From Caballeronia sp. NK8 (GTDB lineage: Bacteria > Pseudomonadota > Gammaproteobacteria > Burkholderiales > Burkholderiaceae): DNA of 64,000 bases. The notes beneath the pieces are model-generated. The model saw only the letters and a program-made list of their open reading frames with translations, was not told the DNA's origin and searched no databases. The stretch lies in assembly GCF_018408855.1 (NCBI RefSeq), contig NZ_AP024324.1, positions 558,001-622,000 on the forward strand, read 5' to 3'. This document shows positions 1-64,000 of the stretch, piece after piece. Position 1 is the first letter of the stretch, and each line of letters opens with the position of its first letter. The position numbers were made by a program, and so were the translations under genes.

Positions 1-1359
1 ATGACTCAAAAGATTACTGTCGACATCGCCCAGGTCGTCGAGACGCAGGAGCGGAGCTGGTTCACCGTGACCCTCTTCGTTCTGTGCGCCCTCGTCATGC
101 TGGCGGACGGCTTCGACAATCAGGCCCTGAACTACGCCGCGCCCGGCATCATCAAGGAGTGGGGCATCAACCGTGCCCTGATGACGCCGGTGTTCAACGT
201 CAGCATCGTCGGCTGGATGGCGGGGTCGGTCGTCTTCGCGATGCTGGCGGACCGCATCGGCCGGCGACGCGCGATCCTGCTGGCGACCGTGGTGTTCGGC
301 GGCTTTACCTTCGCCGTGCCCTTCGCGCACGATCTGGTCACACTGTCGATCATGCGTTTCTGCGCCGCGCTCGGCATCGGCGGCGGCATGCCGATGGCGG
401 TCTCGCTGATCACGGACTATGCCCGCTCGGCCAATCGGGGTCTGGTCATCACCCTCCTCTATCTCGGCTATACGGCCGGCTCGTCCGGCGGCGGCCTGCT
501 TGCGGCGGAGATTATTCCCGCCTATGGCTGGCGCTCGGTCTTCTATCTGGGTGGCGCTGGCGCGGTGGTGGTGGGCATCATTCTTCTGATCGGACTGCCT
601 GAATCGATTCGCTATCTGGCCCTGCGCAATCCCGGCAGCGAGCGCATCCTGGCTTATGCCCGCAAGCTCAAGCCCAGCGCGCGGTTTGCCGATGACACGC
701 GTTTCACCATTCAGGAACAGGTACGCACGGGCGTGCCGGTGAGGCACCTCTTCACCGAAGGCCGCTCGGCGATGACCGCCTTCCTGTGGCTGGCGCTCGG
801 CTTTTCGTTCGTCACGCACTTCTTTCTGTCGCAGTGGATGACGACACTGCTCACCGACGAAATCGGCTTTGCCAATGCGGCCCGCAGTCAGGCTCTGTTC
901 CAGCTCGGCGCCGGCTTCAGTTGCTTCTTCGGCTGGATGATCGACAAGAAGGGCATCTCGGTGATGACACTGACGATGATTCTCGGCGCCATTCCGGTGG
1001 CGGCGCTTGGCGTGGCCGTCGGTACGGGCGCCGGTCCCACCATGGCGATGGCGCTCGCCTCGGGTCTGCTGGTGCTGGGCGGCAATATCGGTCTCAATGC
1101 CATTTCGAGCATGATCTATCCGACCTTCATTCGCTCGACCGCGACCGGCGCTTCGTTCGCGGTGGCGCGCATCGGCGCGATCGTCGGGCCGCTGCTTGCC
1201 GGTGTGCTGATCGCTGTCGGAACGCCCATCGGAACGATCTTCTTCCTCGGTTCGTTGCCGTTGCTGGCGGCTGGGGTTGCCTGCTTCATGCTCAGTAGAG
1301 CGATCACGCCCGAAGTGGCGCGGGAGATGTCCTCGCGGTCGGCGCTGTCGCGGCATTAG
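1..1359 (+). CDS. AAHS-family MFS transporter (aromatic acid:H+ symporter type)
   Basis: A 452-residue inner-membrane carrier of the major facilitator superfamily, about 12 membrane helices. The first helix carries the DGFDNQALNYAAP stretch (around residues 36-48), typical of the aromatic acid:H+ symporter group, and the loop after helix 2 reads LADRIGRRRAIL, the conserved MFS loop 2-3 motif. Length matches the family (about 440-460). The likely substrate is an aromatic or other organic acid; the sequence does not say which. The window opens exactly on its ATG, so an upstream start cannot be excluded and its operon partners, if any, lie outside. It converges with the LysR gene that follows, separated by a nested inverted repeat. 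Confidence 0.85.
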   Translation: MTQKITVDIAQVVETQERSWFTVTLFVLCALVMLADGFDNQALNYAAPGIIKEWGINRALMTPVFNVSIVGWMAGSVVFAMLADRIGRRRAILLATVVFGGFTFAVPFAHDLVTLSIMRFCAALGIGGGMPMAVSLITDYARSANRGLVITLLYLGYTAGSSGGGLLAAEIIPAYGWRSVFYLGGAGAVVVGIILLIGLPESIRYLALRNPGSERILAYARKLKPSARFADDTRFTIQEQVRTGVPVRHLFTEGRSAMTAFLWLALGFSFVTHFFLSQWMTTLLTDEIGFANAARSQALFQLGAGFSCFFGWMIDKKGISVMTLTMILGAIPVAALGVAVGTGAGPTMAMALASGLLVLGGNIGLNAISSMIYPTFIRSTATGASFAVARIGAIVGPLLAGVLIAVGTPIGTIFFLGSLPLLAAGVACFMLSRAITPEVAREMSSRSALSRH

Positions 1360-1380
1360 AGTGAGTGTCGGGGCATCGCC

Positions 1381-1449
1381 GGATCCCGTATTCGCGTCGG
1401 TCTATTGGCGTTGCCCCTGTGCTAATAGACCGACACGATCACGGGATCC
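1381..1449. terminator. Nested inverted repeat in convergent intergenic space
   Basis: Between the convergent MFS and LysR genes lie two concentric inverted repeats. The inner one is GTCGGTCTATT (1396-1406) and AATAGACCGAC (1424-1434), an 11-bp perfect stem with a 17-nt loop. The outer one is GGATCCCGT (1381-1389) and ACGGGATCC (1441-1449), 9 bp. There is no T-run, so a Rho-independent terminator in the strict sense is not shown; a bidirectional transcript-end hairpin is the simplest reading. Confidence 0.45.
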
Positions 1450-1469
1450 CGTGACGACCCTGCCGCGTC

Positions 1470-2390
1470 CTAAGCGCGCTCCACCCGCAACGCCTCATGA
1501 CATGCCTGCAGATCCGCCATAAACACCTTCAGTATCGAAGCCATCGAAGCCCCGCGCCGCGTGATTGCACAGAACGGCCAGTTCCCGCCGAATCGTCCGG
1601 CGCAGACCCTGCGCATGTCGCCGCTCTCGACCCAGCCGGCGGCATAGTGATTGGGCAGAAACCCCACATACGCTCCCGAAAGAATGAGAATCGCCTGAGC
1701 CTCGACGTTATCGACTGTAGCCGCCGCCTTGCTTGCGCTCAGCATCCGCAGATCGTGCTGCTGAAAGTAACCTCGCGCGACGATCCGGCTTTCGGCGATC
1801 ATCTCGCTGGACACCTCAGCATCGAACGCGCTCGCGTAAAGCGGATTGCCCCTGCCGCAATAAAGGCCGTCCGCTTCGACATATAGCTCGTCGTAACTCA
1901 GCCCCGGCACGTGAATCGGAAAGTGGCCGATCGCCACATGCAGCCGCCCGTCGAGCACGCGTTCCTCAAGTTCGGCCGGTGAGCCTACGTAGATATCGAC
2001 GTGCACATCGTGTCCACGCGATACGAACTTCTGCAACGCATGCGGCAGCGGCGAGGTTTTGTCGGAAACCGTATTGTCGATGGTTCCGAGGTAGAGCCTG
2101 CCCGAGATGTGCTTCTTCAGCGCATCGGTATCCATACAAAATGCTTCCACCGCGATCTGCAGCCGTTGCGCCGCCTCAAAGGTCGCGATGCCATGCTCGG
2201 TCAGCCGGAAGCCGCCCCGCCCCCGTTCGCAGAGCTTGAGCCCGAGACGGGTCTCGAGCGTCGTCATCTGTTCGCTGATCGTCGACTGGCTCACGTTCAG
2301 GCTCGCCTGCGCGGCCGAAAAGCCGCCGCATCGCACCACGGCCATGAAGACGCGCAGCAGCTTGAGATCAACGTCCTGCAATTGGGTCAT
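1470..2390 (-). CDS. LysR-family transcriptional regulator
   Basis: A 306-residue LysR regulator. The N-terminal winged helix-turn-helix (about residues 5-64, with FSAAQASLNVSQSTISEQM as recognition part) is followed by a periplasmic-binding-protein-like effector domain. I start at the ATG at 2390 (MTQLQDVDLKLL), because this matches the family N-terminus; an in-frame ATG 26 codons upstream would add an atypical arginine-rich tail. The gene is divergent from the ureohydrolase operon at 2544 with repeated motifs between them, so it is the probable activator of that operon. The effector is unknown. Confidence 0.88.
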   Translation of the reverse strand: MTQLQDVDLKLLRVFMAVVRCGGFSAAQASLNVSQSTISEQMTTLETRLGLKLCERGRGGFRLTEHGIATFEAAQRLQIAVEAFCMDTDALKKHISGRLYLGTIDNTVSDKTSPLPHALQKFVSRGHDVHVDIYVGSPAELEERVLDGRLHVAIGHFPIHVPGLSYDELYVEADGLYCGRGNPLYASAFDAEVSSEMIAESRIVARGYFQQHDLRMLSASKAAATVDNVEAQAILILSGAYVGFLPNHYAAGWVESGDMRRVCAGRFGGNWPFCAITRRGASMASILKVFMADLQACHEALRVERA

Positions 2391-2418
2391 CGGGTGCCGC
2401 CTCCCCTCGTCGTTGCTT

Positions 2419-2444
2419 CGGATTATCCGATGTGAACATCCGAT
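2419..2444. promoter_or_regulatory. Candidate LysR operator between regulator and ureohydrolase operon
   Basis: Overlapping symmetric elements lie in the divergent gap. CGGAT-T-ATCCG (2419-2429) is followed directly by the perfect dyad GATGT-GA-ACATC (2429-2440), and ATCCGAT occurs as a direct repeat at 2425-2431 and 2438-2444. Position and symmetry suit a LysR-type binding site; no experiment supports it. Confidence 0.4.
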
Positions 2445-2495
2445 ACTCGTGATTTTTACGCCCGTCATTCCTGTTCATAGTTTCTCAAAACAACG

Positions 2496-2513
2496 CGCAG
2501 GCTCAAACCTGCG
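2496..2513 (+). promoter_or_regulatory. Leader hairpin before the ureohydrolase gene
   Basis: CGCAGG (2496-2501), loop CTCAAA, CCTGCG (2508-2513), 30 nt upstream of the ATG at 2544. The ribosome binding site AGGAGA at 2531-2536 is outside the hairpin. Whether it has a role is unknown. Confidence 0.25.
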
Positions 2514-2543
2514 GTCCAACTTGACAGAACAGGAGATGCTGAA

Positions 2544-3518
2544 ATGCAGGGCAACAGCTATGAATCCGGGCGACTCAACCTGCCGTTCGTCGGCCATTGC
2601 ACGTTCGCGAAGTCGCCGGTGTGCCTCGACTGGAACCGGATCGACGCCGATGTGGCGATCCTCGGCGCGCCGAACGACATGGGCACGCAATGGCGCTCCG
2701 GCGCCCGCTTCGGGCCGCGCAGCATCCGTGAAGCGTCGACGCTGTTCTCGTTCGGCCATGCGGGCGCGTACGACCACGAAGACGACGTGCTGTATCTGAG
2801 CCGCGACCAGTTGCGCATGGTCGACGTCGGCGACGCCGATATCGTGCACACCGACATGGCGAGCAGCAACGCGAACATCGAACTCGCGGTGCGCAAGATC
2901 CTCGAATGCGGCGCGATGCCCATCACCCTGGGCGGCGACCATTCGATCCACGCGCCGGTCATCAAGGCGTTCGAGGGCAAAGGACCGATTCACATCATCC
3001 ATTTCGACGCGCATCTGGACTTCGTCGACGAGCGCCACGGCGTGCGCTACGGGCACGGCAATCCGCTGCGCCGTGCATCCGAGATGGCGCATATCGTCGG
3101 CATGACGCAGCTCGGCATTCGCAACGTGTCGTCGTCGAACCGCGAAGACTATGACGCGGCGCGCCGTGCCGGCTCGGAAATCCTGTCGGTGCGCGACGTG
3201 CGCAAGCTCGGCACGGAAGGCGTGCTCGCCCGGGTTCCGGAAGGCGCGGCCTACTATATAACCATCGACATCGACGGCTTCGATCCGTCCATCGCGCCTG
3301 GCACGGGCACGCCGAGCCACGGCGGGTTCCTGTACTACGAGGTGCTCGAGATCATCCAGGCGCTCGCCCGGCGCAGCCGCGGAAACATCGTAGGAATGGA
3401 TCTCGTGGAAGTCGCGCCCGCCTACGACCCCGCCGGCGTCACGCCGATTCTCGCCGCTCAACTGCTGATGAATTCGATCGGCTTCATCTTTCACGAGCGC
3501 AGCAAGGCCAAACGCTGA
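2544..3518 (+). CDS. Agmatinase / guanidinobutyrase-type ureohydrolase
   Basis: A 324-residue manganese ureohydrolase of the arginase superfamily, which cleaves a guanidino group to urea and an amine. All metal-binding motifs are present: GGDHS at residues 130-134, FDAHLD at 154-159 and DIDGFDPS at 242-249, the last followed by the family-typical APGTGTPS. Length suits agmatinase, guanidinobutyrase or guanidinopropionase; sequence alone does not separate these. AGGAGA at 2531-2536 supports the start. It is the first gene of an operon with an aldehyde dehydrogenase, a permease and a GMC oxidoreductase. That context favours a substrate reaching the enzyme after oxidation of an alcohol or aldehyde, such as a guanidino acid, over free agmatine. 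Confidence 0.88.
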   Translation: MQGNSYESGRLNLPFVGHCTFAKSPVCLDWNRIDADVAILGAPNDMGTQWRSGARFGPRSIREASTLFSFGHAGAYDHEDDVLYLSRDQLRMVDVGDADIVHTDMASSNANIELAVRKILECGAMPITLGGDHSIHAPVIKAFEGKGPIHIIHFDAHLDFVDERHGVRYGHGNPLRRASEMAHIVGMTQLGIRNVSSSNREDYDAARRAGSEILSVRDVRKLGTEGVLARVPEGAAYYITIDIDGFDPSIAPGTGTPSHGGFLYYEVLEIIQALARRSRGNIVGMDLVEVAPAYDPAGVTPILAAQLLMNSIGFIFHERSKAKR

Positions 3519-3600
3519 AAGCGCGCCTGCAATTCCACGGTTCACATCGACATTCACGGGGCTCGACATCATGAAGCCCCGGACCAACAGGAGACGAGTT

Positions 3601-5109
3601 TTGGATACCAATGTCAGCGACTATCTGAATCGGTTCGGCGTTCAGAAAGCCACCACGCGCTTTTTGAACAAGCCGCAGAAAATGTTCATTGGCGGCGCGT
3701 GGGTGCCGGGCGGCGCGGGAGAGACGCTCGATGTGATCGAGCCGTCGACCACCGGCGTCATCACGCAGATTCCGCTCGCCACCATCGACGATCTCGACCG
3801 CGCGGTGCGCGCCGCGCGCGCGCAGTTCGATGGCGGTCCGTGGCGCAAGCTCAAGCCGCTCGAACGGGAGCGCCTGCTGCACCGGCTCGCCGATCTGATC
3901 GAAGCCAACGCGGCCGAACTCGCGGAAATCGAATCGATCGACATGGGCAAGTCCGCCGCGCAGGCGCGCGACGTCGACGTGCAGGGCACCATCGATACGT
4001 TCCGCTACTTCGCGGGCTGGGCGTCGAAGCTGCACGGACGCACCGTCGAGCCTTCGCTGCCGGGCGACTACGTCGCCTATACGCGCAAGGAGCCGGTCGG
4101 CGTGGTCGGCATCATCGTGCCGTGGAATTTTCCGCTGCAGACCATGGCGTGGAAGCTCGCGGCCGCGCTCGCCGTGGGTTGCACGGCGGTCATCAAGCCC
4201 GCCGAACTCACCTCGCTCTCGACGCTGCGCTTCGCCGAGCTCGTGCAGGAGGCCGGCATTCCGCCAGGCGTCGTCAATGTCGTGACGGGACGCGGCGGCG
4301 TGATCGGCGCGGCGCTCGCGCGTCATCCCGGCATCGACAAGCTCACCTTCACCGGCTCGACCGACGTCGGCCGCAACGTGGGACAGGCGGCCGTGCACGA
4401 TATCCGTCGCGTGACGCTGGAACTCGGCGGCAAGTCGCCGGTGCTCGTGCTCGACGACGCGGACGTCGACGCCGCCGCGCACGCCGTGGCGAACGGCATG
4501 TTCTTCAACTCCGGCCAGGTCTGCGACGCTGGCACGCGCGTGTATGTCCAGCGCAAGATTCACGAACGCTTTCTCGCTGCGCTCATCGATTACACGCGCA
4601 CCCTGAAGATCGCTGCGGGTCTTGATCCCGATTGCTTCATCGGTCCTTTGGTGTCGGCGCTGCAAAAGGAACGCGTGAGCGCATACATCGACGCGGGTCG
4701 GCGCGAAGGGGCCGAACTCGTCTACGGCGGACGCAGACGGGAAGAAACCGGTTATTTCGTCGAGCCCGCGATCTTCGCCCATTGCCGCAACTCGATGAAG
4801 ATCGTCCGCGAAGAGATCTTCGGCCCCGTTCTCGTGAGCTCGCCTTTCGACGACATCGGCGAAGCCGTGCGGCTCGCGAACGACTCGCCCTATGGTCTCG
4901 CCGCGGCCATCTATTCGAACGACGTGAATCGCATCCACGCGCTGGTGCCGCAACTGCGCGCGGGCAGCGTCTACGTGAACGCGCACAGCACGATCGACCC
5001 GGCGATGCCGTTCGGCGGATTCAAGGAATCGGGCTTCGGCAAGGACCTCGGGATGGAGCAGCTCGACCATCTGACGGAGACCAAGGCCGTCTGGATCACG
5101 CTGCACTGA
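3601..5109 (+). CDS. NAD(P)-dependent aldehyde dehydrogenase
   Basis: A cytosolic aldehyde dehydrogenase of 502 residues that oxidises an aldehyde to the acid. The general base Glu274 lies in ELGGKSP and the nucleophile Cys308 in GQVCDAGTR; both are intact. The Rossmann region has the IVPWNFPL and FTGSTDVG motifs. I choose a TTG start at 3601 because AGGAGA at 3589-3594 is ideally placed for it. An in-frame ATG at 3571 (512 residues) has only a weak upstream purine run. It is the second gene of the ureohydrolase operon and is similar in kind to betaine- or aminobutyraldehyde dehydrogenases. It probably takes the aldehyde made by the GMC oxidoreductase encoded at 6725. Confidence 0.9.
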   Translation: MDTNVSDYLNRFGVQKATTRFLNKPQKMFIGGAWVPGGAGETLDVIEPSTTGVITQIPLATIDDLDRAVRAARAQFDGGPWRKLKPLERERLLHRLADLIEANAAELAEIESIDMGKSAAQARDVDVQGTIDTFRYFAGWASKLHGRTVEPSLPGDYVAYTRKEPVGVVGIIVPWNFPLQTMAWKLAAALAVGCTAVIKPAELTSLSTLRFAELVQEAGIPPGVVNVVTGRGGVIGAALARHPGIDKLTFTGSTDVGRNVGQAAVHDIRRVTLELGGKSPVLVLDDADVDAAAHAVANGMFFNSGQVCDAGTRVYVQRKIHERFLAALIDYTRTLKIAAGLDPDCFIGPLVSALQKERVSAYIDAGRREGAELVYGGRRREETGYFVEPAIFAHCRNSMKIVREEIFGPVLVSSPFDDIGEAVRLANDSPYGLAAAIYSNDVNRIHALVPQLRAGSVYVNAHSTIDPAMPFGGFKESGFGKDLGMEQLDHLTETKAVWITLH

Positions 5110-5179
5110 GCCGCTTTGCCCTCCGCTTTTTCCTCTGCTTTTTCCTCTCATGGCATCAGCTTACTGATCGAGGTATGCG

Positions 5180-6700
5180 ATGGAATCATATGAAAGCGCC
5201 GCGAACGCAAGCGCGGCGGCAAGCGAACACGGAGCAATAGAAGGTCATTCGATCGACTTCATTCCCGAGCACGAGCGAACCGACCGGTTATCGAGGCAAG
5301 GTCCCTTCTGGTTTCTCGGCAACTTCACGTTCTTCACGATGACGATCGGCTTCGTCGGCCCGAGCGTCGGACTGACTTCGTGGTGGACGACGGTCGCCGG
5401 CACGCTCGGCATCATGTTCGGCACGCTGTTCATGGCGTTTCACGGCTCGCAGGGTCCGCATCTCGGCTTGCCGCAAATGATCCAGTCGCGCGCGCAGTTC
5501 GGCTATCGCGGCGTGATTCTGGTGCTGTTCGCGACCCTGTTCGTGTTCGCGGGCTTCAACATCGTCAATCTCGTGTTGATGATGCAGGGCCTGAAAACAC
5601 TGTTCGGATGGGACCCGTTCAGGATCGCGCTCGCGGTCACCGTGCCCGCGTCAATACTCGCCGTGCTCGGCCACGACTGGATGCACCGCAGCTTCAAGTG
5701 GGCGCTTTACCTGTCGCTCCCGCTGTATGGTCTCGTCACGCTGGCGGTGCTGATGCACTGGGTTCACGACATCCCGCTTCCCGCAGCAGCCGCAGGCGCA
5801 ACGCTGCCCGCGCCGCTCGGCTTCAACTGGACGGGATTCATCGCCCAGTTCGCAGCGGCCGCGAGCTACAACATCGCCTACGCGCCCTATGTGTCCGACT
5901 ACTCGCGCTATCTGCCGAAGAACACGCCGGGCGGCAAGCTGATCGCGGCGGTGTTCGTGGGCGCGTCGCTGTCGGGTGCGTGGATGATCGCCGTGGGCGG
6001 CTGGCTCGCCGATCACCTGCATGCGAGCGATGTGCTCGTCGCGCTCAATCAGGTCGGCAGCGATCTCGCGCCGGGACTCGGCAGCGTGGTGGTCGCCGTC
6101 ACGATCATCGCGTTCCTGCCGGTCATCGCGATGAACATCTACAGCGCGAAGCTCACTGCCATCACGGGTGTCGATTCGTTCAGGAAGTTGCGGCCGACGG
6201 CCCGCACGCGCATCGTCGCGGTGCTCTTCGTCGTGTGTCTGCAACTCGGCGTCGCGTTGAGCATCTACACGTCGGGGAAGGGCCTGTCGGTGCTGAACAT
6301 CTATCTCGTCGTGATGCTGTACTTCCTCGTGCCGTGGACGGCGGTCAATCTCACCGACTACTTCTTCGTGCGCAAGGGCCGCTATGCGATCCCGCATTTC
6401 TTCATGCCGCACGGCAGCGTGTATGGCGCATGGGGCGCGCGTGGCCTGATTTCATATGTGATCGGCTTCGCCGCGATGATCCCCTTCTTCTGCATCTTCG
6501 ACGGTCAGGACGAGGTCTACGTCGGTCCGCTCGCACGGGCGATCGGCAGTGTCGATCTCGCGTGGCTGGTCGGCCTGATCGTCTCGGGCGTCGCGTACTT
6601 CCTGCTCGCGCGCTCGCTCGACATGAGACACGAAGAAGTGATCATCCATCACATCGAAAAGACGCAGCCGCAGTACACGACTGGCGACAAGCGCTTCTGA
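5180..6700 (+). CDS. NCS1-family permease (purine-cytosine permease-like)
   Basis: A 506-residue integral membrane protein with about 12 helices. The N-terminal cytoplasmic tail (about 35 residues) leads into FWFLGNFTFFTMTIGFVGPS, and the GLPQMIQSRAQFGYRG stretch near residue 100 is characteristic of the nucleobase:cation symporter-1 family. Family members carry purines, cytosine, allantoin, hydantoins, thiamine or other small nitrogenous compounds. Lying within the ureohydrolase/aldehyde dehydrogenase/GMC operon, it is the likely uptake system for that pathway, and a guanidino, ureido or quaternary-amine substrate would suit. The specific substrate is not readable from sequence. Confidence 0.87.
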   Translation: MESYESAANASAAASEHGAIEGHSIDFIPEHERTDRLSRQGPFWFLGNFTFFTMTIGFVGPSVGLTSWWTTVAGTLGIMFGTLFMAFHGSQGPHLGLPQMIQSRAQFGYRGVILVLFATLFVFAGFNIVNLVLMMQGLKTLFGWDPFRIALAVTVPASILAVLGHDWMHRSFKWALYLSLPLYGLVTLAVLMHWVHDIPLPAAAAGATLPAPLGFNWTGFIAQFAAAASYNIAYAPYVSDYSRYLPKNTPGGKLIAAVFVGASLSGAWMIAVGGWLADHLHASDVLVALNQVGSDLAPGLGSVVVAVTIIAFLPVIAMNIYSAKLTAITGVDSFRKLRPTARTRIVAVLFVVCLQLGVALSIYTSGKGLSVLNIYLVVMLYFLVPWTAVNLTDYFFVRKGRYAIPHFFMPHGSVYGAWGARGLISYVIGFAAMIPFFCIFDGQDEVYVGPLARAIGSVDLAWLVGLIVSGVAYFLLARSLDMRHEEVIIHHIEKTQPQYTTGDKRF

Positions 6701-6724
6701 ACAGCAAAGGATCAGGAAAAAGTC

Positions 6725-8416
6725 ATGTCCACCGATCAATACGATTACATCATCGTCGGCGCGGGTTCGGCCGGATGCGTGCTGGCCAACCGCCTCACCG
6801 AAGACCCTTCCGTGCGCGTGCTGGTGCTGGAATACGGCGGCAGCGACCGCAGCATCATCATCCAGATGCCGAGCGCCTTCTCGATGCCGATGAACACGAA
6901 GAAGTACAACTGGAAATACCAGACCGCGCCGGAACCGCATCTCGACGGACGCCAGTTGCACTGTCCGCGCGGCAAGGTGCTGGGCGGGTCGTCGTCGATC
7001 AACGGCCTCGTCTACATTCGCGGCCATGCATACGACTTCGACGAATGGGAATCGCTCGGCGCGCGCGGCTGGGGCTATGCGAACTGCCTGCCGTATTTCC
7101 GGCGCGCGGAGAGCTACAAGTTCGGCGGCGACGAATATCGCGGCGAAAGCGGACCCTTGTCGACGAACAACGGCAACAACATGCGCAATCCGCTGTACGG
7201 CGCTTGGGTCGAAGCGGGCGCGCAGGCGGGCTACATTAAAACGGACGATTGCAACGGCCACATGCAGGAAGGCTTCGGCGCGATGCACATGACCGTCAAG
7301 GACGGCGTGCGCTGGTCCACTGCCAATGCGTATCTGCGTCCGGCGATGACCCGGCCCAATCTGCATGTCGTGACCAACGCGATGACGCATCGCGTGCTGA
7401 TCGAGGGCAAACGCGCGGTCGGCGTGGTCTACGAACAGGGCGGCACGACGCGTACCGCGCGCTGCCGCGCCGAAGTGCTGATCTCGTCGGGACCGATCGG
7501 CTCGCCTCATCTGCTGCAGCGCTCGGGCATCGGACCGTCGCAGGTGCTGCGTGGCGCGGGCGTCGAAGTCCGGCACGATCTGCCGGGCGTCGGCGAGAGT
7601 CTGCAGGATCACGCGGAAATCTATATCCAGTACGCCTGCAAGCAGCCGGTCACGCTCAACAGCAGAATGGACCCGTTCAGCAAGTTCATGATCGGGCTGC
7701 GCTGGCTGCTCTTCAAGGATGGCCTCGGCGCCAGCAATCATTTCGAAGCAGGTGGCTTCATTCGCTCGGAAGCGGGACTGCGCTGGCCGGATATCCAGTT
7801 CCACTTCCTGCCCGCCGCGATGCGCTATGACGGCGACAAGCCGCTCAAGGGACATGGGTTCATGGTGCTCACCGGACCCAACAAGCCGAAGAGCCGGGGC
7901 TACGTGCGCCTGAACGCGGCCGATCCGTACGTGCATCCCGAGATCCGCTTCAATTACCTCGAACGCGAGGAAGACCGCGAGGGCTTCCGGCGTTGCGTGC
8001 GCCTCACGCGGGAAATCATCGCGCAGCCTGCGATGGATGCGTTTCGCGATGTCGAACTTGCGCCGGGGCCGGACGTCCGCACGGACGCCGAGATCGACGC
8101 CTTCGTCCGGAAGAACCTGGAAAGCACGATGCACCCCTGCGGTTCGTGCCGGATGGGCGAAGACGAGATGGCCGTGGTGGATTCCGAACTGCGCGTGCGT
8201 GGCATGGACGGCCTGCGCGTGATCGACTCGTCCGTGTTTCCGACCGAGCCGAACGGCAATCTGAACGCGCCCACGATCATGCTGGCGGAACGCGCCGCCG
8301 ACCTGGTCAAGGGCATCCCGACGCTCGAACCTTCGCACGCGGAAGTGGGACTCGCGCAAGGCTGGGAAACGCGGCAACGCACGCATCAGCCCAAACGCAA
8401 GTTGCATCACGTGTGA
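6725..8416 (+). CDS. GMC-family oxidoreductase, choline-dehydrogenase-like
   Basis: A 563-residue FAD enzyme closely resembling choline dehydrogenase (BetA) along its whole length. The N-terminal dinucleotide fold reads [20 protein letters not shown] signature 1 is around residues 79-102 ([15 protein letters not shown]), signature 2 is around 256-272 ([17 protein letters not shown]), and the C-terminal active-site region has HPCGSCRMG from His470 and GNLNAPTIM. It converts an alcohol to an aldehyde and passes electrons to a quinone or membrane chain. As last gene of the operon it would supply the aldehyde dehydrogenase. It is probably a BetA paralog with a different alcohol substrate, because a ureohydrolase is not part of betaine synthesis. 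Confidence 0.88.
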
Positions 8417-8459
8417 GTATCGGGCGGCGGCCTGTTCGTTTCATCATGAATGCGGGGCT

Positions 8460-8497
8460 TCGGCCTCGATGCTTGCAGGCTCGGGCATCGAGGCCGA
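8460..8497 (+). terminator. Strong hairpin after the GMC gene
   Basis: TCGGCCTCGATGC (8460-8472), a 12-nt loop, GCATCGAGGCCGA (8485-8497): a perfect 13-bp stem 43 nt after the operon stop codon. No T-run follows, so it may act with Rho or as a 3-prime stabilising structure. It fits the end of the ureohydrolase operon. Confidence 0.6.
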
Positions 8498-8635
8498 GTG
8501 AATCGCGTTGCGATCCTCAGACGGGGGCGGGATTGACCGTTAGTTGCGGGTCGTCCTGTTTGCGCATCGGTTGCATAATCTATGGGAGTGCGCATCAAGC
8601 CAGACATCCCTTCATCGGAATCGCCACGTCGCGTC

Positions 8636-9055
8636 ATGGTTCGATCTACGTCTTCCCCCAAACCCGTGCCCATCAAACGCAGTGGCCTCCTGCGCGGCCT
8701 GTTCGCGCTGCGTCACTCGCGCAACGGCATCGTCGCCACCTGGCGCGAGGAAAGCGCGTTTCGCCAGGAGGTCTGTGTCGCGGCCGTGCTGCTGCCGATC
8801 GTGCCCTTCGTGCCGGTGAGCGCCGCCGAGCACGTGCTGCTCGCGGCTTCGGTGTTGCTCGTGCTGCTCGTCGAACTGATCAATTCGAGCATCGAAGCGG
8901 CCATCGACCGCATTTCGCTCGAACGTCACGAACTCTCCGGGCGCGCGAAAGACTGCGGCAGCGCGGCGGTTACGGTGTCCATCGTCATCGGGGCGTTGGC
9001 GTGGAGCGTGATCTGCGGGCCGCTCGCGTGGCGCTGGCTGAGCGCGCATTTCTGA
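8636..9055 (+). CDS. dgkA: Diacylglycerol kinase
   Basis: A small inner-membrane enzyme, 139 residues from the ATG at 8636, that phosphorylates diacylglycerol to phosphatidic acid and recycles lipid from membrane-derived glucan synthesis. The catalytic core ELINSSIEAAIDRISLERH (around residues 82-100) matches the prokaryotic DgkA signature with its glutamates, asparagine and aspartate, and three hydrophobic helices follow the expected order. An in-frame ATG at 8582 would give 157 residues with an 18-residue extension; the shorter form is nearer the usual 120-140. A housekeeping gene with no obvious link to its neighbours. Confidence 0.9.
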   Translation: MVRSTSSPKPVPIKRSGLLRGLFALRHSRNGIVATWREESAFRQEVCVAAVLLPIVPFVPVSAAEHVLLAASVLLVLLVELINSSIEAAIDRISLERHELSGRAKDCGSAAVTVSIVIGALAWSVICGPLAWRWLSAHF

Positions 9056-9076
9056 GGTTGCCGGGGCGAATGAGCG

Positions 9077-9934
9077 ATGACAGGCACAAGCGTATCCAAC
9101 GAGCGAATCGATGACTGGCTCGCCGCGCGGCGCGATCCCGAGACGGGTATCGAAGCGCTGCGCGCGCATTTCCGCGGTCAGGCCTATGATCCGCACGACC
9201 ATGACGACATGCTGATCGGCTACACCGAGCAGGGCGTGCAACGCTTTCAGTGCCATCGGTCCCTGCACACGAGCGTTCCGGGCCGCGCGATCCTGATCGA
9301 GCCCGGCGCGCTGCATGACGGGCATGCGCCGGAAGCGAGCGGCTTCACCTACGCCATGCTGTATCTGCCGCAAGGCTGGGTCGAGCACGCGGCGCGCCAG
9401 TTGAATCTGCCCGGACTGCGCGGCGTCGAGGCCGCCTTTCGCCAAACGCTGGTGGATGATCGCCTTCTCGTCGACGCGATCCGGGCGGCGTTCTTCGCCA
9501 CGTTCCATGACGAAGGCAGGCTGGCCCGCGACCAGGCGCTCGACCATCTGCTGACGCAACTTGGCGGCCAGTTGCGCGACGCGCCGGCGATGACCACCCT
9601 CGCAGCGCCGCTTGCCGCCCTTCGCGCGCGCGATCTCCTGCACGAACAGATGGATGGCAACATCGGACTCGATGAACTGGCCACGGTTACCGGAATCGAC
9701 CGGTTTCAGTTGACGCGCCTTTTCAAGCGCACGTTCGGCACGTCGCCGCACGCGTACCTCGTGCGCTTGCGCCTGCGCGCCGCCCGTCGATTGCTGGCGA
9801 GCGGTCATCGGCCCGCGCAGGTTGCCGCGATGGTCGGATTCTCCGATCAGAGTCACCTTGGCCGCTGGTTCAACCGCGCCTATCGGATGACGCCCGCGGC
9901 CTATCGGCAGATGTGCACAAACGTTCCAGACTGA
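9077..9934 (+). CDS. AraC-family regulator with cupin sensor domain
   Basis: A 285-residue regulator. The N-terminal half is a cupin-like AraC-binding domain (DPHDHDDMLIGYTEQG around residues 39-54, then PGRAILIEPGALHDGHAPE). The C-terminal 100 residues hold two helix-turn-helix motifs, including IGLDELATVTGIDRFQLTRLF and PAQVAAMVGFSDQSHLGRWF, with the usual AraC ending. It lies 44 nt before the DUF2000 gene on the same strand. AraC/DUF2000 pairs of this kind are common in proteobacteria, so the DUF2000 gene is its probable target. The ligand is unknown. Confidence 0.87.
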   Translation: MTGTSVSNERIDDWLAARRDPETGIEALRAHFRGQAYDPHDHDDMLIGYTEQGVQRFQCHRSLHTSVPGRAILIEPGALHDGHAPEASGFTYAMLYLPQGWVEHAARQLNLPGLRGVEAAFRQTLVDDRLLVDAIRAAFFATFHDEGRLARDQALDHLLTQLGGQLRDAPAMTTLAAPLAALRARDLLHEQMDGNIGLDELATVTGIDRFQLTRLFKRTFGTSPHAYLVRLRLRAARRLLASGHRPAQVAAMVGFSDQSHLGRWFNRAYRMTPAAYRQMCTNVPD

Positions 9935-9978
9935 TCGCTGCGGATCGCGGACCATGAGCGTTCCAAGGAGGAACATTC

Positions 9979-10386
9979 ATGTTCAATACCAAAGTGGCGC
10001 TGATCGTGCGCGATGATCTGGCTGTCTGGCAAAAGCTCAACGTGGTCGCATTTCTCGCGACCGGCGTGGCGGCCGCGATTCCCGAAGCGTTGGGCGAACC
10101 CTACGAGGACGCGGCCGGACGTCGGTATGGCCGCATGCTGGGCCAACCGATGCTCGTGTTCGCCGCCGATCTGCCCGGCCTGCAGGGCGCGCATCGGCAG
10201 GCGCTCGCGAGCGAACTCGAGATCGTGCCGTACGTGCACGCGATGTTTTCCACCGGACACGATGCGGCCAATCGCGAGGTATTCCGTGCGCAGGACGCAG
10301 CAAGTCTCGATTTCGTGGGCCTCGCGCTGCATGGATCGAGGAAAGCCGTGGACAAGGCGGTGAAGGGGCTGCCGCTGCACGTGTGA
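9979..10386 (+). CDS. DUF2000 family protein
   Basis: A 135-residue cytosolic protein recognised as DUF2000 from its start (FNTKVALIVRDDLAVWQKLNV), the central GEPYEDAAGRRYGRMLGQPMLVF-type segment and the SLDFVGLALHG region near the end. No biochemical function is established for the family. AAGGAGGA at 9965-9972 gives a strong ribosome binding site. It is probably co-expressed with the AraC gene upstream and converges with the aldo/keto reductase gene with only 4 nt between stop codons. Confidence 0.82.
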   Translation: MFNTKVALIVRDDLAVWQKLNVVAFLATGVAAAIPEALGEPYEDAAGRRYGRMLGQPMLVFAADLPGLQGAHRQALASELEIVPYVHAMFSTGHDAANREVFRAQDAASLDFVGLALHGSRKAVDKAVKGLPLHV

Positions 10387-10390
10387 CGCG

Positions 10391-11407
10391 CTATTGCGGC
10401 GTGGGCGCGTCCTGACGAATCAGCTCGCGGCGTTTCAGTTCAGCCCAGAATTCCAACGGTATGTCGGTCCGGAAGGTTTGAAGGTTGTCTTCGAGCTGCG
10501 CAACCGTGCGTACGCCAGGAATGTTCGTCGGGATCGCGGGATGTCCGAGGACGAATTGCAGAGCGGCAGCCTTGAGCGGAACCGCGTATTCCCGGCAGAC
10601 CTGCTCCATCTCGCGAACGCGCGCCAGAATGGCCTCGGGCGCGCTCGCGTAGTTGTATTTCGCGCCGGGCACCGCGCCTGTCGCGAGAATGCCGCTGTTG
10701 TAGCCGCCCCCGAGGATGACCGACACCTGTTGCGCTTCGCACAGCGGCAGAAAGCCGTCGAGCGCATCCTGTTCGAGCAGTGTGTAGCGGCCGGCCAGGA
10801 GCAGGCAATCGAAATCCTGCCGGCGGATGGCTTCGTGCGCGACCTGCCATTCGTTGACGCCGACCCCGACCGCCTTCACGACACCTTCATCGCGGAGCTT
10901 CAGCAGCGCTTTCGACGCGCCGGCCATTGCTGCCTCGAACATCTCGGGCTGACGCTCGCCGTGGGTAAAGACATCGATATCGTGAATCAGCGCGATATCG
11001 ATGTGCTCCAGCGCGAGACGCTGCAGGCTGTCCTCGATCGAGCGCATGGCGCCGTCGTAGCTGTAGTCGAAAACGGTTTCGAACGGCAAACCATCGACCC
11101 ACGGCGCGAAGTCGATTTCGGCGCGCCTGCGCGGCTCGAGGAGTCGTCCGACCTTCGTCGACAGCACGTACTGATCGCGCGGATACCATCGCAGCCCGTG
11201 CCCACAGCGCGCTTCGCTCAAACCATGACCGTACATCGGAGCGGTGTCGAAGTAGCGCACGCCGGCATCCCAGGCTGCCTTGATCAGGGCGGCGGAATCC
11301 GCTTCGCTGATCGGCCTGAAGATGTTGCCGATCGGCGCGGCGCCGAAACCCATCAACGTTGTCTCGAGCCCGGAACGGGGCCATTTTTCCTTGGCGATCG
11401 GGTCCAT
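10391..11407 (-). CDS. Aldo/keto reductase, aldose/L-fucose dehydrogenase-like
   Basis: A 338-residue NAD(P)-dependent TIM-barrel oxidoreductase. The catalytic tetrad segments are visible: GVRYFDTAPMYGHGLSE (Asp and Tyr, around residues 50-66), STKVGRLL (Lys) and IALIHDIDVF (His). The GFGAAPIGN start and FDTAPMYGHG wording are like the D-threo-aldose 1-dehydrogenase / L-fucose dehydrogenase subgroup, which oxidises sugars to lactones. It is the third gene of a leftward operon with a sugar-binding protein (3 nt upstream) and a DUF1479 protein. This supports a sugar substrate, though not its identity. Confidence 0.85.
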   Translation of the reverse strand: MDPIAKEKWPRSGLETTLMGFGAAPIGNIFRPISEADSAALIKAAWDAGVRYFDTAPMYGHGLSEARCGHGLRWYPRDQYVLSTKVGRLLEPRRRAEIDFAPWVDGLPFETVFDYSYDGAMRSIEDSLQRLALEHIDIALIHDIDVFTHGERQPEMFEAAMAGASKALLKLRDEGVVKAVGVGVNEWQVAHEAIRRQDFDCLLLAGRYTLLEQDALDGFLPLCEAQQVSVILGGGYNSGILATGAVPGAKYNYASAPEAILARVREMEQVCREYAVPLKAAALQFVLGHPAIPTNIPGVRTVAQLEDNLQTFRTDIPLEFWAELKRRELIRQDAPTPQ

Positions 11408-11410
11408 GTC

Positions 11411-12658
11411 TTATTTGACCTTTGCGGCAGCGGCGAGCTTGCGCACGCCTTCTTTCGCGTCTTCGTTCGAGTTCATGAAATTCGTCACGACGTCGGTGAT
11501 GGCGCCGGCGGTGACGGGAGACTGAAGTTCGCCAAACGCCAGCGAGGGGAGAAAGCCGCCCGATTTGATCGTCGCCTGCTCGTCCGCGCGTGACTTTTTC
11601 GCGCAACTGTCGAACTTGTCCATCGGCACGTCCAGTCTGACGGGAATCGAACCCTTGTTGAGACTGAACTGCTCCTGAAACGCGGGGGACATGATCGTTT
11701 TGGCCATCGCGAGTTGTCCGGGCGTCGCGTCCTTCTTGCCGTTCTGCTGGAAGAACACGAATGCATCCGCGGTGTACGTGTAGGCATTCGACGTGCCGGG
11801 CGCGGGTGCGCAAACGAAGTCGACGTCCGCCTTCTTGTTCGCGTTCGCGAACTCCCCCTTGGCCCAGTCGCCCATGAACTGCATGCCGCCCGAACCGGAG
11901 ATCACCATCGCGGTGGCGAGATTCCAGTCGCGGCCGTGATAGGCCTTGTCGAAGTAAGTCCGGATCTTCTGGACGGTCTCGAAGACCTGCACCATCTGCG
12001 GCGACGTCAGCGTTTTCTGATCGAGATCGATGAGCGCCTTACGGTAGAAGTCCGTGCCCTGCGACAACACGACCGTCTCCCAGATGGTCATGTCCTGCCA
12101 CGGCTGACCGCCGTGCGCGACAGCCGTGATGCCCGCCGCGCGAAACTTGTCGGCGAGCGCGAAGAACTCCGGCCACGTCGTCGGCGGCGTGCCGCCCACT
12201 TTGTCGAGATCCGCCTTGTTGATCCACAGCCAGTTGATCCGGTGCACGGAAAAAGGCGCTGCCACATAATGACCGCCCGACTTCATCGCGCTGTCGATCT
12301 GCGCGGGCGTGTGGCTCTTCCAGTCCGTCGCGGCCTGATCGATCGTGACCACCACGCCCTGATCGGCCCAGTCCTGAATCAACGGCCCCTTGATCTGCGC
12401 GGCCGATGGCGCATTGCCCGAGATCACCTGCGTCTTGAGCGCGGTCATCGCGGCCGTGCCCGAACCACCGGCGACCGCGAAGTCCTTCCACTCATAGCCT
12501 TGTTTGCTCATGTCGTCCTTGAGCACGCGGATGGCCTTCGATTCGCCGCCCGAGGTCCACCAGTGCAGAACCGAGAGCTGTTCGGCGGCCAGCACCGCAT
12601 GCGTGCCGGCGATGAACAGCGCGACGGCCGCCGCGGCCGACGTCAGTGATGTCTTCAT
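11411..12658 (-). CDS. Periplasmic sugar-binding protein of an ABC transporter (orphan)
   Basis: A 415-residue family-1 extracellular solute-binding protein. I start at 12658 (MKTSLTSAAAAVALFIAG), which gives a clean Sec signal peptide with probable cleavage after VLA before AEQLSVLHWW; an upstream in-frame start would bury the signal behind 23 residues. The mature start (LHWWTSGGE) and the FMGDWAKGE segment are typical of glucose/mannose or oligosaccharide binding proteins. No permease or ATPase genes adjoin it, so it must work with unlinked membrane components or is a leftover. It lies between the DUF1479 and aldo/keto reductase genes on one strand. Confidence 0.87.
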   Translation of the reverse strand: MKTSLTSAAAAVALFIAGTHAVLAAEQLSVLHWWTSGGESKAIRVLKDDMSKQGYEWKDFAVAGGSGTAAMTALKTQVISGNAPSAAQIKGPLIQDWADQGVVVTIDQAATDWKSHTPAQIDSAMKSGGHYVAAPFSVHRINWLWINKADLDKVGGTPPTTWPEFFALADKFRAAGITAVAHGGQPWQDMTIWETVVLSQGTDFYRKALIDLDQKTLTSPQMVQVFETVQKIRTYFDKAYHGRDWNLATAMVISGSGGMQFMGDWAKGEFANANKKADVDFVCAPAPGTSNAYTYTADAFVFFQQNGKKDATPGQLAMAKTIMSPAFQEQFSLNKGSIPVRLDVPMDKFDSCAKKSRADEQATIKSGGFLPSLAFGELQSPVTAGAITDVVTNFMNSNEDAKEGVRKLAAAAKVK

Positions 12659-12701
12659 TGCAGTCTCCGATGTTTTCTTATGGATGAAGCAGTGCGTGCG
12701 A

Positions 12702-13946
12702 CTACACGTCGAGCCCGAGTTGCGCACGGCCCAGCGGCGTCAGATCGTCGACGGTCGCGCGGCCGGCAAAATCGGTTTCGAAATGATCGGCCGGGAAATC
12801 AGGCGGGCTTTCGCCCTTCAGAAAGCTCGGCAACTGACGCTTCAGATAGGCGTCGTTCTTGGCGCAGGCGGGCGCCGAGGCGATGTACATCACATTGCTG
12901 AACCCCGCGCCCTTGTGCTCGTCCTCGACCGCATGGATGACGTCGCTGTGCCAGAACACCGTATCGCCCGCTTCCATCTTTGGAATCGACGACAACGCTT
13001 CGAACAGCGGCGCATGAAATTCCTGCTTGATCGAGAGCGCGCGTCCGGGCATGGCGCCGCACAGGTCGTCGTCGGCGACATCGTCCTGAAGGGCGCGCAG
13101 GAGGATGTACACCATCGAATTGGCGATGGGCACGAGTTGCAGCGTGCCGTCGCCCGGGCCTTGCGGCGTCAGCGCGGTCCAGCCCTGGAACGTGCGGAAC
13201 ATCGAACACACGGCCGGCGACGCGATCTCTTCCACATCGGGGCGAAAGGCGGCGTCGAACGCGTCGTAACTGCGCCAGTTGCCGGAGAAAACGTGGCGAT
13301 ACACCTTGCGGAAATTGCCTTCGATCCAGCGCTCGACCGAGCCGCCGTCGCAATGCGCCGACAGACCGAGCGATGCCGAGCCGGGCGGCCGCCGGCGCAG
13401 ACGGTCGGCATAGACAGGCACGTGTTCCGGATCGAAGTGGACGCGCCCTTCGCTCTCGTTGCGCCAGAGCTTGTTGAGAAAGACGCGCGCCGCCGTCAGC
13501 GTCTCCGACTGACGCGCCAGCACTTGCGGCTTCGACCAGTACACGCCGTAGATCTGCGGTTTGCTCGAAGCCAGTTGTCCGAAGTATTTGTCTTCCGCGC
13601 GGTTTTCGAGGCGCTTGTCGAGATGGTTTCGCTCGACGTAGTGCGCGATATCGTCGTCCCACGCTTGCACCTGCGCGCGAGGGAAGACTTTGCGAATCAC
13701 GCACGCACCGCGCGATCTGACGAGCGCGATCTGCTCGTCGGTTACACGTCGTTCAGCGATGTCGGCGAACTGGATCTCGGGAATGACGTCTTCCCCTCGA
13801 TCGCGCTGCGCGGCGATGCGTTTCGCTTCAGCGACGATCGCCTGTTCGACTTCGGCGAATACCTCCCGGTAGTTCGGCAGCGCTGCCCGCAGCTCTTTTT
13901 TCGCCTGCCGGATCGCGCCGGGCAAGTCATCGATTTTCAGCGCCAT
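12702..13946 (-). CDS. DUF1479 (YbiU-like) putative Fe/2-oxoglutarate oxygenase
   Basis: A 414-residue cytosolic protein of the DUF1479/YbiU family. I use the ATG at 13946 ([11 protein letters not shown]) because GGAGA sits 7 nt upstream; an ATG at 13976 is possible. The fold is thought to be related to the phytanoyl-CoA dioxygenase cupins, and the candidate iron ligands are visible in [12 protein letters not shown] (HxD type, around residue 217) and [12 protein letters not shown] (around 352). The reaction is not known. It is the first gene of the sugar-linked operon and divergent from an AraC regulator, which suggests a step in use of the sugar bound by the next gene product. Confidence 0.82.
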
Positions 13947-13966
13947 GATCGTCTCCATGTCAATTT

Positions 13967-13978
13967 CTGTGCGCACAG
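13967..13978. promoter_or_regulatory. Perfect palindrome in DUF1479/AraC divergent promoter
   Basis: CTGTGCGCACAG is a perfect 12-bp palindrome 20 nt upstream of the DUF1479 start and 61 nt from the AraC start. It is a candidate regulator site, but AraC proteins usually bind direct repeats, so another regulator is possible. Confidence 0.3.
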
Positions 13979-14039
13979 CATATGACGCGGAGCTATGCGC
14001 TGGTGATACTATTCAGGCAATTCATTTGCGTTTTCGGCC

Positions 14040-14984
14040 ATGAAACCAGCCTACGAACATGTCGAGTTCGGCGAGGACTGTTCGGTGCGGGTTTACCATC
14101 GGCGGCTTGCGCGCATTCCGTTCGAATGGCACCACCATCCGGAATACGAACTGACGCTGACGATGAACAGTCACGGCAAGCGCTACATCGGCGACTCGGT
14201 CAGCGACTATGAAGCCGAGGACCTGGTTCTCGTGCCGCCGGATTTGCCGCATACCTGGTCATCGAACCGCTCGATCGAGCCGTCCTTGCCGCAAGTCGCC
14301 ATCGTCATCTGGTTCGACGGCGCGTGGGCGAGACGCATGGCGGATTGCTGCCGCGAATACGAGCCGCTTCGCAAGCTCTTGCGCCGCGCCGCGTGCGGGC
14401 TGGCGTTCGAGCCGCCTGCCGGGGAACGGATGCGCGGCCGTCTGGATCAGTTGCTCTCGAACGTGCCACGCGAGCGCCTGAGCGCGGCGCTCGATATTCT
14501 GTGCATGCTCGCCGACGCGCACGGCCATCCGCTCGCTTCGCCGAGCGCCTTCAATCAGACGAACACCGGCCCCTCCGGTCACGAGCCCGAGCGGATCAAC
14601 CGCGTCCTCGCCATGATCGATGCGCGCTTCGCCGAACCGCTGCGGCTCTCGGAACTCTGTGCGGCGGCCAGCCTGTCGGAGCGCACGCTCACGCGGTACT
14701 TCGTGCAGCATATCGGCGAGAGCGTCGGCCGATATATCGCGCGCGTTCGCATCGGGCACGCGTGCCGGATGCTGGGCGATACGTCGCTGCCCGTCTCGGT
14801 CATCGCGGCCCGCTCGGGTTTCGCGAACGTCGCCAATTTCAATCGGCAATTCAAGGCGGCGAAGCAGGCGACGCCGGCCGAGTATCGACGCCAGTTCATC
14901 GCTGCGGGTTCGGCGGACGAGGACACCGCAAGCAGCCTGACCGAACGGCCTCCTTCGCTTCGGCAGAAGCGCAACGCATCCTGA
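14040..14984 (+). CDS. AraC-family regulator (cupin sensor), divergent from sugar operon
   Basis: A 314-residue AraC regulator. The N-terminal cupin has HHHPEYELTLTMNSHGKRYIG (residues around 36-57) and LVPPDLPHTW, a form seen in sugar-responsive AraC proteins. The C-terminal DNA-binding domain (about residues 190-295) contains LRLSELCAAASLSERTLTRYF and LPVSVIAARSGFANVANFNRQF. It is transcribed away from the DUF1479, sugar-binding protein and aldo/keto reductase genes and is their probable regulator. The last 20 residues are a variable basic tail. Confidence 0.87.
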   Translation: MKPAYEHVEFGEDCSVRVYHRRLARIPFEWHHHPEYELTLTMNSHGKRYIGDSVSDYEAEDLVLVPPDLPHTWSSNRSIEPSLPQVAIVIWFDGAWARRMADCCREYEPLRKLLRRAACGLAFEPPAGERMRGRLDQLLSNVPRERLSAALDILCMLADAHGHPLASPSAFNQTNTGPSGHEPERINRVLAMIDARFAEPLRLSELCAAASLSERTLTRYFVQHIGESVGRYIARVRIGHACRMLGDTSLPVSVIAARSGFANVANFNRQFKAAKQATPAEYRRQFIAAGSADEDTASSLTERPPSLRQKRNAS

Positions 14985-15034
14985 GCGCTGATCCTCCCTT
15001 GCCTCCCATCCATACCCATGCAATACTGAACCAA

Positions 15035-15403
15035 ATGGCTCAGTATTCTCGACAAACTCGATTCGATGCTTCGTTCGCCGCGCTGTCGGACCCCACCCGA
15101 CGCGGCGTGCTGGAGCAGTTGATGCGCGCCGACGCGTCCGTCACGGATCTCGCCGCGCGGTTCCACATGACCTTGACCGGCATGCGGAAGCACATCGGCA
15201 TACTGGAGCAGGCGGAACTCGTCACCACGGAAAAGGTGGGACGCGTGCGGACCTGCAGGCTGGGCTCGCGCCGTCTCGAAGAAGAGCTGGCCTGGATCGA
15301 AAACTATCGGCAGATGTGGGCCGCGCGCTTCGACGCGCTGGATACGGTCATCGAGGAACTCAAACGCAAGGAGAAACGTGATGGTCGCAAGCAGAGAGAA
15401 TGA
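15035..15403 (+). CDS. ArsR-family winged-helix regulator
   Basis: A 122-residue regulator starting MAQYSRQTRFDASFAALSDP. The typical ArsR pattern is seen: LSDPTRRGVLEQLMRADASVTDLAARFHMTLTGMRKHIGIL for the DNA-binding domain, then LVTTEKVGRVRTCRL for the wing. No metal-binding CxC motif is present, so it belongs to the non-metal group. Its end overlaps the AHSA1-type gene by 23 nt. This gene pair (ArsR plus SRPBCC) is widespread, and the regulator usually controls its partner. Confidence 0.88.
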   Translation: MAQYSRQTRFDASFAALSDPTRRGVLEQLMRADASVTDLAARFHMTLTGMRKHIGILEQAELVTTEKVGRVRTCRLGSRRLEEELAWIENYRQMWAARFDALDTVIEELKRKEKRDGRKQRE

Positions 15404-15902
15404 GCCGGCGCGCACGGGCAACCGGACGACGTCGGAACGCACGTCCGAGCGCGAGATGGTCATCACGCGAATCTTCGACGCCCCGCCGCGGCTCGTGTTC
15501 GAAGCGTGGACCACGCCCGAACTGTTCAGGCAGTGGTGGGTGCCGAAGTCGAGCGGCGCGACCCTGCTTTCCTGCGAACAGGATGTCCGCGTCGGCGGCG
15601 GATATCGCCTGGAGTTCGCTCATCCCAAGGCCGCCGCGCCCCTGGCGTTCTTCGGCAAGTATCTCGAAGTCGAGCCGAATGCGCGCCTCGTCTGGACTAA
15701 CGAGGAAAGCGAAGACGGCGCGGTGACCACGGTGACCTTCGAGGAGAAGGATGGCAAGACGCTGCTGGTGATGCGCGAGCTTTATCCGTCCAGGGAAGCG
15801 CTCGACGTCGCCATCGAAGGCATGGACGAAGCGATGCCCGAAACGTTCGAGCAGCTGGACGAATTCCTCATTGTCCGCGGCGCTGGCGCGCAACGGAGCT
15901 GA
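15381..15902 (+). CDS. SRPBCC / AHSA1-domain protein
   Basis: A 173-residue START-like fold protein. ITRIFDAPPRLVFEAWTTPELFRQWW (around residues 29-54) is the standard AHSA1 start, and the FEEKDGKTLLVMRELYPS strand is near residue 120. Such proteins bind hydrophobic ligands; no enzyme activity is established. I start at the ATG at 15381, since AAGGAGA at 15368-15373 fits it; a GTG directly before is less likely. Translationally coupled to the ArsR gene by overlap. Confidence 0.85.
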   Translation: MVASRENEPARTGNRTTSERTSEREMVITRIFDAPPRLVFEAWTTPELFRQWWVPKSSGATLLSCEQDVRVGGGYRLEFAHPKAAAPLAFFGKYLEVEPNARLVWTNEESEDGAVTTVTFEEKDGKTLLVMRELYPSREALDVAIEGMDEAMPETFEQLDEFLIVRGAGAQRS

Positions 15903-15918
15903 TCTCGTCGTTTTCCGT

Positions 15919-16080
15919 TCAATCGCCGCGGCCAGCGAAGGGCCGCGCAGCGCTGTTTGCGGCGCTCAGCGAATCCGGCGCGAACGTCGGTGTAACCGCC
16001 GTCGACGGGTCGGGGCCCGCCGCGCCGACGAGACATCCAGCCGATACGAGGAAGATCACGGCTGACACCAGAATTCCCAT
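15919..16080 (-). CDS. Small predicted secreted or membrane protein (53 residues)
   Basis: A short gene candidate starting MGILVSAVIFLVSAGC, with GAGG 8 nt upstream of the ATG. The first 20 residues are hydrophobic and end in SAGC, like a loose lipobox, although the -3 residue is Ser and there is no positive charge at the N-terminus. The remainder is rich in Ala, Pro and Ser. I do not recognise it. It lies downstream of and on the same strand as the lipoprotein gene at 16169, with 88 nt between. Confidence 0.4.
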   Translation of the reverse strand: MGILVSAVIFLVSAGCLVGAAGPDPSTAVTPTFAPDSLSAANSAARPFAGRGD

Positions 16081-16168
16081 GGCATTTTCCTCGCAGCCAC
16101 CAGGCCTTGCGCGACACTACTAGCCTATCTGTGCGCCCCGCTGCTCGATTGACGCATGTCAAATCGGC

Positions 16169-16561
16169 CTATTTCTCGGCACTGGACGACGGGCATCGCA
16201 TGTCTGCCGCTTTGCCGCCATCGACATTCTTCAGCGAAACAAGCAGCCTGCTTCCGGTAGTCGCCGTGATGATATGCCCGTAACTGACGGTCGGGATGAA
16301 CTTGATATCGGGCGCGACGGCGACGGGCGGGTTTTGCGCGCCGTCGACGGTCAGATCGAGTTCCACGGTGATCGAATCGATGGCGACGCCGTAGTCCCGC
16401 TTGTGCTCGGCCTGCGCCTTCTTGAAGTTGCACAGCCCGTCCAGGACATTCTGGAGCGCCGTGGGTATATCCACTGGCTTGCCTGGCGGGATAGGCGGCG
16501 TGTTGCACGCCGCGAGGAGGAAAGCTGACGCAAGAACAGGCAGCGAGACGTGGACGCGCAT
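16169..16561 (-). CDS. Small predicted lipoprotein, function unknown
   Basis: A 130-residue protein with a lipoprotein signal: MRVHVSLPVLASAFLLAAC, where LLAAC is a good lipobox with Cys19. The mature part has an IPTALQNVLDGLCNFKKAQ helix and then VELDLTVDG and SYGHIITATTGSRLLVSLKNV, suggesting a small beta domain. Predicted anchored in a membrane facing the periplasm. I do not recognise the family. It lies downstream of the large mechanosensitive channel gene in the opposite direction of reading order (both on minus, separate transcripts possible). Confidence 0.72.
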   Translation of the reverse strand: MRVHVSLPVLASAFLLAACNTPPIPPGKPVDIPTALQNVLDGLCNFKKAQAEHKRDYGVAIDSITVELDLTVDGAQNPPVAVAPDIKFIPTVSYGHIITATTGSRLLVSLKNVDGGKAADMRCPSSSAEK

Positions 16562-16624
16562 CGGAATCTCCGGTTCCTGGAGTGGGCTCAGTATAGGGCA
16601 ACAACACCTTCGGGATCGTTCAGG

Positions 16625-18922
16625 CTATTCCCTGAGCACGCGCAACTCAGGCTGAGCCGGCGCGCCGCGCTCCTGCGCAGGCGAGTGAATCTGCATCTGC
16701 GGCAGCATCATCTCGATGCCGGCATCGTCCATCCTGAGCTTCAGCCTCGCGTTGAAGGCGCGCGCCACGCTCCATTGCTGCAGCGGCCTGGTCTTGATCT
16801 GCCCTTTCACCACGACGCAGTTCGCTTCGAAGCGATCGAGGCCCCACACTTCGACCGGCGCCAGTATCTCGCTGCGAAAGCGAAAGTCGGCGCTCAGATC
16901 GTCGGCGACTTCCGTGATCATGCGCGTGATGTCGTCCAGTTTCGCGGAGAACGGAACGCGCACTTCGAACACCGCGTTGGAAAAATCGCGCGACAGATTC
17001 TTCACGATCTTGATCTGCGAGAACGGAATGGTGTGAACCGCACCCTGCGCATCGCGCAGCCGGACGGTGCGGATCGTGAGGTCCATCACGGTGCCGGCAT
17101 GTCCGCCGTCGAGATCGATCCAGTCGCCGACCGAAATCGTGTCCTCGACGATGATGAACAGGCCCGTGATCAGATCGGTGACGAGCGACTTCGCGCCGAA
17201 CCCGACCGCGAGACCGATCACGCCCGCGCCGGCGAGCAGCGGCGTCAGATTGATGCCGAGACTCGCGGCGGCGACGAACACCGCGAGGCTCGCGACCGTC
17301 ACGAAGATCGCGTTGCGCACGATCGGCAGCATCGTGCGCGCGCGCGTGCCCGGACTGAGCGCCTTGTTGCGCGAGTTGTTCGGGCCGAGCGCTTCGAGAA
17401 TGACGGTGTCGATGAGAATCCATAGAAACCACGCGCCGAATACCGTCGCGACGACCGCGATCAGCGCGTGCCTGAAGCCGGGCGTCATCGCGCTGTGCTT
17501 GATGACGCGCGCAATCGGTCCGCTCCAGAGTTCCAGCTCGAAACGCAGGTAGGCGAGCCAGATCAGGAACACGACCAGCGTGCACACGAAACGCAACAGC
17601 CGCGTCATGTGCGGCGCGCGGCGTTGCGCACGCGTGTCGCGCCGGCGCGTCAGATGCAGCAGCAACGCGGACACGAAAATCGTGAGCACGAGCAGCACCG
17701 CGCTGAGGACTGACGGCCGCAGCACGTCCCTTTCGGTGCCACGCCCGTCGATGATCGCGACGACCGACGCCGCCGCGATCAGCAATACCGGGATATGCCA
17801 TAGCGACGCGAGGATATCGAGCGTTTCGGTCGCGAACTGGTGATCGCGCCGTCGCACATACGGGCGATTGCGGATCAGATGCGTGACCGGCCGCCGAAAT
17901 ACGAGCGCGAAATAGGCGAAGAGCAACGCCGCAGCGAGATTGGCGAAGGTCGATATGATGCCCGCGAGATTCGGGCCGAGCTGGCGCGTGACATCGACAT
18001 TGGCGGTCCCGTCGCCGAGCGCGCCGCACGCGCCGACCGCAAAGAGCGGCCAAAGCGTTCGTGCCAGCAGTTGCTGCACGGCGGCGCGACGATGCGCCGT
18101 ACTGAACATCGAGAACACGATCATGCAGATCGCCGAAAAGATGGCCCCGCCCAGGATCGCATACGCGATGACGAGCCCGAGCGTGCGGCCGAGCGCGTCG
18201 GGCATCGCGCGCACGAAGAACAGCACGGCCAGGAATGCGACGATCCAGGGTCCGGTCTGCCGCAGGGCGAAGCTCAGCATCTCGACCGATGTCGGATTCG
18301 GCGCGAGCGCGACATTCTTGCCATAGCGCGCGAACACGCGTCGCTGAACGCGGATCAGCACGTACGCGCACAGTCCCCAGAGCGCGAGCGTCGCGCCCAT
18401 GCCGGTGACGATCCTGCCGAACGATTCGCCATTCGCGCCCGTGACGACGGCGCGCAGCTCGCTTGCAGCGGCGCTCGAACGCGCGCTCCAGAACCGCAAC
18501 GGCGAAATTCCCTGGCTGAGATTCGTTTCGACCGATGCGATGCCCGATGCAATCGCGCCGAGCAAGTCGCCGTTGACGGCCACGGGCACGGGCGCGGCCG
18601 GCGCAGCCTTTTCCGTGGCGTCGCGCAACACCTTCAGTTGCGCGACGAAGGCGCTGCGTTGCGCGTCGTTGTCGAGCGTACCGATCAGGCCGTTCAGCGA
18701 CCGCACCATCTCGGCCTGACTCGCGGGTGACGGCGGCGAGGCTGCCTGCGATCCCGAGGCTGTCCAGGTCGAGATGATGCCCTGCATCGCCGCGGGAAGG
18801 GGCGCGGCCACGGCGCAACGCATGAACATCGCGCATCCGATGAAGATGCCGAGCGCAATCATCCACGCGCGGGCATGGATCAGGACATGGCCCGCTTCGA
18901 TACGCCGCGTGAATGCGCTCAT
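16625..18922 (-). CDS. Large MscS-family mechanosensitive channel (YbiO-like)
   Basis: A 765-residue inner-membrane channel. It has an N-terminal signal or anchor segment, a periplasmic helical domain to about residue 165, then about ten membrane helices, and the MscS pore/beta domain near residues 560-740. The pore helix region reads LLAGAGVIGLAVGFGAKSLVTDLITG and is followed by VGDWIDLDGGHAGTVMDLTIRTVRLRDAQG, the family core. Size and layout are close to Escherichia coli YbiO (about 740 residues). It should release solutes on hypo-osmotic shock. A hairpin lies just upstream of its ribosome binding site. Confidence 0.88.
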   Translation of the reverse strand: MSAFTRRIEAGHVLIHARAWMIALGIFIGCAMFMRCAVAAPLPAAMQGIISTWTASGSQAASPPSPASQAEMVRSLNGLIGTLDNDAQRSAFVAQLKVLRDATEKAAPAAPVPVAVNGDLLGAIASGIASVETNLSQGISPLRFWSARSSAAASELRAVVTGANGESFGRIVTGMGATLALWGLCAYVLIRVQRRVFARYGKNVALAPNPTSVEMLSFALRQTGPWIVAFLAVLFFVRAMPDALGRTLGLVIAYAILGGAIFSAICMIVFSMFSTAHRRAAVQQLLARTLWPLFAVGACGALGDGTANVDVTRQLGPNLAGIISTFANLAAALLFAYFALVFRRPVTHLIRNRPYVRRRDHQFATETLDILASLWHIPVLLIAAASVVAIIDGRGTERDVLRPSVLSAVLLVLTIFVSALLLHLTRRRDTRAQRRAPHMTRLLRFVCTLVVFLIWLAYLRFELELWSGPIARVIKHSAMTPGFRHALIAVVATVFGAWFLWILIDTVILEALGPNNSRNKALSPGTRARTMLPIVRNAIFVTVASLAVFVAAASLGINLTPLLAGAGVIGLAVGFGAKSLVTDLITGLFIIVEDTISVGDWIDLDGGHAGTVMDLTIRTVRLRDAQGAVHTIPFSQIKIVKNLSRDFSNAVFEVRVPFSAKLDDITRMITEVADDLSADFRFRSEILAPVEVWGLDRFEANCVVVKGQIKTRPLQQWSVARAFNARLKLRMDDAGIEMMLPQMQIHSPAQERGAPAQPELRVLRE

Positions 18923-19237
18923 GGAGACTCCCCCGGGACGTCATCCCGGTCAAAGCGGCACTATCCGCGAGATTGTCAAAGGACTCGAATCGCCGAATGC
19001 GCCGGGATTGCGGTTCTTGGAGATTAGCCTATCGCCGTGGGCATGGCGAACCGACGCGCGTCATCTCAGTGAACGTTTAAGTCACCCGCACCTGCTCCCC
19101 TCCCGTTGCGGGAGGCGCGCAACCGGCCGGCACCGCTCTAAGATCGGCGCAACGCACTGTGGGATATGGCACGCGCGCATCCGCGAGCTTCACGGCCGCT
19201 GCCGCTGCGCTCACACGCATTCATCCGGAGAGACAAA
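18923..19237. other. Divergent intergenic region, mscS / acyl-CoA dehydrogenase
   Basis: A 315-nt gap without a supported gene. It holds an inverted repeat CCGGGA-cgtca-TCCCGG (18933-18949) directly upstream of the mscS ribosome binding site, and a hairpin CCTCCCG-ttg-CGGGAGG (19099-19115) that resembles two others in the window. GGAGAGA at 19227-19233 serves the TTG start of the acyl-CoA dehydrogenase. I see no convincing promoter boxes. Confidence 0.5.
19099..19115. repeat. Short GC hairpin, copy 1 of a possible dispersed element
   Basis: CCTCCCG-TTG-CGGGAGG, 7-bp perfect stem, in the gap before the acyl-CoA dehydrogenase. Related hairpins occur at 29178-29198 and 32041-32060. The pattern resembles the short intergenic C-run/G-run palindromes common in proteobacterial genomes. 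Confidence 0.35.
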
Positions 19238-21028
19238 TTGACGTACACCGCGCCACTGAAAGACATGCTGTTCGTGATCGAAGAACTCGCCGATGTCGCG
19301 AGCATTTCGGCGCTGCCGGGCTTCGAGGACGCCTCGCTCGACATCGCGCAGGCGGTGCTCGACGAAGCCGCGAAGTTCAACAGCGAGATTCTCGCCCCGC
19401 TCAACGCCGAAGGCGACAAGAATCCGAGCGAGTGGCATGACGGCGAAGTCACGACGACGCCCGGTTTCAAGGAAGCGTTCCGCCAGTATGGCGAAGGCGG
19501 CTGGCAAGGCGTGGTGCATCCGGCCGAATTCGGCGGACAGGGATTGCCGAAGCTGATCGCGACGCCCTGCATCGAGATGCTGAACGCCGCGAACCTGTCG
19601 TTCGCGCTCTGCCCGCTTCTCACCGACGGCGCGATCGAAGCGCTGCTCACCGCCGGTTCCGACGAACTGAAACAGCGTTACCTGCCGAAACTCATCTCGG
19701 GTGAATGGACCGGCACGATGAACCTGACGGAACCGCAAGCCGGCTCCGATCTCGCTCTGGTCCGCTCGCGCGCGCAAGCTCAGGGCGACGGAACCTACAA
19801 GCTGTTCGGCACGAAAATCTTCATCACGTACGGCGAGCACAACATGGCGGAGAACATCGTGCATCTCGTGCTCGCGCGCACGCCGGACGCGCCCGAGGGC
19901 GTCAAGGGCATCTCGCTCTTCCTGGTGCCGAAGTTCCTGGTGAACGACGACGGCTCGCCCGGCGCGCGCAACGACGTGCATTGCGTGTCGATCGAGCACA
20001 AGCTCGGCATCAAGGCGAGCCCGACGGCCGTGCTGCAATACGGCGATCACGGCGGCGCGCTCGGCTATCTGATCGGCGAGGAAAATCGCGGCGTCGAATA
20101 CATGTTCATCATGATGAACGCGGCGCGCTTCGCGGTCGGCGTGCAGGGCATCGCGGTGTCCGATCGCGCCTACCAGCAGGCGGCCGCCTATGCGAAGGAT
20201 CGCGTGCAGAGCCGTCCCGTCGACGGTTCCGCGAAACAGTCCGTCGCCATCATTCAGCACCCGGACGTGCGCCGCATGCTCGCGACGATGCGCGCGCTGA
20301 CCGAAGGCGCCCGCGCGCTCGCCTATGTCGCAGCCGCGCATTCGGACATCGCGCATCACGCCGCCGACGCGGACACGCGCGCGCGGCATGCCGCCATCTA
20401 CGAATACCTCGTGCCGATCGTGAAGGGCTGGAGCACGGAGATGTCGATCGACGTCACGAGCCTCGGCGTGCAGGTGCACGGCGGCATGGGCTTCATCGAG
20501 GAGACGGGCGCGGCGCAGCACTATCGCGACGCCCGCATCCTGACGATCTACGAAGGCACGACCGCGATCCAGGCCAACGACCTGATCGGCCGCAAGACGA
20601 TTCGCGACGGTGGCGCGGCCGCCCGCGCGATCCTCGCGCAGATCGACGAGACGCTCGCCGCGCTCGAACAGCACGACGGCGCCGCATTCGGTGCGATGCA
20701 TCGACGGCTCATGGCCGGACGCGCCGCGCTTGCGAACACCGTCGAGTTCATGCTGCACAACGCGAAGAGCGACACGAAAGCCGTTTTCGCGGGCGGCGTG
20801 GCCTATCTGAAGCTCGCCGGCATCGTGCTGTCGGGCTGGCAGATGGCGCGCGCGCTGATCGCGGCGCACACCAAACGCGCCGACGATCCCGCGTTCTACG
20901 ACGCCAAGATCGCGACCGCGCATTTCTTCGCCGATCATCTGCTGCCGCAGGCGGTCGCGCTGGAAGCGTCGATCGTCAGCGCGAAGGGCGATCAGGGCGT
21001 GCTCGCGCTCGACGCAGACCAGTTCTGA
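19238..21028 (+). CDS. Acyl-CoA dehydrogenase (DmdC-like, 596 residues)
   Basis: A FAD enzyme that oxidises acyl-CoA to trans-2-enoyl-CoA. The TTG at 19238 is chosen because GGAGAGA lies 4 nt upstream and the product then begins MTYTAPLKDMLFVIEEL, the usual start of this subfamily; starting farther up would add a basic non-family stretch. Domains run N-terminal helices, the beta domain (TEPQAGSDLALVRSRA near residue 165), the C-terminal helices with QVHGGMGFIEETGAAQHYRD, and RILTIYEGTTAIQANDLIGRK with the catalytic Glu. An extra C-terminal domain explains the length (about 595). It is followed 16 nt later by its electron acceptor ETF-QO and converges with the PHA operon, so it plausibly supplies enoyl-CoA. 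Confidence 0.9.
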   Translation: MTYTAPLKDMLFVIEELADVASISALPGFEDASLDIAQAVLDEAAKFNSEILAPLNAEGDKNPSEWHDGEVTTTPGFKEAFRQYGEGGWQGVVHPAEFGGQGLPKLIATPCIEMLNAANLSFALCPLLTDGAIEALLTAGSDELKQRYLPKLISGEWTGTMNLTEPQAGSDLALVRSRAQAQGDGTYKLFGTKIFITYGEHNMAENIVHLVLARTPDAPEGVKGISLFLVPKFLVNDDGSPGARNDVHCVSIEHKLGIKASPTAVLQYGDHGGALGYLIGEENRGVEYMFIMMNAARFAVGVQGIAVSDRAYQQAAAYAKDRVQSRPVDGSAKQSVAIIQHPDVRRMLATMRALTEGARALAYVAAAHSDIAHHAADADTRARHAAIYEYLVPIVKGWSTEMSIDVTSLGVQVHGGMGFIEETGAAQHYRDARILTIYEGTTAIQANDLIGRKTIRDGGAAARAILAQIDETLAALEQHDGAAFGAMHRRLMAGRAALANTVEFMLHNAKSDTKAVFAGGVAYLKLAGIVLSGWQMARALIAAHTKRADDPAFYDAKIATAHFFADHLLPQAVALEASIVSAKGDQGVLALDADQF

Positions 21029-21044
21029 GCGAGGGGACCACCTC

Positions 21045-22742
21045 ATGACAATATCGACCAGACAGGCGAATCCATCGGACCGATGGATCGAAGCGTACGG
21101 CCCGCGCGAATCGATGGAATACGACGTGGTGATCGTGGGCGGCGGTCCGGCGGGGCTGTCGGCGGCCATCCGCATCAAGCAGCTTGCGCAGCAGGAAGGC
21201 GCGGACGTATCGGTCTGCGTGCTCGAAAAGGGCTCGGAGATCGGCGCGCACATTCTCTCGGGCGCGGTCATGGACCCGCGCGCGATCACCGAACTGATCC
21301 CCGACTGGAAGGCGCTCGGGGCGCCGCTGAATGTCGAAGTGACGGAAGACCGGTTCCTTTTTCTCTCGGAGAAGGGGGCGGTCAAGACGCCGAACTGGGC
21401 GTTGCCCGCGAGCTTCAGGAATCACGGCAACTACGTGATCAGCCTCGGCAACGTGACGCGCTGGCTCGCTCAGCAGGCCGAAGCGCTCGGCGTCGAAATC
21501 TTCCCGGGCTTTCCGGCAGCCGAAGTGCTGTATCGCGACGACGGCTCGGTCAAGGGTGTCGCCACCGGCAACATGGGCGTCGGCAAGGATGGCGAGCCGA
21601 CCGCCGGCTTTCAGCTCGGCATGGAACTGCACGCGAAGTACACGTTGTTCGCGGAAGGCGCGCGCGGTCATCTCGGCCGCCGTTTGAGCGATGAGTTCGG
21701 GTTGCGGGCGAACGCGGGTCATCAGGTCTACGGGCTCGGCATCAAGGAACTGTGGGAAGTCGACCCGGCGCAGCACAAGCCGGGCCTCGTCGTTCACACA
21801 GCCGGCTGGCCGCTCGACACGGATACCTATGGCGGATCGTTCCTCTATCACCTCGACGGGAATCAGGTGGCGGTCGGCTTTGTCGTCGGACTGGGGTACC
21901 GGAATCCGTTCCTGTCGCCTTTCGAGGAATTTCAGCGCTACAAGACACATCCCGCGATCCGGCCGTTTCTGGAAGGAGGCAAGCGCCTGTCGTATGGCGC
22001 GCGTGTCATCACGGCGGGCGGTCTCACCGCGCTGCCGAAGCTGACGTTTCCGGGCGGCGCGCTGATCGGCGACAACGCGGGCTTTCTGAACGCGTCGAGG
22101 ATCAAGGGCAGCCACGGCGCGATCAAGTCCGGCATGCTCGCCGCCGAAGCCGCCTTCGATGCGATCCGTTGCGGCCGTCAGCATGACGAACTGGGCGATT
22201 ATCCGCAATCGTTCAGGCGTTCGTGGCTGCACGAGGAACTGCACAAGGCGCGCAACTTCAAGCAGTGGATGAGCAAGGGGCTGGTCGTCGGCTCGTTGAT
22301 GGTGGGCGTCGAACAGAAGCTCTTTGGCGGCAAGGTGCCGTGGACGCTGCGGCATCGTCATGCGGATCACGAAACGCTGCAGCCCGCCGCGAACGCCACG
22401 CCTATCGTCTATCCGAAACCCGACGGCAAGCTGACGTTCGACCGGCTCTCCTCGGTGTTCATCTCGAACACGAATCACGAGGAGAACCAGCCGGCGCATC
22501 TGACGCTCAAGGATGCGACCGCGCCCGTCGCGATCAATCTCGCGAAGTACGCGGGACCGGAAAGCCGCTATTGTCCGGCGGGCGTTTACGAGTTCGTGAA
22601 GGACGATGACGGCGCCGAGCAACTCGTCATCAACGCGCAGAATTGCCTGCACTGCAAGACCTGCGACATCAAGGACCCGGGACAGAATATCGTATGGGTT
22701 ACGCCCGAAGGCAGCGGCGGGCCGGGTTATCCGAACATGTGA
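21045..22742 (+). CDS. Electron-transfer flavoprotein:ubiquinone oxidoreductase
   Basis: A 565-residue membrane-associated FAD and 4Fe-4S enzyme passing electrons from ETF to ubiquinone. DVVIVGGGPAGLSAAIRI (around residues 27-44) is the FAD-binding start. The C-terminal cluster motif has cysteines in RYCPAGVYE and NCLHCKTCDIKDP, and the protein ends in the conserved EGSGGPGYPNM. Length fits the bacterial family. The gene directly follows the acyl-CoA dehydrogenase, so the two form a unit for fatty-acyl oxidation. Confidence 0.93.
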   Translation: MTISTRQANPSDRWIEAYGPRESMEYDVVIVGGGPAGLSAAIRIKQLAQQEGADVSVCVLEKGSEIGAHILSGAVMDPRAITELIPDWKALGAPLNVEVTEDRFLFLSEKGAVKTPNWALPASFRNHGNYVISLGNVTRWLAQQAEALGVEIFPGFPAAEVLYRDDGSVKGVATGNMGVGKDGEPTAGFQLGMELHAKYTLFAEGARGHLGRRLSDEFGLRANAGHQVYGLGIKELWEVDPAQHKPGLVVHTAGWPLDTDTYGGSFLYHLDGNQVAVGFVVGLGYRNPFLSPFEEFQRYKTHPAIRPFLEGGKRLSYGARVITAGGLTALPKLTFPGGALIGDNAGFLNASRIKGSHGAIKSGMLAAEAAFDAIRCGRQHDELGDYPQSFRRSWLHEELHKARNFKQWMSKGLVVGSLMVGVEQKLFGGKVPWTLRHRHADHETLQPAANATPIVYPKPDGKLTFDRLSSVFISNTNHEENQPAHLTLKDATAPVAINLAKYAGPESRYCPAGVYEFVKDDDGAEQLVINAQNCLHCKTCDIKDPGQNIVWVTPEGSGGPGYPNM

Positions 22743-22748
22743 ATCGAG

Positions 22749-22768
22749 AGGGCCGCTTGCGCGGCCTT
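22749..22768. terminator. Hairpin between convergent ETF-QO and PHA depolymerase genes
   Basis: GGCCGC-TTGC-GCGGCC (22751-22766) with one or two further weak pairs, 8 nt after the ETF-QO stop codon and 14 nt before the end of phaZ. Likely bidirectional terminator, followed by TT on the plus strand only. Confidence 0.5.
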
Positions 22769-22781
22769 CGTCACATCGGCA

Positions 22782-23597
22782 CTACGCTTCCAGCAGAAAC
22801 TCGCGCACCAGCGGTCCCACTTCATCGGTTTGCGTGATGAGAAAAAGATGCCCGTCCTCGATGACGCGCAACGTCGCCTGACGGATGCGGCTGGCAATGA
22901 TCTTCGCGTTGACGAGAGGAACGATCGGATCGTCGTCGCCATGCATGACGAGTGTCGGCTGGCGCAAGGAACCGAGCCACAGCAGGCTGCTCCATCCGCA
23001 TGTGGCGAGCAACTGGTACATGTATCCGCGCCCGCCGGGCGCCTGAATATGACGCCCGTGTTCCGCCAGCAACTCGGGATCGCGCCTGTATACGCCGCCA
23101 TAAATTTCCGCGCCGATCTCCCGCAGATAATCGGGGTCCCGATAGCGGCGCGCCCCGACCAGCCTCGAAAGCACCGAAAGCCGGCCCGGCACCATGATGA
23201 CGCCCGGTGAAGTCGCGGCCAGCACCAGCCGCCTGCAACGCGACGGATACAGATACGCGAACTGCTGCGCAAGCGCCCCGCCCCATGACACGCCGAGCAC
23301 ATCGACCGGTCCGTCATAGCCGAGCTGCGCGAGCAGCCGGTCGGCCAGCACCGCGAGCGTCGAGAAGCGATACGGCATGAGCGGCGCGGGCGATCCGCCC
23401 ACGCCGGGAATATCGAACATCACGACTTCCACGTCGCCGAGTGCGTCGACGAACGGCTGGATCAGTTCGAGATTCGCGCCGATGCCATTGAAGATGAGGA
23501 GCGGCGGCGACGCATCGCCGCCTCGCCAGATGCCGACGCGAAGCAGTTGTGCGCCGAGCGCGACGGTCTGTATATCCACTGTACGCACACTTTTCAT
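22782..23597 (-). CDS. phaZ: Intracellular mcl-polyhydroxyalkanoate depolymerase
   Basis: A 271-residue alpha/beta hydrolase of the intracellular medium-chain-length PHA depolymerase family. The nucleophile elbow is GVSWGG with Ser104, near the position known in Pseudomonas PhaZ. MHGDDDPIVPLVNA supplies the acid and EDGHLFL the histidine. It should release 3-hydroxyacids from stored polyester granules. I start at the ATG at 23597 (MKSVRTVDIQ). It is 90 nt downstream of the class II PHA synthase on the same strand, the same neighbour relation as phaC1-phaZ in Pseudomonas, which makes the call firmer than the hydrolase fold alone would. Confidence 0.85.
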   Translation of the reverse strand: MKSVRTVDIQTVALGAQLLRVGIWRGGDASPPLLIFNGIGANLELIQPFVDALGDVEVVMFDIPGVGGSPAPLMPYRFSTLAVLADRLLAQLGYDGPVDVLGVSWGGALAQQFAYLYPSRCRRLVLAATSPGVIMVPGRLSVLSRLVGARRYRDPDYLREIGAEIYGGVYRRDPELLAEHGRHIQAPGGRGYMYQLLATCGWSSLLWLGSLRQPTLVMHGDDDPIVPLVNAKIIASRIRQATLRVIEDGHLFLITQTDEVGPLVREFLLEA

Positions 23598-23687
23598 CGT
23601 TCTTGTCCATGTGAATGTCGACGAAACGCCGGGCAAGCGCGCGGCATTCCCCGGTGCGCCTTCCGACGTTTGAAGTTTTGAGGCGGA

Positions 23688-25358
23688 TTACGCCTCGTGA
23701 ACATACGTTCCCGGCGCATCCCCGATACGTCGATGACGCTTGCTGCCGAGCGCTTTGGGCGCGGCGCGCAGTTTGCCCGAGCGTTCGGCGAGCCATGTGC
23801 GCCAGTCGTTCCACCACGAATCCGCTTCGGACGTCGCCCCGGCGAGCCATGCATCGGCGTCTTCGGGCAGCGCTGCGTTGTGGAGGAACTTCGCCTTGGG
23901 ATTGCCTGGCGGATTGATCAGGCTCTGGATATGACCGCTCGAACTCAGCACGTAGCGTGTCTTGCCGCCGAATGCGCGCGCCGTGTTGTAGACGCCTTTC
24001 CACGGCGTGATGTGATCGGTCGCGCCCGCCATGACGTACGTATCGCACGTGACCTCTGACAAGTCGACCGGCGTGCCGAGCACAGTCAACGCCTTCGGCG
24101 TGCTGAGCAGGTTGCGCGAGAAGATGTCGAGCAACTGGCCGTGGAATTTCGCGGGCAGGCGCGTGGTGTCGTTGTTCCAGTAGAGAATGTCGAAGGCCGG
24201 CGGCGCTTCGCCCAGCAGATAGTTGTTGACCCAGAAGTTCCACACCAGATCGTTGGGTCGCATCCAGGCGAACATGCGGCCCATTTCGTCGCCTGCCAGC
24301 ACGCCCTTGGACATGCTGTTGCGTTTGGCGATCTCGATGGCCTCGGGCGTGGTGAAGAGCCCGAGCTGCGATTCCGATGCATTGTCGAGCACCGCCACCA
24401 TCAGCGTGGCCGCGTTGACGGTCTGCTCACCACGGCTTGCCAGATGGCCGAGCAGCGCCGAGATCGTCATCGCGCCGGAACACGCGCCGTGCAGGTTCAC
24501 GGCCTCATGGCCAGTGATATCGCGCACCGCGTCGATCGCCTCGATCAGCGCGGCGACATAGGTGTCCATGTCCCAGTCGCGATGTTCCACGGTGGGATTG
24601 CGCCAGCTCACGGCGAACACCTGAAACTCGCTCTTGACGAGATATTCGACGATGCTCTTGTTCGCGGCCAGATCGAAGATGTAGTACTTGTTGACCTGCG
24701 GCGGCACGATCAAGTGCGGGCACGCATGGACGTTCGGCGTAGCCGGCGCGTACTGAATCAGTTCGAGCACTTCGTTGCGAAACACCACCGCGCCGGGCGT
24801 TGCGGCGAGATTGCCGCCGACCTCGAACGCGCCCTTGTCGACCTGCGACGGCATGCCCTTGTTGCAGAGCGTATCCGTGAGCATGTTTCGCAGACCGGCG
24901 ACGACGCTCGCGCCGCCCGATTCGACGAGCTTTCTGAGCGCCGCGGGATTGCCCGCCAGCGTGTTGGTCGGCGCGAGCGCGTCCGTCACGAGCGACATGA
25001 CGAACTGAGCGCGCTCCTTGCTCTTGCCGTCGAGGGCCGAGTGTTCGACGAAGCCAGCAAGCGCATTGGACCACGCCCGATAGCCATGCAGCGTCGCGCG
25101 ATACAGCGGCTGATCGCGCCATGCGGGATCGGCGAAGCGCTTGTCGCTCTGCTGCGGCAAGGCCGAGGTCAGATCACGCGCGAGCGCCGCCGTCTGCGTC
25201 AGCAGCAGCGCAGGATGCAGCACCGCCTGCGCGCCGATCTGCTGCGCGGCGGCGAGCATATCGACGGCGCGCAGCCCGACGAACGGATTGGGCCCGGACA
25301 TGCCATCGGTCGCGCCGGCCGTGATGTCGTCGTGTTCGCTGCTCTTGTTTACTGCCAT
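23688..25358 (-). CDS. phaC: Class II polyhydroxyalkanoate synthase
   Basis: A 556-residue polymerase that joins (R)-3-hydroxyacyl-CoA units into PHA at the granule surface. The lipase-like box is GACSGA with catalytic Cys293. The acid is in AGATDHITPW and the general base in SSSGHIQSLINPPGNPKA. Length, MRPNDLVWNFWVNNYLLG and the GTYVHE C-terminus match Pseudomonas class II synthases (about 559 residues), which prefer medium-chain monomers, and not the class I enzymes typical of this bacterial family. Start choice: three in-frame ATGs at 25370, 25364 and 25358; only the last has a well-spaced GGAG. It follows the MaoC hydratase gene, a likely monomer source. Confidence 0.9.
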   Translation of the reverse strand: MAVNKSSEHDDITAGATDGMSGPNPFVGLRAVDMLAAAQQIGAQAVLHPALLLTQTAALARDLTSALPQQSDKRFADPAWRDQPLYRATLHGYRAWSNALAGFVEHSALDGKSKERAQFVMSLVTDALAPTNTLAGNPAALRKLVESGGASVVAGLRNMLTDTLCNKGMPSQVDKGAFEVGGNLAATPGAVVFRNEVLELIQYAPATPNVHACPHLIVPPQVNKYYIFDLAANKSIVEYLVKSEFQVFAVSWRNPTVEHRDWDMDTYVAALIEAIDAVRDITGHEAVNLHGACSGAMTISALLGHLASRGEQTVNAATLMVAVLDNASESQLGLFTTPEAIEIAKRNSMSKGVLAGDEMGRMFAWMRPNDLVWNFWVNNYLLGEAPPAFDILYWNNDTTRLPAKFHGQLLDIFSRNLLSTPKALTVLGTPVDLSEVTCDTYVMAGATDHITPWKGVYNTARAFGGKTRYVLSSSGHIQSLINPPGNPKAKFLHNAALPEDADAWLAGATSEADSWWNDWRTWLAERSGKLRAAPKALGSKRHRRIGDAPGTYVHEA

Positions 25359-25377
25359 CTCCATCTCCATACTTTCA

Positions 25378-25842
25378 TCACGCGATGATCATCACGAGTG
25401 TCTGCGCGATCAGCGCGGGCTTGTCCTCGCCTTCTATCTGCAATTCGTTGTCCGTCCTGACGAGCATGCGGCCGTCACTCTTCCTTTCGACCGAGGTCAA
25501 AACCACGCGACTTCTCACGCGGGAACCGGATCTGACCGGCGTCATGAAGCGCACCTTGTCGAGCCCGTAGTTCAGTGCGGCCGACGCATCGGGCGGGATC
25601 AGACCCACGTCGATTGCGAGCGTCGCCAGCAGCGAAAGCGTCAGATAGCCGTGTGCGATGGTGCCGCCGAACGGGCTCTCGCGTTTCGCGCGCTCCTCGT
25701 TCAGGTGGATCCACTGCGTGTCGCCCGTGCATTGCGCGAAGGCGTCGATGCGCGCCTGATCGACGACGACCCATTCCGACACACCCAGCTCCGTGCCGAC
25801 GAATTCGTCGATGGTCGCGATGCCGTATCCTGCGATGCTCAT
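25378..25842 (-). CDS. MaoC-like (R)-specific enoyl-CoA hydratase
   Basis: A 154-residue hot-dog fold hydratase. The catalytic pair is Asp41 and His46 within CTGDTQWIHLNEE, and SPFGGTIAHGYLTLSLL (around residues 57-73) is the family signature. It converts trans-2-enoyl-CoA to (R)-3-hydroxyacyl-CoA, the PHA synthase substrate, as PhaJ does. The ATG at 25842 overlaps the stop of the acyl-CoA ligase gene as ATGA, so the two are translationally coupled. The phaC gene follows 19 nt later. The substrate chain length is inferred from the class II synthase next door, not from sequence. Confidence 0.88.
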   Translation of the reverse strand: MSIAGYGIATIDEFVGTELGVSEWVVVDQARIDAFAQCTGDTQWIHLNEERAKRESPFGGTIAHGYLTLSLLATLAIDVGLIPPDASAALNYGLDKVRFMTPVRSGSRVRSRVVLTSVERKSDGRMLVRTDNELQIEGEDKPALIAQTLVMIIA

Positions 25843-27515
25843 GATGTTGCTTTTCCTTCCGGCGTAACCGCGAACTGTTCGCGCAGCCGCTTCTTGTTCA
25901 ATTTGCCGACGCTGGTCTTGTCGAGTTGCTCGACGATCTTCACGATCTGCGGCACCGCGTACTTCGAAATCCGTCCTGTCTCGCTGAACGCGAGCACGTG
26001 ATTCCTGATGTCGTCCGCCGATGCAGGCGCTGCCGATTGCGGCTTCAGCACCACCAGCGCCACGGGCCGTTCGCCCCACTTCTCGTCCTTGATGCCGATC
26101 ACCGCCACCTCGGAAACGGCCGGGTGCAGCGAGATCAGACTCTCGATTTCCAGCGACGAAACCCACTCGCCGCCCGACTTGATCACGTCCTTGATGCGGT
26201 CGGTGATCTGCAGATATCCGTTCGGATCGATGTTCGCGACGTCCTGCGTGTGCAGATAGCCGCCCTCCCAAAGCTGCGTCGATGCGTCGGCATCCTTGAG
26301 ATAGCCTTGCGTGAGCCACGGCGTACGCACGACGACTTCTCCGCTCGCACGGCCGTCATGCGCCACGTCGTCTCCCTCTTCATCCACGATGCGCAGGTCG
26401 ACGAGCGGAAGCGGCAGGCCCGTCTTGCAACGCAGCTCGACCTGCTCGTCGAGGTCGAGCGTCTCGCTGCCCGGCTTGAGTTGCGCGAGCGTCAGGAGCG
26501 GACACGTCTCCGACATGCCGTAGCCCGCGAAGATATCGATGCCGCGCTCGAGCGCCGCGCGCGCGAGTCCGTGCGGCAGTGCGCCTCCTCCGATGACCAC
26601 TTTCCATCCGCTCAGATCGATGCTCTTCGCATCGCCGCAGCCGAGCAGCATGTGCATGATGGTGCCGACGCAATGCGAGAACGTGACGCCTTCATCCCGC
26701 ACGAGCGCAAGAAGACGCTCCGGCAGGTAGCGGCCGGGGTAGACCTGTTTCACGCCCAGCACGGTGGCGATGTAGGGCATGCCCCACGCGTGCACATGGA
26801 ACATCGGCGTGATGGGCATGTACACGTCGCCGCGATGAAAGCGCTGCCCGGACACCGGGCTTGCGAGCGCCGCCATCCCCGTGATGGTGTGCAGCACGAG
26901 CTGACGGTGCGAGAAATAGACGCCCTTCGGCAGACCAGTCGTGCCGGTCGTGTAGAAGGTCGTGGCGCGCGTGTTCTCGTCGAAATCCGGGAAGTCGTAG
27001 GCAGGCTCGCTGGCGGCCAGCATGAGCTCGTATTCGTCCGCGAACGGAATCGTGTGCGCGACCGCTTCGCTGCCGGCGTCGTCGATCCAGATGAAGGTGC
27101 GCACCGTTTCGAGCTGGTCCCTGATCGATTCGATCACCGGCAGAAAGTCGGTATGGAGCAGCAGGATCTGCGCGCCGGCATGGTTGATCGTATAGGCGAT
27201 CTCCGCAGGCGAAAGCCGCACGTTGACCGTCTGCAACACGGCGCCCATCATCGGAATGGCGAAGTAGCACTCGAGGTAACGATGGCTATCCCAGTCCATC
27301 ACGGCCACTGTCGTGCCCATGCGCGCGCCGTGACGCGAAAGGCCATTGGCGAGGCGCGCGATGCGCTCCTGCATGGCGCGGTAGGTCAGGCGCGTGTCGC
27401 CGCGATACACGATCTCCTGATCGGCCGCATGCGCGAGCGGCGTATGCAGCAGATGCTTGATCAGCAACGGATACGCGTATGCCGCAGGAGAAGATTCGAA
27501 CATGTCGTGGTTCAT
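25839..27515 (-). CDS. Fatty acyl-CoA ligase (AMP-forming), medium-chain type
   Basis: A 558-residue ANL-superfamily enzyme that activates a carboxylic acid to its CoA ester through an acyl-adenylate. The phosphate-binding motif is YTTGTTGLPKGV (around residues 191-202), the adenylate region is GYGMSETCP and the hinge region is ITDRIKDVIKSGGEWVS. The C-terminal lysine is in KTSVGKLNKKRL. Overall it resembles AlkK-type medium-chain fatty acid ligases. It begins 4 nt after the BON gene stop and overlaps the MaoC gene, so it is inside the PHA operon and would feed external fatty acids into it. Confidence 0.88.
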   Translation of the reverse strand: MNHDMFESSPAAYAYPLLIKHLLHTPLAHAADQEIVYRGDTRLTYRAMQERIARLANGLSRHGARMGTTVAVMDWDSHRYLECYFAIPMMGAVLQTVNVRLSPAEIAYTINHAGAQILLLHTDFLPVIESIRDQLETVRTFIWIDDAGSEAVAHTIPFADEYELMLAASEPAYDFPDFDENTRATTFYTTGTTGLPKGVYFSHRQLVLHTITGMAALASPVSGQRFHRGDVYMPITPMFHVHAWGMPYIATVLGVKQVYPGRYLPERLLALVRDEGVTFSHCVGTIMHMLLGCGDAKSIDLSGWKVVIGGGALPHGLARAALERGIDIFAGYGMSETCPLLTLAQLKPGSETLDLDEQVELRCKTGLPLPLVDLRIVDEEGDDVAHDGRASGEVVVRTPWLTQGYLKDADASTQLWEGGYLHTQDVANIDPNGYLQITDRIKDVIKSGGEWVSSLEIESLISLHPAVSEVAVIGIKDEKWGERPVALVVLKPQSAAPASADDIRNHVLAFSETGRISKYAVPQIVKIVEQLDKTSVGKLNKKRLREQFAVTPEGKATS

Positions 27516-27519
27516 TTGA

Positions 27520-27873
27520 TTACTGCCCGAAATTGCGCTGGACGGTCAATTTGTTGGTCACCGACGTGACGCCGGGAACGCCTTTCGCCAGCGCGCCTGC
27601 CTTGTCTATGTGGGCGGTGTCGGTTACGGTGCCGGTCAGCGTCACGGCGCCATTCGTCGCGCGCACGCCGATGTTTCCGGCATCGATACTCTTGTCTTTG
27701 GCGAACGCGGCGTACACGCCGTTGCGCAGCGCGCGGTTCTCCTTCTTCGTCGCGACAGGCGCGCTCGCGGCCGACGCCATCGCGGGCTCGCTCGCTGCCG
27801 CCATCGTTTCGCCGGCCTGAAGGCTCGCGCCGATCGACGCCAGTACGATCAATGCTGCACTGATTCTCTTCAT
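27520..27873 (-). CDS. Periplasmic BON-domain protein
   Basis: A 117-residue protein with a signal peptide (MKRISAALIVLASIGASLQA) and one BON domain (about residues 48-112) with IGVRATNGAVTLTGTVTD and GVPGVTSVTNKLTV, the usual pattern. BON proteins are thought to bind phospholipid and stabilise envelopes. It lies between the porin and acyl-CoA ligase genes of the leftward PHA operon, with 14 and 4 nt gaps, so it is co-transcribed. Its role in lipid uptake, if any, is speculation. Confidence 0.87.
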   Translation of the reverse strand: MKRISAALIVLASIGASLQAGETMAAASEPAMASAASAPVATKKENRALRNGVYAAFAKDKSIDAGNIGVRATNGAVTLTGTVTDTAHIDKAGALAKGVPGVTSVTNKLTVQRNFGQ

Positions 27874-27887
27874 GGGTTGGTCCGTTC

Positions 27888-29012
27888 TTAGAAGTTATGG
27901 CGGATGCCGATCATCGCGGCCGTGGTCGACTCTCCCGGCGCAACGGGTTGTCCATAAACGATCGTCTGGTTCATGGTGCCGTGATTGTCGACATAACCGA
28001 CTTGCGCATAGGCGAGCGTGCGCTTGGACAGGCTGTATTCCGTGCCCACCGCGAATTCGCTCGAATGATTCGTCGAGTTGTTCTTGTCCTTCAGGTAATA
28101 GAAGCCGGACGTCACCTTCAGAACCGGATTGAACCTGTACCCGAGCCCGACCGAATAGAGGTCGTAGTCCGCGCGACCCGCGTTGGCCGGATTCTTGCCA
28201 TGGCTGTACGAGCCCGATACCGAGAAATCGCGGAACGTGTACATCGCGCCGAAGTACGTGAAGCGATTGTTGTTGAGTCCCGTCGGCGCGACGCCGGGCA
28301 AGGGGCTCGCGTCGTGTCCGTTGTAGTAGACCGCCGCCAGGTTCAGGCCGTAGTTCGAATACTTCAGCACGGCGGATTCCCGCGTGCCGCCCTGGAATTC
28401 GCCGGGAACACCGCCCGGCGCGTATTCCAGCGCGAGCGACGCGCCGTAGAATTTCGGCGACTCATAGACGAGCGCGTTGCTGTCGTACAGTGCGCCGATC
28501 GCGCCGTTCGTGCTGGTGCCGGTCCAGCCGGCCGCCTGGTTCATGCCGAGCCACGCGGTGAGAATGCTGCCGAAGTACTGCGCGCCGCGCACGTCGGTGT
28601 CGAACATCGCGTACACCATCGGCACGATCTGCCGGCCCGCGTTGAAGGTGCCGAACGGCCCGGACAGGCCGACCGTCGCGAACTGATTGAACTGCGCGGA
28701 CACGCCCGGCGTGTCGGAGAGGCCGAACTTGCCGGTGCCCGTATCGAACGAGCCCTGCAATCTGAAGTTGACGCGGTATCCGCCGCCCAGTTCTTCGCTG
28801 CCCTTGAGGCCCCAGAAACTGGCGTAGATGCCGCCGTCCTTCAATCGATACACCTTGCCGAGATTGGGCGCGTTCGGTGCGAAGGACGCCGCGGACGTGC
28901 TCTGATAGAGCAGGCCGGAGTCGACCACGCCGTAGAGCGTCACCGAGCCTTGCGCGGCGGCGGCGCCTGAGAACGTCATCAATGCGGCAAGGCAAGAGCG
29001 TCTGAGTTTCAT
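27888..29012 (-). CDS. Gram-negative trimeric porin (OpcP type)
   Basis: A 374-residue outer-membrane porin. The start MKLRRSCLAALMTFSGAAAAQ is a signal peptide, followed by SSVTLYGVVD-type residues (here GSVTLYGVVDSGLLYQ), the first strand of Burkholderia general porins, and it ends in the terminal phenylalanine of GIRHNF needed for outer-membrane assembly. PGVSAQFNQFATVGLSGPFG and the GRQ segment line the channel in relatives. GGAGA at 5 nt supports the start at 29012. It is the first gene of the PHA operon and may admit the substrate across the outer membrane. Confidence 0.9.
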   Translation of the reverse strand: MKLRRSCLAALMTFSGAAAAQGSVTLYGVVDSGLLYQSTSAASFAPNAPNLGKVYRLKDGGIYASFWGLKGSEELGGGYRVNFRLQGSFDTGTGKFGLSDTPGVSAQFNQFATVGLSGPFGTFNAGRQIVPMVYAMFDTDVRGAQYFGSILTAWLGMNQAAGWTGTSTNGAIGALYDSNALVYESPKFYGASLALEYAPGGVPGEFQGGTRESAVLKYSNYGLNLAAVYYNGHDASPLPGVAPTGLNNNRFTYFGAMYTFRDFSVSGSYSHGKNPANAGRADYDLYSVGLGYRFNPVLKVTSGFYYLKDKNNSTNHSSEFAVGTEYSLSKRTLAYAQVGYVDNHGTMNQTIVYGQPVAPGESTTAAMIGIRHNF

Positions 29013-29042
29013 GAGGTCTCCATATTTTTTATCGGCTTGAGC

Positions 29043-29059
29043 GTTTGCATCGGGCAAAC
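29043..29059. promoter_or_regulatory. Palindromic operator candidate over the porin/PHA promoter
   Basis: GTTTGC-ATCGG-GCAAAC is a perfect 6-bp inverted repeat with 5-nt centre. It touches the predicted -10 box of the leftward promoter, so a repressor bound here would block it. The half-site order is the reverse of the PsrA consensus (CAAAC then GTTTG), so I do not assign it to PsrA. Confidence 0.45.
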
Positions 29060-29085
29060 ATAGCCAGGGCCGGTCAGTCGGGCAA
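29057..29085 (-). promoter_or_regulatory. Predicted sigma-70 promoter of the porin/PHA operon
   Basis: On the minus strand TTGCCC (29085-29080), 17-nt spacer, TATGTT (29062-29057), 44 nt upstream of the porin start codon. The boxes match the consensus at four of six bases each and spacing is ideal. Confidence 0.45.
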
Positions 29086-29177
29086 TCGCCGGATTGGTCG
29101 CTTCACGGGTTCGCGGCGCGAGTTCGCGACGGCGCGTGAAGTCATGGAGCAAGAATACGGAAGGGGGGCGATTCGAG

Positions 29178-29198
29178 CCCCTCTCGCGACGGGAGGGG
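29178..29198. repeat. GC hairpin, copy 2, after the LAL regulator gene
   Basis: CCCCTCTCG-CGA-CGGGAGGGG, 9-bp stem with one G-T pair, 52 nt downstream of the regulator stop. May terminate that transcript; similar hairpins at 19099 and 32041. Confidence 0.4.
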
Positions 29199-29249
29199 GC
29201 GACAAGCGCGAACATCAGCCGCACGCGGGCGGCCGATTGCGCTGCGGTC

Positions 29250-31943
29250 TTACTGGGTGCCTTCGAGCAGGCCGAGCACGACGGCGCGGCGCACCGCGTG
29301 CTTGCGCGAACTCGCGTCGAGCTTGCCGAAGAGATTCTTCAGATGCCACTTGACGGTGCCCTCCCCGATCATCCCCGCGCGCGCGATTTCCTTGTTCGTC
29401 AGGTTGCGCGCAAGCAGTTCGAGAATCTCCCGCTCCTTGGGTGTCAGGACGACGCACGGCACCGCGCGGGGCCCACCCGTCTCGCGCGGGTGCGGCCGCA
29501 CGTTCGGCAGGGCCGCCGGCGTTCTGCCGGTGTTTTCAGCGTCCGCTGCATCGCGCGTGCGCCGCGCCCAGTCGGCGAGCGAGGGATGCGCGTCGATCAG
29601 CGTACGCACCAGTCTGAAGGTCTGCGCGAGATTCATCGCTTCGAGCAGCAGCGCGGTGGCATCCACGCCCGTCTGCTGCTTCGCGAATGCGCGCAAAGCC
29701 AGGATTTCGATGCGGTAACGGCCCATCTTCAGCGCGTCGGCCTGCGTGCCCGCAGCATCCAGCACGTCGAGCGCCTGCGGCCAGTTGCGCGCGGCGATGG
29801 CCGCGTCGGCATGCGCGAGCCGTTGCATCAGCACGACCGACTCGCGCCACAGCGCGCCGCGCCCCGCCTCGCGCATCAGAATCTCGTCGATGCGGCGTAC
29901 CAGCGCCTGGCAGGTCTCGTTGCGGTAGCGGCCGGCGTGCATGCGGACCTGCTCGGCGAGACTCGCGACGCACAGGCGCGGCTGACAGCGGCTCACGCCC
30001 AGCGCGTGCAGCGCTTCGAGCATGTCGAGCGCGCGATGTTCGCCGCCGCGCGCCGCTGCGATGCGCGCCGCCGTGCGATACGCGAGCATGACGGTCTCGG
30101 GCGGCGCGGCCCGTTCGAGCACGTCCAGGCGGTTCGACAGCAGCGCCGCGGCTTCATCCAGCCGATCGTCTTCGTAGGCGATCGCCGCGCACGCCACCGC
30201 GAACATGCAGCTCAGCGGATGGCGGCGGCTCAGGTCCGCCTCGGCGCTCGCGAGGGCGGGCTTCAGCACCTCTTCGGCAAGCGACATCTGGCCTTCCCAC
30301 AAATAGCTGGCCCCGGTGATGTGCTCGCCCCAGCGCACCAGATAATCGAGCGTGCCGGAGCCGTCGCCGGAACGCACGCGCTGCTGCGCGCGGCGCGCCT
30401 GCGCAGGCTCGCCGAGCAGCATCGCGCGGGCGGCGAGACGGTTCGCATGCACCTGCGCGAGCCACGATCCGCCATCGGGCGGCGCTTCGGCCCACGGCTC
30501 GAAGAGCGCCACGAAGCGGTCGGGTTCATCGGCGAAATACGCGGCTGCGCTCAGGATCAGCGCGCACTCGTAGCGCAGCGTCGTATCGACGGCCGGGCCC
30601 GCGAGAATGCGCTCGATCTGGCGCTGCGCCTCCGCGTGGCGTTGCCCGACCGCGAGCGCCCATGCGGCGGCGAGGCGCAGCCGGGGGCGCTGTTCGAGTT
30701 CCGGCTCGGGAATCAGATCGAGCCAGTCGAGTACGAGGCTGAGATGCCCGTGACGCACCGCATCGAGCAGGCTGCGCTCCGCCAGTTCGAAGGCAGTCCG
30801 GTGCTCGCCTGCCGCATGTGCGTGCCGCGCGGCCTCCTCGATCATGTCGCGGGCGACGAACCATCGCATGGCGCGCGCGTGCAGTTCCTCGCGCTCGGCG
30901 GCGGGCAGGTCTGCCAGGCGCACGCGCAGGGCATCGCGCACGAGCGTGTGCAGCCGGCACCACGCGCTGTCTTCGACGGCGATGAATACAGGCGTCTCGC
31001 GCACCAGCCGCGCGAGCCGTTCGGGCGTCTCCGCGCGGCCCGTCAGCGCCTCGCATAGTTCCGGATGCAGCATGTCCACCGCGCTGACGCGGGTGAGAAA
31101 GGCGTCGTCTTCCGGCGAAAGATTGGCGACCAGCGCGCCGACGAGATGCTCGCGCAGGCCGCCGGGGCCCGACGCGATCGTTTCGACCGCCTTGCGCGGG
31201 TCCGCCGCGTGCGCCATCGCGGCGAGCGCGAGCTGGATGCCGAGCGGCCAGCCGTCGGTCACTTCGAACAGGCGCGCGCACGCGTCGGCGTCCACGCGCT
31301 CGCCAAAACGGTTGCCAATCAGCGCGATCGTTTCGTCGAGCCGAAAGCGCAACGCATCCGGCCCGACGAGCGTGCCGTGCCCGTACGCGAGCAGATCGGC
31401 CATCGGGGCTTCGAGACCGCCTCGTCCCGCCACCACGACGCGCAGGTTCTGCGGGGCGTTGTGAAGCAGATAGGCGAGCAGTCCGGCGCCGGCGGCGGGC
31501 AGACGCTCGGATTCGTCGATGATGAGCACGACCTCCAGCGACAGCAGCGCGATCTCGGCGAGCCAGCCCGTCGCGCCATCCAGATTGCCCACCGCCGCGA
31601 GCGCGCCGTCGGGCAGCATCGAGCCGAAGCCGGCGCGCGCGCAGCCTGTGCGAACCGCCTGAACCAGCCCGCGCAGGAGCCGCTCGGGGTCGTCGCGCTC
31701 GTCGGCCTGCAGCCAGGCGACGGCGATCCCGCGCGCCAGATATTCGCGCCGCCACTGCGCGAGCAGCGAGGTTTTCCCGTAGCCTGCCGGCGCCTGCACG
31801 AGCGTGATCTGCCGGTCGCGGTAATGCGCGGCTTCCGCGCTGAGCCGCAGCCGCGCGAGCAGGTTGAGGGGGGCGCGTGGCGCAATGGTCTTGAGGACCA
31901 GTTCGGTCGTCGAGGGTGCCGCGGCGCTTGTGGTGGGGGGCAT
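29250..31943 (-). CDS. LAL-type LuxR regulator (MalT-like ATPase)
   Basis: A large regulator, 897 residues from the ATG at 31943 (MPPTTSAAAP); an ATG at 32015 would give 921. A STAND-type ATPase domain begins near residue 20 with Walker A VQAPAGYGKTSLLAQW and Walker B-like VVLIIDESERLP, followed by an all-helical TPR-like middle of about 450 residues, and a C-terminal LuxR helix-turn-helix LTPKEREILELLARNLTNKEIARAGMIGEG. It senses an unknown inducer. It is divergent from the Usp/BKACE gene group at 32130 and is the best candidate regulator for it. The C-terminus ends close to the porin/PHA promoter, but transcribed toward it. Confidence 0.88.
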   Translation of the reverse strand: MPPTTSAAAPSTTELVLKTIAPRAPLNLLARLRLSAEAAHYRDRQITLVQAPAGYGKTSLLAQWRREYLARGIAVAWLQADERDDPERLLRGLVQAVRTGCARAGFGSMLPDGALAAVGNLDGATGWLAEIALLSLEVVLIIDESERLPAAGAGLLAYLLHNAPQNLRVVVAGRGGLEAPMADLLAYGHGTLVGPDALRFRLDETIALIGNRFGERVDADACARLFEVTDGWPLGIQLALAAMAHAADPRKAVETIASGPGGLREHLVGALVANLSPEDDAFLTRVSAVDMLHPELCEALTGRAETPERLARLVRETPVFIAVEDSAWCRLHTLVRDALRVRLADLPAAEREELHARAMRWFVARDMIEEAARHAHAAGEHRTAFELAERSLLDAVRHGHLSLVLDWLDLIPEPELEQRPRLRLAAAWALAVGQRHAEAQRQIERILAGPAVDTTLRYECALILSAAAYFADEPDRFVALFEPWAEAPPDGGSWLAQVHANRLAARAMLLGEPAQARRAQQRVRSGDGSGTLDYLVRWGEHITGASYLWEGQMSLAEEVLKPALASAEADLSRRHPLSCMFAVACAAIAYEDDRLDEAAALLSNRLDVLERAAPPETVMLAYRTAARIAAARGGEHRALDMLEALHALGVSRCQPRLCVASLAEQVRMHAGRYRNETCQALVRRIDEILMREAGRGALWRESVVLMQRLAHADAAIAARNWPQALDVLDAAGTQADALKMGRYRIEILALRAFAKQQTGVDATALLLEAMNLAQTFRLVRTLIDAHPSLADWARRTRDAADAENTGRTPAALPNVRPHPRETGGPRAVPCVVLTPKEREILELLARNLTNKEIARAGMIGEGTVKWHLKNLFGKLDASSRKHAVRRAVVLGLLEGTQ

Positions 31944-31970
31944 CGGGAACAGGTTGGACTGAAGGATCGA

Positions 31971-31988
31971 GCGGCCCGCGCGGGCCGC
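31971..31988. promoter_or_regulatory. Perfect 18-bp palindrome upstream of the LAL gene
   Basis: GCGGCCCGCGCGGGCCGC lies 27 nt upstream of the chosen LAL start. Its extreme symmetry could mark an operator, but in a very GC-rich region such a string has low information content, and it would be coding if the 32015 start is used. Confidence 0.28.
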
Positions 31989-32040
31989 ATCTGGCTTGGA
32001 TCGCGCCCACAGCATCGTTCGAATGACCGGGGGGCGTCAA

Positions 32041-32060
32041 CCCCTCCCTTCGCGAGAGGG
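32041..32060. repeat. GC hairpin, copy 3, LAL/Usp divergent gap
   Basis: CCCCTCCCTTCGCGAGAGGG forms an imperfect C-run/G-run hairpin. Related to copies at 19099 and 29178, so it flanks the LAL gene together with copy 2. Confidence 0.33.
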
Positions 32061-32129
32061 TCGCGCAAAGAGTCCCTGCACTACGATGCAGATGAGTTCA
32101 GGCACACACCCAATCCAGCGCACAACGCC

Positions 32130-32981
32130 ATGTATCAGCATCTACTCGTTCCTGTCGAGGACACCGACGCCAGCGTCGAAGCAATCGGCCATGCGACCGA
32201 ATTCGCGTGGGCCATCGGCGCGCGCATCACTTTCCTGCACGTGTCGTCGGCCGACGCGCACGCCGACGAATGGCTGGCGCGGGCCGAAGCCGGCGCACGC
32301 GCTCAGGGCGTGGCCTGCACGACGGTCGTCGCCGGCGGCGATGATTCGTTCGACACGCTGATCGCGCAGGCCCGCCGCCACGGTTGCGATCTCATCTGCA
32401 CGAGCACGAGCCCGGCGGGAACGATCGCCACGGACGGCGTGTGGCCCGGCGTGCTGTCGTGCGGCACGGACCGGCGGCCCGCGGTGGCGGCGTCGATCGG
32501 TGCGCTTCTGAACGCGCATCGCAGGCTCGCCGACACGCTCAACGAATGGCTCGACACGCTGCGCGCCGCGCGCGAACGAGACGCCGTGCCGAGCGCGGCG
32601 GCGCTGCAAGAGATCGTCCGCAGCCTGCAGGAGTTGCCTGCGCGCGGCGTCGGGGCGAGAGCCAAAACCGCTCTGTTCCGCTGCCTTCGCAAGCGTACAT
32701 CGGCGGTCAACGCCGAGCTCGCCGAACTCGAGCGCCTGCATCAACGCGACGAGGAACTGCTTCATGAACTCGCCCGCATGGTCAGTCAGGACGCGCCGAT
32801 GCCGGACGTTCTCGAACAGGCCGTGAGCGCCTATGCGCGCTTCGCCTGGGACTGGATGGGCCGCGAACAGGGCGTGATTCTGCCGGCGGCGCGGCGTTAT
32901 CTGAGCTACGCCGACTGGACGGAAATAGACAGCGAATTCAATTCCGCGGCGCTGCTCGGCCGGGCCGCGAAACAACACTGA
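32130..32981 (+). CDS. Universal stress protein fused to a hemerythrin-like domain
   Basis: A 283-residue two-domain protein. Residues 1 to about 130 are a UspA fold beginning YQHLLVPVEDTDASVEAI, with a short form of the nucleotide-binding end (ICTSTSPAGTIA). From about 135 on is an all-helical part that ends ILPAARRYLSYADWTEIDSEF, the typical end of HHE/hemerythrin proteins. Most diiron ligands appear lost: the expected HHPKED segment reads as RGVGARAK and the HxxxE near the end as WMGRE, while the first His (NAHRRLADTL) and HQRDE remain. It is upstream of the BKACE operon by 45 nt and likely co-transcribed. A redox or stress sensor role is a guess. Confidence 0.72.
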   Translation: MYQHLLVPVEDTDASVEAIGHATEFAWAIGARITFLHVSSADAHADEWLARAEAGARAQGVACTTVVAGGDDSFDTLIAQARRHGCDLICTSTSPAGTIATDGVWPGVLSCGTDRRPAVAASIGALLNAHRRLADTLNEWLDTLRAARERDAVPSAAALQEIVRSLQELPARGVGARAKTALFRCLRKRTSAVNAELAELERLHQRDEELLHELARMVSQDAPMPDVLEQAVSAYARFAWDWMGREQGVILPAARRYLSYADWTEIDSEFNSAALLGRAAKQH

Positions 32982-33026
32982 ACACGTCGCGAGCCAGACG
33001 GCTCGCGCGCATGAATGGAGAGACAC

Positions 33027-34007
33027 ATGGCACATGCAATCCGCTTTCACGAAACCGGCGGTCCCGAAGTATTGCGATGGGAAGAGGTCGCGGTCGGCAA
33101 GCCCGGTCCCGGACAGGTTCGTCTGCGTCACGAGGCCGTAGGCCTGAATTTCGCCGATACGTACTTCCGCTCCGGCCTCTATCCCGTTCCCCTGCCCGCC
33201 GGCATGGGCGTGGAAGCGGCAGGGGTGGTCGAAGCCGTCGGTGAGGGCGTCGATCAGGTGTGCGTGGGCGACCGCGTGACCTACACTGGCTTCATCAATA
33301 CGCTCGGCGCGTACAGCACCGAGCGCCTCGCGCCGGCGGCCGCGCTCGTCCGGCTGCCGGCCGGGATCGAATGCGCCACCGCCGCCGCGATGACCATGCG
33401 AGGCCTGACCGCGTCCTATCTGATGCGCCGCATTCATGCGTTCAAGGCGGGCGACTCGATCCTGCTGCATGCGGCGGCCGGCGGTGTCGGCCTGATCGTG
33501 TCGCAGTGGGCGCGCCTCCTGGGGGTGACGGTGATCGGCACGGTGTCGAGCGAGGCCAAGGCCGAGGTTGCGCGTGCTCACGGCTGCGACCATGTGATCA
33601 ACTACAGCCACGAAGACGTCGCGAAACGCGTGCGGGAACTGACGGATGGCGCCGGCGTGAATGTCGTGTTCGATAGCGTCGGCAAGGACACGTTCGAAGC
33701 GTCGCTCGATTCGCTGCGCCGCCGCGGCCTGATGGTCTGCGTCGGCACCGCGTCCGGTCCGATTCCGCCGTTCAATCCGCAGTTGCTCGCGATGAAAGGC
33801 TCGCTCTATCTGACGCGCCCGGCGCTTGCCGACTACATCGCCGATCCGGCCGAGAAGAAGGCGCTGGCGGACGAGCTGTTCGGGCATGTCGCGAGCGGCC
33901 GCATCCGCATCGAGATCAACCAGCGTTATGCGCTGCAGGATGCCGCCCAGGCGCATCGCGATCTCGAATCGCGCAAGACCACCGGTTCATCCATTTTCGT
34001 CGTGTGA
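33027..34007 (+). CDS. Quinone oxidoreductase (zinc-free MDR family)
   Basis: A 326-residue NADPH:quinone reductase of the medium-chain dehydrogenase/reductase superfamily. HEAVGLNFADTYFRSGLYP (around residues 36-54) is typical of the QOR group, and LLHAAAGGVGLIVSQWA (around 147-163) is the NADP-binding loop; the structural zinc cysteines are absent, as expected. GGAGAGA just before the ATG at 33027 supports that start. It is the first catabolic gene of the seven-gene BKACE group, with only 11 nt to the next gene. It may reduce an enone or quinone intermediate. Confidence 0.88.
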   Translation: MAHAIRFHETGGPEVLRWEEVAVGKPGPGQVRLRHEAVGLNFADTYFRSGLYPVPLPAGMGVEAAGVVEAVGEGVDQVCVGDRVTYTGFINTLGAYSTERLAPAAALVRLPAGIECATAAAMTMRGLTASYLMRRIHAFKAGDSILLHAAAGGVGLIVSQWARLLGVTVIGTVSSEAKAEVARAHGCDHVINYSHEDVAKRVRELTDGAGVNVVFDSVGKDTFEASLDSLRRRGLMVCVGTASGPIPPFNPQLLAMKGSLYLTRPALADYIADPAEKKALADELFGHVASGRIRIEINQRYALQDAAQAHRDLESRKTTGSSIFVV

Positions 34008-34018
34008 GGAGACACATC

Positions 34019-34867
34019 ATGCGCGTCGAACAACTTACCTGCTCCATCGGAGCCGAACTCAGCGGCGTGAGCCTCGCGGACGCGGTCCACGACGACGGCC
34101 TGTTCGCGGAAATCCGCGCCACGCTGCTCAAGCATCGCGTGCTGTTCCTGCGCGATCAGGACATCACGCGCGCCGAACATGTCGCGTTCGCCCGCCGCTT
34201 CGGCGAGCTGGAAGATCATCCGGTCGCCGGCAGTGATCCCGAGCATCCGGGCCTGGTGCGTATCTACAAGAATCCCGACCAGCCCAACGACCGTTACGAG
34301 AACGCGTGGCACACCGACGCCACCTGGCGCGCCGCGCCGCCTTTCGGCTGCGTGCTGCGTTGCGTCGAATGTCCGCCGGTCGGCGGCGACACCATCTGGG
34401 CGAACATGGTGCTCGCTTATGAGAACCTGCCCGAGCACATCAAGACGCAGATCGCCGATCTGCGCGCCCGCCACAGCATCGAGGCCAGCTTCGGGGCCGC
34501 CATGCCGATCGAGAAGCGGCTCGCGCTGAAAGCGCAGTTTCCCGACGCCGAACACCCGGTCGTGCGCACGCACCCCGAGACGGGCGAGAAGACGCTCTTC
34601 GTGAACGCGTTCACTACGCATTTCACGAACTATCACACGCCCGAGCGCGTGCGTTTCGGCCAGGACGCCAATCCGGGCGCGGGCCAGTTGCTCGCCTACC
34701 TGATCAGCCAGGCGTACATCCCGGAATACCAGGTTCGCTGGCGCTGGAAAAAGAACAGCATCGCGATCTGGGACAACCGCAGCACGCAGCATTACGCGGT
34801 CATGGACTACCCGCCGTGCCATCGCAAGATGGAACGCGCCGGGATCATCGGCGACGCGCCTTACTGA
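34019..34867 (+). CDS. TauD/TfdA-family Fe(II)/2-oxoglutarate dioxygenase
   Basis: A 282-residue non-haem iron oxygenase. The facial triad is seen as His98 and Asp100 in AWHTDATW and His258 in STQHYAV, with the 2-oxoglutarate-binding Arg in PPCHRKMER. It hydroxylates or cleaves an acid, sulfonate, ether or aryloxy compound, using oxygen and 2-oxoglutarate. GAGGAG overlaps the stop of the quinone reductase gene and is well placed for the ATG at 34019. In this operon it probably opens the pathway by oxidising the imported substrate before the beta-keto-acid step. Substrate unknown. Confidence 0.88.
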   Translation: MRVEQLTCSIGAELSGVSLADAVHDDGLFAEIRATLLKHRVLFLRDQDITRAEHVAFARRFGELEDHPVAGSDPEHPGLVRIYKNPDQPNDRYENAWHTDATWRAAPPFGCVLRCVECPPVGGDTIWANMVLAYENLPEHIKTQIADLRARHSIEASFGAAMPIEKRLALKAQFPDAEHPVVRTHPETGEKTLFVNAFTTHFTNYHTPERVRFGQDANPGAGQLLAYLISQAYIPEYQVRWRWKKNSIAIWDNRSTQHYAVMDYPPCHRKMERAGIIGDAPY

Positions 34868-34913
34868 TCTTCGCGCCTCACATACATCGATCTCAATTAC
34901 GCTGGAGCACCAC

Positions 34914-35969
34914 ATGCAATTCCTCGACGATTCGCTGCACCCCGAAAACCAGGACAAGGTGGTCATCACGGTGGCGCCGTACGGCCCCGAATGGATGCCC
35001 GCCGATTTCCCCGAAGACATTCCGGTCACCATGGAAGAACAGGTCCAGAAGGCCGTCGACTGCTACGAGGCGGGCGCCACCGTGCTGCATCTGCACGTGC
35101 GCGAACTGGACGGCAAGGGTTCCAAGCGCCTGTCGAAGTTCAACGAACTGATCGCCGGCGTGCGCGCGGCGGTGCCGGACATGATCATCCAGGTGGGCGG
35201 CTCGATCTCGTTCGCGCCGGAAAACGACGGTCAGGCTGCCAAGTGGCTGTCCGACGATACCCGTCACATGCTCGCCGATCTCGATCCGAAGCCCGACCAG
35301 GTGACCGTCGCGATCAACACGACGCAGATGAACATCATGGAGTTGCTGTATCCGGAGTATCTGGAAGGCACCTCGCTCTCGAATCCGGCGTTCATGGCCG
35401 CGTACAGCGAAATGACGGTTCCCGCCGGTCCCGCGTGGGTCGAGGAGCATCTCAGGCGCCTGCAGGCGGCCAACATCCAGCCGCATTTCCAGCTCACCGG
35501 CATCCATGCGCTGGAAACGCTCGAACGCCTCGTGCGCAAGGGCGTCTACACGGGTCCGCTGAATCTGACGTGGATCGGCATCGGCGGCGGTTTCGACGGC
35601 CCGAACCCGTTCAACTTCTTCAACTTCGTCCACCGCGCGCCGGATGGCTGCACGCTGACGGCCGAGTCGCTGCTGAAGAACGTACTGCCGTTCAACATGA
35701 TGGCGATGTCGATGGGCCTGCATCCGCGCTGCGGCATCGAGGACACGATCATCGACCAGCACGGCAACCGCATGACGTCGGTGCAGCAGATCGAGCAGTG
35801 CGTGCGCGTCGCCCGCGAACTGGGCCGCGAGATCGCGAGCGGCAAGGAAGCGCGCGAGATCTACAAGATCGGCGTGCAATACAAGGACGCCGACGAGACG
35901 CTCGCGCAAATGGGCATGGCGCCGAACCGCAAGGCAGGCCAGGTCAACCTTCCCCTGCGCGCAGCCTGA
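34914..35969 (+). CDS. Beta-keto acid cleavage enzyme (BKACE, DUF849)
   Basis: A 351-residue zinc TIM-barrel enzyme. Known members condense a beta-keto acid with acetyl-CoA and cleave it to acetoacetate and a new CoA ester. The zinc site HxH is His59 and His61 in LHLHVRE; VQVGGS-type (here IIQVGGSISF), TWIGIGGGF and the acidic EDTI segment follow the family order. It is longer than many members (about 270-310), with extra segments between residues 100 and 160. BKACE substrates are predicted from neighbours: a dioxygenase, quinone reductase, carrier and hydrolase suggest a small non-aromatic acid, but I cannot name it. Confidence 0.88.
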   Translation: MQFLDDSLHPENQDKVVITVAPYGPEWMPADFPEDIPVTMEEQVQKAVDCYEAGATVLHLHVRELDGKGSKRLSKFNELIAGVRAAVPDMIIQVGGSISFAPENDGQAAKWLSDDTRHMLADLDPKPDQVTVAINTTQMNIMELLYPEYLEGTSLSNPAFMAAYSEMTVPAGPAWVEEHLRRLQAANIQPHFQLTGIHALETLERLVRKGVYTGPLNLTWIGIGGGFDGPNPFNFFNFVHRAPDGCTLTAESLLKNVLPFNMMAMSMGLHPRCGIEDTIIDQHGNRMTSVQQIEQCVRVARELGREIASGKEAREIYKIGVQYKDADETLAQMGMAPNRKAGQVNLPLRAA

Positions 35970-36034
35970 GGCACGGGTATTACTTTCCGGCGCGAACGGC
36001 TCGAAGAAGCCAGCGCCGGACATCGGAGGAGACA

Positions 36035-37381
36035 ATGTTGGAAATCGATTGCACAGGGCCGCACGCGCGCGACATCGCCGCGCCCACGCCCACATCACGC
36101 AAATACGCGTGGATCATATTCGCACTGACCTTCGGACTGCTCTTGTCCGATTACATGTCGCGACAGGTTCTGAATGCGGTGTTTCCGCTGCTGAAACAGG
36201 CCTGGGGTCTGTCCGACACACAACTGGGTTCGCTCAGCGGCGTGGTGGCGCTGATGGTCGGCGTGCTGACCTTCCCGCTCTCCGTGCTGGCGGACCGCTG
36301 GGGCCGCGTGCGCAGCCTCATCATCATGGCGACGCTCTGGAGTCTCGCCACGCTCGGCTGCGCCATTGCCACCAACTACGGCGAGATGCTGCTGGCGCGC
36401 GCCTTCGTGGGTCTCGGTGAAGCGGCGTACGGAAGCGTGGGCATCGCGCTCATCCTCAGCATTTTTCCGCCGCACCTGCGCTCCACGCTCACCGGCGCGT
36501 TCATGGCCGGCGGCGCGTTCGGCTCGGTGCTCGGCATGGCGCTGGGCGGCTTTGTCGCCGTGCATCTCGGATGGCGCGCGTCTTTCGCGGCGATGGCGTG
36601 CTTCGGCATCGTGCTGGTGATCGTCTACCGGCTGGTGGTGTCGGACGCGCGCATTGCGGCGCGCTTTCCCGATCGCCAGGCGGCCAGAGAGGAAGCCGCA
36701 GGCATGCGCACGAGCCTGCGCGCGCTGATCGCGGGCCTCTTCTCGACGGTCTCGGTGGTCTGCGCCTATGTCGGCAGCGGATTGCAGCTCTTCATCATGG
36801 GCGCGGTGATCGCGTGGATGCCGAGCTTTCTGAATCGCTACTACGGGATGCCCGCGGACAAGGCCGCCGCGGGAGCCGCGGTCTTCGTGCTGCTGGGCGG
36901 CCTCGGCATGGTCACATGCGGCGTCATCACGGACCGCATCTGCAGGCATGCGCCCTCGCGCAAGTGGCTCACGGCGCTGGCCTATTGCCTGATCTCGCTG
37001 GTGCTGCTCTCCGTCGGCTTCAGGCTCGACGCCGGCCCGTTGCAACTCGTGCTGCTCGGGGCGGGAATCCTGGTCGTGGCAGGCACGTCCGGACCGGCGG
37101 GCGCGATGGTGGCGAATCTCACGCCATCGGCGATCCATGCGTCCGCCTTCGCGACGCTGACGCTGGCGAACAACCTGCTCGGCCTCGCGCCCGGTCCGCT
37201 CGTCACCGGCATGATCGCCGACCGCATCGGCCTGCTGGGCGCGCTGCAGGTGATTCCGTGCGTGAGTATTGCCGCGATGCTCGCATTCGCCATCGGCCGC
37301 GCGAGGTATGTGCGTGACCTGAGCCGTATCGACGCATTGCGCGGACAGGCCGCGAACGACAAGCCTCCTTTACACGTATGA
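36035..37381 (+). CDS. MFS transporter in the BKACE operon
   Basis: A 448-residue carrier with about 12 helices. The start (36035) has GGAGGAGA directly upstream and gives a 25-residue cytoplasmic tail before YAWIIFALTFGLLLSDYMSRQVLN; LADRWGRVRSL is the loop 2-3 motif and GLGEAAYGS lies in helix 5. It belongs to the broad organic-acid/anion carrier type. Its stop overlaps the next start as ATGA. Expected to import the operon substrate. Confidence 0.87.
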   Translation: MLEIDCTGPHARDIAAPTPTSRKYAWIIFALTFGLLLSDYMSRQVLNAVFPLLKQAWGLSDTQLGSLSGVVALMVGVLTFPLSVLADRWGRVRSLIIMATLWSLATLGCAIATNYGEMLLARAFVGLGEAAYGSVGIALILSIFPPHLRSTLTGAFMAGGAFGSVLGMALGGFVAVHLGWRASFAAMACFGIVLVIVYRLVVSDARIAARFPDRQAAREEAAGMRTSLRALIAGLFSTVSVVCAYVGSGLQLFIMGAVIAWMPSFLNRYYGMPADKAAAGAAVFVLLGGLGMVTCGVITDRICRHAPSRKWLTALAYCLISLVLLSVGFRLDAGPLQLVLLGAGILVVAGTSGPAGAMVANLTPSAIHASAFATLTLANNLLGLAPGPLVTGMIADRIGLLGALQVIPCVSIAAMLAFAIGRARYVRDLSRIDALRGQAANDKPPLHV

Positions 37382-37977
37382 GCAACATGCAATCCACCTC
37401 TACTCCCACGATCCTGATCGTTCCGGGACTGCGCGATCATGTCGAAGATCACTGGCAGACCCTGCTCGAACGCAGGCTTGCCCATGCACGCTCGGTGCCG
37501 CCGCTCGAGCACGACAAGCTGAGCTGCGCGGCCCGCGTCGCCGCGCTCGATGCGGCGCTGGCGCAAATCGACGGACCGGTCGTGCTCGTCGCGCACAGCG
37601 CGGGCGTCATGATCACCGTGCACTGGGCGCAGCGCCACACACGGCAGATTCACGGCGCCCTGCTCGCGACGCCGCCCGATTTCGATGCGCCGATGCCGCC
37701 GGGTTACCCGTCGCCGGACATCCTGCAGCGGGAAGGATGGCTGCCCGCACCGCGCGCGCATTTGCCGTTTCCGAGCATCGTCGCCGCCAGCACCAACGAT
37801 CCGCTGGCGCGCATCGAACGCGTCGAGGAACTCGCGCGCGCGTGGGGCAGCCGTTTCGTCGATATCGGCGCGGCCGGCCATTTGAATCCCGCGTCGGGAC
37901 ACGGCGAGTGGCCGCTCGCCGATGAACTGATCGCCGAACTCTGCGGCGAACGCCCGCGCCAATACGCTTCCCTTTGA
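37378..37977 (+). CDS. RBBP9/YdeN-type alpha/beta serine hydrolase
   Basis: A 199-residue small hydrolase. PTILIVPGLRDHVEDHWQTLLE is the family start, the nucleophile is in LVAHSAGV (around Ser74) and the histidine in GHLNPASGHGEWP. It overlaps the MFS gene by four bases (ATGA), so the two are coupled. Family members cleave small esters or act as protein serine hydrolases. In this operon an ester or lactone hydrolysis step is plausible. Confidence 0.85.
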   Translation: MSNMQSTSTPTILIVPGLRDHVEDHWQTLLERRLAHARSVPPLEHDKLSCAARVAALDAALAQIDGPVVLVAHSAGVMITVHWAQRHTRQIHGALLATPPDFDAPMPPGYPSPDILQREGWLPAPRAHLPFPSIVAASTNDPLARIERVEELARAWGSRFVDIGAAGHLNPASGHGEWPLADELIAELCGERPRQYASL

Positions 37978-37986
37978 TGGAGAACC

Positions 37987-38181
37987 ATGCAAATGTCAGA
38001 TCACGTACGGACCGCATCGTCAACGCAAACCGCAGTTACCGTCGAGCAGAAGGATTCCAACACGAACAAGCGCGCGAGGGAAACATCGGCGACACGAACC
38101 TGGGCGTGGGGACGAACCCGCGAACCCTATGACTGGATGGACGCGCACACACCGTCAGGAGACCTGAAATCGTGGCGATGA
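37987..38181 (+). CDS. Unrecognised 64-residue protein in the BKACE operon
   Basis: A short gene with GGAGAA 5 nt before its ATG, 9 nt after the hydrolase stop. Its own TGA overlaps the ATG of the Rieske gene (ATGA), the same overlap used elsewhere in this operon; both facts favour real translation. The first 40 residues are polar and look unstructured; the end is rich in Trp and Arg (TWAWGRTREPYDWMDAH). No motif, signal or membrane segment. I do not recognise it. It might be a small partner of the Rieske protein, or a non-functional reading frame. Confidence 0.5.
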   Translation: MQMSDHVRTASSTQTAVTVEQKDSNTNKRARETSATRTWAWGRTREPYDWMDAHTPSGDLKSWR

Positions 38182-38483
38182 GCATAGCGCTTGCCCGCGC
38201 CGACGATCTGAAACCCGGCTCGCGCAAGATCGCATTCATCGACGGGCGCAGCGTCGTGCTGTTCAATATCGACGGCGTCATTCACGCGATCGACAATTCG
38301 TGCCCGCACAACGGCGCATCGCTCGCGAATGGCCGGCTGGACGGCCACGTGCTGCAATGCCCGGCGCATGGCCTGCGCTTCGACCTCGCGTCGGGGTGTG
38401 CCGTCGGCGCGCCGGGTTTGTGCCTGACGAAGCTGCCCGTCGAAGCGATCGACGGCGAACTCGTGACGCAACGCGTCGATTGA
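38178..38483 (+). CDS. Rieske-type [2Fe-2S] ferredoxin
   Basis: A 101-residue protein with a complete Rieske cluster motif: CPHNGASL (around residues 41-48) and CPAHGLRF (around 60-67), supplying two Cys and two His. It is the size of the ferredoxin component of multi-component oxygenases. No Rieske oxygenase alpha subunit or reductase gene is near, so it is an orphan electron carrier in this operon. I use the ATG at 38178, overlapping the preceding stop; a GTG at 38172 with AGGAGA 9 nt upstream is a good alternative. Confidence 0.88.
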   Translation: MSIALARADDLKPGSRKIAFIDGRSVVLFNIDGVIHAIDNSCPHNGASLANGRLDGHVLQCPAHGLRFDLASGCAVGAPGLCLTKLPVEAIDGELVTQRVD

Positions 38484-38513
38484 TTCCGAAGGCCTCGGCG
38501 AAGCACGTCTCCT

Positions 38514-39158
38514 TTACGCCTGCTCGCCGATGACCTTCCGTATCGCTTCCTCGAACGCCTCGGAGGGCTGACCGCCGCTCACGAGGAACTTGCGGTCCAG
38601 GATGATCGCGGGCACGGACTGAATCCCGAGTTGCTGAAACTCGCGCTCTTCGGCGCGAACCTCATCGGCATACGCGCCGCTCTCCAGAATTTCGCGCGCC
38701 TTGTCGCCGTCGAGTCCGACACTTCGTGCCGCTTCGATCAGGACGTCCCGATCGCTCGGGTCCTTGCCGTCGCCGTGATACGCGGCGAGCAGCGCCATCT
38801 TGAGCGGTAATTGCCTGCCTTCGATGCGCGCCCAGTGCAGCAGCCGATGTGCATCGAACGTGTTGTAGACCCGGTTGCGTTCGCCGAACACGAAGCCTTC
38901 ACGCGCACCGCGCTCGCGGATCACCGCCTGCGTCTCCCTGATCTGCTCGGGCGTGCGGCCGTACTTGCGGCCGACATAATCGACGATGCCCTCGCCCTGC
39001 GGACCCATGTCCGGATTCAGCTCGAACGGATGCAGCGTGATATGCGCATCGACTTCATCGCCGAGGCGCGCCAGTGCGCGTTGGAGGGAAGCCAGGCCCA
39101 CGGCGCACCACGGGCAGGCGATGTCGGACACGAAGTCGATTTGAAGCGGTCGGGACAT
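38514..39158 (-). CDS. DsbA-family (FrnE-like) oxidoreductase
   Basis: A 214-residue thioredoxin-fold protein with an active site CPWC at residues 15-18 and a helical insertion, ending in GIQSVPAIILDRKFLVSGGQ with the cis-proline. No signal peptide, so cytoplasmic, as for the FrnE/2-hydroxychromene-2-carboxylate isomerase-like group. The ATG at 39158 (MSRPLQIDFVSD) is the usual start. It converges with the Rieske gene, 30 nt apart. Cellular role unknown; FrnE homologs aid oxidative stress resistance. Confidence 0.87.
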   Translation of the reverse strand: MSRPLQIDFVSDIACPWCAVGLASLQRALARLGDEVDAHITLHPFELNPDMGPQGEGIVDYVGRKYGRTPEQIRETQAVIRERGAREGFVFGERNRVYNTFDAHRLLHWARIEGRQLPLKMALLAAYHGDGKDPSDRDVLIEAARSVGLDGDKAREILESGAYADEVRAEEREFQQLGIQSVPAIILDRKFLVSGGQPSEAFEEAIRKVIGEQA

Positions 39159-39263
39159 GGCGTTGTCAGAAAGTCGATAAGGATTCGACACGCTAGCTCA
39201 ATTCGCGGTGGTCTGCAGTCTTCAACTCTCGAGCAGCACGAGCGTGCCATTCAGCGCGCGCCG

Positions 39264-39304
39264 AATATTTCCTACGTGTTCACTAAATATTGCAAAAAAT
39301 TTGC
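39264..39304. promoter_or_regulatory. AT-rich palindromic region upstream of the autotransporter
   Basis: AATATTT (39264-39270) and AAATATT (39285-39291) form a 7-bp inverted repeat with a 14-nt spacer, followed at once by GCAAA-AAA-TTTGC (39292-39304). This is the most AT-rich stretch I see in the window. It likely holds the autotransporter promoter and regulator or H-NS-like binding sites. Confidence 0.4.
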
Positions 39305-39380
39305 CGTCAATGACCCGGAGAACGGGCACGACAGCGCGGCTGCCCGACGACGTCAATCAAAACAACTGAACAGGCAGCTC

Positions 39381-42300
39381 ATGAGTGTGCAGCATCAGGT
39401 ATTCCGCATCGTCAAGATTTGCGGCAAGACCGTTTCCGCGGGTGTCGGTTTTCTGTGTTGCGCATTGCCGGTCAATGCACATGCCTCGACCTTCCTCGAT
39501 TTCTCGAACGGCCTGACGGGCTGGACGCAATCCGGCTCCGTCGCCGTGCTCAGCACGACGAACGCCTTCACCGTGGGCGGCCAGCCTTACTCGCTCACGC
39601 CGGCGGTCGGCGACCAGATGGCGAAGATCACGCCGGGCGGCGGATACAACCAGGTCGGGACCGTGGAATCGAGCTTCGGGCTGACGCCGGGCAGCATCAG
39701 CAATCTCGTCAGCGGCACGACGAACTACGGCTACATCTACAAGCAGTTCACGCTGGCCGCGGGCACGTATTCCTTCGCGTGGGCGTATGCCGCGAACGAC
39801 TACCAGCCCTTCAACGACGGCGTCATGTTCTCCGTCGCGGGCCAGGGCACCCAGCAGGTCGGCATTCTGGCGCTCAACGGCGCGTCGCCGACGTACGTGC
39901 CCGCGCAGGCGAGCACGCTGGTGCTCGGCAGCTACGGCACGACCCAGTGGATCATCACCAGTTTCACGATTGGCGCCACGGGCACCTATACGATCGGCTT
40001 CGCGGATTTCAACTACAACGACACCTCGGTCAGTCCGGTGTTCTATGTCGCTTCGAAGCCCGGCACGTTCACCGGCAACGCGGTCGCGACGACGGGCGGC
40101 GTGCCCCCTTCCGACATCGACACCAGCACGCCGTACTTTTCGTCGAGCAACCTCGGCACGAGCGTGAATCCCGTGTTCAGCGGCGGCACGCTGCGCGTGG
40201 ACAGCGCGACGGTCGCGAGCGCGCTCTCGATCGGCGCGGCCGGCGGCACCATCGACCAGAACGGCCAGACTTCGACATTTACCGGCGTGATCGCCGATGC
40301 CGCGAGCGGCACGCCCGGCGCGCTCAGCATCGTCAACAACGCGAGCGGCGGCAGCGTGACCTTCACCGGCGTGAACACCTACACGGGCGCGACGCATATC
40401 GGCGCGGGCGCGACGCTCGCGCTGGCGGGCGCGGGCAGCATCGCGGCGTCCTCGGGCGTGTCGAACGATGGCGTGTTCGACATCTCGGGCCTCGCGGCGG
40501 ATACGGCCGTCACGTCGCTTTCCGGCAGCGGCCAGGTCGCGCTGGGCGCGCGCACGCTGTCGCTCTCGAACGCCGCGGGCACTTTCGACGGGACGATCTC
40601 CGGTACGGGCGGGCTGCGCGTGCAAGGCGGCACCGAAGTGCTCACCGGCAACAACACCTACAGCGGCGGCACGACGCTCGCCGGCGGCTCGCTGCATGTC
40701 GCCTCGGATACGAATCTCGGCGCAGCGGCGGGCGCTCTCACGTTCCACGGCGGCGATCTCACGATCACGCAGTCGATGGACACCGCGCGCGCCATCGTCA
40801 TCGGCGCCGAGGGCGCCTCGCTGACGACGCTCGCCGGCGTCACGCTCGATGCGAGCGGCCCGATCAGCGGTACGGGAAGTCTCGTGAAGAACGGCGTGGG
40901 CACGCTCGCGGTGAGCGGCGCGAACACCTTCACGGGCGGCACGCTCATCAATGGCGGCACGGTACAGATCGGCAGCGGCTCGTCGCTCGGCAGCGGCGCG
41001 ATCGTGCTGAACGGCGCCACGCTCGGCACGACCGCCTCGCTCACCGCCGCCCAGCAACTCATCGTGACCGGCGCGTCCACGGTCGATGTCGCCGCCGGCA
41101 CGAGCGCCGTGCTGTCGGGCGCGATCGCGTCCGCCGCGGGCACTGCCTGCCTGAGCAAGTCCGGCGGCGGCGCGCTCACCATCGCAGGCTCCGCGTCGCT
41201 CGCGAGCGGCGCATGCGTCGCGGCCGGCTCGCTGCGCGCGAACGGCTCGATCACCGGCGCGGTCGATGTGCTCGCCGCGGGCACGCTGCGCGGCGTCGGC
41301 GCGATCGACGGCGCGCTCTCGGTGAGCGGCCGTCTCGCGCCCGGCAACTCGCCGGGCACGCTCGCAGTCAACGGCACCGTGACGATGAACCCCGGCAGCA
41401 CCTTCGAGGTGGACATCGACGGCACGGGCACCGGCACGGGTGCTGGCAACTATTCGCGACTGCTGGTGTTCGGCGCGAATCATCCGTTCGTCGCCGCGGG
41501 CACGCTCGCGCCGCTGTTGCGCGGCATCACCGGCGACGCGACCAACACCTTCGTGCCGAATCTCGGCGATACCTACCGCATCGTCACAGCCGAAGGCGGC
41601 ATCAGCGGGCGCTTTGACACCCTCGCGCAGCCTTCGGACGGGCTAAAGGCGGGCACGCGCCTGCAGGCGTTCTACGACATGAACGGCAGCAACAGCATCG
41701 ACTTGCGCGTGACGCCGGTTTCGTACGCGACGACGCTCGCGGCGGAAAACGACAACGCGCGCGCGGCGGCCGCGCTGCTCGACACGATCATGGGCGCGCA
41801 GGACAAGGGCAGCGCGTCCGCGCTGCAAAGCCAGCTGATCTATGCGGTGGCCGGTGCGCACGCGGCGCAGATCGGCCCCGTCACGAAGACGCTCTCCGGC
41901 GAGATCCACGCGGACATGGCCGCGGCCGCGCCGCGCGCGGCGCTCGGCGTGCAGGGACAGGTCGCGGCGCATCTGTCGGATATCGCGACGGGGAGCATCG
42001 ACCATGGTCAGACGCTCTGGGCGAACGTCACGCACGGCAACAACACCTCGGCAAGCGACAGTCACGCTTCCGGCTTCACCTCGCGCGACAACCAGGTGGC
42101 AACCGGCGCGGATATCGTGCGCAACGCCACGACGAAGGTGGGCGTCGGCTTCGCCTATACGCAGACCAACGTGTCGGCGGATTCGGGCAACGGCGCGATC
42201 GAGGAAAGCATGGGCTTCGTGTACGGGCAGCATGCGCTCGGCCGCGTGCTGATCGACGGCACGCTCGGCTATGGCGCGCAAAGCTGGGACACGCATCATG

Positions 42301-42824
42301 CCGACGCGCTGGGCACCACGTCCGGCCTCACCAGCGGCACGCACGGCCGCGACGTGCTCGCCGCCACGGGCGTGCGCCTGCCGGTGGACATCGGCACGCA
42401 GCGGCTCGAGCCGTTCGCCCGGGCGATCTACCAGCACGTGTCGCGCGATGCGAGCTCGGAAGGCGCGGCGTCGGCCGCGGCGCTGTCGCTCGACAGCTAC
42501 TCGGGCAACGGCGTACGCATGATGACGGGGCTTGCCGGCGGCTCGCGTGTGCAGGACCCGCTCGCGCAGCGCGTGACCTACCGCTTCACGGCGGCCGTGG
42601 GCGTCGATGCCGGCAGTCTCACGCGACCGAGCGTCGACGCAAGCCTTGCGGGACTCGGCCTCACGACGACCTCGCCGCATTCGGGCCGCGTGTTCGGGCA
42701 GCTCGGCCTCGACGGCACGCTGCGGGTGTCGAAGAACGGCCATCTGTTCGCGCATGTCGAGGGCGAAGCGGCGGCTCGCCGGACGGCGTATGGTCTGACC
42801 GCCGGCGCGCGCGTCGCGTTCTGA
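39381..42824 (+). CDS. Autotransporter (type V secretion) with beta-helix passenger
   Basis: A 1147-residue outer-membrane protein. A long signal region (MSVQHQVFRIVKICGKTVSAG..., cleavage probably after VNAHA) is followed by a beta-sandwich-like domain of about 190 residues (FLDFSNGLTGWTQ to about residue 225). Then come passenger repeats of the autotransporter-associated beta-strand type: GVNTYTGATHIGAGATLAL, GNNTYSGGTTLAGGSLHV, GANTFTGGTLINGGTVQI. The last 280 residues are the barrel, with LWANVTHGNN and ending GARVAF with terminal Phe. The N-terminal domain looks carbohydrate-binding-like, so an adhesin role is a reasonable inference. No protease motif seen. Monocistronic, with its own AT-rich promoter. 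Confidence 0.87.
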   Translation: MSVQHQVFRIVKICGKTVSAGVGFLCCALPVNAHASTFLDFSNGLTGWTQSGSVAVLSTTNAFTVGGQPYSLTPAVGDQMAKITPGGGYNQVGTVESSFGLTPGSISNLVSGTTNYGYIYKQFTLAAGTYSFAWAYAANDYQPFNDGVMFSVAGQGTQQVGILALNGASPTYVPAQASTLVLGSYGTTQWIITSFTIGATGTYTIGFADFNYNDTSVSPVFYVASKPGTFTGNAVATTGGVPPSDIDTSTPYFSSSNLGTSVNPVFSGGTLRVDSATVASALSIGAAGGTIDQNGQTSTFTGVIADAASGTPGALSIVNNASGGSVTFTGVNTYTGATHIGAGATLALAGAGSIAASSGVSNDGVFDISGLAADTAVTSLSGSGQVALGARTLSLSNAAGTFDGTISGTGGLRVQGGTEVLTGNNTYSGGTTLAGGSLHVASDTNLGAAAGALTFHGGDLTITQSMDTARAIVIGAEGASLTTLAGVTLDASGPISGTGSLVKNGVGTLAVSGANTFTGGTLINGGTVQIGSGSSLGSGAIVLNGATLGTTASLTAAQQLIVTGASTVDVAAGTSAVLSGAIASAAGTACLSKSGGGALTIAGSASLASGACVAAGSLRANGSITGAVDVLAAGTLRGVGAIDGALSVSGRLAPGNSPGTLAVNGTVTMNPGSTFEVDIDGTGTGTGAGNYSRLLVFGANHPFVAAGTLAPLLRGITGDATNTFVPNLGDTYRIVTAEGGISGRFDTLAQPSDGLKAGTRLQAFYDMNGSNSIDLRVTPVSYATTLAAENDNARAAAALLDTIMGAQDKGSASALQSQLIYAVAGAHAAQIGPVTKTLSGEIHADMAAAAPRAALGVQGQVAAHLSDIATGSIDHGQTLWANVTHGNNTSASDSHASGFTSRDNQVATGADIVRNATTKVGVGFAYTQTNVSADSGNGAIEESMGFVYGQHALGRVLIDGTLGYGAQSWDTHHADALGTTSGLTSGTHGRDVLAATGVRLPVDIGTQRLEPFARAIYQHVSRDASSEGAASAAALSLDSYSGNGVRMMTGLAGGSRVQDPLAQRVTYRFTAAVGVDAGSLTRPSVDASLAGLGLTTTSPHSGRVFGQLGLDGTLRVSKNGHLFAHVEGEAAARRTAYGLTAGARVAF

Positions 42825-42837
42825 GGTTCGAAGCAGT

Positions 42838-42862
42838 GCGGATCGCGACTCACGCGGTCCGC
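42838..42862. terminator. Hairpin between convergent autotransporter and porin genes
   Basis: GCGGATCGCG (42838-42847), loop ACTCA, CGCGGTCCGC (42853-42862): a 10-bp stem with one G-T pair, 14 nt after the autotransporter stop. Likely bidirectional terminator, without a T-run. Confidence 0.55.
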
Positions 42863-42866
42863 TCGA

Positions 42867-44003
42867 TCAGAACGTATGGCGAATGCCCGCCATCACGCCG
42901 AGTTGACCGACGCCCGCATTCGGCGTCGTGCCCGGACCGCCCTGGCTCAGCGTGTAGCGCGCCTTCGCGCTGTTGAAGACATACCCGCTTTGCAGATAGA
43001 CGCCGGTGCGCTTGGACAGCAGATAGGTGCCGCGCAGCGCGGCGAGCGTCGCGCGCGTGTCCTGCGCCGTGTCGACAGTGCGATACACGCCCCCATCGAC
43101 GAACATCGCGGGTGTCACGAAGTACGTGCCCGTGAGATAGAAGATGTCGGTATGCACATCGGCGAGCGTCGGCGACACCGTTTGCACGCGGCGTCCGAGC
43201 CAGCCGCCGCCTACTTTCAACTGGCCGAGCTTGATATAGCCGTTCAATTGCGTGCGAGCATCCTTGTCGCCGCTGTTGGTCAGCGCAATCGGCGCGGTTC
43301 CGTTGAAGAGATTCGCGGCGGCGCCCGGACCGCCGCGCTGCTCGTCGTAGGACGCGGCGACGCCGAACGCATTCGCGTCATAGCGCAGGAGCACCGACCA
43401 CTGCCGGCACGCGTTGTAGTTGCCGGGAATCGCACCCGCACAGGTTCCCTGTCCGGGCGAGTTGCCCGTTCCCGCCGAATCGCGGCCGAGCGCGTACGTG
43501 CCGCCTATCGTGACGCCGCTGAAGGTGCCTTTGTAGGCGACCGTATTGTCGCTGCGCGCATTGGGCATGTATGAATCGAGCGAGCCGGCGCCACCGTAGA
43601 TATCCGGCCCGAGCTGATCGGCATCGACGATGGCCCAGTAAGACATGGTGTATTGCCGCCCGAAACTGAGCGTGCCGAAGCGGTTCGACACGCCGACCCA
43701 CGCCTGCCGTCCGAACAGGCGGCCGCCCTGATTGACGTCGCCGGAGCGGACGTTGAAACCGTTCTCCAGCGTGAAAATAGCCGAGTAGCCGCCGCCCAGG
43801 TCCTCGACGCCGCGCATTCCCCAGCGCGAGGGCAGCGAGCCGGTGATGCCCGGCATCCGCACGACCTTGTCATCCGTCGGTCCCGCGTGCGTGACGAGTT
43901 CGATGCCCGTATCGAGAATTCCGTACAGCGTCACGCTGCTTTGCGCGTGCGCGCCGCAGCACAGCGTAAGCGCGGCAGCGCCCGCCATCATCTTGCGTTT
44001 CAT
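42867..44003 (-). CDS. Gram-negative trimeric porin, last gene of the aromatic operon
   Basis: A 378-residue outer-membrane porin with signal peptide MKRKMMAGAAALTLCCGAHA, the SSVTLYGILDTGIELVTH first strand, GGGYSAIFTLENGFNVRSG and a terminal Phe (GIRHTF). It resembles the porin at 27888 in type but is clearly a different sequence. It lies 30 nt downstream of the extradiol-type dioxygenase gene on the same strand, so it is probably the outer-membrane entry for the same aromatic compound. Confidence 0.9.
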   Translation of the reverse strand: MKRKMMAGAAALTLCCGAHAQSSVTLYGILDTGIELVTHAGPTDDKVVRMPGITGSLPSRWGMRGVEDLGGGYSAIFTLENGFNVRSGDVNQGGRLFGRQAWVGVSNRFGTLSFGRQYTMSYWAIVDADQLGPDIYGGAGSLDSYMPNARSDNTVAYKGTFSGVTIGGTYALGRDSAGTGNSPGQGTCAGAIPGNYNACRQWSVLLRYDANAFGVAASYDEQRGGPGAAANLFNGTAPIALTNSGDKDARTQLNGYIKLGQLKVGGGWLGRRVQTVSPTLADVHTDIFYLTGTYFVTPAMFVDGGVYRTVDTAQDTRATLAALRGTYLLSKRTGVYLQSGYVFNSAKARYTLSQGGPGTTPNAGVGQLGVMAGIRHTF

Positions 44004-44033
44004 GTCTCCGTCCTTTTATGTTTTTAGCGATGC

Positions 44034-44933
44034 CTATGCTTCGGTGTTGTGTATGAAGTTCTCCGGCACGGGCGGTCCCCATAGATAGAGCGAGTCCTCC
44101 GGAGCGAAATCGCCCGCGGGCCATGCGTGTCCCGCCGACACGAAATCGATATCCGCCGAGTACTCGCAGAAGGATCCCCACGGGTCTTCCACGTAATGGA
44201 AGTAGTTCGAGCCGAGCACATGACGTCCCGTGCCCCAGCCTTTCGTGTAACCGGCGGTCGCCATCTGCGCTGCGCCTTCGCCCACGCGGTTCACGTCATC
44301 GACGTCCCATGCCGCGTGATGCCAGCCGCGCGCGCTGCTCTTTGCGAACGCGACGAGGTGATGATCGCTGCCGTGCGGCGCATGCGTGAACGCGATGATG
44401 TCGCGCGACTGGTCGGAGAGGCGCAGGCCGAGCGCCGCGCCGTAGAAGTCGATCGCGCGCAGCACGTCCGGCGAAAACAGCAGCACGTGCGACAGGCGAT
44501 TCGGCCTGACCCGTTTCACCTCGGAACGCGTGCAGTTGCCACGCGCATCCGCCGCGGCGCCCGTGAGCGCATGCGGCGTCTTCGATGACGGACTGGTCTT
44601 CGGTCCCGCCTTGACCTGAATGAGATTGCCATCGGGATCGCGGAACCAGAGGCCCTCGTCGCCATCGACGAATCGCGCGCCTGCGCCTTGCGCTTGCGCG
44701 CGAATCGTTGCGATATCGTGCTCGAAACAGTTGAAGCTCAGATACGCCAGCGACTTGTCCGCCGCGGGCAGCGCGCGCGCCCAGCGCCAGCCGTCGGCGG
44801 CGCGCAGTTCGAGTTCGTTCCGATGCGCGCCCGCACGCGCCACATCGAGCCCGAACGCCTTGAAAAAGCGCTCGGCTTCATCGACTGAAGGCACGTTGAG
44901 CGCGAAGTGATCGATCGAATGAACGGCAGCCAT
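44034..44933 (-). CDS. VOC-superfamily extradiol-type dioxygenase
   Basis: A 299-residue two-domain vicinal oxygen chelate protein, like 2,3-dihydroxybiphenyl or catechol 2,3-dioxygenases. The metal ligands of the second domain appear intact: His149 in LSHVLLFSPD, His205 or His206 in GWHHAAWDVDD and Glu257 in CEYSADI, spaced as in BphC-type enzymes. It should cleave a catechol ring next to the hydroxyls with Fe(II). GGGAGG upstream of the ATG at 44933 supports the start. Third-last step of an operon with a flavin hydroxylase, which could make the catechol, and an FAA hydrolase, which could cleave the ring-fission product. Confidence 0.87.
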   Translation of the reverse strand: MAAVHSIDHFALNVPSVDEAERFFKAFGLDVARAGAHRNELELRAADGWRWARALPAADKSLAYLSFNCFEHDIATIRAQAQGAGARFVDGDEGLWFRDPDGNLIQVKAGPKTSPSSKTPHALTGAAADARGNCTRSEVKRVRPNRLSHVLLFSPDVLRAIDFYGAALGLRLSDQSRDIIAFTHAPHGSDHHLVAFAKSSARGWHHAAWDVDDVNRVGEGAAQMATAGYTKGWGTGRHVLGSNYFHYVEDPWGSFCEYSADIDFVSAGHAWPAGDFAPEDSLYLWGPPVPENFIHNTEA

Positions 44934-44949
44934 GATCGCCTCCCGAGGT

Positions 44950-45798
44950 TCAGCGCGCCGGTTCGTCCGCGATGACATTGCGCAGCACGCCCATGCCTTC
45001 GACGCTCACTTCGCACACGTCGCCCGCCTTCATCAGCAACTTCGGCGTGCGCGCCCAGCCGATGCCCGAGGGCGTCCCCGACACGATCACATCGCCCGCT
45101 TCGAGCGTGATCGCCTCGCTGATGATGCTGATGAGCGAAGCCACGTCGAACACCATCTCGTCGGTATTCGCGGACTGCACCACGTTGCCGTTCACGCGCG
45201 TTTCCAGCCGCAGGCCCCTGACGCCCGGCGGCAGTTCATCGGCGGTGATGAGATCGGGGCCGAACGCGCCGGTCGCATCGAAGTTCTTGCCCACGGTCCA
45301 TTGCGGCGTCTTGAACTGATACTCGCGCACGGAGCCGTCGTTGAAGAGCGAATAACCCGCCACGCAGGCGAGCGCCTCGTCCTTTGCGATATGACGGCCG
45401 CCCTTGCCGATCACGACCGCGATCTCGCCTTCGTAGTCGAGTCCTTCGGAGTCCGTCACGCCGGGACGGATCATCGGCTGATCGTGCGCGACGAGGCTCG
45501 TGTTCACGCGCAGAAACAGCGTCGGATACGCGGGCTGCTCGTAGTTGCTCTCCTTCGTGTGATCGGCGAAATTGAGTCCCACGCAGATGATCTTCGGCGG
45601 GCGCTGCAAGGGCGGCAGCAAACGAAGTCCCGCCATCGGCAGCTTCTCTTCGCTGGCGCTTGCACGAGCCCATTCGTTCAGATCGACGCCGCGCGCCAGC
45701 ACCGATTCCAGTGGCTCGATGCCGAGCACGCGCACATCGTCGCCATCGCGCACGCCGAGCGTCGCTTGTCCTTCCTTGATGAAATTCACGAACCGCAT
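44950..45798 (-). CDS. Fumarylacetoacetate hydrolase family protein
   Basis: A 282-residue FAH-domain enzyme. KIICVGLNFADHTKE starts the catalytic domain (around residue 66), DYEGEIAVVIGKGGRHI carries the metal-binding glutamates and VIVSGTPSGIGWAR is the classic C-terminal signature. The family hydrolyses or decarboxylates C-C bonds in dioxo acids. I start at 45798 (MRFVNFIKEGQ). It lies 16 nt upstream of the VOC dioxygenase gene, the expected next step after extradiol ring opening. Confidence 0.9.
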   Translation of the reverse strand: MRFVNFIKEGQATLGVRDGDDVRVLGIEPLESVLARGVDLNEWARASASEEKLPMAGLRLLPPLQRPPKIICVGLNFADHTKESNYEQPAYPTLFLRVNTSLVAHDQPMIRPGVTDSEGLDYEGEIAVVIGKGGRHIAKDEALACVAGYSLFNDGSVREYQFKTPQWTVGKNFDATGAFGPDLITADELPPGVRGLRLETRVNGNVVQSANTDEMVFDVASLISIISEAITLEAGDVIVSGTPSGIGWARTPKLLMKAGDVCEVSVEGMGVLRNVIADEPAR

Positions 45799-45835
45799 GT
45801 CTTGATCCTTTATCGAAATGGAAAAATTGCAGAGG

Positions 45836-47164
45836 TCAGGCGCGCGACCGATACACCCAGCCGTTCGCGAGCATCGCCAGTCCGGCGATGACAACCGGCG
45901 CCGCGAACAGCGCGAAGGCGGCCGTCAGCGAATGGAAGGTCGCGAGCAGCACGCCGCCCGTCATCGAACCGATGATCGAGCCGATGCGTCCCACCCCGAG
46001 CGCCCAGCTCACGCCAGTCGCGCGCGCCGCCGTCGTATAGAAGCCGGCGACCAGCACGTTTGCGCCGGTCTGCGCACCGGACAGCCCGAAGCCCGCCATG
46101 AACACCGTGACGTACACGAGGAACGGCTCGCCGATCGCCACGCCGATCAGCGCGATCGATACCGCCGCGATCGCATACGAGCCGGACAGCACGAAGAACG
46201 GATTCATCCGGTCCATCAGCCGCGCGTTGACGAGCGATCCGAGCGTGCCGCCGAGCGGCAGCATCGCGCCGACACGCGCCGCATGCGAGGCATCGATGCC
46301 CGCGCTGGTGATCACCGTCGGCAGCCAGCTGCTGACCTGGTAATAGACCCACAGCGTGCAGAAGAACGCGATCCACAACAGCAGCGTGCCCGTGCGATAG
46401 CGCGTGGAAAACAGCGTGCCGATCACGCTTTGTTGCGCGTGCTCGCGCCGCGCGTCTTCGGGCGCGAAGGTGTCGATGGGCGTATTCGCATCGCCGGTCA
46501 GGCGTTCGATGGTGCGGCGCGCTTCCTTTGCATAGCGCGGCTTGCCGGCCATGAAGCGGATCGATTCCGGCAGCCACAGCCAGATCACCGGCGCGAGCAG
46601 CAGCGGAAACACGCCGCCGAACACGAACACGCCCTGCCATCCGAACGTGGGCAACAGCAGCGACGCGACCGCGCCGCCGCCCGCGAGACCGAGCGTGAAG
46701 CCGCAAAACATCAGCGTGACGCGCATCGCGCGGCCGCGCGGCGGACTGAATTCGGACGACAGCGTGATCGAGTTGGGCATCGCGCCGCCGAGGCCCGCGC
46801 CGGTCAGAAAGCGCAGCGCGATGAGCCATCCCGCCGACGGCGCAAAGGCGCAGGCGAGACTGCCGAGGCCGAACAGAATCAGCGAGATCGCGATGACCCG
46901 CTTGCGGCCGATGCGATCCGCGAGCGGCCCGAACAGAAAGCTGCCGACCGTGAGGCCGAAGAGGCCCGCGCCGAAGATCGGCCCGAGTTGCGCGGGCGTC
47001 AGCGACCATGCCGATTTCAGGAGCGGCGCGACATAGCCGACCGACGCGACATCGAAGCCATCGGCGGCAACGACGAGAAAGCAGAGAACCAGCGTCAGGA
47101 CCTGCAGCGGCGAGGTCTTCGCTTCATCGACGATGCCTTGCGGTGCAACGGATTGCGCATGCAT
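45836..47164 (-). CDS. AAHS-family MFS transporter (aromatic acid)
   Basis: A 442-residue carrier. VVAADGFDVASVGYVAPLL (around residues 33-51) is the aromatic acid:H+ symporter first-helix motif, and LADRIGRKRVIA the loop 2-3 motif. This group includes the 4-hydroxybenzoate, benzoate and 3-hydroxyphenylpropionate carriers. Within the aromatic operon it is the inner-membrane importer; gaps are 27 nt to the upstream hydroxylase and 37 nt to the FAA hydrolase. Confidence 0.9.
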   Translation of the reverse strand: MHAQSVAPQGIVDEAKTSPLQVLTLVLCFLVVAADGFDVASVGYVAPLLKSAWSLTPAQLGPIFGAGLFGLTVGSFLFGPLADRIGRKRVIAISLILFGLGSLACAFAPSAGWLIALRFLTGAGLGGAMPNSITLSSEFSPPRGRAMRVTLMFCGFTLGLAGGGAVASLLLPTFGWQGVFVFGGVFPLLLAPVIWLWLPESIRFMAGKPRYAKEARRTIERLTGDANTPIDTFAPEDARREHAQQSVIGTLFSTRYRTGTLLLWIAFFCTLWVYYQVSSWLPTVITSAGIDASHAARVGAMLPLGGTLGSLVNARLMDRMNPFFVLSGSYAIAAVSIALIGVAIGEPFLVYVTVFMAGFGLSGAQTGANVLVAGFYTTAARATGVSWALGVGRIGSIIGSMTGGVLLATFHSLTAAFALFAAPVVIAGLAMLANGWVYRSRA

Positions 47165-47191
47165 GTTGGTGTGTCTCCGATCGATGCTTTT

Positions 47192-48862
47192 TTATTGAGT
47201 GACCAGCGCGGCTTCGTTCGCGCACAGTCCGACAGTGCGTCGCGCGGCCGCTTCGAACGCAAGGTCAAGCGCATCGCCACGCCACGCGACATGCTGGTCG
47301 GGACGAATCAGCACGTAGCCCGCGCCGTAGGCCTGCGCGACTTCCGCTTCGTCGATGCGTACGACCGCGAGTCGAGGCAGCGCACGGGCGGCGCGTTGCA
47401 CGGCGTCGGCATCGAAAGCGGCGCTCGCGGCCTTCGTGCATAGCAGCGTGAAGCCCGGACCGAAGCGATCGAACAGCGATGCGCCATCGGCAAGCCAGAC
47501 ATGCGGCGCGCGATGCCCCGCGCGCGCGGTCGGCAGATAGAGATTCGCGGCATCGGGCGGCGGCGACCCCCCTTCCGCTTCCACGAGCGGCGATGCTTCA
47601 TAACGCGTGCCGAGATGCACGCCGGGAATCACGAATTCGCCGGTGGCATGAAACGCCAGGTAATCGCCGATGGCTTCACGCGCGGCATCGCCCGATGCGC
47701 CCGCTTCGAATGCCGCGTCGGGCAGTCGCACGTGACCGATGCCGTCCGCGAAGCCGCGCGCGAAGGCGGTGTTGCGCAAGGCCGCGGGCCGGCGCTCCGC
47801 CTCGTAGCTCGCGCCGAGCGCATCGCCCGCGAAGCCCTTGATCATCGCTTCGAGCTTCCATGCGAGATTGGCTGCATCGTCGATGCCGGTGTTGTAGCCG
47901 AGACCGCCCGTCGGCGTGAACAGATGCGCGGCGTCGCCCGCGAGGAACACGCGGCCCGCGCCGAAGCGTTCGGCGACCAGCGCGAAGCCCGCCGTCCATG
48001 TCGATGTGCTCTTCACTTCGAAGGGAATGTCCGCGCCGATCGCCTCCGCGATGCGACGGCGCACGCTGTCCTCATCCGCGACTTCGCCCTCGCGCAACTG
48101 CACGTTCATGATGAAGTGGCCCGCGCCATCGACCGCGATGATGAGCGCGCGCTGACGCGGGCTGAAGGTCCAGTATTGCCACGCCGGCGCACGCTTGCTC
48201 ACGCGATAGATATCGGGCGCGTAAAAGTACACGGCGTCCATCTGCCCGCCCATGAATTCGCGTTTTTCGCCGGCCATGCCCGCGAGCCGGATATCGAGCG
48301 CCTTGCGCACGAAACTGCGCGGACCGTCGCAGCCGATCAGATAGCGCGCCGTGACAGTGCGTGTGTCGCCGGCATCGGATTCGATCGTCGCCGTGACCGA
48401 TGCTTCGTTTTGCGTGAAGTCCACCACGCGCGATGAAAAATGAACGTGGCAATCGGGATAGCTGCGGGCGGCGTCGAGCAAAACGGGCTCGACATAAAGC
48501 TGCGAGCAGCGATGCGGCGGCTCCGGCGTCGGCCAGGTGAACGCGTGTCCCTTCGCCCATTCGACCGCGTCGCGCGATGCGGGCTGATGCAGCCGCGCCA
48601 GTTCGTGACCCGCGATCGACGTGAAATACGCCACGTCCGGTGCGTAGTCCGCAGGCAAACCCAGCGAGCGCACTTTCGACGCAATGCCGATGCGCCGGAA
48701 GTGCTCCATGGTCCGCGCGCTGTTGGCATTGGCGGCGGGATGACGGCTGGTGCCGCTCTTGGCATCGAACAATTCGACGCTCACGCCGCGCTGCCCGAGT
48801 TCGGCGGCGAGAAACAGCCCGACCGGGCCTCCGCCCACGATGATGACTTCGCAATCCAGCAC
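47192..48862 (-). CDS. FAD-dependent aromatic hydroxylase (class A)
   Basis: A 556-residue flavoprotein monooxygenase. EVIIVGGGPVGLFLAAELGQRG is the FAD-binding start, LIGCDGPRSFVRKAL (around residues 175-190) the DG motif and VFLAGDAAHLFTPTGGLGYNTGIDDAANLAWKL (around 295-327) the second FAD motif. A thioredoxin-like C-terminal domain follows, as in phenol and 3-(3-hydroxyphenyl)propionate hydroxylases. It adds a hydroxyl ortho to an existing one with NAD(P)H and oxygen. It is the first gene of the operon and divergent from a LysR gene. Confidence 0.9.
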   Translation of the reverse strand: MLDCEVIIVGGGPVGLFLAAELGQRGVSVELFDAKSGTSRHPAANANSARTMEHFRRIGIASKVRSLGLPADYAPDVAYFTSIAGHELARLHQPASRDAVEWAKGHAFTWPTPEPPHRCSQLYVEPVLLDAARSYPDCHVHFSSRVVDFTQNEASVTATIESDAGDTRTVTARYLIGCDGPRSFVRKALDIRLAGMAGEKREFMGGQMDAVYFYAPDIYRVSKRAPAWQYWTFSPRQRALIIAVDGAGHFIMNVQLREGEVADEDSVRRRIAEAIGADIPFEVKSTSTWTAGFALVAERFGAGRVFLAGDAAHLFTPTGGLGYNTGIDDAANLAWKLEAMIKGFAGDALGASYEAERRPAALRNTAFARGFADGIGHVRLPDAAFEAGASGDAAREAIGDYLAFHATGEFVIPGVHLGTRYEASPLVEAEGGSPPPDAANLYLPTARAGHRAPHVWLADGASLFDRFGPGFTLLCTKAASAAFDADAVQRAARALPRLAVVRIDEAEVAQAYGAGYVLIRPDQHVAWRGDALDLAFEAAARRTVGLCANEAALVTQ

Positions 48863-48946
48863 ATCCGTCTCCTGTTTTTTCTGAAGCTGGATGCGAAGTT
48901 AAACGCGTCGCCGCTATAAATCTATACAATGACTTTCATACCCGGA

Positions 48947-48961
48947 ATGAATCTGATTCAT
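48947..48961. promoter_or_regulatory. LysR box (T-N11-A) in the aromatic operon promoter
   Basis: ATGAAT-CTG-ATTCAT, a perfect 6-bp inverted repeat that includes the canonical T-N11-A pattern. It lies between the divergent LysR and hydroxylase genes and ends 2 nt before the LysR start codon, so it could mediate both autorepression and operon activation. A weaker ATGA-N3-TCAT site is just to its left (48930-48940). Confidence 0.55.
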
Positions 48962-48963
48962 AC

Positions 48964-49884
48964 ATGCCGACCCCCGACCTGAACTTTCTGTATGTGTTGC
49001 AGGCGCTCGACGAGGAGCGGAGCGTGTCTCGCGCCGCCGAACGCCTCGGGCTGACTCAGCCTGCCGTGAGCCATGCACTGGGGAAACTCCGTACGCTGTT
49101 TCAGGACGATTTGTTCGTGCGCGCGGGTTCGGTGATGGCTCCGACGCCGGTGGGCGAGCGGCTCGCGCAAGGCGTGGCGCACGTGCTCGCGGTGGTGCAG
49201 GAAGAAATCTGGAGCGCGAAGGCCTTCGATGCCGCGAGCACCACGCGCACGTTCTCGGTGTGTCTGAGCGACATGGGCGTGATCGTGCTGTTGCCGCGCC
49301 TGCTCGCGGCTTTGCGCGAACGCGCGCCGAACGCGACGCTCAAGCCGATTCAGCTTCCGTCGCTGGAGCTGGCGAGCGCGCTTCAGGACGGCGCGCTCGA
49401 TCTCGCTATCGGCTATCTCGGCAAGATGGGCGAGAACCTGCATCAGCAGCCGCTGTTCAGGCGCTCACTGGTCGGCATCGTGAAGGGCGGCAAGACGCGC
49501 AGGAAGATACGCATGACGCTCGATGAGTTCATCGCGCGCAAGCATGTCGTCGCGGGCACGCTGGCGCTGACGAACCAGTTGCTCGAAAAGGAATTGCGCC
49601 GGCTCGGTTCGAAGCTGAAAGTGGGTATCGACGTGCCGTATCTGCTCGCGGTCCCGAGCCTCGTCGCGACATCGGATTTCATTGCGGCGGTGCCGGATGA
49701 ACTCGCGGAACTGTTCTCGCGCCTCGCGGATGTCGATGTGTTCCCCTTGCCTGTCGAACTGCCCGATCTCACGGTGCAGCAGTTCTGGCACGCGCGGCAT
49801 CACAACGATGCGGGGCATCGGTGGTTCAGAGGTCTGGTGGCGACGACGCTCGGGTCAGCCGCCCGAAAACCGGTGCACGTGTAG
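48964..49884 (+). CDS. LysR-family regulator of the aromatic operon
   Basis: A 306-residue regulator. The helix-turn-helix reads SVSRAAERLGLTQPAVSHALGKLR (residues around 20-43), followed by the LysR effector domain (FSVCLSDMGVIVLLPRLLAAL start). The N-terminal style (DLNFLYVLQALDEERSVSRAA) is that of the NodD/NahR/LinR group, common for aromatic pathways. It is divergent from the hydroxylase gene with a symmetric T-N11-A site in the gap, so it is the likely activator of the five-gene operon. Confidence 0.9.
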   Translation: MPTPDLNFLYVLQALDEERSVSRAAERLGLTQPAVSHALGKLRTLFQDDLFVRAGSVMAPTPVGERLAQGVAHVLAVVQEEIWSAKAFDAASTTRTFSVCLSDMGVIVLLPRLLAALRERAPNATLKPIQLPSLELASALQDGALDLAIGYLGKMGENLHQQPLFRRSLVGIVKGGKTRRKIRMTLDEFIARKHVVAGTLALTNQLLEKELRRLGSKLKVGIDVPYLLAVPSLVATSDFIAAVPDELAELFSRLADVDVFPLPVELPDLTVQQFWHARHHNDAGHRWFRGLVATTLGSAARKPVHV

Positions 49885-49932
49885 ACTCGCACGGTAACGA
49901 AAGACTTGACTCACCCGATTCCGGAGACAGGC

Positions 49933-50190
49933 ATGCTGGAACTTCGACCCGGTTGTGAATGCTGCGACAAGGACTTGCCTCCGGATTCGACCGAGGCGCT
50001 CATCTGCTCGTTCGAATGCACCTTCTGTCGCGATTGCGCAGCGAACGTGCTGGGCGGCGCCTGCCCCAACTGCGGAGGCGAACTGCTGGCGCGCCCGCGC
50101 CGCGCGGCGGACAAACTCGTCAAACATCCCGCCTCCACCCAGCGCGTGTTCGATCCGACATGCCGGGACAAGGCGCGGCGCACGCCTTGA
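49933..50190 (+). CDS. DUF1272 cysteine-rich small protein
   Basis: An 85-residue protein starting MLELRPGCECCDKDLPPDS. Nine cysteines are arranged in CECC, CTFCRDC and CPNCGG pairs, suggesting one or two zinc sites of ring or ribbon type. GGAGA is 5 nt before the ATG. DUF1272 is widespread in proteobacteria and has no established function. It converges with the next flavin monooxygenase gene, with one base between stops. Confidence 0.85.
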   Translation: MLELRPGCECCDKDLPPDSTEALICSFECTFCRDCAANVLGGACPNCGGELLARPRRAADKLVKHPASTQRVFDPTCRDKARRTP

Positions 50191-50191
50191 C

Positions 50192-51325
50192 TCATCGGAT
50201 CGTGGCGCCCAGCAAATCCGTCACGTCGATGCCGTTTTTCGCCGCGTCGAGTTGCTCGTCCGGCACCGGTCCTTCGCGTTCGAGATCGACCAGCGCCTGA
50301 TTCAGATCGACATATGGCCGCATGCGGACTTCGTAGGCGGCGAACGCATTCGCCGGAACGTCCGGGCGGCGCACGAGTTCATGCGCGAGCACGAACGCGC
50401 CGACAAGCCCGAGGCTCGTGCCCTGCCCCGAAAACGGCGATGCGCAATGCGCCGCATCGCCAGCCAGCACGACACGGCCTTGCGACCACGCGGGCATGTG
50501 TATTTGCGCCAGCTCGTTGTAGTAGAACTGGTCTGTGCGCTCCATCGCGTCGAGAAACCTGGGGAAATCGCCTTTCAGATGCGCGCAGCTTTCTGCTACG
50601 ACGCGCTTCTGTGCATCGACATCGCTTCGGGACAATGCTGGATCGGGCGCTGCAAAGCCCACCCCGATGCGCAACTCGCGCTGGTCCCGGCTCGGGTATA
50701 TGACATAGCCGAGTTCGTTCATCCGGTGCCCGATCTGCCAGCCATCGAGCCCGATGAGATTGGGCGTCGAAAACAGCGCGAGCACGACGCCGAGCGGAGC
50801 AACAACCGCTGCTTCATCGTTGAACACCTGCTTCCGGACGTTCGAGTAGATTCCATCCGTACCGATCAGGATATCGAAGGATCTGTCCGAACCGCTTTCG
50901 AACTGGACCTTGACGCCGTCCGCGTGCTGGTCGATCGCGCGAATGCTATCGGCATACATGAACTCGACGTTCCCGCTCAGTGCGTTCATCAGCAACTCGC
51001 ACAGGTCGTCGCGGAAGATTTCGATGTCGTCGCTGTCGAGACGGCCCGCACTGTACGTGCGCTCTTCCGTCCGATGTATCTCCTTGCCGTCGGCATCGAG
51101 CATCGACATGCCCTTGAGCCGTGTACGCAACGCGCGTGCGTCATCGAGCAGGCCCATCGCCTGCACGACATGCAGCGCGACGCCACGGATATCGACGGCC
51201 TGACCGCCACGCCGGAAACCATCGGAACGTTCCACGAGCGTGACGGCAATTCCCGCGCGATCCAGCCAGAAGGCCAGCGCGAGACCCGTGACGCCGGCGC
51301 CGGAAATCAGAGCGTTGCGAATCAT
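50192..51325 (-). CDS. FAD-dependent monooxygenase (PHBH fold, TetX-like)
   Basis: A 377-residue flavin monooxygenase, shorter than the one at 47192 and without the thioredoxin-like tail. ALISGAGVTGLALAFWLDRAG is the FAD start, the DG motif is LIGTDGIYSNVRKQV (around residue 155) and VVLAGDAAHCASPFSGQGTSLGLVGAFVLA (around 275-304) the second FAD motif. The substrate is unknown; relatives hydroxylate antibiotics or aromatic compounds. It is on the same strand as alanine dehydrogenase, 84 nt downstream, but probably separate. Confidence 0.87.
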   Translation of the reverse strand: MIRNALISGAGVTGLALAFWLDRAGIAVTLVERSDGFRRGGQAVDIRGVALHVVQAMGLLDDARALRTRLKGMSMLDADGKEIHRTEERTYSAGRLDSDDIEIFRDDLCELLMNALSGNVEFMYADSIRAIDQHADGVKVQFESGSDRSFDILIGTDGIYSNVRKQVFNDEAAVVAPLGVVLALFSTPNLIGLDGWQIGHRMNELGYVIYPSRDQRELRIGVGFAAPDPALSRSDVDAQKRVVAESCAHLKGDFPRFLDAMERTDQFYYNELAQIHMPAWSQGRVVLAGDAAHCASPFSGQGTSLGLVGAFVLAHELVRRPDVPANAFAAYEVRMRPYVDLNQALVDLEREGPVPDEQLDAAKNGIDVTDLLGATIR

Positions 51326-51409
51326 CGTAATTCTCCTTGAGGTTTATCGGCCGAGCCAGAGAAGCGTCTCGTCGTGAGCCGCTGGCAGACGGGTTGCACA
51401 TTGGGCAAA

Positions 51410-52528
51410 CTACCCATCAAGAAGCGACTCCCCATCGACATATTGATAACCGCGATCGCGCGCCACCGCCTTGTAAGTGACATTCCCGTCACACACGTTG
51501 AGTCCGCGGCGAAGATGCACGTCTTCCTTCATCGCACGCTTCCAGCCCTTGTCCGCCAGCATGAGCGCGGGGCCGATCGTTGCATGGTTCAGTGCGAACG
51601 TCGACGTGCGCGCCACGCCTCCCGGCATGTTCGCGACGCAATAGTGCACGACCCCATCGATGAAGAAGACGGGATCGGCATGCGTGGTCGGATGCGACGT
51701 CTCGAAGCAGCCACCCTGATCGATGGCGACATCGACCATCACCGCGCCCTTCCTCATGCCGGCGACGTGTTCCCGGGTGACGAGCTTGGGCGCGGATGCA
51801 CCCGGTATCAGCACGCCGCCGATCACGACATCCGCATCGAGCACGGCCTCTTCGATGCTCTGCGCGTTGGAAAACGCGGTCGTGATCCGATTGCCGTAAA
51901 CCAGATCGAGCTGACGCAGGCGATCGACGTTCTTGTCCAGCACGGTGACGCGCGCGCCGAGTCCGACCGCCATCTGCAACGCATTCGTGCCAACCACGCC
52001 CGCGCCGATCACGGCGACGTGGCCAGGCGTCACGCCAGGCACGCCCCCGAGCAGGACGCCGCGCCCGCCCTGGGCGATCTCCAGAAAGTGCGCGCCGGCC
52101 TGCACCGCCATGCGTCCGGCGACCTCGCTCATCGGCGCCAGCAGCGGCAGTCCGCCGCCCGACCCGGTGATGGTCTCGTAGGCAATGCAGATCGCCCCGG
52201 ACTCTACGAGCGCCTTCGTCTGGACCGGGTCCGGCGCGAGATGCAGATACGCATAGAGGATCTGTCCGGGCCGCAGCATCTGACACTCGGCGGGCTGCGG
52301 CTCCTTGACCTTGACGATCATGTCGGCGGAAGCGAACACTTCCGCGGCCTCCGCGACGATCTCCGCGCCCGCCAGCCGGTACTGTTCGTCGGTCAGGCCG
52401 ATTGCGTCGCCGGCTTGCGCCTGCACCACGACCGGATGTCCACGCGCGGTGAGTTCGCGCACGCTGGCCGGCGTCAGTCCGACGCGATATTCATGGATCT
52501 TCACTTCCTTGGGTACGCCGATACGCAT
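51410..52528 (-). CDS. ald: Alanine dehydrogenase
   Basis: A 372-residue NAD-dependent enzyme that interconverts L-alanine with pyruvate and ammonia. The start [19 protein letters not shown], substrate-site VKEPQ and [10 protein letters not shown], the Rossmann [14 protein letters not shown] and the [21 protein letters not shown] stretch all match Ald. AGGAGA is well placed for the ATG at 52528. No Lrp-type regulator is adjacent, unlike in many genomes. Divergent from a putative oxygenase. Confidence 0.93.
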
Positions 52529-52729
52529 GGCAGTCTCCTGTGAGCGCGTCACGCTTCGCCAGCGACGATTTTCTTCATACCTGAAACCATGCCGGCGACA
52601 GCCGCGAGGTCGTGTCGTCGTCTCGTGCGGCGACGATCGTTTCCAATCTTATCGGTTTCGCAGGGGTGTTCCGTCTGAATCGCTACAATGGCGCGGACAC
52701 ATTTCCATCGAAAGCATCGCAGGCGAGAC

Positions 52730-53434
52730 ATGCTGACTTCCTATTTCTGGAGCGGCGACGCGATCCGCAGTCGAAGCGTCAGTGACGTGGTTCTCTCTGG
52801 CACGCTCGACGTGCCCGCGCCCTCCGCACGACTGCTCGCGGATTGGCAAAGAGAGACATCGTCGCGGCTCGCTCTCGAACCCGGCGATGTCGAGCCAATG
52901 CCTCTGGCGCGAACGCAAATGCGCTGGCCGGACTACAAGCGCTGCGTGCAGACCATGTCGGACTGGACACGCGCGCTTGGACTGCACGGCGTGCTCGCCG
53001 ACAGCGACGTCGCGCTCATGGCGTGTCGTGGCGCGCGCTATCACCATGACGCCGCGCAATATGGCGGCAAGGCCTTCTGCAATCTCTTCCTGAGCGAGGA
53101 CCGTGGCCTGGACGTGCATTTTCCCGCCACGGGACTTCGTATTCCGCTGACCCGCGGAACAGCCCTCATATTCGATACCGGTCAGCCTCATGGCGTGATT
53201 CAGCGCCACCGCGACAATTTCAATGAGGCCGATTTCGCGCCGGATCAGGACTGCATCCAGATATTCCTGAGCTGGGAGCTTCCGATCGAGGACGCCCAGG
53301 TTGCGCAAGTCCTCGAGGTGGACTTTGACGTCGCCCGTCCGACGTCGCCGTTACCGGATGAAGAACAAGTGTGGTTGAACGGCTCGCCAGTTGCCGTGTG
53401 CCCGGAATCGGGTCGCTGGTACCGGGCCGACTGA
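52730..53434 (+). CDS. Putative 2OG-Fe(II) oxygenase-like protein
   Basis: A 234-residue cytosolic protein I recognise only by fold-like motifs. YHHDAAQYGGKAFCNLFLSE (around residues 102-121) has an HxD pair and FDTGQPHGVIQR (around 148-159) a distal His followed by an Arg, the arrangement of iron/2-oxoglutarate oxygenases. FLSWELPIED is the last core strand. Substrate unknown. I start at 52730 (MLTSYFWSGD); an upstream in-frame ATG at 52688 would add 14 basic residues. It converges with the MFS gene with 2 nt between stops. Confidence 0.6.
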   Translation: MLTSYFWSGDAIRSRSVSDVVLSGTLDVPAPSARLLADWQRETSSRLALEPGDVEPMPLARTQMRWPDYKRCVQTMSDWTRALGLHGVLADSDVALMACRGARYHHDAAQYGGKAFCNLFLSEDRGLDVHFPATGLRIPLTRGTALIFDTGQPHGVIQRHRDNFNEADFAPDQDCIQIFLSWELPIEDAQVAQVLEVDFDVARPTSPLPDEEQVWLNGSPVAVCPESGRWYRAD

Positions 53435-53436
53435 CT

Positions 53437-54735
53437 TCAACCGTGAGCGGCCGGCGCAAGTTGCGCGATGTCGACGGGCTTGCTCGACGAGCGAATGACG
53501 CGCATCACGACCCATGCGATGAGATAAGCCGAACCGCAGACGACGAACAGCACGTTGTAGCCGGCGTCGATGTGACCGAGCACCTTGAAATGGTCCAGCA
53601 CCGCACCGACGACGAGCGGGAACAGCGTCGCACCCAGCGCACCGGCCAGGCCGCCGATCCCGACGACCGAACCGACTGCCGCCTTCGGAAACATGTCGGA
53701 AGCGGTCGTGAAGAGGTTCGCCGACCATGCCTGATGCGAAGCCGCCGCGAGGCTCAGAAGGCCGACCATCGCCCACATGTTCTCGATGAACGGCGAGAAC
53801 GCAATCGGCATCACGAGAAACGCAAAGACCAGCATGGTGGTTTGTCGCGCCTTCGTCACGGACCAGCCGCGCTGAATCAGCCTGGACGAGATGAAACCAC
53901 CGCCGATGCTGCCGATCGAGGTCGAGACGTACACGATCACCAGCGGCAGGCCGAGGTTCTTCAGATCGAGGTGGAAGCGCGAATTGAAGTACGAAGGCAG
54001 CCAGAAGAGCATGAACCACCAGATCGGGTCGGTCAGAAGCTTGCCTGCGAAGAATGCCCACGTCGGGCGCAGCTTGAGCAAGGTGAACCAGCTCACCTTT
54101 TGCGTCGCGGGAGCGGGCGCTGAATCCTCGCTGATGTAGCCGAGCTCCGCCTCGTTGACCTTCGCGTGTTTCGCCGGCACCTGATACATGAAGTACCAGA
54201 AGCCCAGCCAGATAAAGCCCGTCAGTCCGGTGACGAAGAACGCAGCCTCCCAGCCATACGTTGCGGCGAGCCATGGAACGGTCGCCGGTGCCGCCACCGC
54301 GCCGATGCTGGTACCGGAGGTGAGAATACCCACCGCGAGCGCTTGCTCCTTGCGCGGGAACCACTCCGACACGCTCTTCACCGCGCAAGGGAAGCTGCCG
54401 GACTCAGAGATGCCAAGCAGGGCACGCATGACGCCGAAGCCCATCGTGCTGCGCACGAGCGCATGGCCGCATGCGGCGATGCTCCACACCAGCACGCACA
54501 CGCCGTAGCCGATCTTGACGCCGAACTTGTCGACCATCTTTCCGGACAACACCATGCCGATTGCATAACACGCGGTGAACACCATGACGATGTAGCTGTA
54601 CTGTGTCTCGGTCCAGTTGAACGTGACGGCAAGCTCGGGCTTGAGCAGTCCCAACACCTGACGGTCGAGGTAATTGATCGTGGTTGCGAAGAAAAGCAGC
54701 GCGCAGATGCGCCACCGGATAGCTGTACGGTCCAT
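53437..54735 (-). CDS. MFS transporter, anion:cation symporter (ACS) family
   Basis: A 432-residue carrier with about 12 helices. RICALLFFATTINYLDRQVLGLLKPEL at the start and GISESGSFPCAVKSVSEWFPRKEQALAVG (around residues 105-133) are typical of the hexuronate/galactonate/phthalate ACS group. The ATG at 54735 has a GGAG upstream; earlier frames lack transporter features. It is the last gene of the leftward CoA-transferase operon, 50 nt after the hydratase, and probably imports a sugar acid or other organic anion degraded by the TetR-controlled genes. Confidence 0.88.
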   Translation of the reverse strand: MDRTAIRWRICALLFFATTINYLDRQVLGLLKPELAVTFNWTETQYSYIVMVFTACYAIGMVLSGKMVDKFGVKIGYGVCVLVWSIAACGHALVRSTMGFGVMRALLGISESGSFPCAVKSVSEWFPRKEQALAVGILTSGTSIGAVAAPATVPWLAATYGWEAAFFVTGLTGFIWLGFWYFMYQVPAKHAKVNEAELGYISEDSAPAPATQKVSWFTLLKLRPTWAFFAGKLLTDPIWWFMLFWLPSYFNSRFHLDLKNLGLPLVIVYVSTSIGSIGGGFISSRLIQRGWSVTKARQTTMLVFAFLVMPIAFSPFIENMWAMVGLLSLAAASHQAWSANLFTTASDMFPKAAVGSVVGIGGLAGALGATLFPLVVGAVLDHFKVLGHIDAGYNVLFVVCGSAYLIAWVVMRVIRSSSKPVDIAQLAPAAHG

Positions 54736-54785
54736 GAGCGACTCCTGTCTCCTGAAATGCCTGATCCGCTGATGCGGCTTGAGAG

Positions 54786-55556
54786 TTACCGGAAAAATGC
54801 GGGGCGTTTCTCGCGAAATGCCGCGACGCCTTCGATTGCATCGGGGGACGCCTTGCACACCGATGCGGCGAGTTCGTGAGCGTATTCGTGCTGGCCCGTC
54901 TCCATCATCCGAACGAGCCGCTTACCGACTGACAGCGAAGTCCTCGATCGCTTGATGAGCGTTGCGCAGATTGCGTCGACGCGGCCGCGCAACTGATCCG
55001 CTTCGACGGCCTCGTTGATCACGCCCCATGCAGCGGCGGTTTCGGCGGAGATCGGTTCACCGAGAAGAATCAACTCACGCGTGCGCGTCGCGCCGACGAG
55101 TTCGGAAAGCCGCGAGCAGCCCATCCATCCGGGGATGGCGCCCACCGACGCTTCAGGAAAGCCGACCGTTGCCTGTTTGCTTGCGTAGCGGAGATCGCAC
55201 GTCAGCGCGAGTTCGAATCCGCCGCCGAGCGCGCTGGCGGAAAGAACAGCGATCGTCGGTTTGTCGAGTTCGGCGATGCGACGGAACACGCGGTTGCCTT
55301 CGCGAATGAAGCGCGTGCCCATCTTCTGCGGATCGATATCGCCCCACTCGTTGATATCCGCGCCGCTGCAAAAGAAGCGCGGACTCGCGGTTTCGATTTT
55401 CAGCACGCGGATTTCATCATTGCGCTCGACGTCCGTCACGGCGCGTTCAATGTCATCCAGCATCTGCAACGTCAACGCGTTATGACGCGATACGCGGTTG
55501 AGCGTAATCGTGGCGACGCCACCTTTGGCCTCGTAGAGAATGTCGGTGTCGGACAT
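54786..55556 (-). CDS. Enoyl-CoA hydratase/isomerase family protein
   Basis: A 256-residue crotonase-fold protein. FFCSGADINEW (around residues 61-71) and ASALGGGFELALTCDLRYAS (around 102-121) form the CoA and oxyanion site, with a glutamate in GGGFELAL and another in FPEASVGAIPG. The usual GGTQRL after IPG reads as WMGCSRL here, a small departure from typical hydratases. It lies 14 nt after the CoA-transferase gene, so it acts on the CoA ester made there: hydration, isomerisation or carbon-carbon cleavage are all possible. Confidence 0.87.
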   Translation of the reverse strand: MSDTDILYEAKGGVATITLNRVSRHNALTLQMLDDIERAVTDVERNDEIRVLKIETASPRFFCSGADINEWGDIDPQKMGTRFIREGNRVFRRIAELDKPTIAVLSASALGGGFELALTCDLRYASKQATVGFPEASVGAIPGWMGCSRLSELVGATRTRELILLGEPISAETAAAWGVINEAVEADQLRGRVDAICATLIKRSRTSLSVGKRLVRMMETGQHEYAHELAASVCKASPDAIEGVAAFREKRPAFFR

Positions 55557-55570
55557 GTAAAACCTCTTTG

Positions 55571-57079
55571 TCAGTGAGCCGCAGCGGCTTCGAGCAGGCG
55601 CTCGTCGATGAGCGGCGTGAACTCCATGCGCGAGAGCACATCGCGGTGCATGTCGACGCCCTTCGCCACTTCGACGAGGCACACGCCGAGCGCATCGAGC
55701 CTGAACACCGCGCGCTCGGTGATATAGAAAACTTCCTTTCCGTCCAGACGCGCCTGCACGCCGCTGAACGTCACGTGCCGCACCTTTTTCACGGCCTTCG
55801 GCACGGATCCCGGCGAGAGAATGTCGAGCGCGTCGCCTTTGCGTTCCACACGCAAGCCCTTGGCCTCGAACGCGCCGCAGAACACCAGTTTTTTCGCGCC
55901 CTGCGCGATATCCATGAATCCGCCCGGCCCGACGACCGTCGAGCCGAGCTTCGACACGTTCACGTTGCCTTCTTCGTCGAACTCGCCCATGCCGAGGAAG
56001 GTCACGTCGATACCGCCGCCGCTATACCAGTCGAACTGATCGACGCTCGGCATGATGGCGTCGGCGTTGCGCGCGGTGCCGAACATCGAGCCGTCGAGCA
56101 TCGAGCCGCGGTGGACGCCCTGCTCGACAGAACCCCAATACTCGTCGCCGCGACCTTGCGAGGCGAGGACGGCCGGAATCGCGCCCGGAAAGCCGAAGCC
56201 GAAGTTCACGGATTGATCGATGCCAAGCTCCTGGGCCGCGCGCTCGGCCACGATGAGGCGCATGCCATCGGGCATCTCGACATCGGGTGTCTCGCCGAGC
56301 GCTTCGCCGCTCAACGTGGCGTCGTACTCGCTGATCTGGCACTGGCGCTGAGCCGGGGTCTCGACAGTGAAATCGACCATCACGCCAGGCACACGAACCA
56401 GACGAGCGGGCACGTGCAGACGCGGCCGCGATTTGACCTGCGCGATGACCTTGCCGCCGCTGTTGTGCGCGGCCAGCGCGACGGCATAGATGTCGAGGTC
56501 CGCCGGTTCATGACGGGTCGAGAGATTGCCCCTGTCGTCCGCGGACGACGCCATGACGATCGAGAAGTCGATCTTGAAGGGCTTGTAGCGCAGGAATTCC
56601 GTGCCGTCGATTTCGATCAGCTCGACGAGATCTTCGGTGGTGACGTCGTTCAGCTTGCCGCCGTCCAGACGTGGATCGACGAAGGTTCTCAGGCCGACGC
56701 GCGTAATCACGCCCGGCCGGCCCGCGCCGATTTCGCGGAACAAGGTCGCAATCACACCGCCCGGGAAACTGTAGCCCTCGATCGCACCGCTTTCGGCCAG
56801 CTTCTGCATCGCCGATGACCAGACCCAGTGGCCGCCGATCACGCGCCTGACCATCCCGGCGTGAGCGAATCTGCCGAGGCCGCTGCCCTGCCCGTCGCCC
56901 ACGCCCAGCGCATGAACGACCGTCAGATTGCGCGGATGGCCGGTTTCGAGAAATCGCGCTTCGATCGCAGCGAGGATCGCGTCCGGTTCGAGCAGCCCGC
57001 CGCCCGATCCGGTGATGGCGATCGTCGCACCGTCGAAGATCGAAGCCGCAACGGCTTGCGCACTGGTCCACTTTTTCAC
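55571..57079 (-). CDS. Acyl-CoA:acetate/propionate CoA-transferase (YdiF-like)
   Basis: A 502-residue fused alpha-beta family I CoA-transferase. [26 protein letters not shown] is the start of the alpha half, GGHWVWSSAMQKLAESGAIEGYSFPGGVI the alpha core, and the beta half holds the catalytic Glu319 in SVEQGVHRG. It moves CoA from acetyl- or another acyl-CoA to an organic acid. The start is GTG at 57079 with AGGAGG 4 nt upstream. First gene of a leftward operon whose predicted promoter spacer carries the TetR operator (57107-57124). Confidence 0.9.
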   Translation of the reverse strand: MKKWTSAQAVAASIFDGATIAITGSGGGLLEPDAILAAIEARFLETGHPRNLTVVHALGVGDGQGSGLGRFAHAGMVRRVIGGHWVWSSAMQKLAESGAIEGYSFPGGVIATLFREIGAGRPGVITRVGLRTFVDPRLDGGKLNDVTTEDLVELIEIDGTEFLRYKPFKIDFSIVMASSADDRGNLSTRHEPADLDIYAVALAAHNSGGKVIAQVKSRPRLHVPARLVRVPGVMVDFTVETPAQRQCQISEYDATLSGEALGETPDVEMPDGMRLIVAERAAQELGIDQSVNFGFGFPGAIPAVLASQGRGDEYWGSVEQGVHRGSMLDGSMFGTARNADAIMPSVDQFDWYSGGGIDVTFLGMGEFDEEGNVNVSKLGSTVVGPGGFMDIAQGAKKLVFCGAFEAKGLRVERKGDALDILSPGSVPKAVKKVRHVTFSGVQARLDGKEVFYITERAVFRLDALGVCLVEVAKGVDMHRDVLSRMEFTPLIDERLLEAAAAH

Positions 57080-57102
57080 AACGCCTCCTGATTCGAAAAT
57101 CT

Positions 57103-57131
57103 TTAGTACCGAACCGTATCGTTACTTGAAA
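57103..57131 (-). promoter_or_regulatory. Predicted promoter of the CoA-transferase operon
   Basis: On the minus strand TTTCAA (57131-57126), a 17-nt spacer and TACTAA (57108-57103), 24 nt upstream of the GTG. The spacer is almost filled by the inverted repeat at 57107-57124, the usual geometry for TetR-type repression. Confidence 0.5.
57107..57124. promoter_or_regulatory. TetR operator candidate, site A
   Basis: TACCGA-ACCGTA-TCGTTA: inverted repeat with 5 of 6 matched positions. It aligns with site B at 58062-58079, differing at three of 18 positions. Located between the CoA-transferase operon and the tetR gene. Confidence 0.65.
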
Positions 57132-57282
57132 CGAATCGTGGCACAGGCAAAAGCGACGTTCAAGGGAAAAGCGCCTGAAATCGGGTTTACGATGATCGAT
57201 GCGTACAGAGCCGCTCGTACGCCACGATTGCGACGCGATGGCGTTGTCAGTTACCGTTTAACTTTGGATGTGACCCACGAAT

Positions 57283-57963
57283 ATGCAGACCCCAGTCGAA
57301 CCGGGCGGCGAAGTACGCGCTGTCGAGAAGCCCGCGCGTGCCAAGCGGCTGCGCGATCCGATCCAGACGCAAGCCAAAATCCTCACTGCCGCCAAAGCCG
57401 AGTTCGCGAAAGTTGGACTGGGCGGCGCGCGCATCGAGACGATCGCCGAGAAGGCCGGCGTCAACAAGCGGATGATCTACGAGTACTTCAAGGGGAAGGA
57501 AGAGCTGTTCCAGACCGTCCTCGAGGAAATGTGGACCGACATCCGGACCGAGGAAAGAGCGCTCGGCCTCGATAAGCTCGCGCCCGTCGAGGCGATCCGG
57601 GCCTACGTGACGTTCACCTGGAACTATTACCTGAAGAACCCGGAGTTCATGTCGCTCGTGAACAGCGAAAATCTGCACCGGGCCCGGCATGTCAAGAAGT
57701 CGAGACGGTTCAGCGAACTGCATCGCGGCTTCGTCAACATGCTGCAGCATATTCTCGAGCGAGGCGTAGCCTCCGGCGACTTCAAGGCGGGCGTCGATGC
57801 AAGCCAGTTGCACCTGACCATCGCCGCGCTGGGTTATTACTATTTGACCAATCGCTTCACCGGCGAAGTCATCTTCGGCTTCGATTTCGTCTCGAAGGAA
57901 GCGCTTCAGAAACGTCTCGACTTCAATCTCGAAACAGTCTTCAGCCTGCTACGCCCGAGCTGA
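57283..57963 (+). CDS. TetR-family transcriptional repressor
   Basis: A 226-residue regulator. The helix-turn-helix is ILTAAKAEFAKVGLGGARIETIAEKAGVNKRMIYEYFKGKEELF (residues around 29-72); the ligand domain follows with a TetR_C-like pattern (LTIAALGYYYLTNRF). An arginine/lysine-rich tail of about 25 residues precedes the domain. It lies between two divergent catabolic operons that each carry a near-identical 18-bp inverted repeat in their promoters, so it is the probable shared repressor. A strong terminator follows. Confidence 0.9.
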   Translation: MQTPVEPGGEVRAVEKPARAKRLRDPIQTQAKILTAAKAEFAKVGLGGARIETIAEKAGVNKRMIYEYFKGKEELFQTVLEEMWTDIRTEERALGLDKLAPVEAIRAYVTFTWNYYLKNPEFMSLVNSENLHRARHVKKSRRFSELHRGFVNMLQHILERGVASGDFKAGVDASQLHLTIAALGYYYLTNRFTGEVIFGFDFVSKEALQKRLDFNLETVFSLLRPS

Positions 57964-57999
57964 TCGCGCCGCGCTCCTCTCTTCTTCGCTCCATCGCAC

Positions 58000-58035
58000 A
58001 AGGGTTTTCCGCTTCATAGGGGAAAACCCTTTTTT
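58000..58035 (+). terminator. Rho-independent terminator after tetR
   Basis: AGGGTTTTCC (58001-58010), 10-nt loop, GGAAAACCCT (58021-58030), directly followed by TTTTT; an A before and T after extend the stem to 11. This is the clearest intrinsic terminator in the window, 37 nt after the tetR stop. Confidence 0.88.
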
Positions 58036-58062
58036 GACAGCGCGTTTCGACAGGTATTAAAT
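58034..58062 (+). promoter_or_regulatory. Predicted promoter of the SDR/DUF993 operon
   Basis: TTGACA (58034-58039), a perfect -35 box, 17-nt spacer, TTAAAT (58057-58062) as -10. It starts inside the terminator T-run. The operator at 58062-58079 covers the expected transcription start. Confidence 0.55.
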
Positions 58063-58079
58063 AACGAAACGGATCGTTA
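58062..58079. promoter_or_regulatory. TetR operator candidate, site B
   Basis: TAACGA-AACGGA-TCGTTA: perfect 6-bp inverted repeat with 6-nt centre. It shares 15 of 18 bases with site A, and the CTT following TCGTTA is also conserved. It lies just downstream of the -10 box of the SDR operon. Confidence 0.7.
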
Positions 58080-58097
58080 CTTAGGAAGAGATGAAAC

Positions 58098-58868
58098 ATG
58101 GAACAACGCCAGGTCGCGCTGGTTACGGGCGCTCGTCGCGGCATCGGTCGGGCGATCGCGCTCGAACTTGCCAATGCCGGGTTCGACATCGCCATCACGG
58201 ACGTCGAGACATCGGAGGAGTTGGTCGCCACGCGCGCCGATATCGAACGCGTCGGTGTGAAGTGCGTGGCGCTGACATCGAATCTCGCGGACATTGCGCA
58301 TCACGACGCGCTGTTTCAGGCGGTCGACGATGCGCTCGGCCCCGTCACCTGCCTGGTCAACAACGCTGGCGTGTCCGTCATGTCGCGCGGCGATCTGCTC
58401 GACGTCACGCCAGAAAGCTACGACCGATGCCTCAACGTCAACACGCGAGGCACCTTCTTCCTGATGCAGGCATTCGGCCGGCGTGTCGCGCGGGCGCGGC
58501 AGTCGGCGGTCAATCGCTCGATCATCACGATCACCTCATCCAACGCCGTGGCGGCGTCGCCACAGCGCAGCGAATATTGCGTGTCGAAGGCAGGGCTGTC
58601 GATGGCCACTACCCTGTTCGGTCTGCGGCTGGCTGAACTGGGCGTCAGCGTATTCGAAGTACAGCCGGGCCTGATCGAAACCGAAATGACCGCGCCATCG
58701 AAGGCGCGTTACGACGCGCTCATGGAGGACGGGTTGACCGCCATCAAACGATGGGGCAAGCCGGATGAAGTCGCGCTTACGGTACGCACGCTCGCAACGG
58801 GTGGTCTGCCGTTCAGCGTGGGTCAGGCGATCCGCGTCGATGGCGGTCTTCTTGTTTCCAAATACTGA
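58098..58868 (+). CDS. Short-chain dehydrogenase/reductase
   Basis: A 256-residue NAD(P)-dependent oxidoreductase. VTGARRGIGRAIALELA (around residues 9-25) is the cofactor motif, NNAGVS the structural motif, and the catalytic set is Ser in ITSSNA and YxxxK in YCVSK (around 157-161). QPGLIETEMT follows. ADVETSEE-like Asp after the second strand (ITDVETS) favours NAD. AGGAAGAG precedes the ATG. First gene of the rightward TetR-controlled operon; it may oxidise a sugar- or cyclitol-type alcohol before the aldolase-like step. Confidence 0.9.
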   Translation: MEQRQVALVTGARRGIGRAIALELANAGFDIAITDVETSEELVATRADIERVGVKCVALTSNLADIAHHDALFQAVDDALGPVTCLVNNAGVSVMSRGDLLDVTPESYDRCLNVNTRGTFFLMQAFGRRVARARQSAVNRSIITITSSNAVAASPQRSEYCVSKAGLSMATTLFGLRLAELGVSVFEVQPGLIETEMTAPSKARYDALMEDGLTAIKRWGKPDEVALTVRTLATGGLPFSVGQAIRVDGGLLVSKY

Positions 58869-58884
58869 TTTCGAGATTCGAACT

Positions 58885-60048
58885 ATGCAAATCAAGCTTC
58901 CCACCCTGGACGGCGCGCTCGCCGACTACCGTCTGACCGGCACGCCCTTGCAGGTCGTCAAGCCCGCGACGGCGTTCAACCGCATCGCCTACTCGGCGGC
59001 GCACGTGGTCGCCGATCCGCTGCGTAGCGGCGAACTCGGACAAGCCTGCGCGATCGACTGGGACCGGACCATCGAATATCGCCGCTATCTTCTGGAGCAA
59101 GGTCTGGGGATCGCGGAGGCGATGGATACGGCGCAACGCGGCATGGGCCTGTCGTGGGACTCGGCGAAAGAGCTGATCGTCCGCACGCTGAATGAAACGC
59201 GCGACATTCCCGGCGCGTCGATCGCATCGGGCTGCGGCACGGATCACTTGCCGGTCAACGACGCGCGCTCGTGCGACGATGTCATCAAGGCCTACCTGAC
59301 GCAAATCGAGAGCGTCCAGCGCGCGGGCGGCCAGATCATCCTGATGGCGAGCCGCGCCCTCGCGCGCGTGGCCAGGGATGCGAACGACTACATTCGTGTC
59401 TATCGCGAAGTGCTGGCCGCGTGCGACAAGCCGGTCATTCTTCACTGGCTCGGCGAGGCATTCGATCCCGAACTGGCCGGATACTGGGGTCATGCCGACT
59501 TCGAAAACGCGGCCAAGGTCTGTCTCGAAGTCATCGTCGCGAATGAAGCGAAAGTCGATGGCATCAAGATTTCGCTGCTGGATGACGCGAAGGAAATCGC
59601 CTTCCGCCGACGTCTTCCTGCGTCCGTGAAGATGTACACCGGCGACGACTTCAACTACCCGGTGCTCATCGCCGGCGATGAATTCGGTTACTCGCACGCG
59701 CTGCTCGGCATCTTCGATGCGATCGCGCCTGCGGCGTCACAGGCGTTGTCCGCGCTCGCCGCGAACGATCTCGCTCGCTATGACGAGCTGCTCGCGCCAA
59801 CGGTGCCGCTGTCGCGCCATATCTTTCGCGCGCCGACACAGTACTACAAGACCGGAGTCGTCTTCCTCGCCTATCTGAACGGATTCCAGCCGCACTTCTT
59901 CATGCTCGGCGGCCATCATGGCATGAGGCCGCCTGCCTATCTGGCGGAAGTCTTCCGGCTCGCCGATCAGGCGAATCTGCTCAAGGATCCCGAGTTGGCC
60001 GTCAGCCGCATGCGAGCGGTCATGACCACGCTCGGATGCACGCAATGA
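58885..60048 (+). CDS. DUF993 protein, aldolase-like TIM barrel
   Basis: A 387-residue protein of the DUF993 family, related to dihydrodipicolinate synthase-type class I aldolases. GCGTDHLP (around residues 113-120), ILMASRALARVA, VILHWLGEAFDPELAGYW and DGIKISLLDD (around 229-238, with a lysine in the strand where aldolases form the Schiff base) are the most conserved parts I can see. The reaction is not established. The start at 58885 is the one that gives the family N-terminus. The stop overlaps the next gene start as ATGA. It probably performs carbon-carbon cleavage in this operon. Confidence 0.82.
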   Translation: MQIKLPTLDGALADYRLTGTPLQVVKPATAFNRIAYSAAHVVADPLRSGELGQACAIDWDRTIEYRRYLLEQGLGIAEAMDTAQRGMGLSWDSAKELIVRTLNETRDIPGASIASGCGTDHLPVNDARSCDDVIKAYLTQIESVQRAGGQIILMASRALARVARDANDYIRVYREVLAACDKPVILHWLGEAFDPELAGYWGHADFENAAKVCLEVIVANEAKVDGIKISLLDDAKEIAFRRRLPASVKMYTGDDFNYPVLIAGDEFGYSHALLGIFDAIAPAASQALSALAANDLARYDELLAPTVPLSRHIFRAPTQYYKTGVVFLAYLNGFQPHFFMLGGHHGMRPPAYLAEVFRLADQANLLKDPELAVSRMRAVMTTLGCTQ

Positions 60049-60896
60049 TCATGGAACCTCTTCACCCCGCCCGTTGTTCCATCAACACCGCGACACTCGG
60101 ACATCGCGAAACCATCGACGTGACGATCGACCGGATCGCCAAAGCGGGGTTCGGTGGACTGGCACCGTGGCGTCATGAAGTCGAAACGGCCGGCGTGAGC
60201 AGGATCGCCAGGCAGATTCGTGCGCTGGAACTCAAGGTCAGCGGGTACTGTCGGTCGACGTACTTCCCTGCCGCGACGCAGGCGCAGCGTCTGGTCAACA
60301 TTCAGTCGAACGTCCGGGCGCTGAACGACGCGGCTGAACTGGGCGCCGAATGCTTCGTGATGGTGGTAGGCGGCCTGCCTGAAGGAAGCCGCGACCTGTC
60401 GGCGGCGCGCACGCAGGTACGGGACGGCATCGGCGCATTGCTTGAAGCGGCGCGCAAGCTGGGCGTCCGCCTGGCGATCGAACCGCTGCATCCGATGTAT
60501 GCGGGCGAAAGGTCGGTGATCAACACGATCGATCAGGCGAACGTCATCGCGCGCGAACTCGATCCGCATAACGATGGCTTCCTCGGAATTGCTGTCGACG
60601 TGTATCACTGCTGGTGGGACCCGCGGCTGGAAGCGGCGGTCTCTTCGATCGGCAAGGACGATCGCATTTTTGCGTACCACGTCTCCGACTGGCTCGTACC
60701 GACGAACGATCTGTTGCTCGATCGCGGCATGATGGGCGATGGCGTGATCGACCTGCGGGACTTCCGGCGAAGCGTCGAAAATGCGGGCTATGCCGGCATG
60801 GTCGAAGTCGAGATCTTTTCGCGCGACAACTGGTGGAAACGGCCACCCGATCAGGTCCTGCAGACGTGCGCCGCGCGCTTGCAATCGGTCTGCTGA
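60045..60896 (+). CDS. Sugar phosphate isomerase/epimerase family TIM barrel
   Basis: A 283-residue xylose-isomerase-like protein. CSINTATLGHR at the start, LAIEPLHPMYAGERSVINT (around residues 142-160) with a metal-binding Glu, GIAVDVYHCWWDP with Asp-His, and VEVEIFSRDNWW near the end with the last Glu: the metal ligands of the family are present. Members isomerise or epimerise sugars, keto-sugars or inosose-like compounds. The ATG at 60045 overlaps the DUF993 stop (ATGA); ATGs at 60036 and 60051 are alternatives. Last gene of the rightward operon. Confidence 0.85.
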   Translation: MIMEPLHPARCSINTATLGHRETIDVTIDRIAKAGFGGLAPWRHEVETAGVSRIARQIRALELKVSGYCRSTYFPAATQAQRLVNIQSNVRALNDAAELGAECFVMVVGGLPEGSRDLSAARTQVRDGIGALLEAARKLGVRLAIEPLHPMYAGERSVINTIDQANVIARELDPHNDGFLGIAVDVYHCWWDPRLEAAVSSIGKDDRIFAYHVSDWLVPTNDLLLDRGMMGDGVIDLRDFRRSVENAGYAGMVEVEIFSRDNWWKRPPDQVLQTCAARLQSVC

Positions 60897-60933
60897 GGCT
60901 GATCCGTTTGCGTAGAAAGTCGAAACTCCAGAT

Positions 60934-60950
60934 TAGTCCGCTCCGGACTA
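60934..60950. other. Short palindrome at the end of the GntR gene
   Basis: TAGTCCG-CTC-CGGACTA, a 7-bp perfect stem between the convergent TIM-barrel and GntR genes, overlapping the GntR stop codon. Possibly a weak bidirectional terminator; no T-run. Confidence 0.35.
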
Positions 60951-61658
60951 GCGCAGGAAGATCTCTTCAAGGTCCGCTTCGTCCTCTGTCGAGTCAAGAT
61001 CCAACGAACCTTCGATGTGGTCGAGATGCTCGAGCATGATCTTCGCGGCCGTTTCGCCATCGCCTTGATTCAAGGCAACCACGATACGTTCATGTTCGTC
61101 GGCTCGGCAGCTCGCGACGATCGGTGCGTTATACAGAAGAATGACCAGGCATGTCAGGGTGGAAAGCTCGCGCAAGCTGCGGGTGAATGACGAGTTACCG
61201 GCGAGCGCTGCCGCAAGGTTATGAAACTCTCCGGACAAGCGGATGATCGCGCGCTTGTCTTCGACTTTACGAGCGTTAATCTCCTTATCCAGATGCTCCT
61301 TCAATGCCGCCCGCTTCTCGTCGGTCATGCTATTGGCCAGACGGCGCATGACAGCGGGCTCGATCAGTCTTCGGGCCTCGAATACATCCCGAGCCTGTTC
61401 CACCGAAGGCTTTGCGACGAACCAGCCTCGCTTCGGAAAAACCTCGACGATTTGCTCATAGGCCAGCTTGCTCAGTGCTTCCCGCACCCGCGCGCGACTG
61501 GCCTTGAAGATCGAAGCAAGGCGCTCCTCAGCCAGCTTCGTTCCCGGTGTCAGCCGATGCTCCAGGATCGCAAGGTAGATTCGCTCGTAGATTTCGTCGC
61601 TCGTGCTGTCCGTCGACTGCGTATCGTTGAGAAGAGGAAGAACTGAATTCTTGGGCAT
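60948..61658 (-). CDS. GntR-family regulator, FCD (FadR) type
   Basis: A 236-residue regulator. The winged helix has IYERIYLAILEHRLTPGTKLAEERLASIFKASRARVREALSKL (residues around 23-65), followed by an all-helical FCD domain with EARRLIEPAVMRRLA and the metal/ligand-site histidines in SGEFHNLAAALAGN and RADEHERIVVAL. FCD regulators often sense organic acids. It lies 59 nt downstream of the deacetylase gene on the same strand, so it probably is the last gene of that operon and its autoregulator. I start at 61658 (MPKNSVLPLL). Confidence 0.88.
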   Translation of the reverse strand: MPKNSVLPLLNDTQSTDSTSDEIYERIYLAILEHRLTPGTKLAEERLASIFKASRARVREALSKLAYEQIVEVFPKRGWFVAKPSVEQARDVFEARRLIEPAVMRRLANSMTDEKRAALKEHLDKEINARKVEDKRAIIRLSGEFHNLAAALAGNSSFTRSLRELSTLTCLVILLYNAPIVASCRADEHERIVVALNQGDGETAAKIMLEHLDHIEGSLDLDSTEDEADLEEIFLR

Positions 61659-61717
61659 GTTGGAAAGCCTTTCTGGACGCTCGGGGGGGCGCCTCGGAGT
61701 TGCTTGCGTGAGGGTTG

Positions 61718-62638
61718 TCACACACCGTGATAAGGATGCTCTTTGATCCAATGGCGAGCAATATCGATCCGCCGGGCAAACCAGACATCCTCGTGACTCT
61801 TCACATAGTCGAGGAATCGTTCGAGACCGGCGGCCCTCGCCGGATGCCCGATCAGCCTGAGATGAAGGCCGACTGACATCATCTTCGGCGTCTTCGCTCC
61901 TTCCTTGTACAGCATGTCGAATGCGTCTTTCATGAAATCGAACCACTGTTGCGACGTGCCCGTGGTACCCGCATATTGTCCGTCATTTGTCGTCAGCGAA
62001 TACGGAATGACCAGGTGCGGCGTCTCGCCTACCGTGGTCCAGAACGGAAGTTCGTCGCCGTAGTAGTCGGAGTCGTACAGAAAGCCGCCGTGCTCGACCA
62101 GCAGACGCCTTGTATTCACCGATGGCGAATAGCGGCAATACCACCCTTCGGGCGGCCGGCCGATTGTACGCGTGAGCGACTCGACGGCCATCCGGATGTG
62201 CTGCCGCTCCTCTTCCGGCGCAAGCCGATAGTGCTGTATCCACCGCCAGCCGTGACTGCAGACGTCGAAGCCCGACGCTCGAATGGCCGCCGCGGCCGAC
62301 GGATTGCGCTCCAGCGCCAGGGCGCACCCGTAAATGGTCGCCGGCAAGTCACGCTCTTGAATTATACGCATGAGCCGCCAGAAGCCTACTCGGCTGCCGT
62401 ACTCGAAAAGCCCTTCCGCCGCCAGGTCCCGACCGACCACGCCCGAATGCAGGCCATGCGATTCGGTGAACCAGGTCTCGCTCTGCGTTTCGCCGTGCTC
62501 GATCGATGGTTCGGAACCTTCCTCGTAGTTCAACACGAGGTTGATTGCGATACGTGCCCCGTTCGGCCAGTTGGCGGAGGGCGGGTTGGCGCCGTAACCC
62601 TCGAAATTGCGTGCGGGTGTCGTGCGATCGTTGCTCAT
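61718..62638 (-). CDS. Polysaccharide deacetylase family protein, PuuE-like
   Basis: A 306-residue NodB-fold hydrolase closely resembling PuuE (cofactor-independent allantoinase). Diagnostic parts are VLNYEEGSEPSIEHG (around residues 35-49), FEYGSRVGFWRLMRI, SHGWRWIQHY and GWYCRYSPSVNTRRLLVEHGGFLYDSDYYGDELPFW. No signal peptide, so cytoplasmic. Allantoinase activity is not certain: no purine catabolic genes adjoin it. Here it sits with an SDR and an NAD epimerase, so an amide or acyl hydrolysis on another substrate is possible. Confidence 0.83.
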   Translation of the reverse strand: MSNDRTTPARNFEGYGANPPSANWPNGARIAINLVLNYEEGSEPSIEHGETQSETWFTESHGLHSGVVGRDLAAEGLFEYGSRVGFWRLMRIIQERDLPATIYGCALALERNPSAAAAIRASGFDVCSHGWRWIQHYRLAPEEERQHIRMAVESLTRTIGRPPEGWYCRYSPSVNTRRLLVEHGGFLYDSDYYGDELPFWTTVGETPHLVIPYSLTTNDGQYAGTTGTSQQWFDFMKDAFDMLYKEGAKTPKMMSVGLHLRLIGHPARAAGLERFLDYVKSHEDVWFARRIDIARHWIKEHPYHGV

Positions 62639-62654
62639 GAAATCTCCGGTTCCG

Positions 62655-63413
62655 TCAAATCATGACGTCGCCGCCGTTCGGCGACAACGTCTGACCCATG
62701 TAGTAAGCGCCTCCGGTTTCTGACGCCAATAGCAGCGCGGTCGGGGCGATTTCGTCGACCTGACCGAAGCGTCCGGCCGGGAGTTGCGCGAACTTCATCG
62801 CGCGCCATTCGTCGGTGAAACCGGCCAGCATCGCCGTCTCGACCGGCCCGGGAGCGATGGCATTGACGGTTACGCCAAACGGCGCTCCCTCGTAGGAAAG
62901 CGCGCGCGTGAAGCCGACGAGACCCGCTTTGGAGGCGCAATAGTGCGCCGCGTCCACCGTCCCCTTATAGGCCAGCTGTGACGCGATGTTGATGATCCGG
63001 CCGTAGCGGCGCTCTTTCATCCCATCGAAGAACTGACGCGTGACGAGGAACGCGCCGCGCAGGTTGACCGCCATCGTCTGGTCCCAATCCGAGACCGAAA
63101 GCTTGCCGAACGGAATTTCGCTGCAGACGCCCGCTCCGTTCACCAGAATGTCGACCGGTCCGAAAGATCGGCGCGTCCAGTCGCCCAGTCGCGCAACCGA
63201 TTGATCGTCGGTGACATCGCACTCGACGACTTTCACGTCGGCGCCGCGTGCCTCCAGCTCCGATGCCCACGCCGCGGTGCGCTCCTGATCCTTGAAATGC
63301 GCGACAAGAAGCTTTGCTCCGTGCGCGGCAAACAACTCGACGATCGCGCGTCCGATACCGGTATTGCCTCCGGTCACGACGGCCGCTTTTCCTTCGAGGG
63401 AGAACGATTCCAT
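62655..63413 (-). CDS. Short-chain dehydrogenase/reductase (3-ketoacyl-ACP reductase/gluconate-5-dehydrogenase type)
   Basis: A 252-residue classical SDR. VTGGNTGIGRAIVELFAAHG is the cofactor motif (around residues 14-33), VNGAGV the NNAG variant (Asn to Gly), and catalytic YCASK lies around residues 157-161. It ends NGGDVMI, in place of the usual DGG-type ending. The substrate is probably a sugar or sugar acid hydroxyl. It is 16 nt upstream of the deacetylase gene and 11 nt downstream of the epimerase. Confidence 0.88.
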   Translation of the reverse strand: MESFSLEGKAAVVTGGNTGIGRAIVELFAAHGAKLLVAHFKDQERTAAWASELEARGADVKVVECDVTDDQSVARLGDWTRRSFGPVDILVNGAGVCSEIPFGKLSVSDWDQTMAVNLRGAFLVTRQFFDGMKERRYGRIINIASQLAYKGTVDAAHYCASKAGLVGFTRALSYEGAPFGVTVNAIAPGPVETAMLAGFTDEWRAMKFAQLPAGRFGQVDEIAPTALLLASETGGAYYMGQTLSPNGGDVMI

Positions 63414-63424
63414 GAGTGTCTTCC

Positions 63425-64000
63425 TTAGCTTTTATGCGTTTGTTCCAGCCAGTGCGCGTATCGGCGAATCCCTTCCGCAAGTGCGACACGCGGGACGTAG
63501 TCCAGATCGCGTCTTGCCGCCGAGAGATCGAACTCGTCCTGAAACTCGTCCAGCGGATCGGGACCGTTCGCGAGTTCGATGCTGGCCGCCGGGTAGATGT
63601 CCCTCACGATATCCGCGATGTCCGACAGCGTGACTCGCGTTCCTCCGGTCGCGTTGTATGTGCGTCGCGGCAACGCGGGCGCATCGAACGCCTTGAGCAG
63701 CGCGGCGGCCGCATCGTCGACGTGGATGAACTGACGATGGAAGTCAGCGCCGAAGTGGAGCGTCGTCGGAAGGCCGGCTCGCGCATTCGTGAGCATGTCC
63801 CGAATGACGCAGTCGGTCGTGCGGCGCGGCCCGTACACCCACGAAAGACGAATACTGACCCCGTCGACACCATATTGTTTTGCGTAGGCAGAGACCATCT
63901 GCTCGCTCGCGACCTTGCTCGCGCCGTAGAGGCTTTCCGGCTCCATGTGCGAATCTTCCCGCACCGGATCGCCCTTTGCGTGACCATACGCGCTGGTCGA
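63425..64000 (-). CDS. NAD-dependent epimerase/dehydratase (5-prime end cut by window)
   Basis: At least 191 residues of an extended SDR; the frame stays open to the window edge, so the N-terminal Rossmann half is outside. The catalytic tyrosine and lysine are in SLYGASKVASEQM, preceded by STSAYGH with the Ser of the triad. Then come LRLSWVYGPRR, FIHVDDAAAALLKAF and the C-terminal YNATGGTRVTLSDIADIV. Family members act on nucleotide sugars, uronic acids or 3-keto-sugar acids. First visible gene of the leftward epimerase-SDR-deacetylase-GntR operon. Confidence 0.85.
   Translation of the reverse strand, partial: STSAYGHAKGDPVREDSHMEPESLYGASKVASEQMVSAYAKQYGVDGVSIRLSWVYGPRRTTDCVIRDMLTNARAGLPTTLHFGADFHRQFIHVDDAAAALLKAFDAPALPRRTYNATGGTRVTLSDIADIVRDIYPAASIELANGPDPLDEFQDEFDLSAARRDLDYVPRVALAEGIRRYAHWLEQTHKS

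Follow-up and report, generated by a model that had tools for sequence, protein, structure and literature searches.

Local repressors of the TetR family with operators at divergent promoters include TetR/tetO, QacR, and RutR. The system described here has in common with these three a TetR_N helix-turn-helix domain joined to a helical ligand domain, a palindromic operator lying over promoter elements, and a regulator encoded beside its predicted targets. It is found in a 64,000-nucleotide stretch of the Caballeronia sp. NK8 genome (hereafter the window; contig NZ_AP024324.1, positions 558,001 to 622,000), where a tetR gene separates two operons that seem to serve the breakdown of sugars or acids, one of which codes for a protein with a DUF993 domain. 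No paper on a TetR two-operator/DUF993 system was found among open-licence PubMed Central titles and abstract beginnings, and the terms DUF993 and PF06187 were absent from the open-licence PubMed Central literature searched. A table row of PMC12542648 gives SMc04132 as an uncharacterised protein.

The regulator and the two flanking operons

The tetR gene (57283..57963, plus strand) codes for a 226-residue protein of the TetR_N + TetR_C_29 architecture, with profile matches to the DNA-binding domain (PF00440, 49.6 bits against a cut-off of 24) and to the all-helical C-terminal ligand/dimer domain (PF17938, 140.6 bits). Its structural model (mean pLDDT 89.3) matches TetR structures, the match with the lowest E-value being RutR (6z1b, TM-score 0.69 on the query); the unassigned TetR protein 3npi gives a TM-score of 0.75. 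RutR also supplies the best NCBIfam model for this protein, but the scores lie far below those of RutR equivalogs (TIGR03613, 52.5 bits versus 368; PRK15008, 49 versus 230), its neighbors are not rut genes, and the RutR operator is presumably different from the motif described below. As to the ligand, the nearest folds are those of RutR (uracil), unassigned proteins such as DIP1788, and FadR (acyl-CoA), which is not decisive. At the sequence level, a palindromic operator is present at the promoters that this TetR would control.

The left operon, on the minus strand, begins with a fused CoA-transferase (CoA_trans, FadX/YdiF-like; 55571..57079, GTG start), followed by an enoyl-CoA hydratase/isomerase family protein (54786..55556, with its start at MSDTDILYEAKGG picked by eye) and an MFS transporter (53437..54735, start likewise by eye), whose nearest NCBIfam model is a D-galactonate transporter (233 bits versus a cut-off of 395). 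The right operon, on the plus strand, is headed by an SDR oxidoreductase (58098..58868; 359.5 bits to the PRK12745 3-ketoacyl-ACP reductase model, cut-off 250), followed by the DUF993 protein (58885..60048) and an AP_endonuc_2/xylose-isomerase-like TIM barrel (60036..60896). The DUF993 protein has the DapA/N-acetylneuraminate-lyase fold, the DapA-type TIM barrel of the dihydrodipicolinate synthase superfamily, at about 14–15% identity to the DapA/N-acetylneuraminate lyase superfamily; it is 57–59% identical to the solved homolog 4dnh, which is titled a hypothetical protein. Its Lys228 is invariant in 13/13 sequences and is, as judged by eye, a candidate for the catalytic Schiff-base lysine. 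Converging on the isomerase gene, the region 60948-62638 codes for a GntR (FCD) regulator and a PuuE-like polysaccharide deacetylase, a pair that was seen beside the cluster in a single one (L007) of the 12 other loci of this gene order. No known RNA element reached its gathering score between 55000 and 61000.

Two palindromic sites flank tetR

Site A (TACCGAACCGTATCGTTA, 57107-57124) and site B (TAACGAAACGGATCGTTA, 58062-58079), read as 18-mers at window coordinates, flank tetR on either side, as a preliminary description of this DNA had placed them. That description further counted 15 of 18 positions shared between the two and saw in both the arms TAACGA-N6-TCGTTA, perfect in B and with one mismatch in A; our recount gives the same figures. 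Across the full 18-mer, 7/9 dyad pairs are matched in B and 6/9 in A, and with the downstream CTT included A and B are identical at 18/21 positions, a value reached by none of 1500 dinucleotide-preserving shuffles of both intergenic stretches (top shuffle 17). The palindromic arms stand as described; the consensus is a longer palindrome, about AATAACGAACCGGTTCGTTATT, and the arms are its outer part.

Taken bare, the palindrome is not enriched: the window has 10 sites with up to three mismatches against 11.1 expected, and the genome 153 with up to two mismatches, fewer than the 172 of the reversed-pattern control. Across all 9.2 Mb the perfect form occurs at B alone, and A is one of four sites with a single mismatch. 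What carries the case is therefore the longer stretch that A and B share, together with the comparison to related loci. A scan with the TetR protein recovered 40 loci, of which 12 (L007-L017, L043) have the gene order of the window, namely MFS, hydratase, CoA-transferase, tetR, SDR, DUF993, and isomerase; together with the window we term these class I. The remaining 28 have a different order or no recognized partner besides tetR. Sites A and B are found in the equivalent gaps of 12/12 other class I loci, whose TetRs are 69–98% identical to that of the window and which include Burkholderia, Trinickia, and Pseudomonas sp. RIT409 (TetR identity 69%), these 13 loci being related and not 13 independent trials. 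With their flanks, the operators (AGTACCGAACCGTATCGTTACTT at 57105..57127 for A; AATAACGAAACGGATCGTTACTT at 58060..58082 for B; neither assigned a strand) occupy the same place in 13/13 loci including the window. Majority identity in the aligned gaps of the 13 sequences is 91% over A and 92% over B, as against 69% and 72% elsewhere, and all 26 class I sites (13 loci with two each) keep CGA-N6-TCG.

The sites are also exclusive to this context. A search of the genome with the ortholog motif TAMCGAAMNGNATCGTTACTT, allowing up to three mismatches, found A and B as the only sites with no mismatch; all other matches, including B on the opposite strand, have three mismatches (control, 1). Hence this zero-mismatch scan yields no members of the regulon in its own genome beyond A and B. 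The exact pattern AMCGAAMYRKWTCGTTACTT occurs in 13 of 398 family genomes, with none for the reversed-pattern control among the matches listed; the species of the 40-locus scan overlap these genomes, so that the two sets of counts are not independent. In 12 of the 13 there are exactly two copies, one on each side of a tetR ortholog at least 77% identical. In the 13th (G123) the single copy is some 1.4 kb away from a TetR homolog of 60% identity, and tripartite tricarboxylate transporter genes follow it at about 240 bp; upstream of the CoA-transferase in this genome are two more sites, which fit the matrix without fitting the exact pattern. At this locus (L140, G123:C37:48000-62000) the exact class I motif precedes TctC-TctB-TctA, and DUF993 is seen as fragments only. 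Of the 13 genomes with an ortholog at least 77% identical, G108 alone is without the exact motif, and it has two variant sites in the equivalent places.

The two sites differ in quality, B scoring above A in 13/13 loci with a matrix made from these same sites, and most loci having a flawed left arm in A, where position 3 is C (but A in L010 and T in L011). Given these scores, it may take different levels of inducer to switch on the two operons. The distance between A and B ranges across loci from 951 to 987 bp and does not hold a constant helical phase; DNA looping between them is accordingly unsupported.

Predicted promoters and conserved elements around the sites

Upstream of the SDR gene, a predicted rightward promoter (58034..58062, plus strand; -35 TTGACA at 58034-58039, 17 nt, -10 TTAAAT at 58057-58062) has the form TTGAC(A/T)-N17-TTAAAT, which is invariant in 13/13 loci. 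The final base of its -10 element is base 1 of the B 18-mer; the claim that B lies at the start of the rightward promoter is supported. If transcription starts 7 nt past the -10 element, near 58069, B would span about -7 to +11. The predicted leftward promoter of the CoA-transferase operon (57135..57163, minus strand; -35 TTGAAC at 57163-57158, 17 nt, -10 CACGAT at 57140-57135) has the same register in 12/13 class I loci, with minus-strand hexamers TTGAA(C/G) or TTGAGG-N17-nAnnAT giving 7–8 of 12 matches at that one fixed register; its -10 element is weak (3/6). In the Pseudomonas locus (L016) the pair is TTGCAA-N17-AAGCAT, shifted by one base (4/12 in the fixed register, 7/12 when shifted). 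The 18-mer of A probably spans positions of about +5 to +22 in the predicted leftward transcript, just past its start point, which is expected near 57128. This departs from the preliminary description, which had put A inside the spacer of the leftward promoter: the conserved TTGAAC-N17-CACGAT pair is instead upstream of A. As that description gave no hexamers, a pair enclosing A was chosen to fit its wording; it gives 3–6 of 12 matches in a fixed register and 5–8 of 12 when floating, varies from locus to locus, and was rejected on conservation. A sigma-70 scan whose rules call for A at position 2 of the -10 element and at least 9/12 matches missed both predicted promoters, TTGACA-N17-TTAAAT being missed despite its 10 matches because of the T at that position.

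A probable intrinsic terminator of tetR (AAGGGTTTTCC, loop, GGAAAACCCTT, T-run; 58000..58035, plus strand), recognized by eye and kept in 10/13 loci, extends into the -35 element of the rightward promoter; our terminator rule, which admits loops of 3–8 only, does not output it. As this element precedes the rightward promoter, the SDR operon is probably transcribed separately from tetR, with transcription of its own.

Between tetR and the leftward promoter is a further conserved element, TCGGGTTTACGAT (57181..57193, no strand assigned), centered about 60 bp upstream of the predicted leftward start. The core GGGTTTACGAT occurs in 12/13 class I loci (not L016), the 13-mer is exact in 10/13, and the latter has a single exact copy genome-wide. 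A second regulator may act there. In L012-L015 a sigma-70-like rightward promoter abuts A (0, 0, 2, and 4 of 400 shuffles equally good), which could make tetR autoregulated in these loci. The corresponding stretch of the window is not significant (57/400 shuffles equally good), and a search for a tetR promoter in the window found none.

Sister clusters with a single operator

About 35 kb to the right of this cluster, the same genome has a paralogous one (L137, G000:C3:642000-660000) with the order ETF, ABC transporter, GMC oxidoreductase, aldehyde dehydrogenase, tetR, CoA-transferase, acyl-CoA dehydrogenase, SDR, DUF993, and isomerase, and with a TetR at 63–65% identity. The same layout is seen, within the reach of the loci, in L018-L022, L038, and L045, and also in L024 minus the ABC-transporter match; we term these clusters class II. 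They resemble the window in their TetR (63–68% identical), CoA-transferase, SDR, DUF993, promoter elements, and related operator. The isomerase is likewise shared by L137, the other class II loci ending too early to show it. They differ in having a sugar-type ABC transporter, a GMC oxidoreductase, an aldehyde dehydrogenase, and an acyl-CoA dehydrogenase, with no MFS or hydratase relatives seen in the stretches read, and in that just one operator is present, flanked by two promoters that face each other.

This operator, located where the CoA-transferase and acyl-CoA dehydrogenase genes diverge, has matrix scores of 14.7–31.1 as against a reversed-sequence maximum of 12.9. Its left flank is the SDR-type promoter of B, and its right flank the facing CoA-transferase promoter of A. 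By eye, the leftward promoter elements are present in 8/9 class II loci, as is a counterpart of TCGGGTTTACGAT with the form GGGTWTACC, L024 being the one without in both cases. In the own-genome cluster the operator is diverged from A and B and is found once genome-wide at up to three mismatches. A second related palindrome (score 18.7) is seen in this cluster between the SBP and GMC genes (L137:5391). A half-operator-like CATCCRGTTACTTCC occurs in the gap between the aldehyde dehydrogenase gene and tetR of L018, L021, L022, and L137, that is, in four of the five loci printed (not in L024), and is a possible autoregulatory site of the class II tetR.

The recognition helix reads A(G/S)VNKRMIYEYF in class I and AK(A/S)NKRMIYHYF in class II, with the exceptions SKANKRM in L038 and AKSNKRMIYEYY in L024. 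Class II sites vary at the CGA-N6-TCG positions. Because L024 has E but no CGA-N6-TCG, the change from G-V to K-A/S fits better than that from E to H, and we regard its tie to the divergence of the operators as a lead.

Related weak palindromes were also noticed between the CoA-transferase and aldo/keto reductase genes of Enterobacterales loci (scores 10.6–17.7; control maximum 12.9): L029, L030, L041, and L046 have two about 100 bp apart, and L028, L031, and L033 one above threshold. All of these loci except L028, where the stretch is masked, have a stronger palindrome (18.2) beside ETF/GMC genes.

Origin of the two-site layout

The flanks of the class II operators probably reveal how the layout of the window arose. 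Over eight loci (L024 was omitted beforehand, its right flank being by eye without A-type elements), the class II right flank matches that of A (mean 26.1; shuffled 14.2, sd 2.4) but not that of B (15.0; shuffled 14.2), and the left flank matches moderately that of B (9.7; shuffled 6.3, sd 1.8), with 7.5 against A (shuffled 6.3). For the own-genome pair, the number of equally good shuffles out of 2000 is 0 for right flank with A, 778 for right with B, 5 for left with B, and 242 for left with A. These comparisons suggest that a two-way operator unit was probably duplicated around tetR. An ancestral unit, with one operator between two facing promoters, one serving the CoA-transferase and one serving acyl-CoA dehydrogenase-SDR-DUF993, would have been copied around the repressor gene, and each duplicate would then have lost one promoter and kept the other. 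The rightward promoter still abutting A in L012-L015 is what duplication of a two-way unit would be expected to leave.

In the TetR tree, a single clade of class I proteins (100/99) lies next to a clade of the Burkholderiaceae class II proteins (100/95), and L024, which is class II-like but from outside Burkholderiaceae, falls outside both. This position fits the single-operator layout being the older one, in a tree that is midpoint-rooted with an uncertain root and with L024 on a long branch, so that the direction of the rearrangement is tentative. The lack of an A-type right flank in L024 counts against the duplication reading outside Burkholderiaceae. The fuller scenario, in which operator duplication, promoter loss, and divergence of operator and helix would have left two switches 35 kb apart without cross-talk, both governing an undescribed CoA-dependent DUF993 pathway, has in our estimate an even chance of being right.

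Regulatory model and alternatives

Conservation, exclusivity, and flanks, all directly legible in the sequence, give strong comparative support to the earlier proposal that the TetR encoded between the two operons governs both as one regulon; a single local regulon for this TetR is very likely, and we are confident that one TetR repressor acts at both A and B. In this model, a TetR dimer would bind a palindrome of about 18–22 bp (consensus AATAACGAACCGGTTCGTTATT) at A and B only. At A it would sit shortly past the point where transcription of the leftward CoA-transferase/enoyl-CoA hydratase/MFS operon begins, at B across the -10 element and transcription start of the rightward SDR/DUF993/isomerase operon, and in both places it would stand in the way of RNA polymerase. 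TetR would be freed by a ligand from the pathway, most likely an imported carboxylate or its CoA ester, so that uptake, CoA activation, and breakdown come on together; that both operons are jointly induced by one ligand, as had been suggested, is a fair inference.

The at best negligible probability that the sites are chance palindromes draws on the chance-level frequency of bare TAACGA-N6-TCGTTA in window and genome with mismatches allowed, and the conservation, exclusivity, and shuffle results refute it. Another regulator could bind A and B in place of this TetR, as the GntR protein (60948-61736) and the class II TetR paralog 35 kb away are both encoded nearby. Yet the GntR gene, about 50 bp past the isomerase gene in the window, recurs in 1/12 other class I loci (L007; the loci extend about 2 kb past the isomerase gene, L008 about 0.6 kb), as against 12/12 for the sites; in 7/13 genomes with a class I tetR at least 77% identical, a second TetR match is absent at E ≤ 1e-50, and six of these seven retain both exact sites, with variants in G108; and the paralog's own operator has diverged as noted above. 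Binding by such a regulator is hence very improbable.

Somewhat less remote, if still unlikely, is that TetR works in practice at one site, the other being a relic of duplication with little effect. The lower score of A in 13/13 loci and its imperfect arm would fit this, but A is conserved like B and retains a promoter context of its own. Some TetR-family proteins are activators, and some protein may activate from the conserved element centered near -60 on the leftward side; both operators, however, overlap or follow the predicted start points, and binding over or just past start points normally blocks transcription. We accordingly hold activation of one or both operons by TetR to be highly doubtful, and repression at both sites remains the preferred reading.

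Relation to known systems

Together these observations delineate a precise predicted regulon, with two operators, two predicted promoters, one regulator, and no further genomic site found, and offer an entry point to the uncharacterized pathway around DUF993. The sister cluster in the same genome provides a natural case of paralogous repressors and operators diverging, and its comparison with the window indicates how one two-way promoter can become two. A switch of this type is ordinary; the interest of the system, which we consider moderate, stems from this probable duplication of a two-way operator unit and from the undescribed pathway. What sets it apart from TetR/tetO, QacR, and RutR is that its predicted targets are two catabolic operons flanking tetR, with one operator for each.
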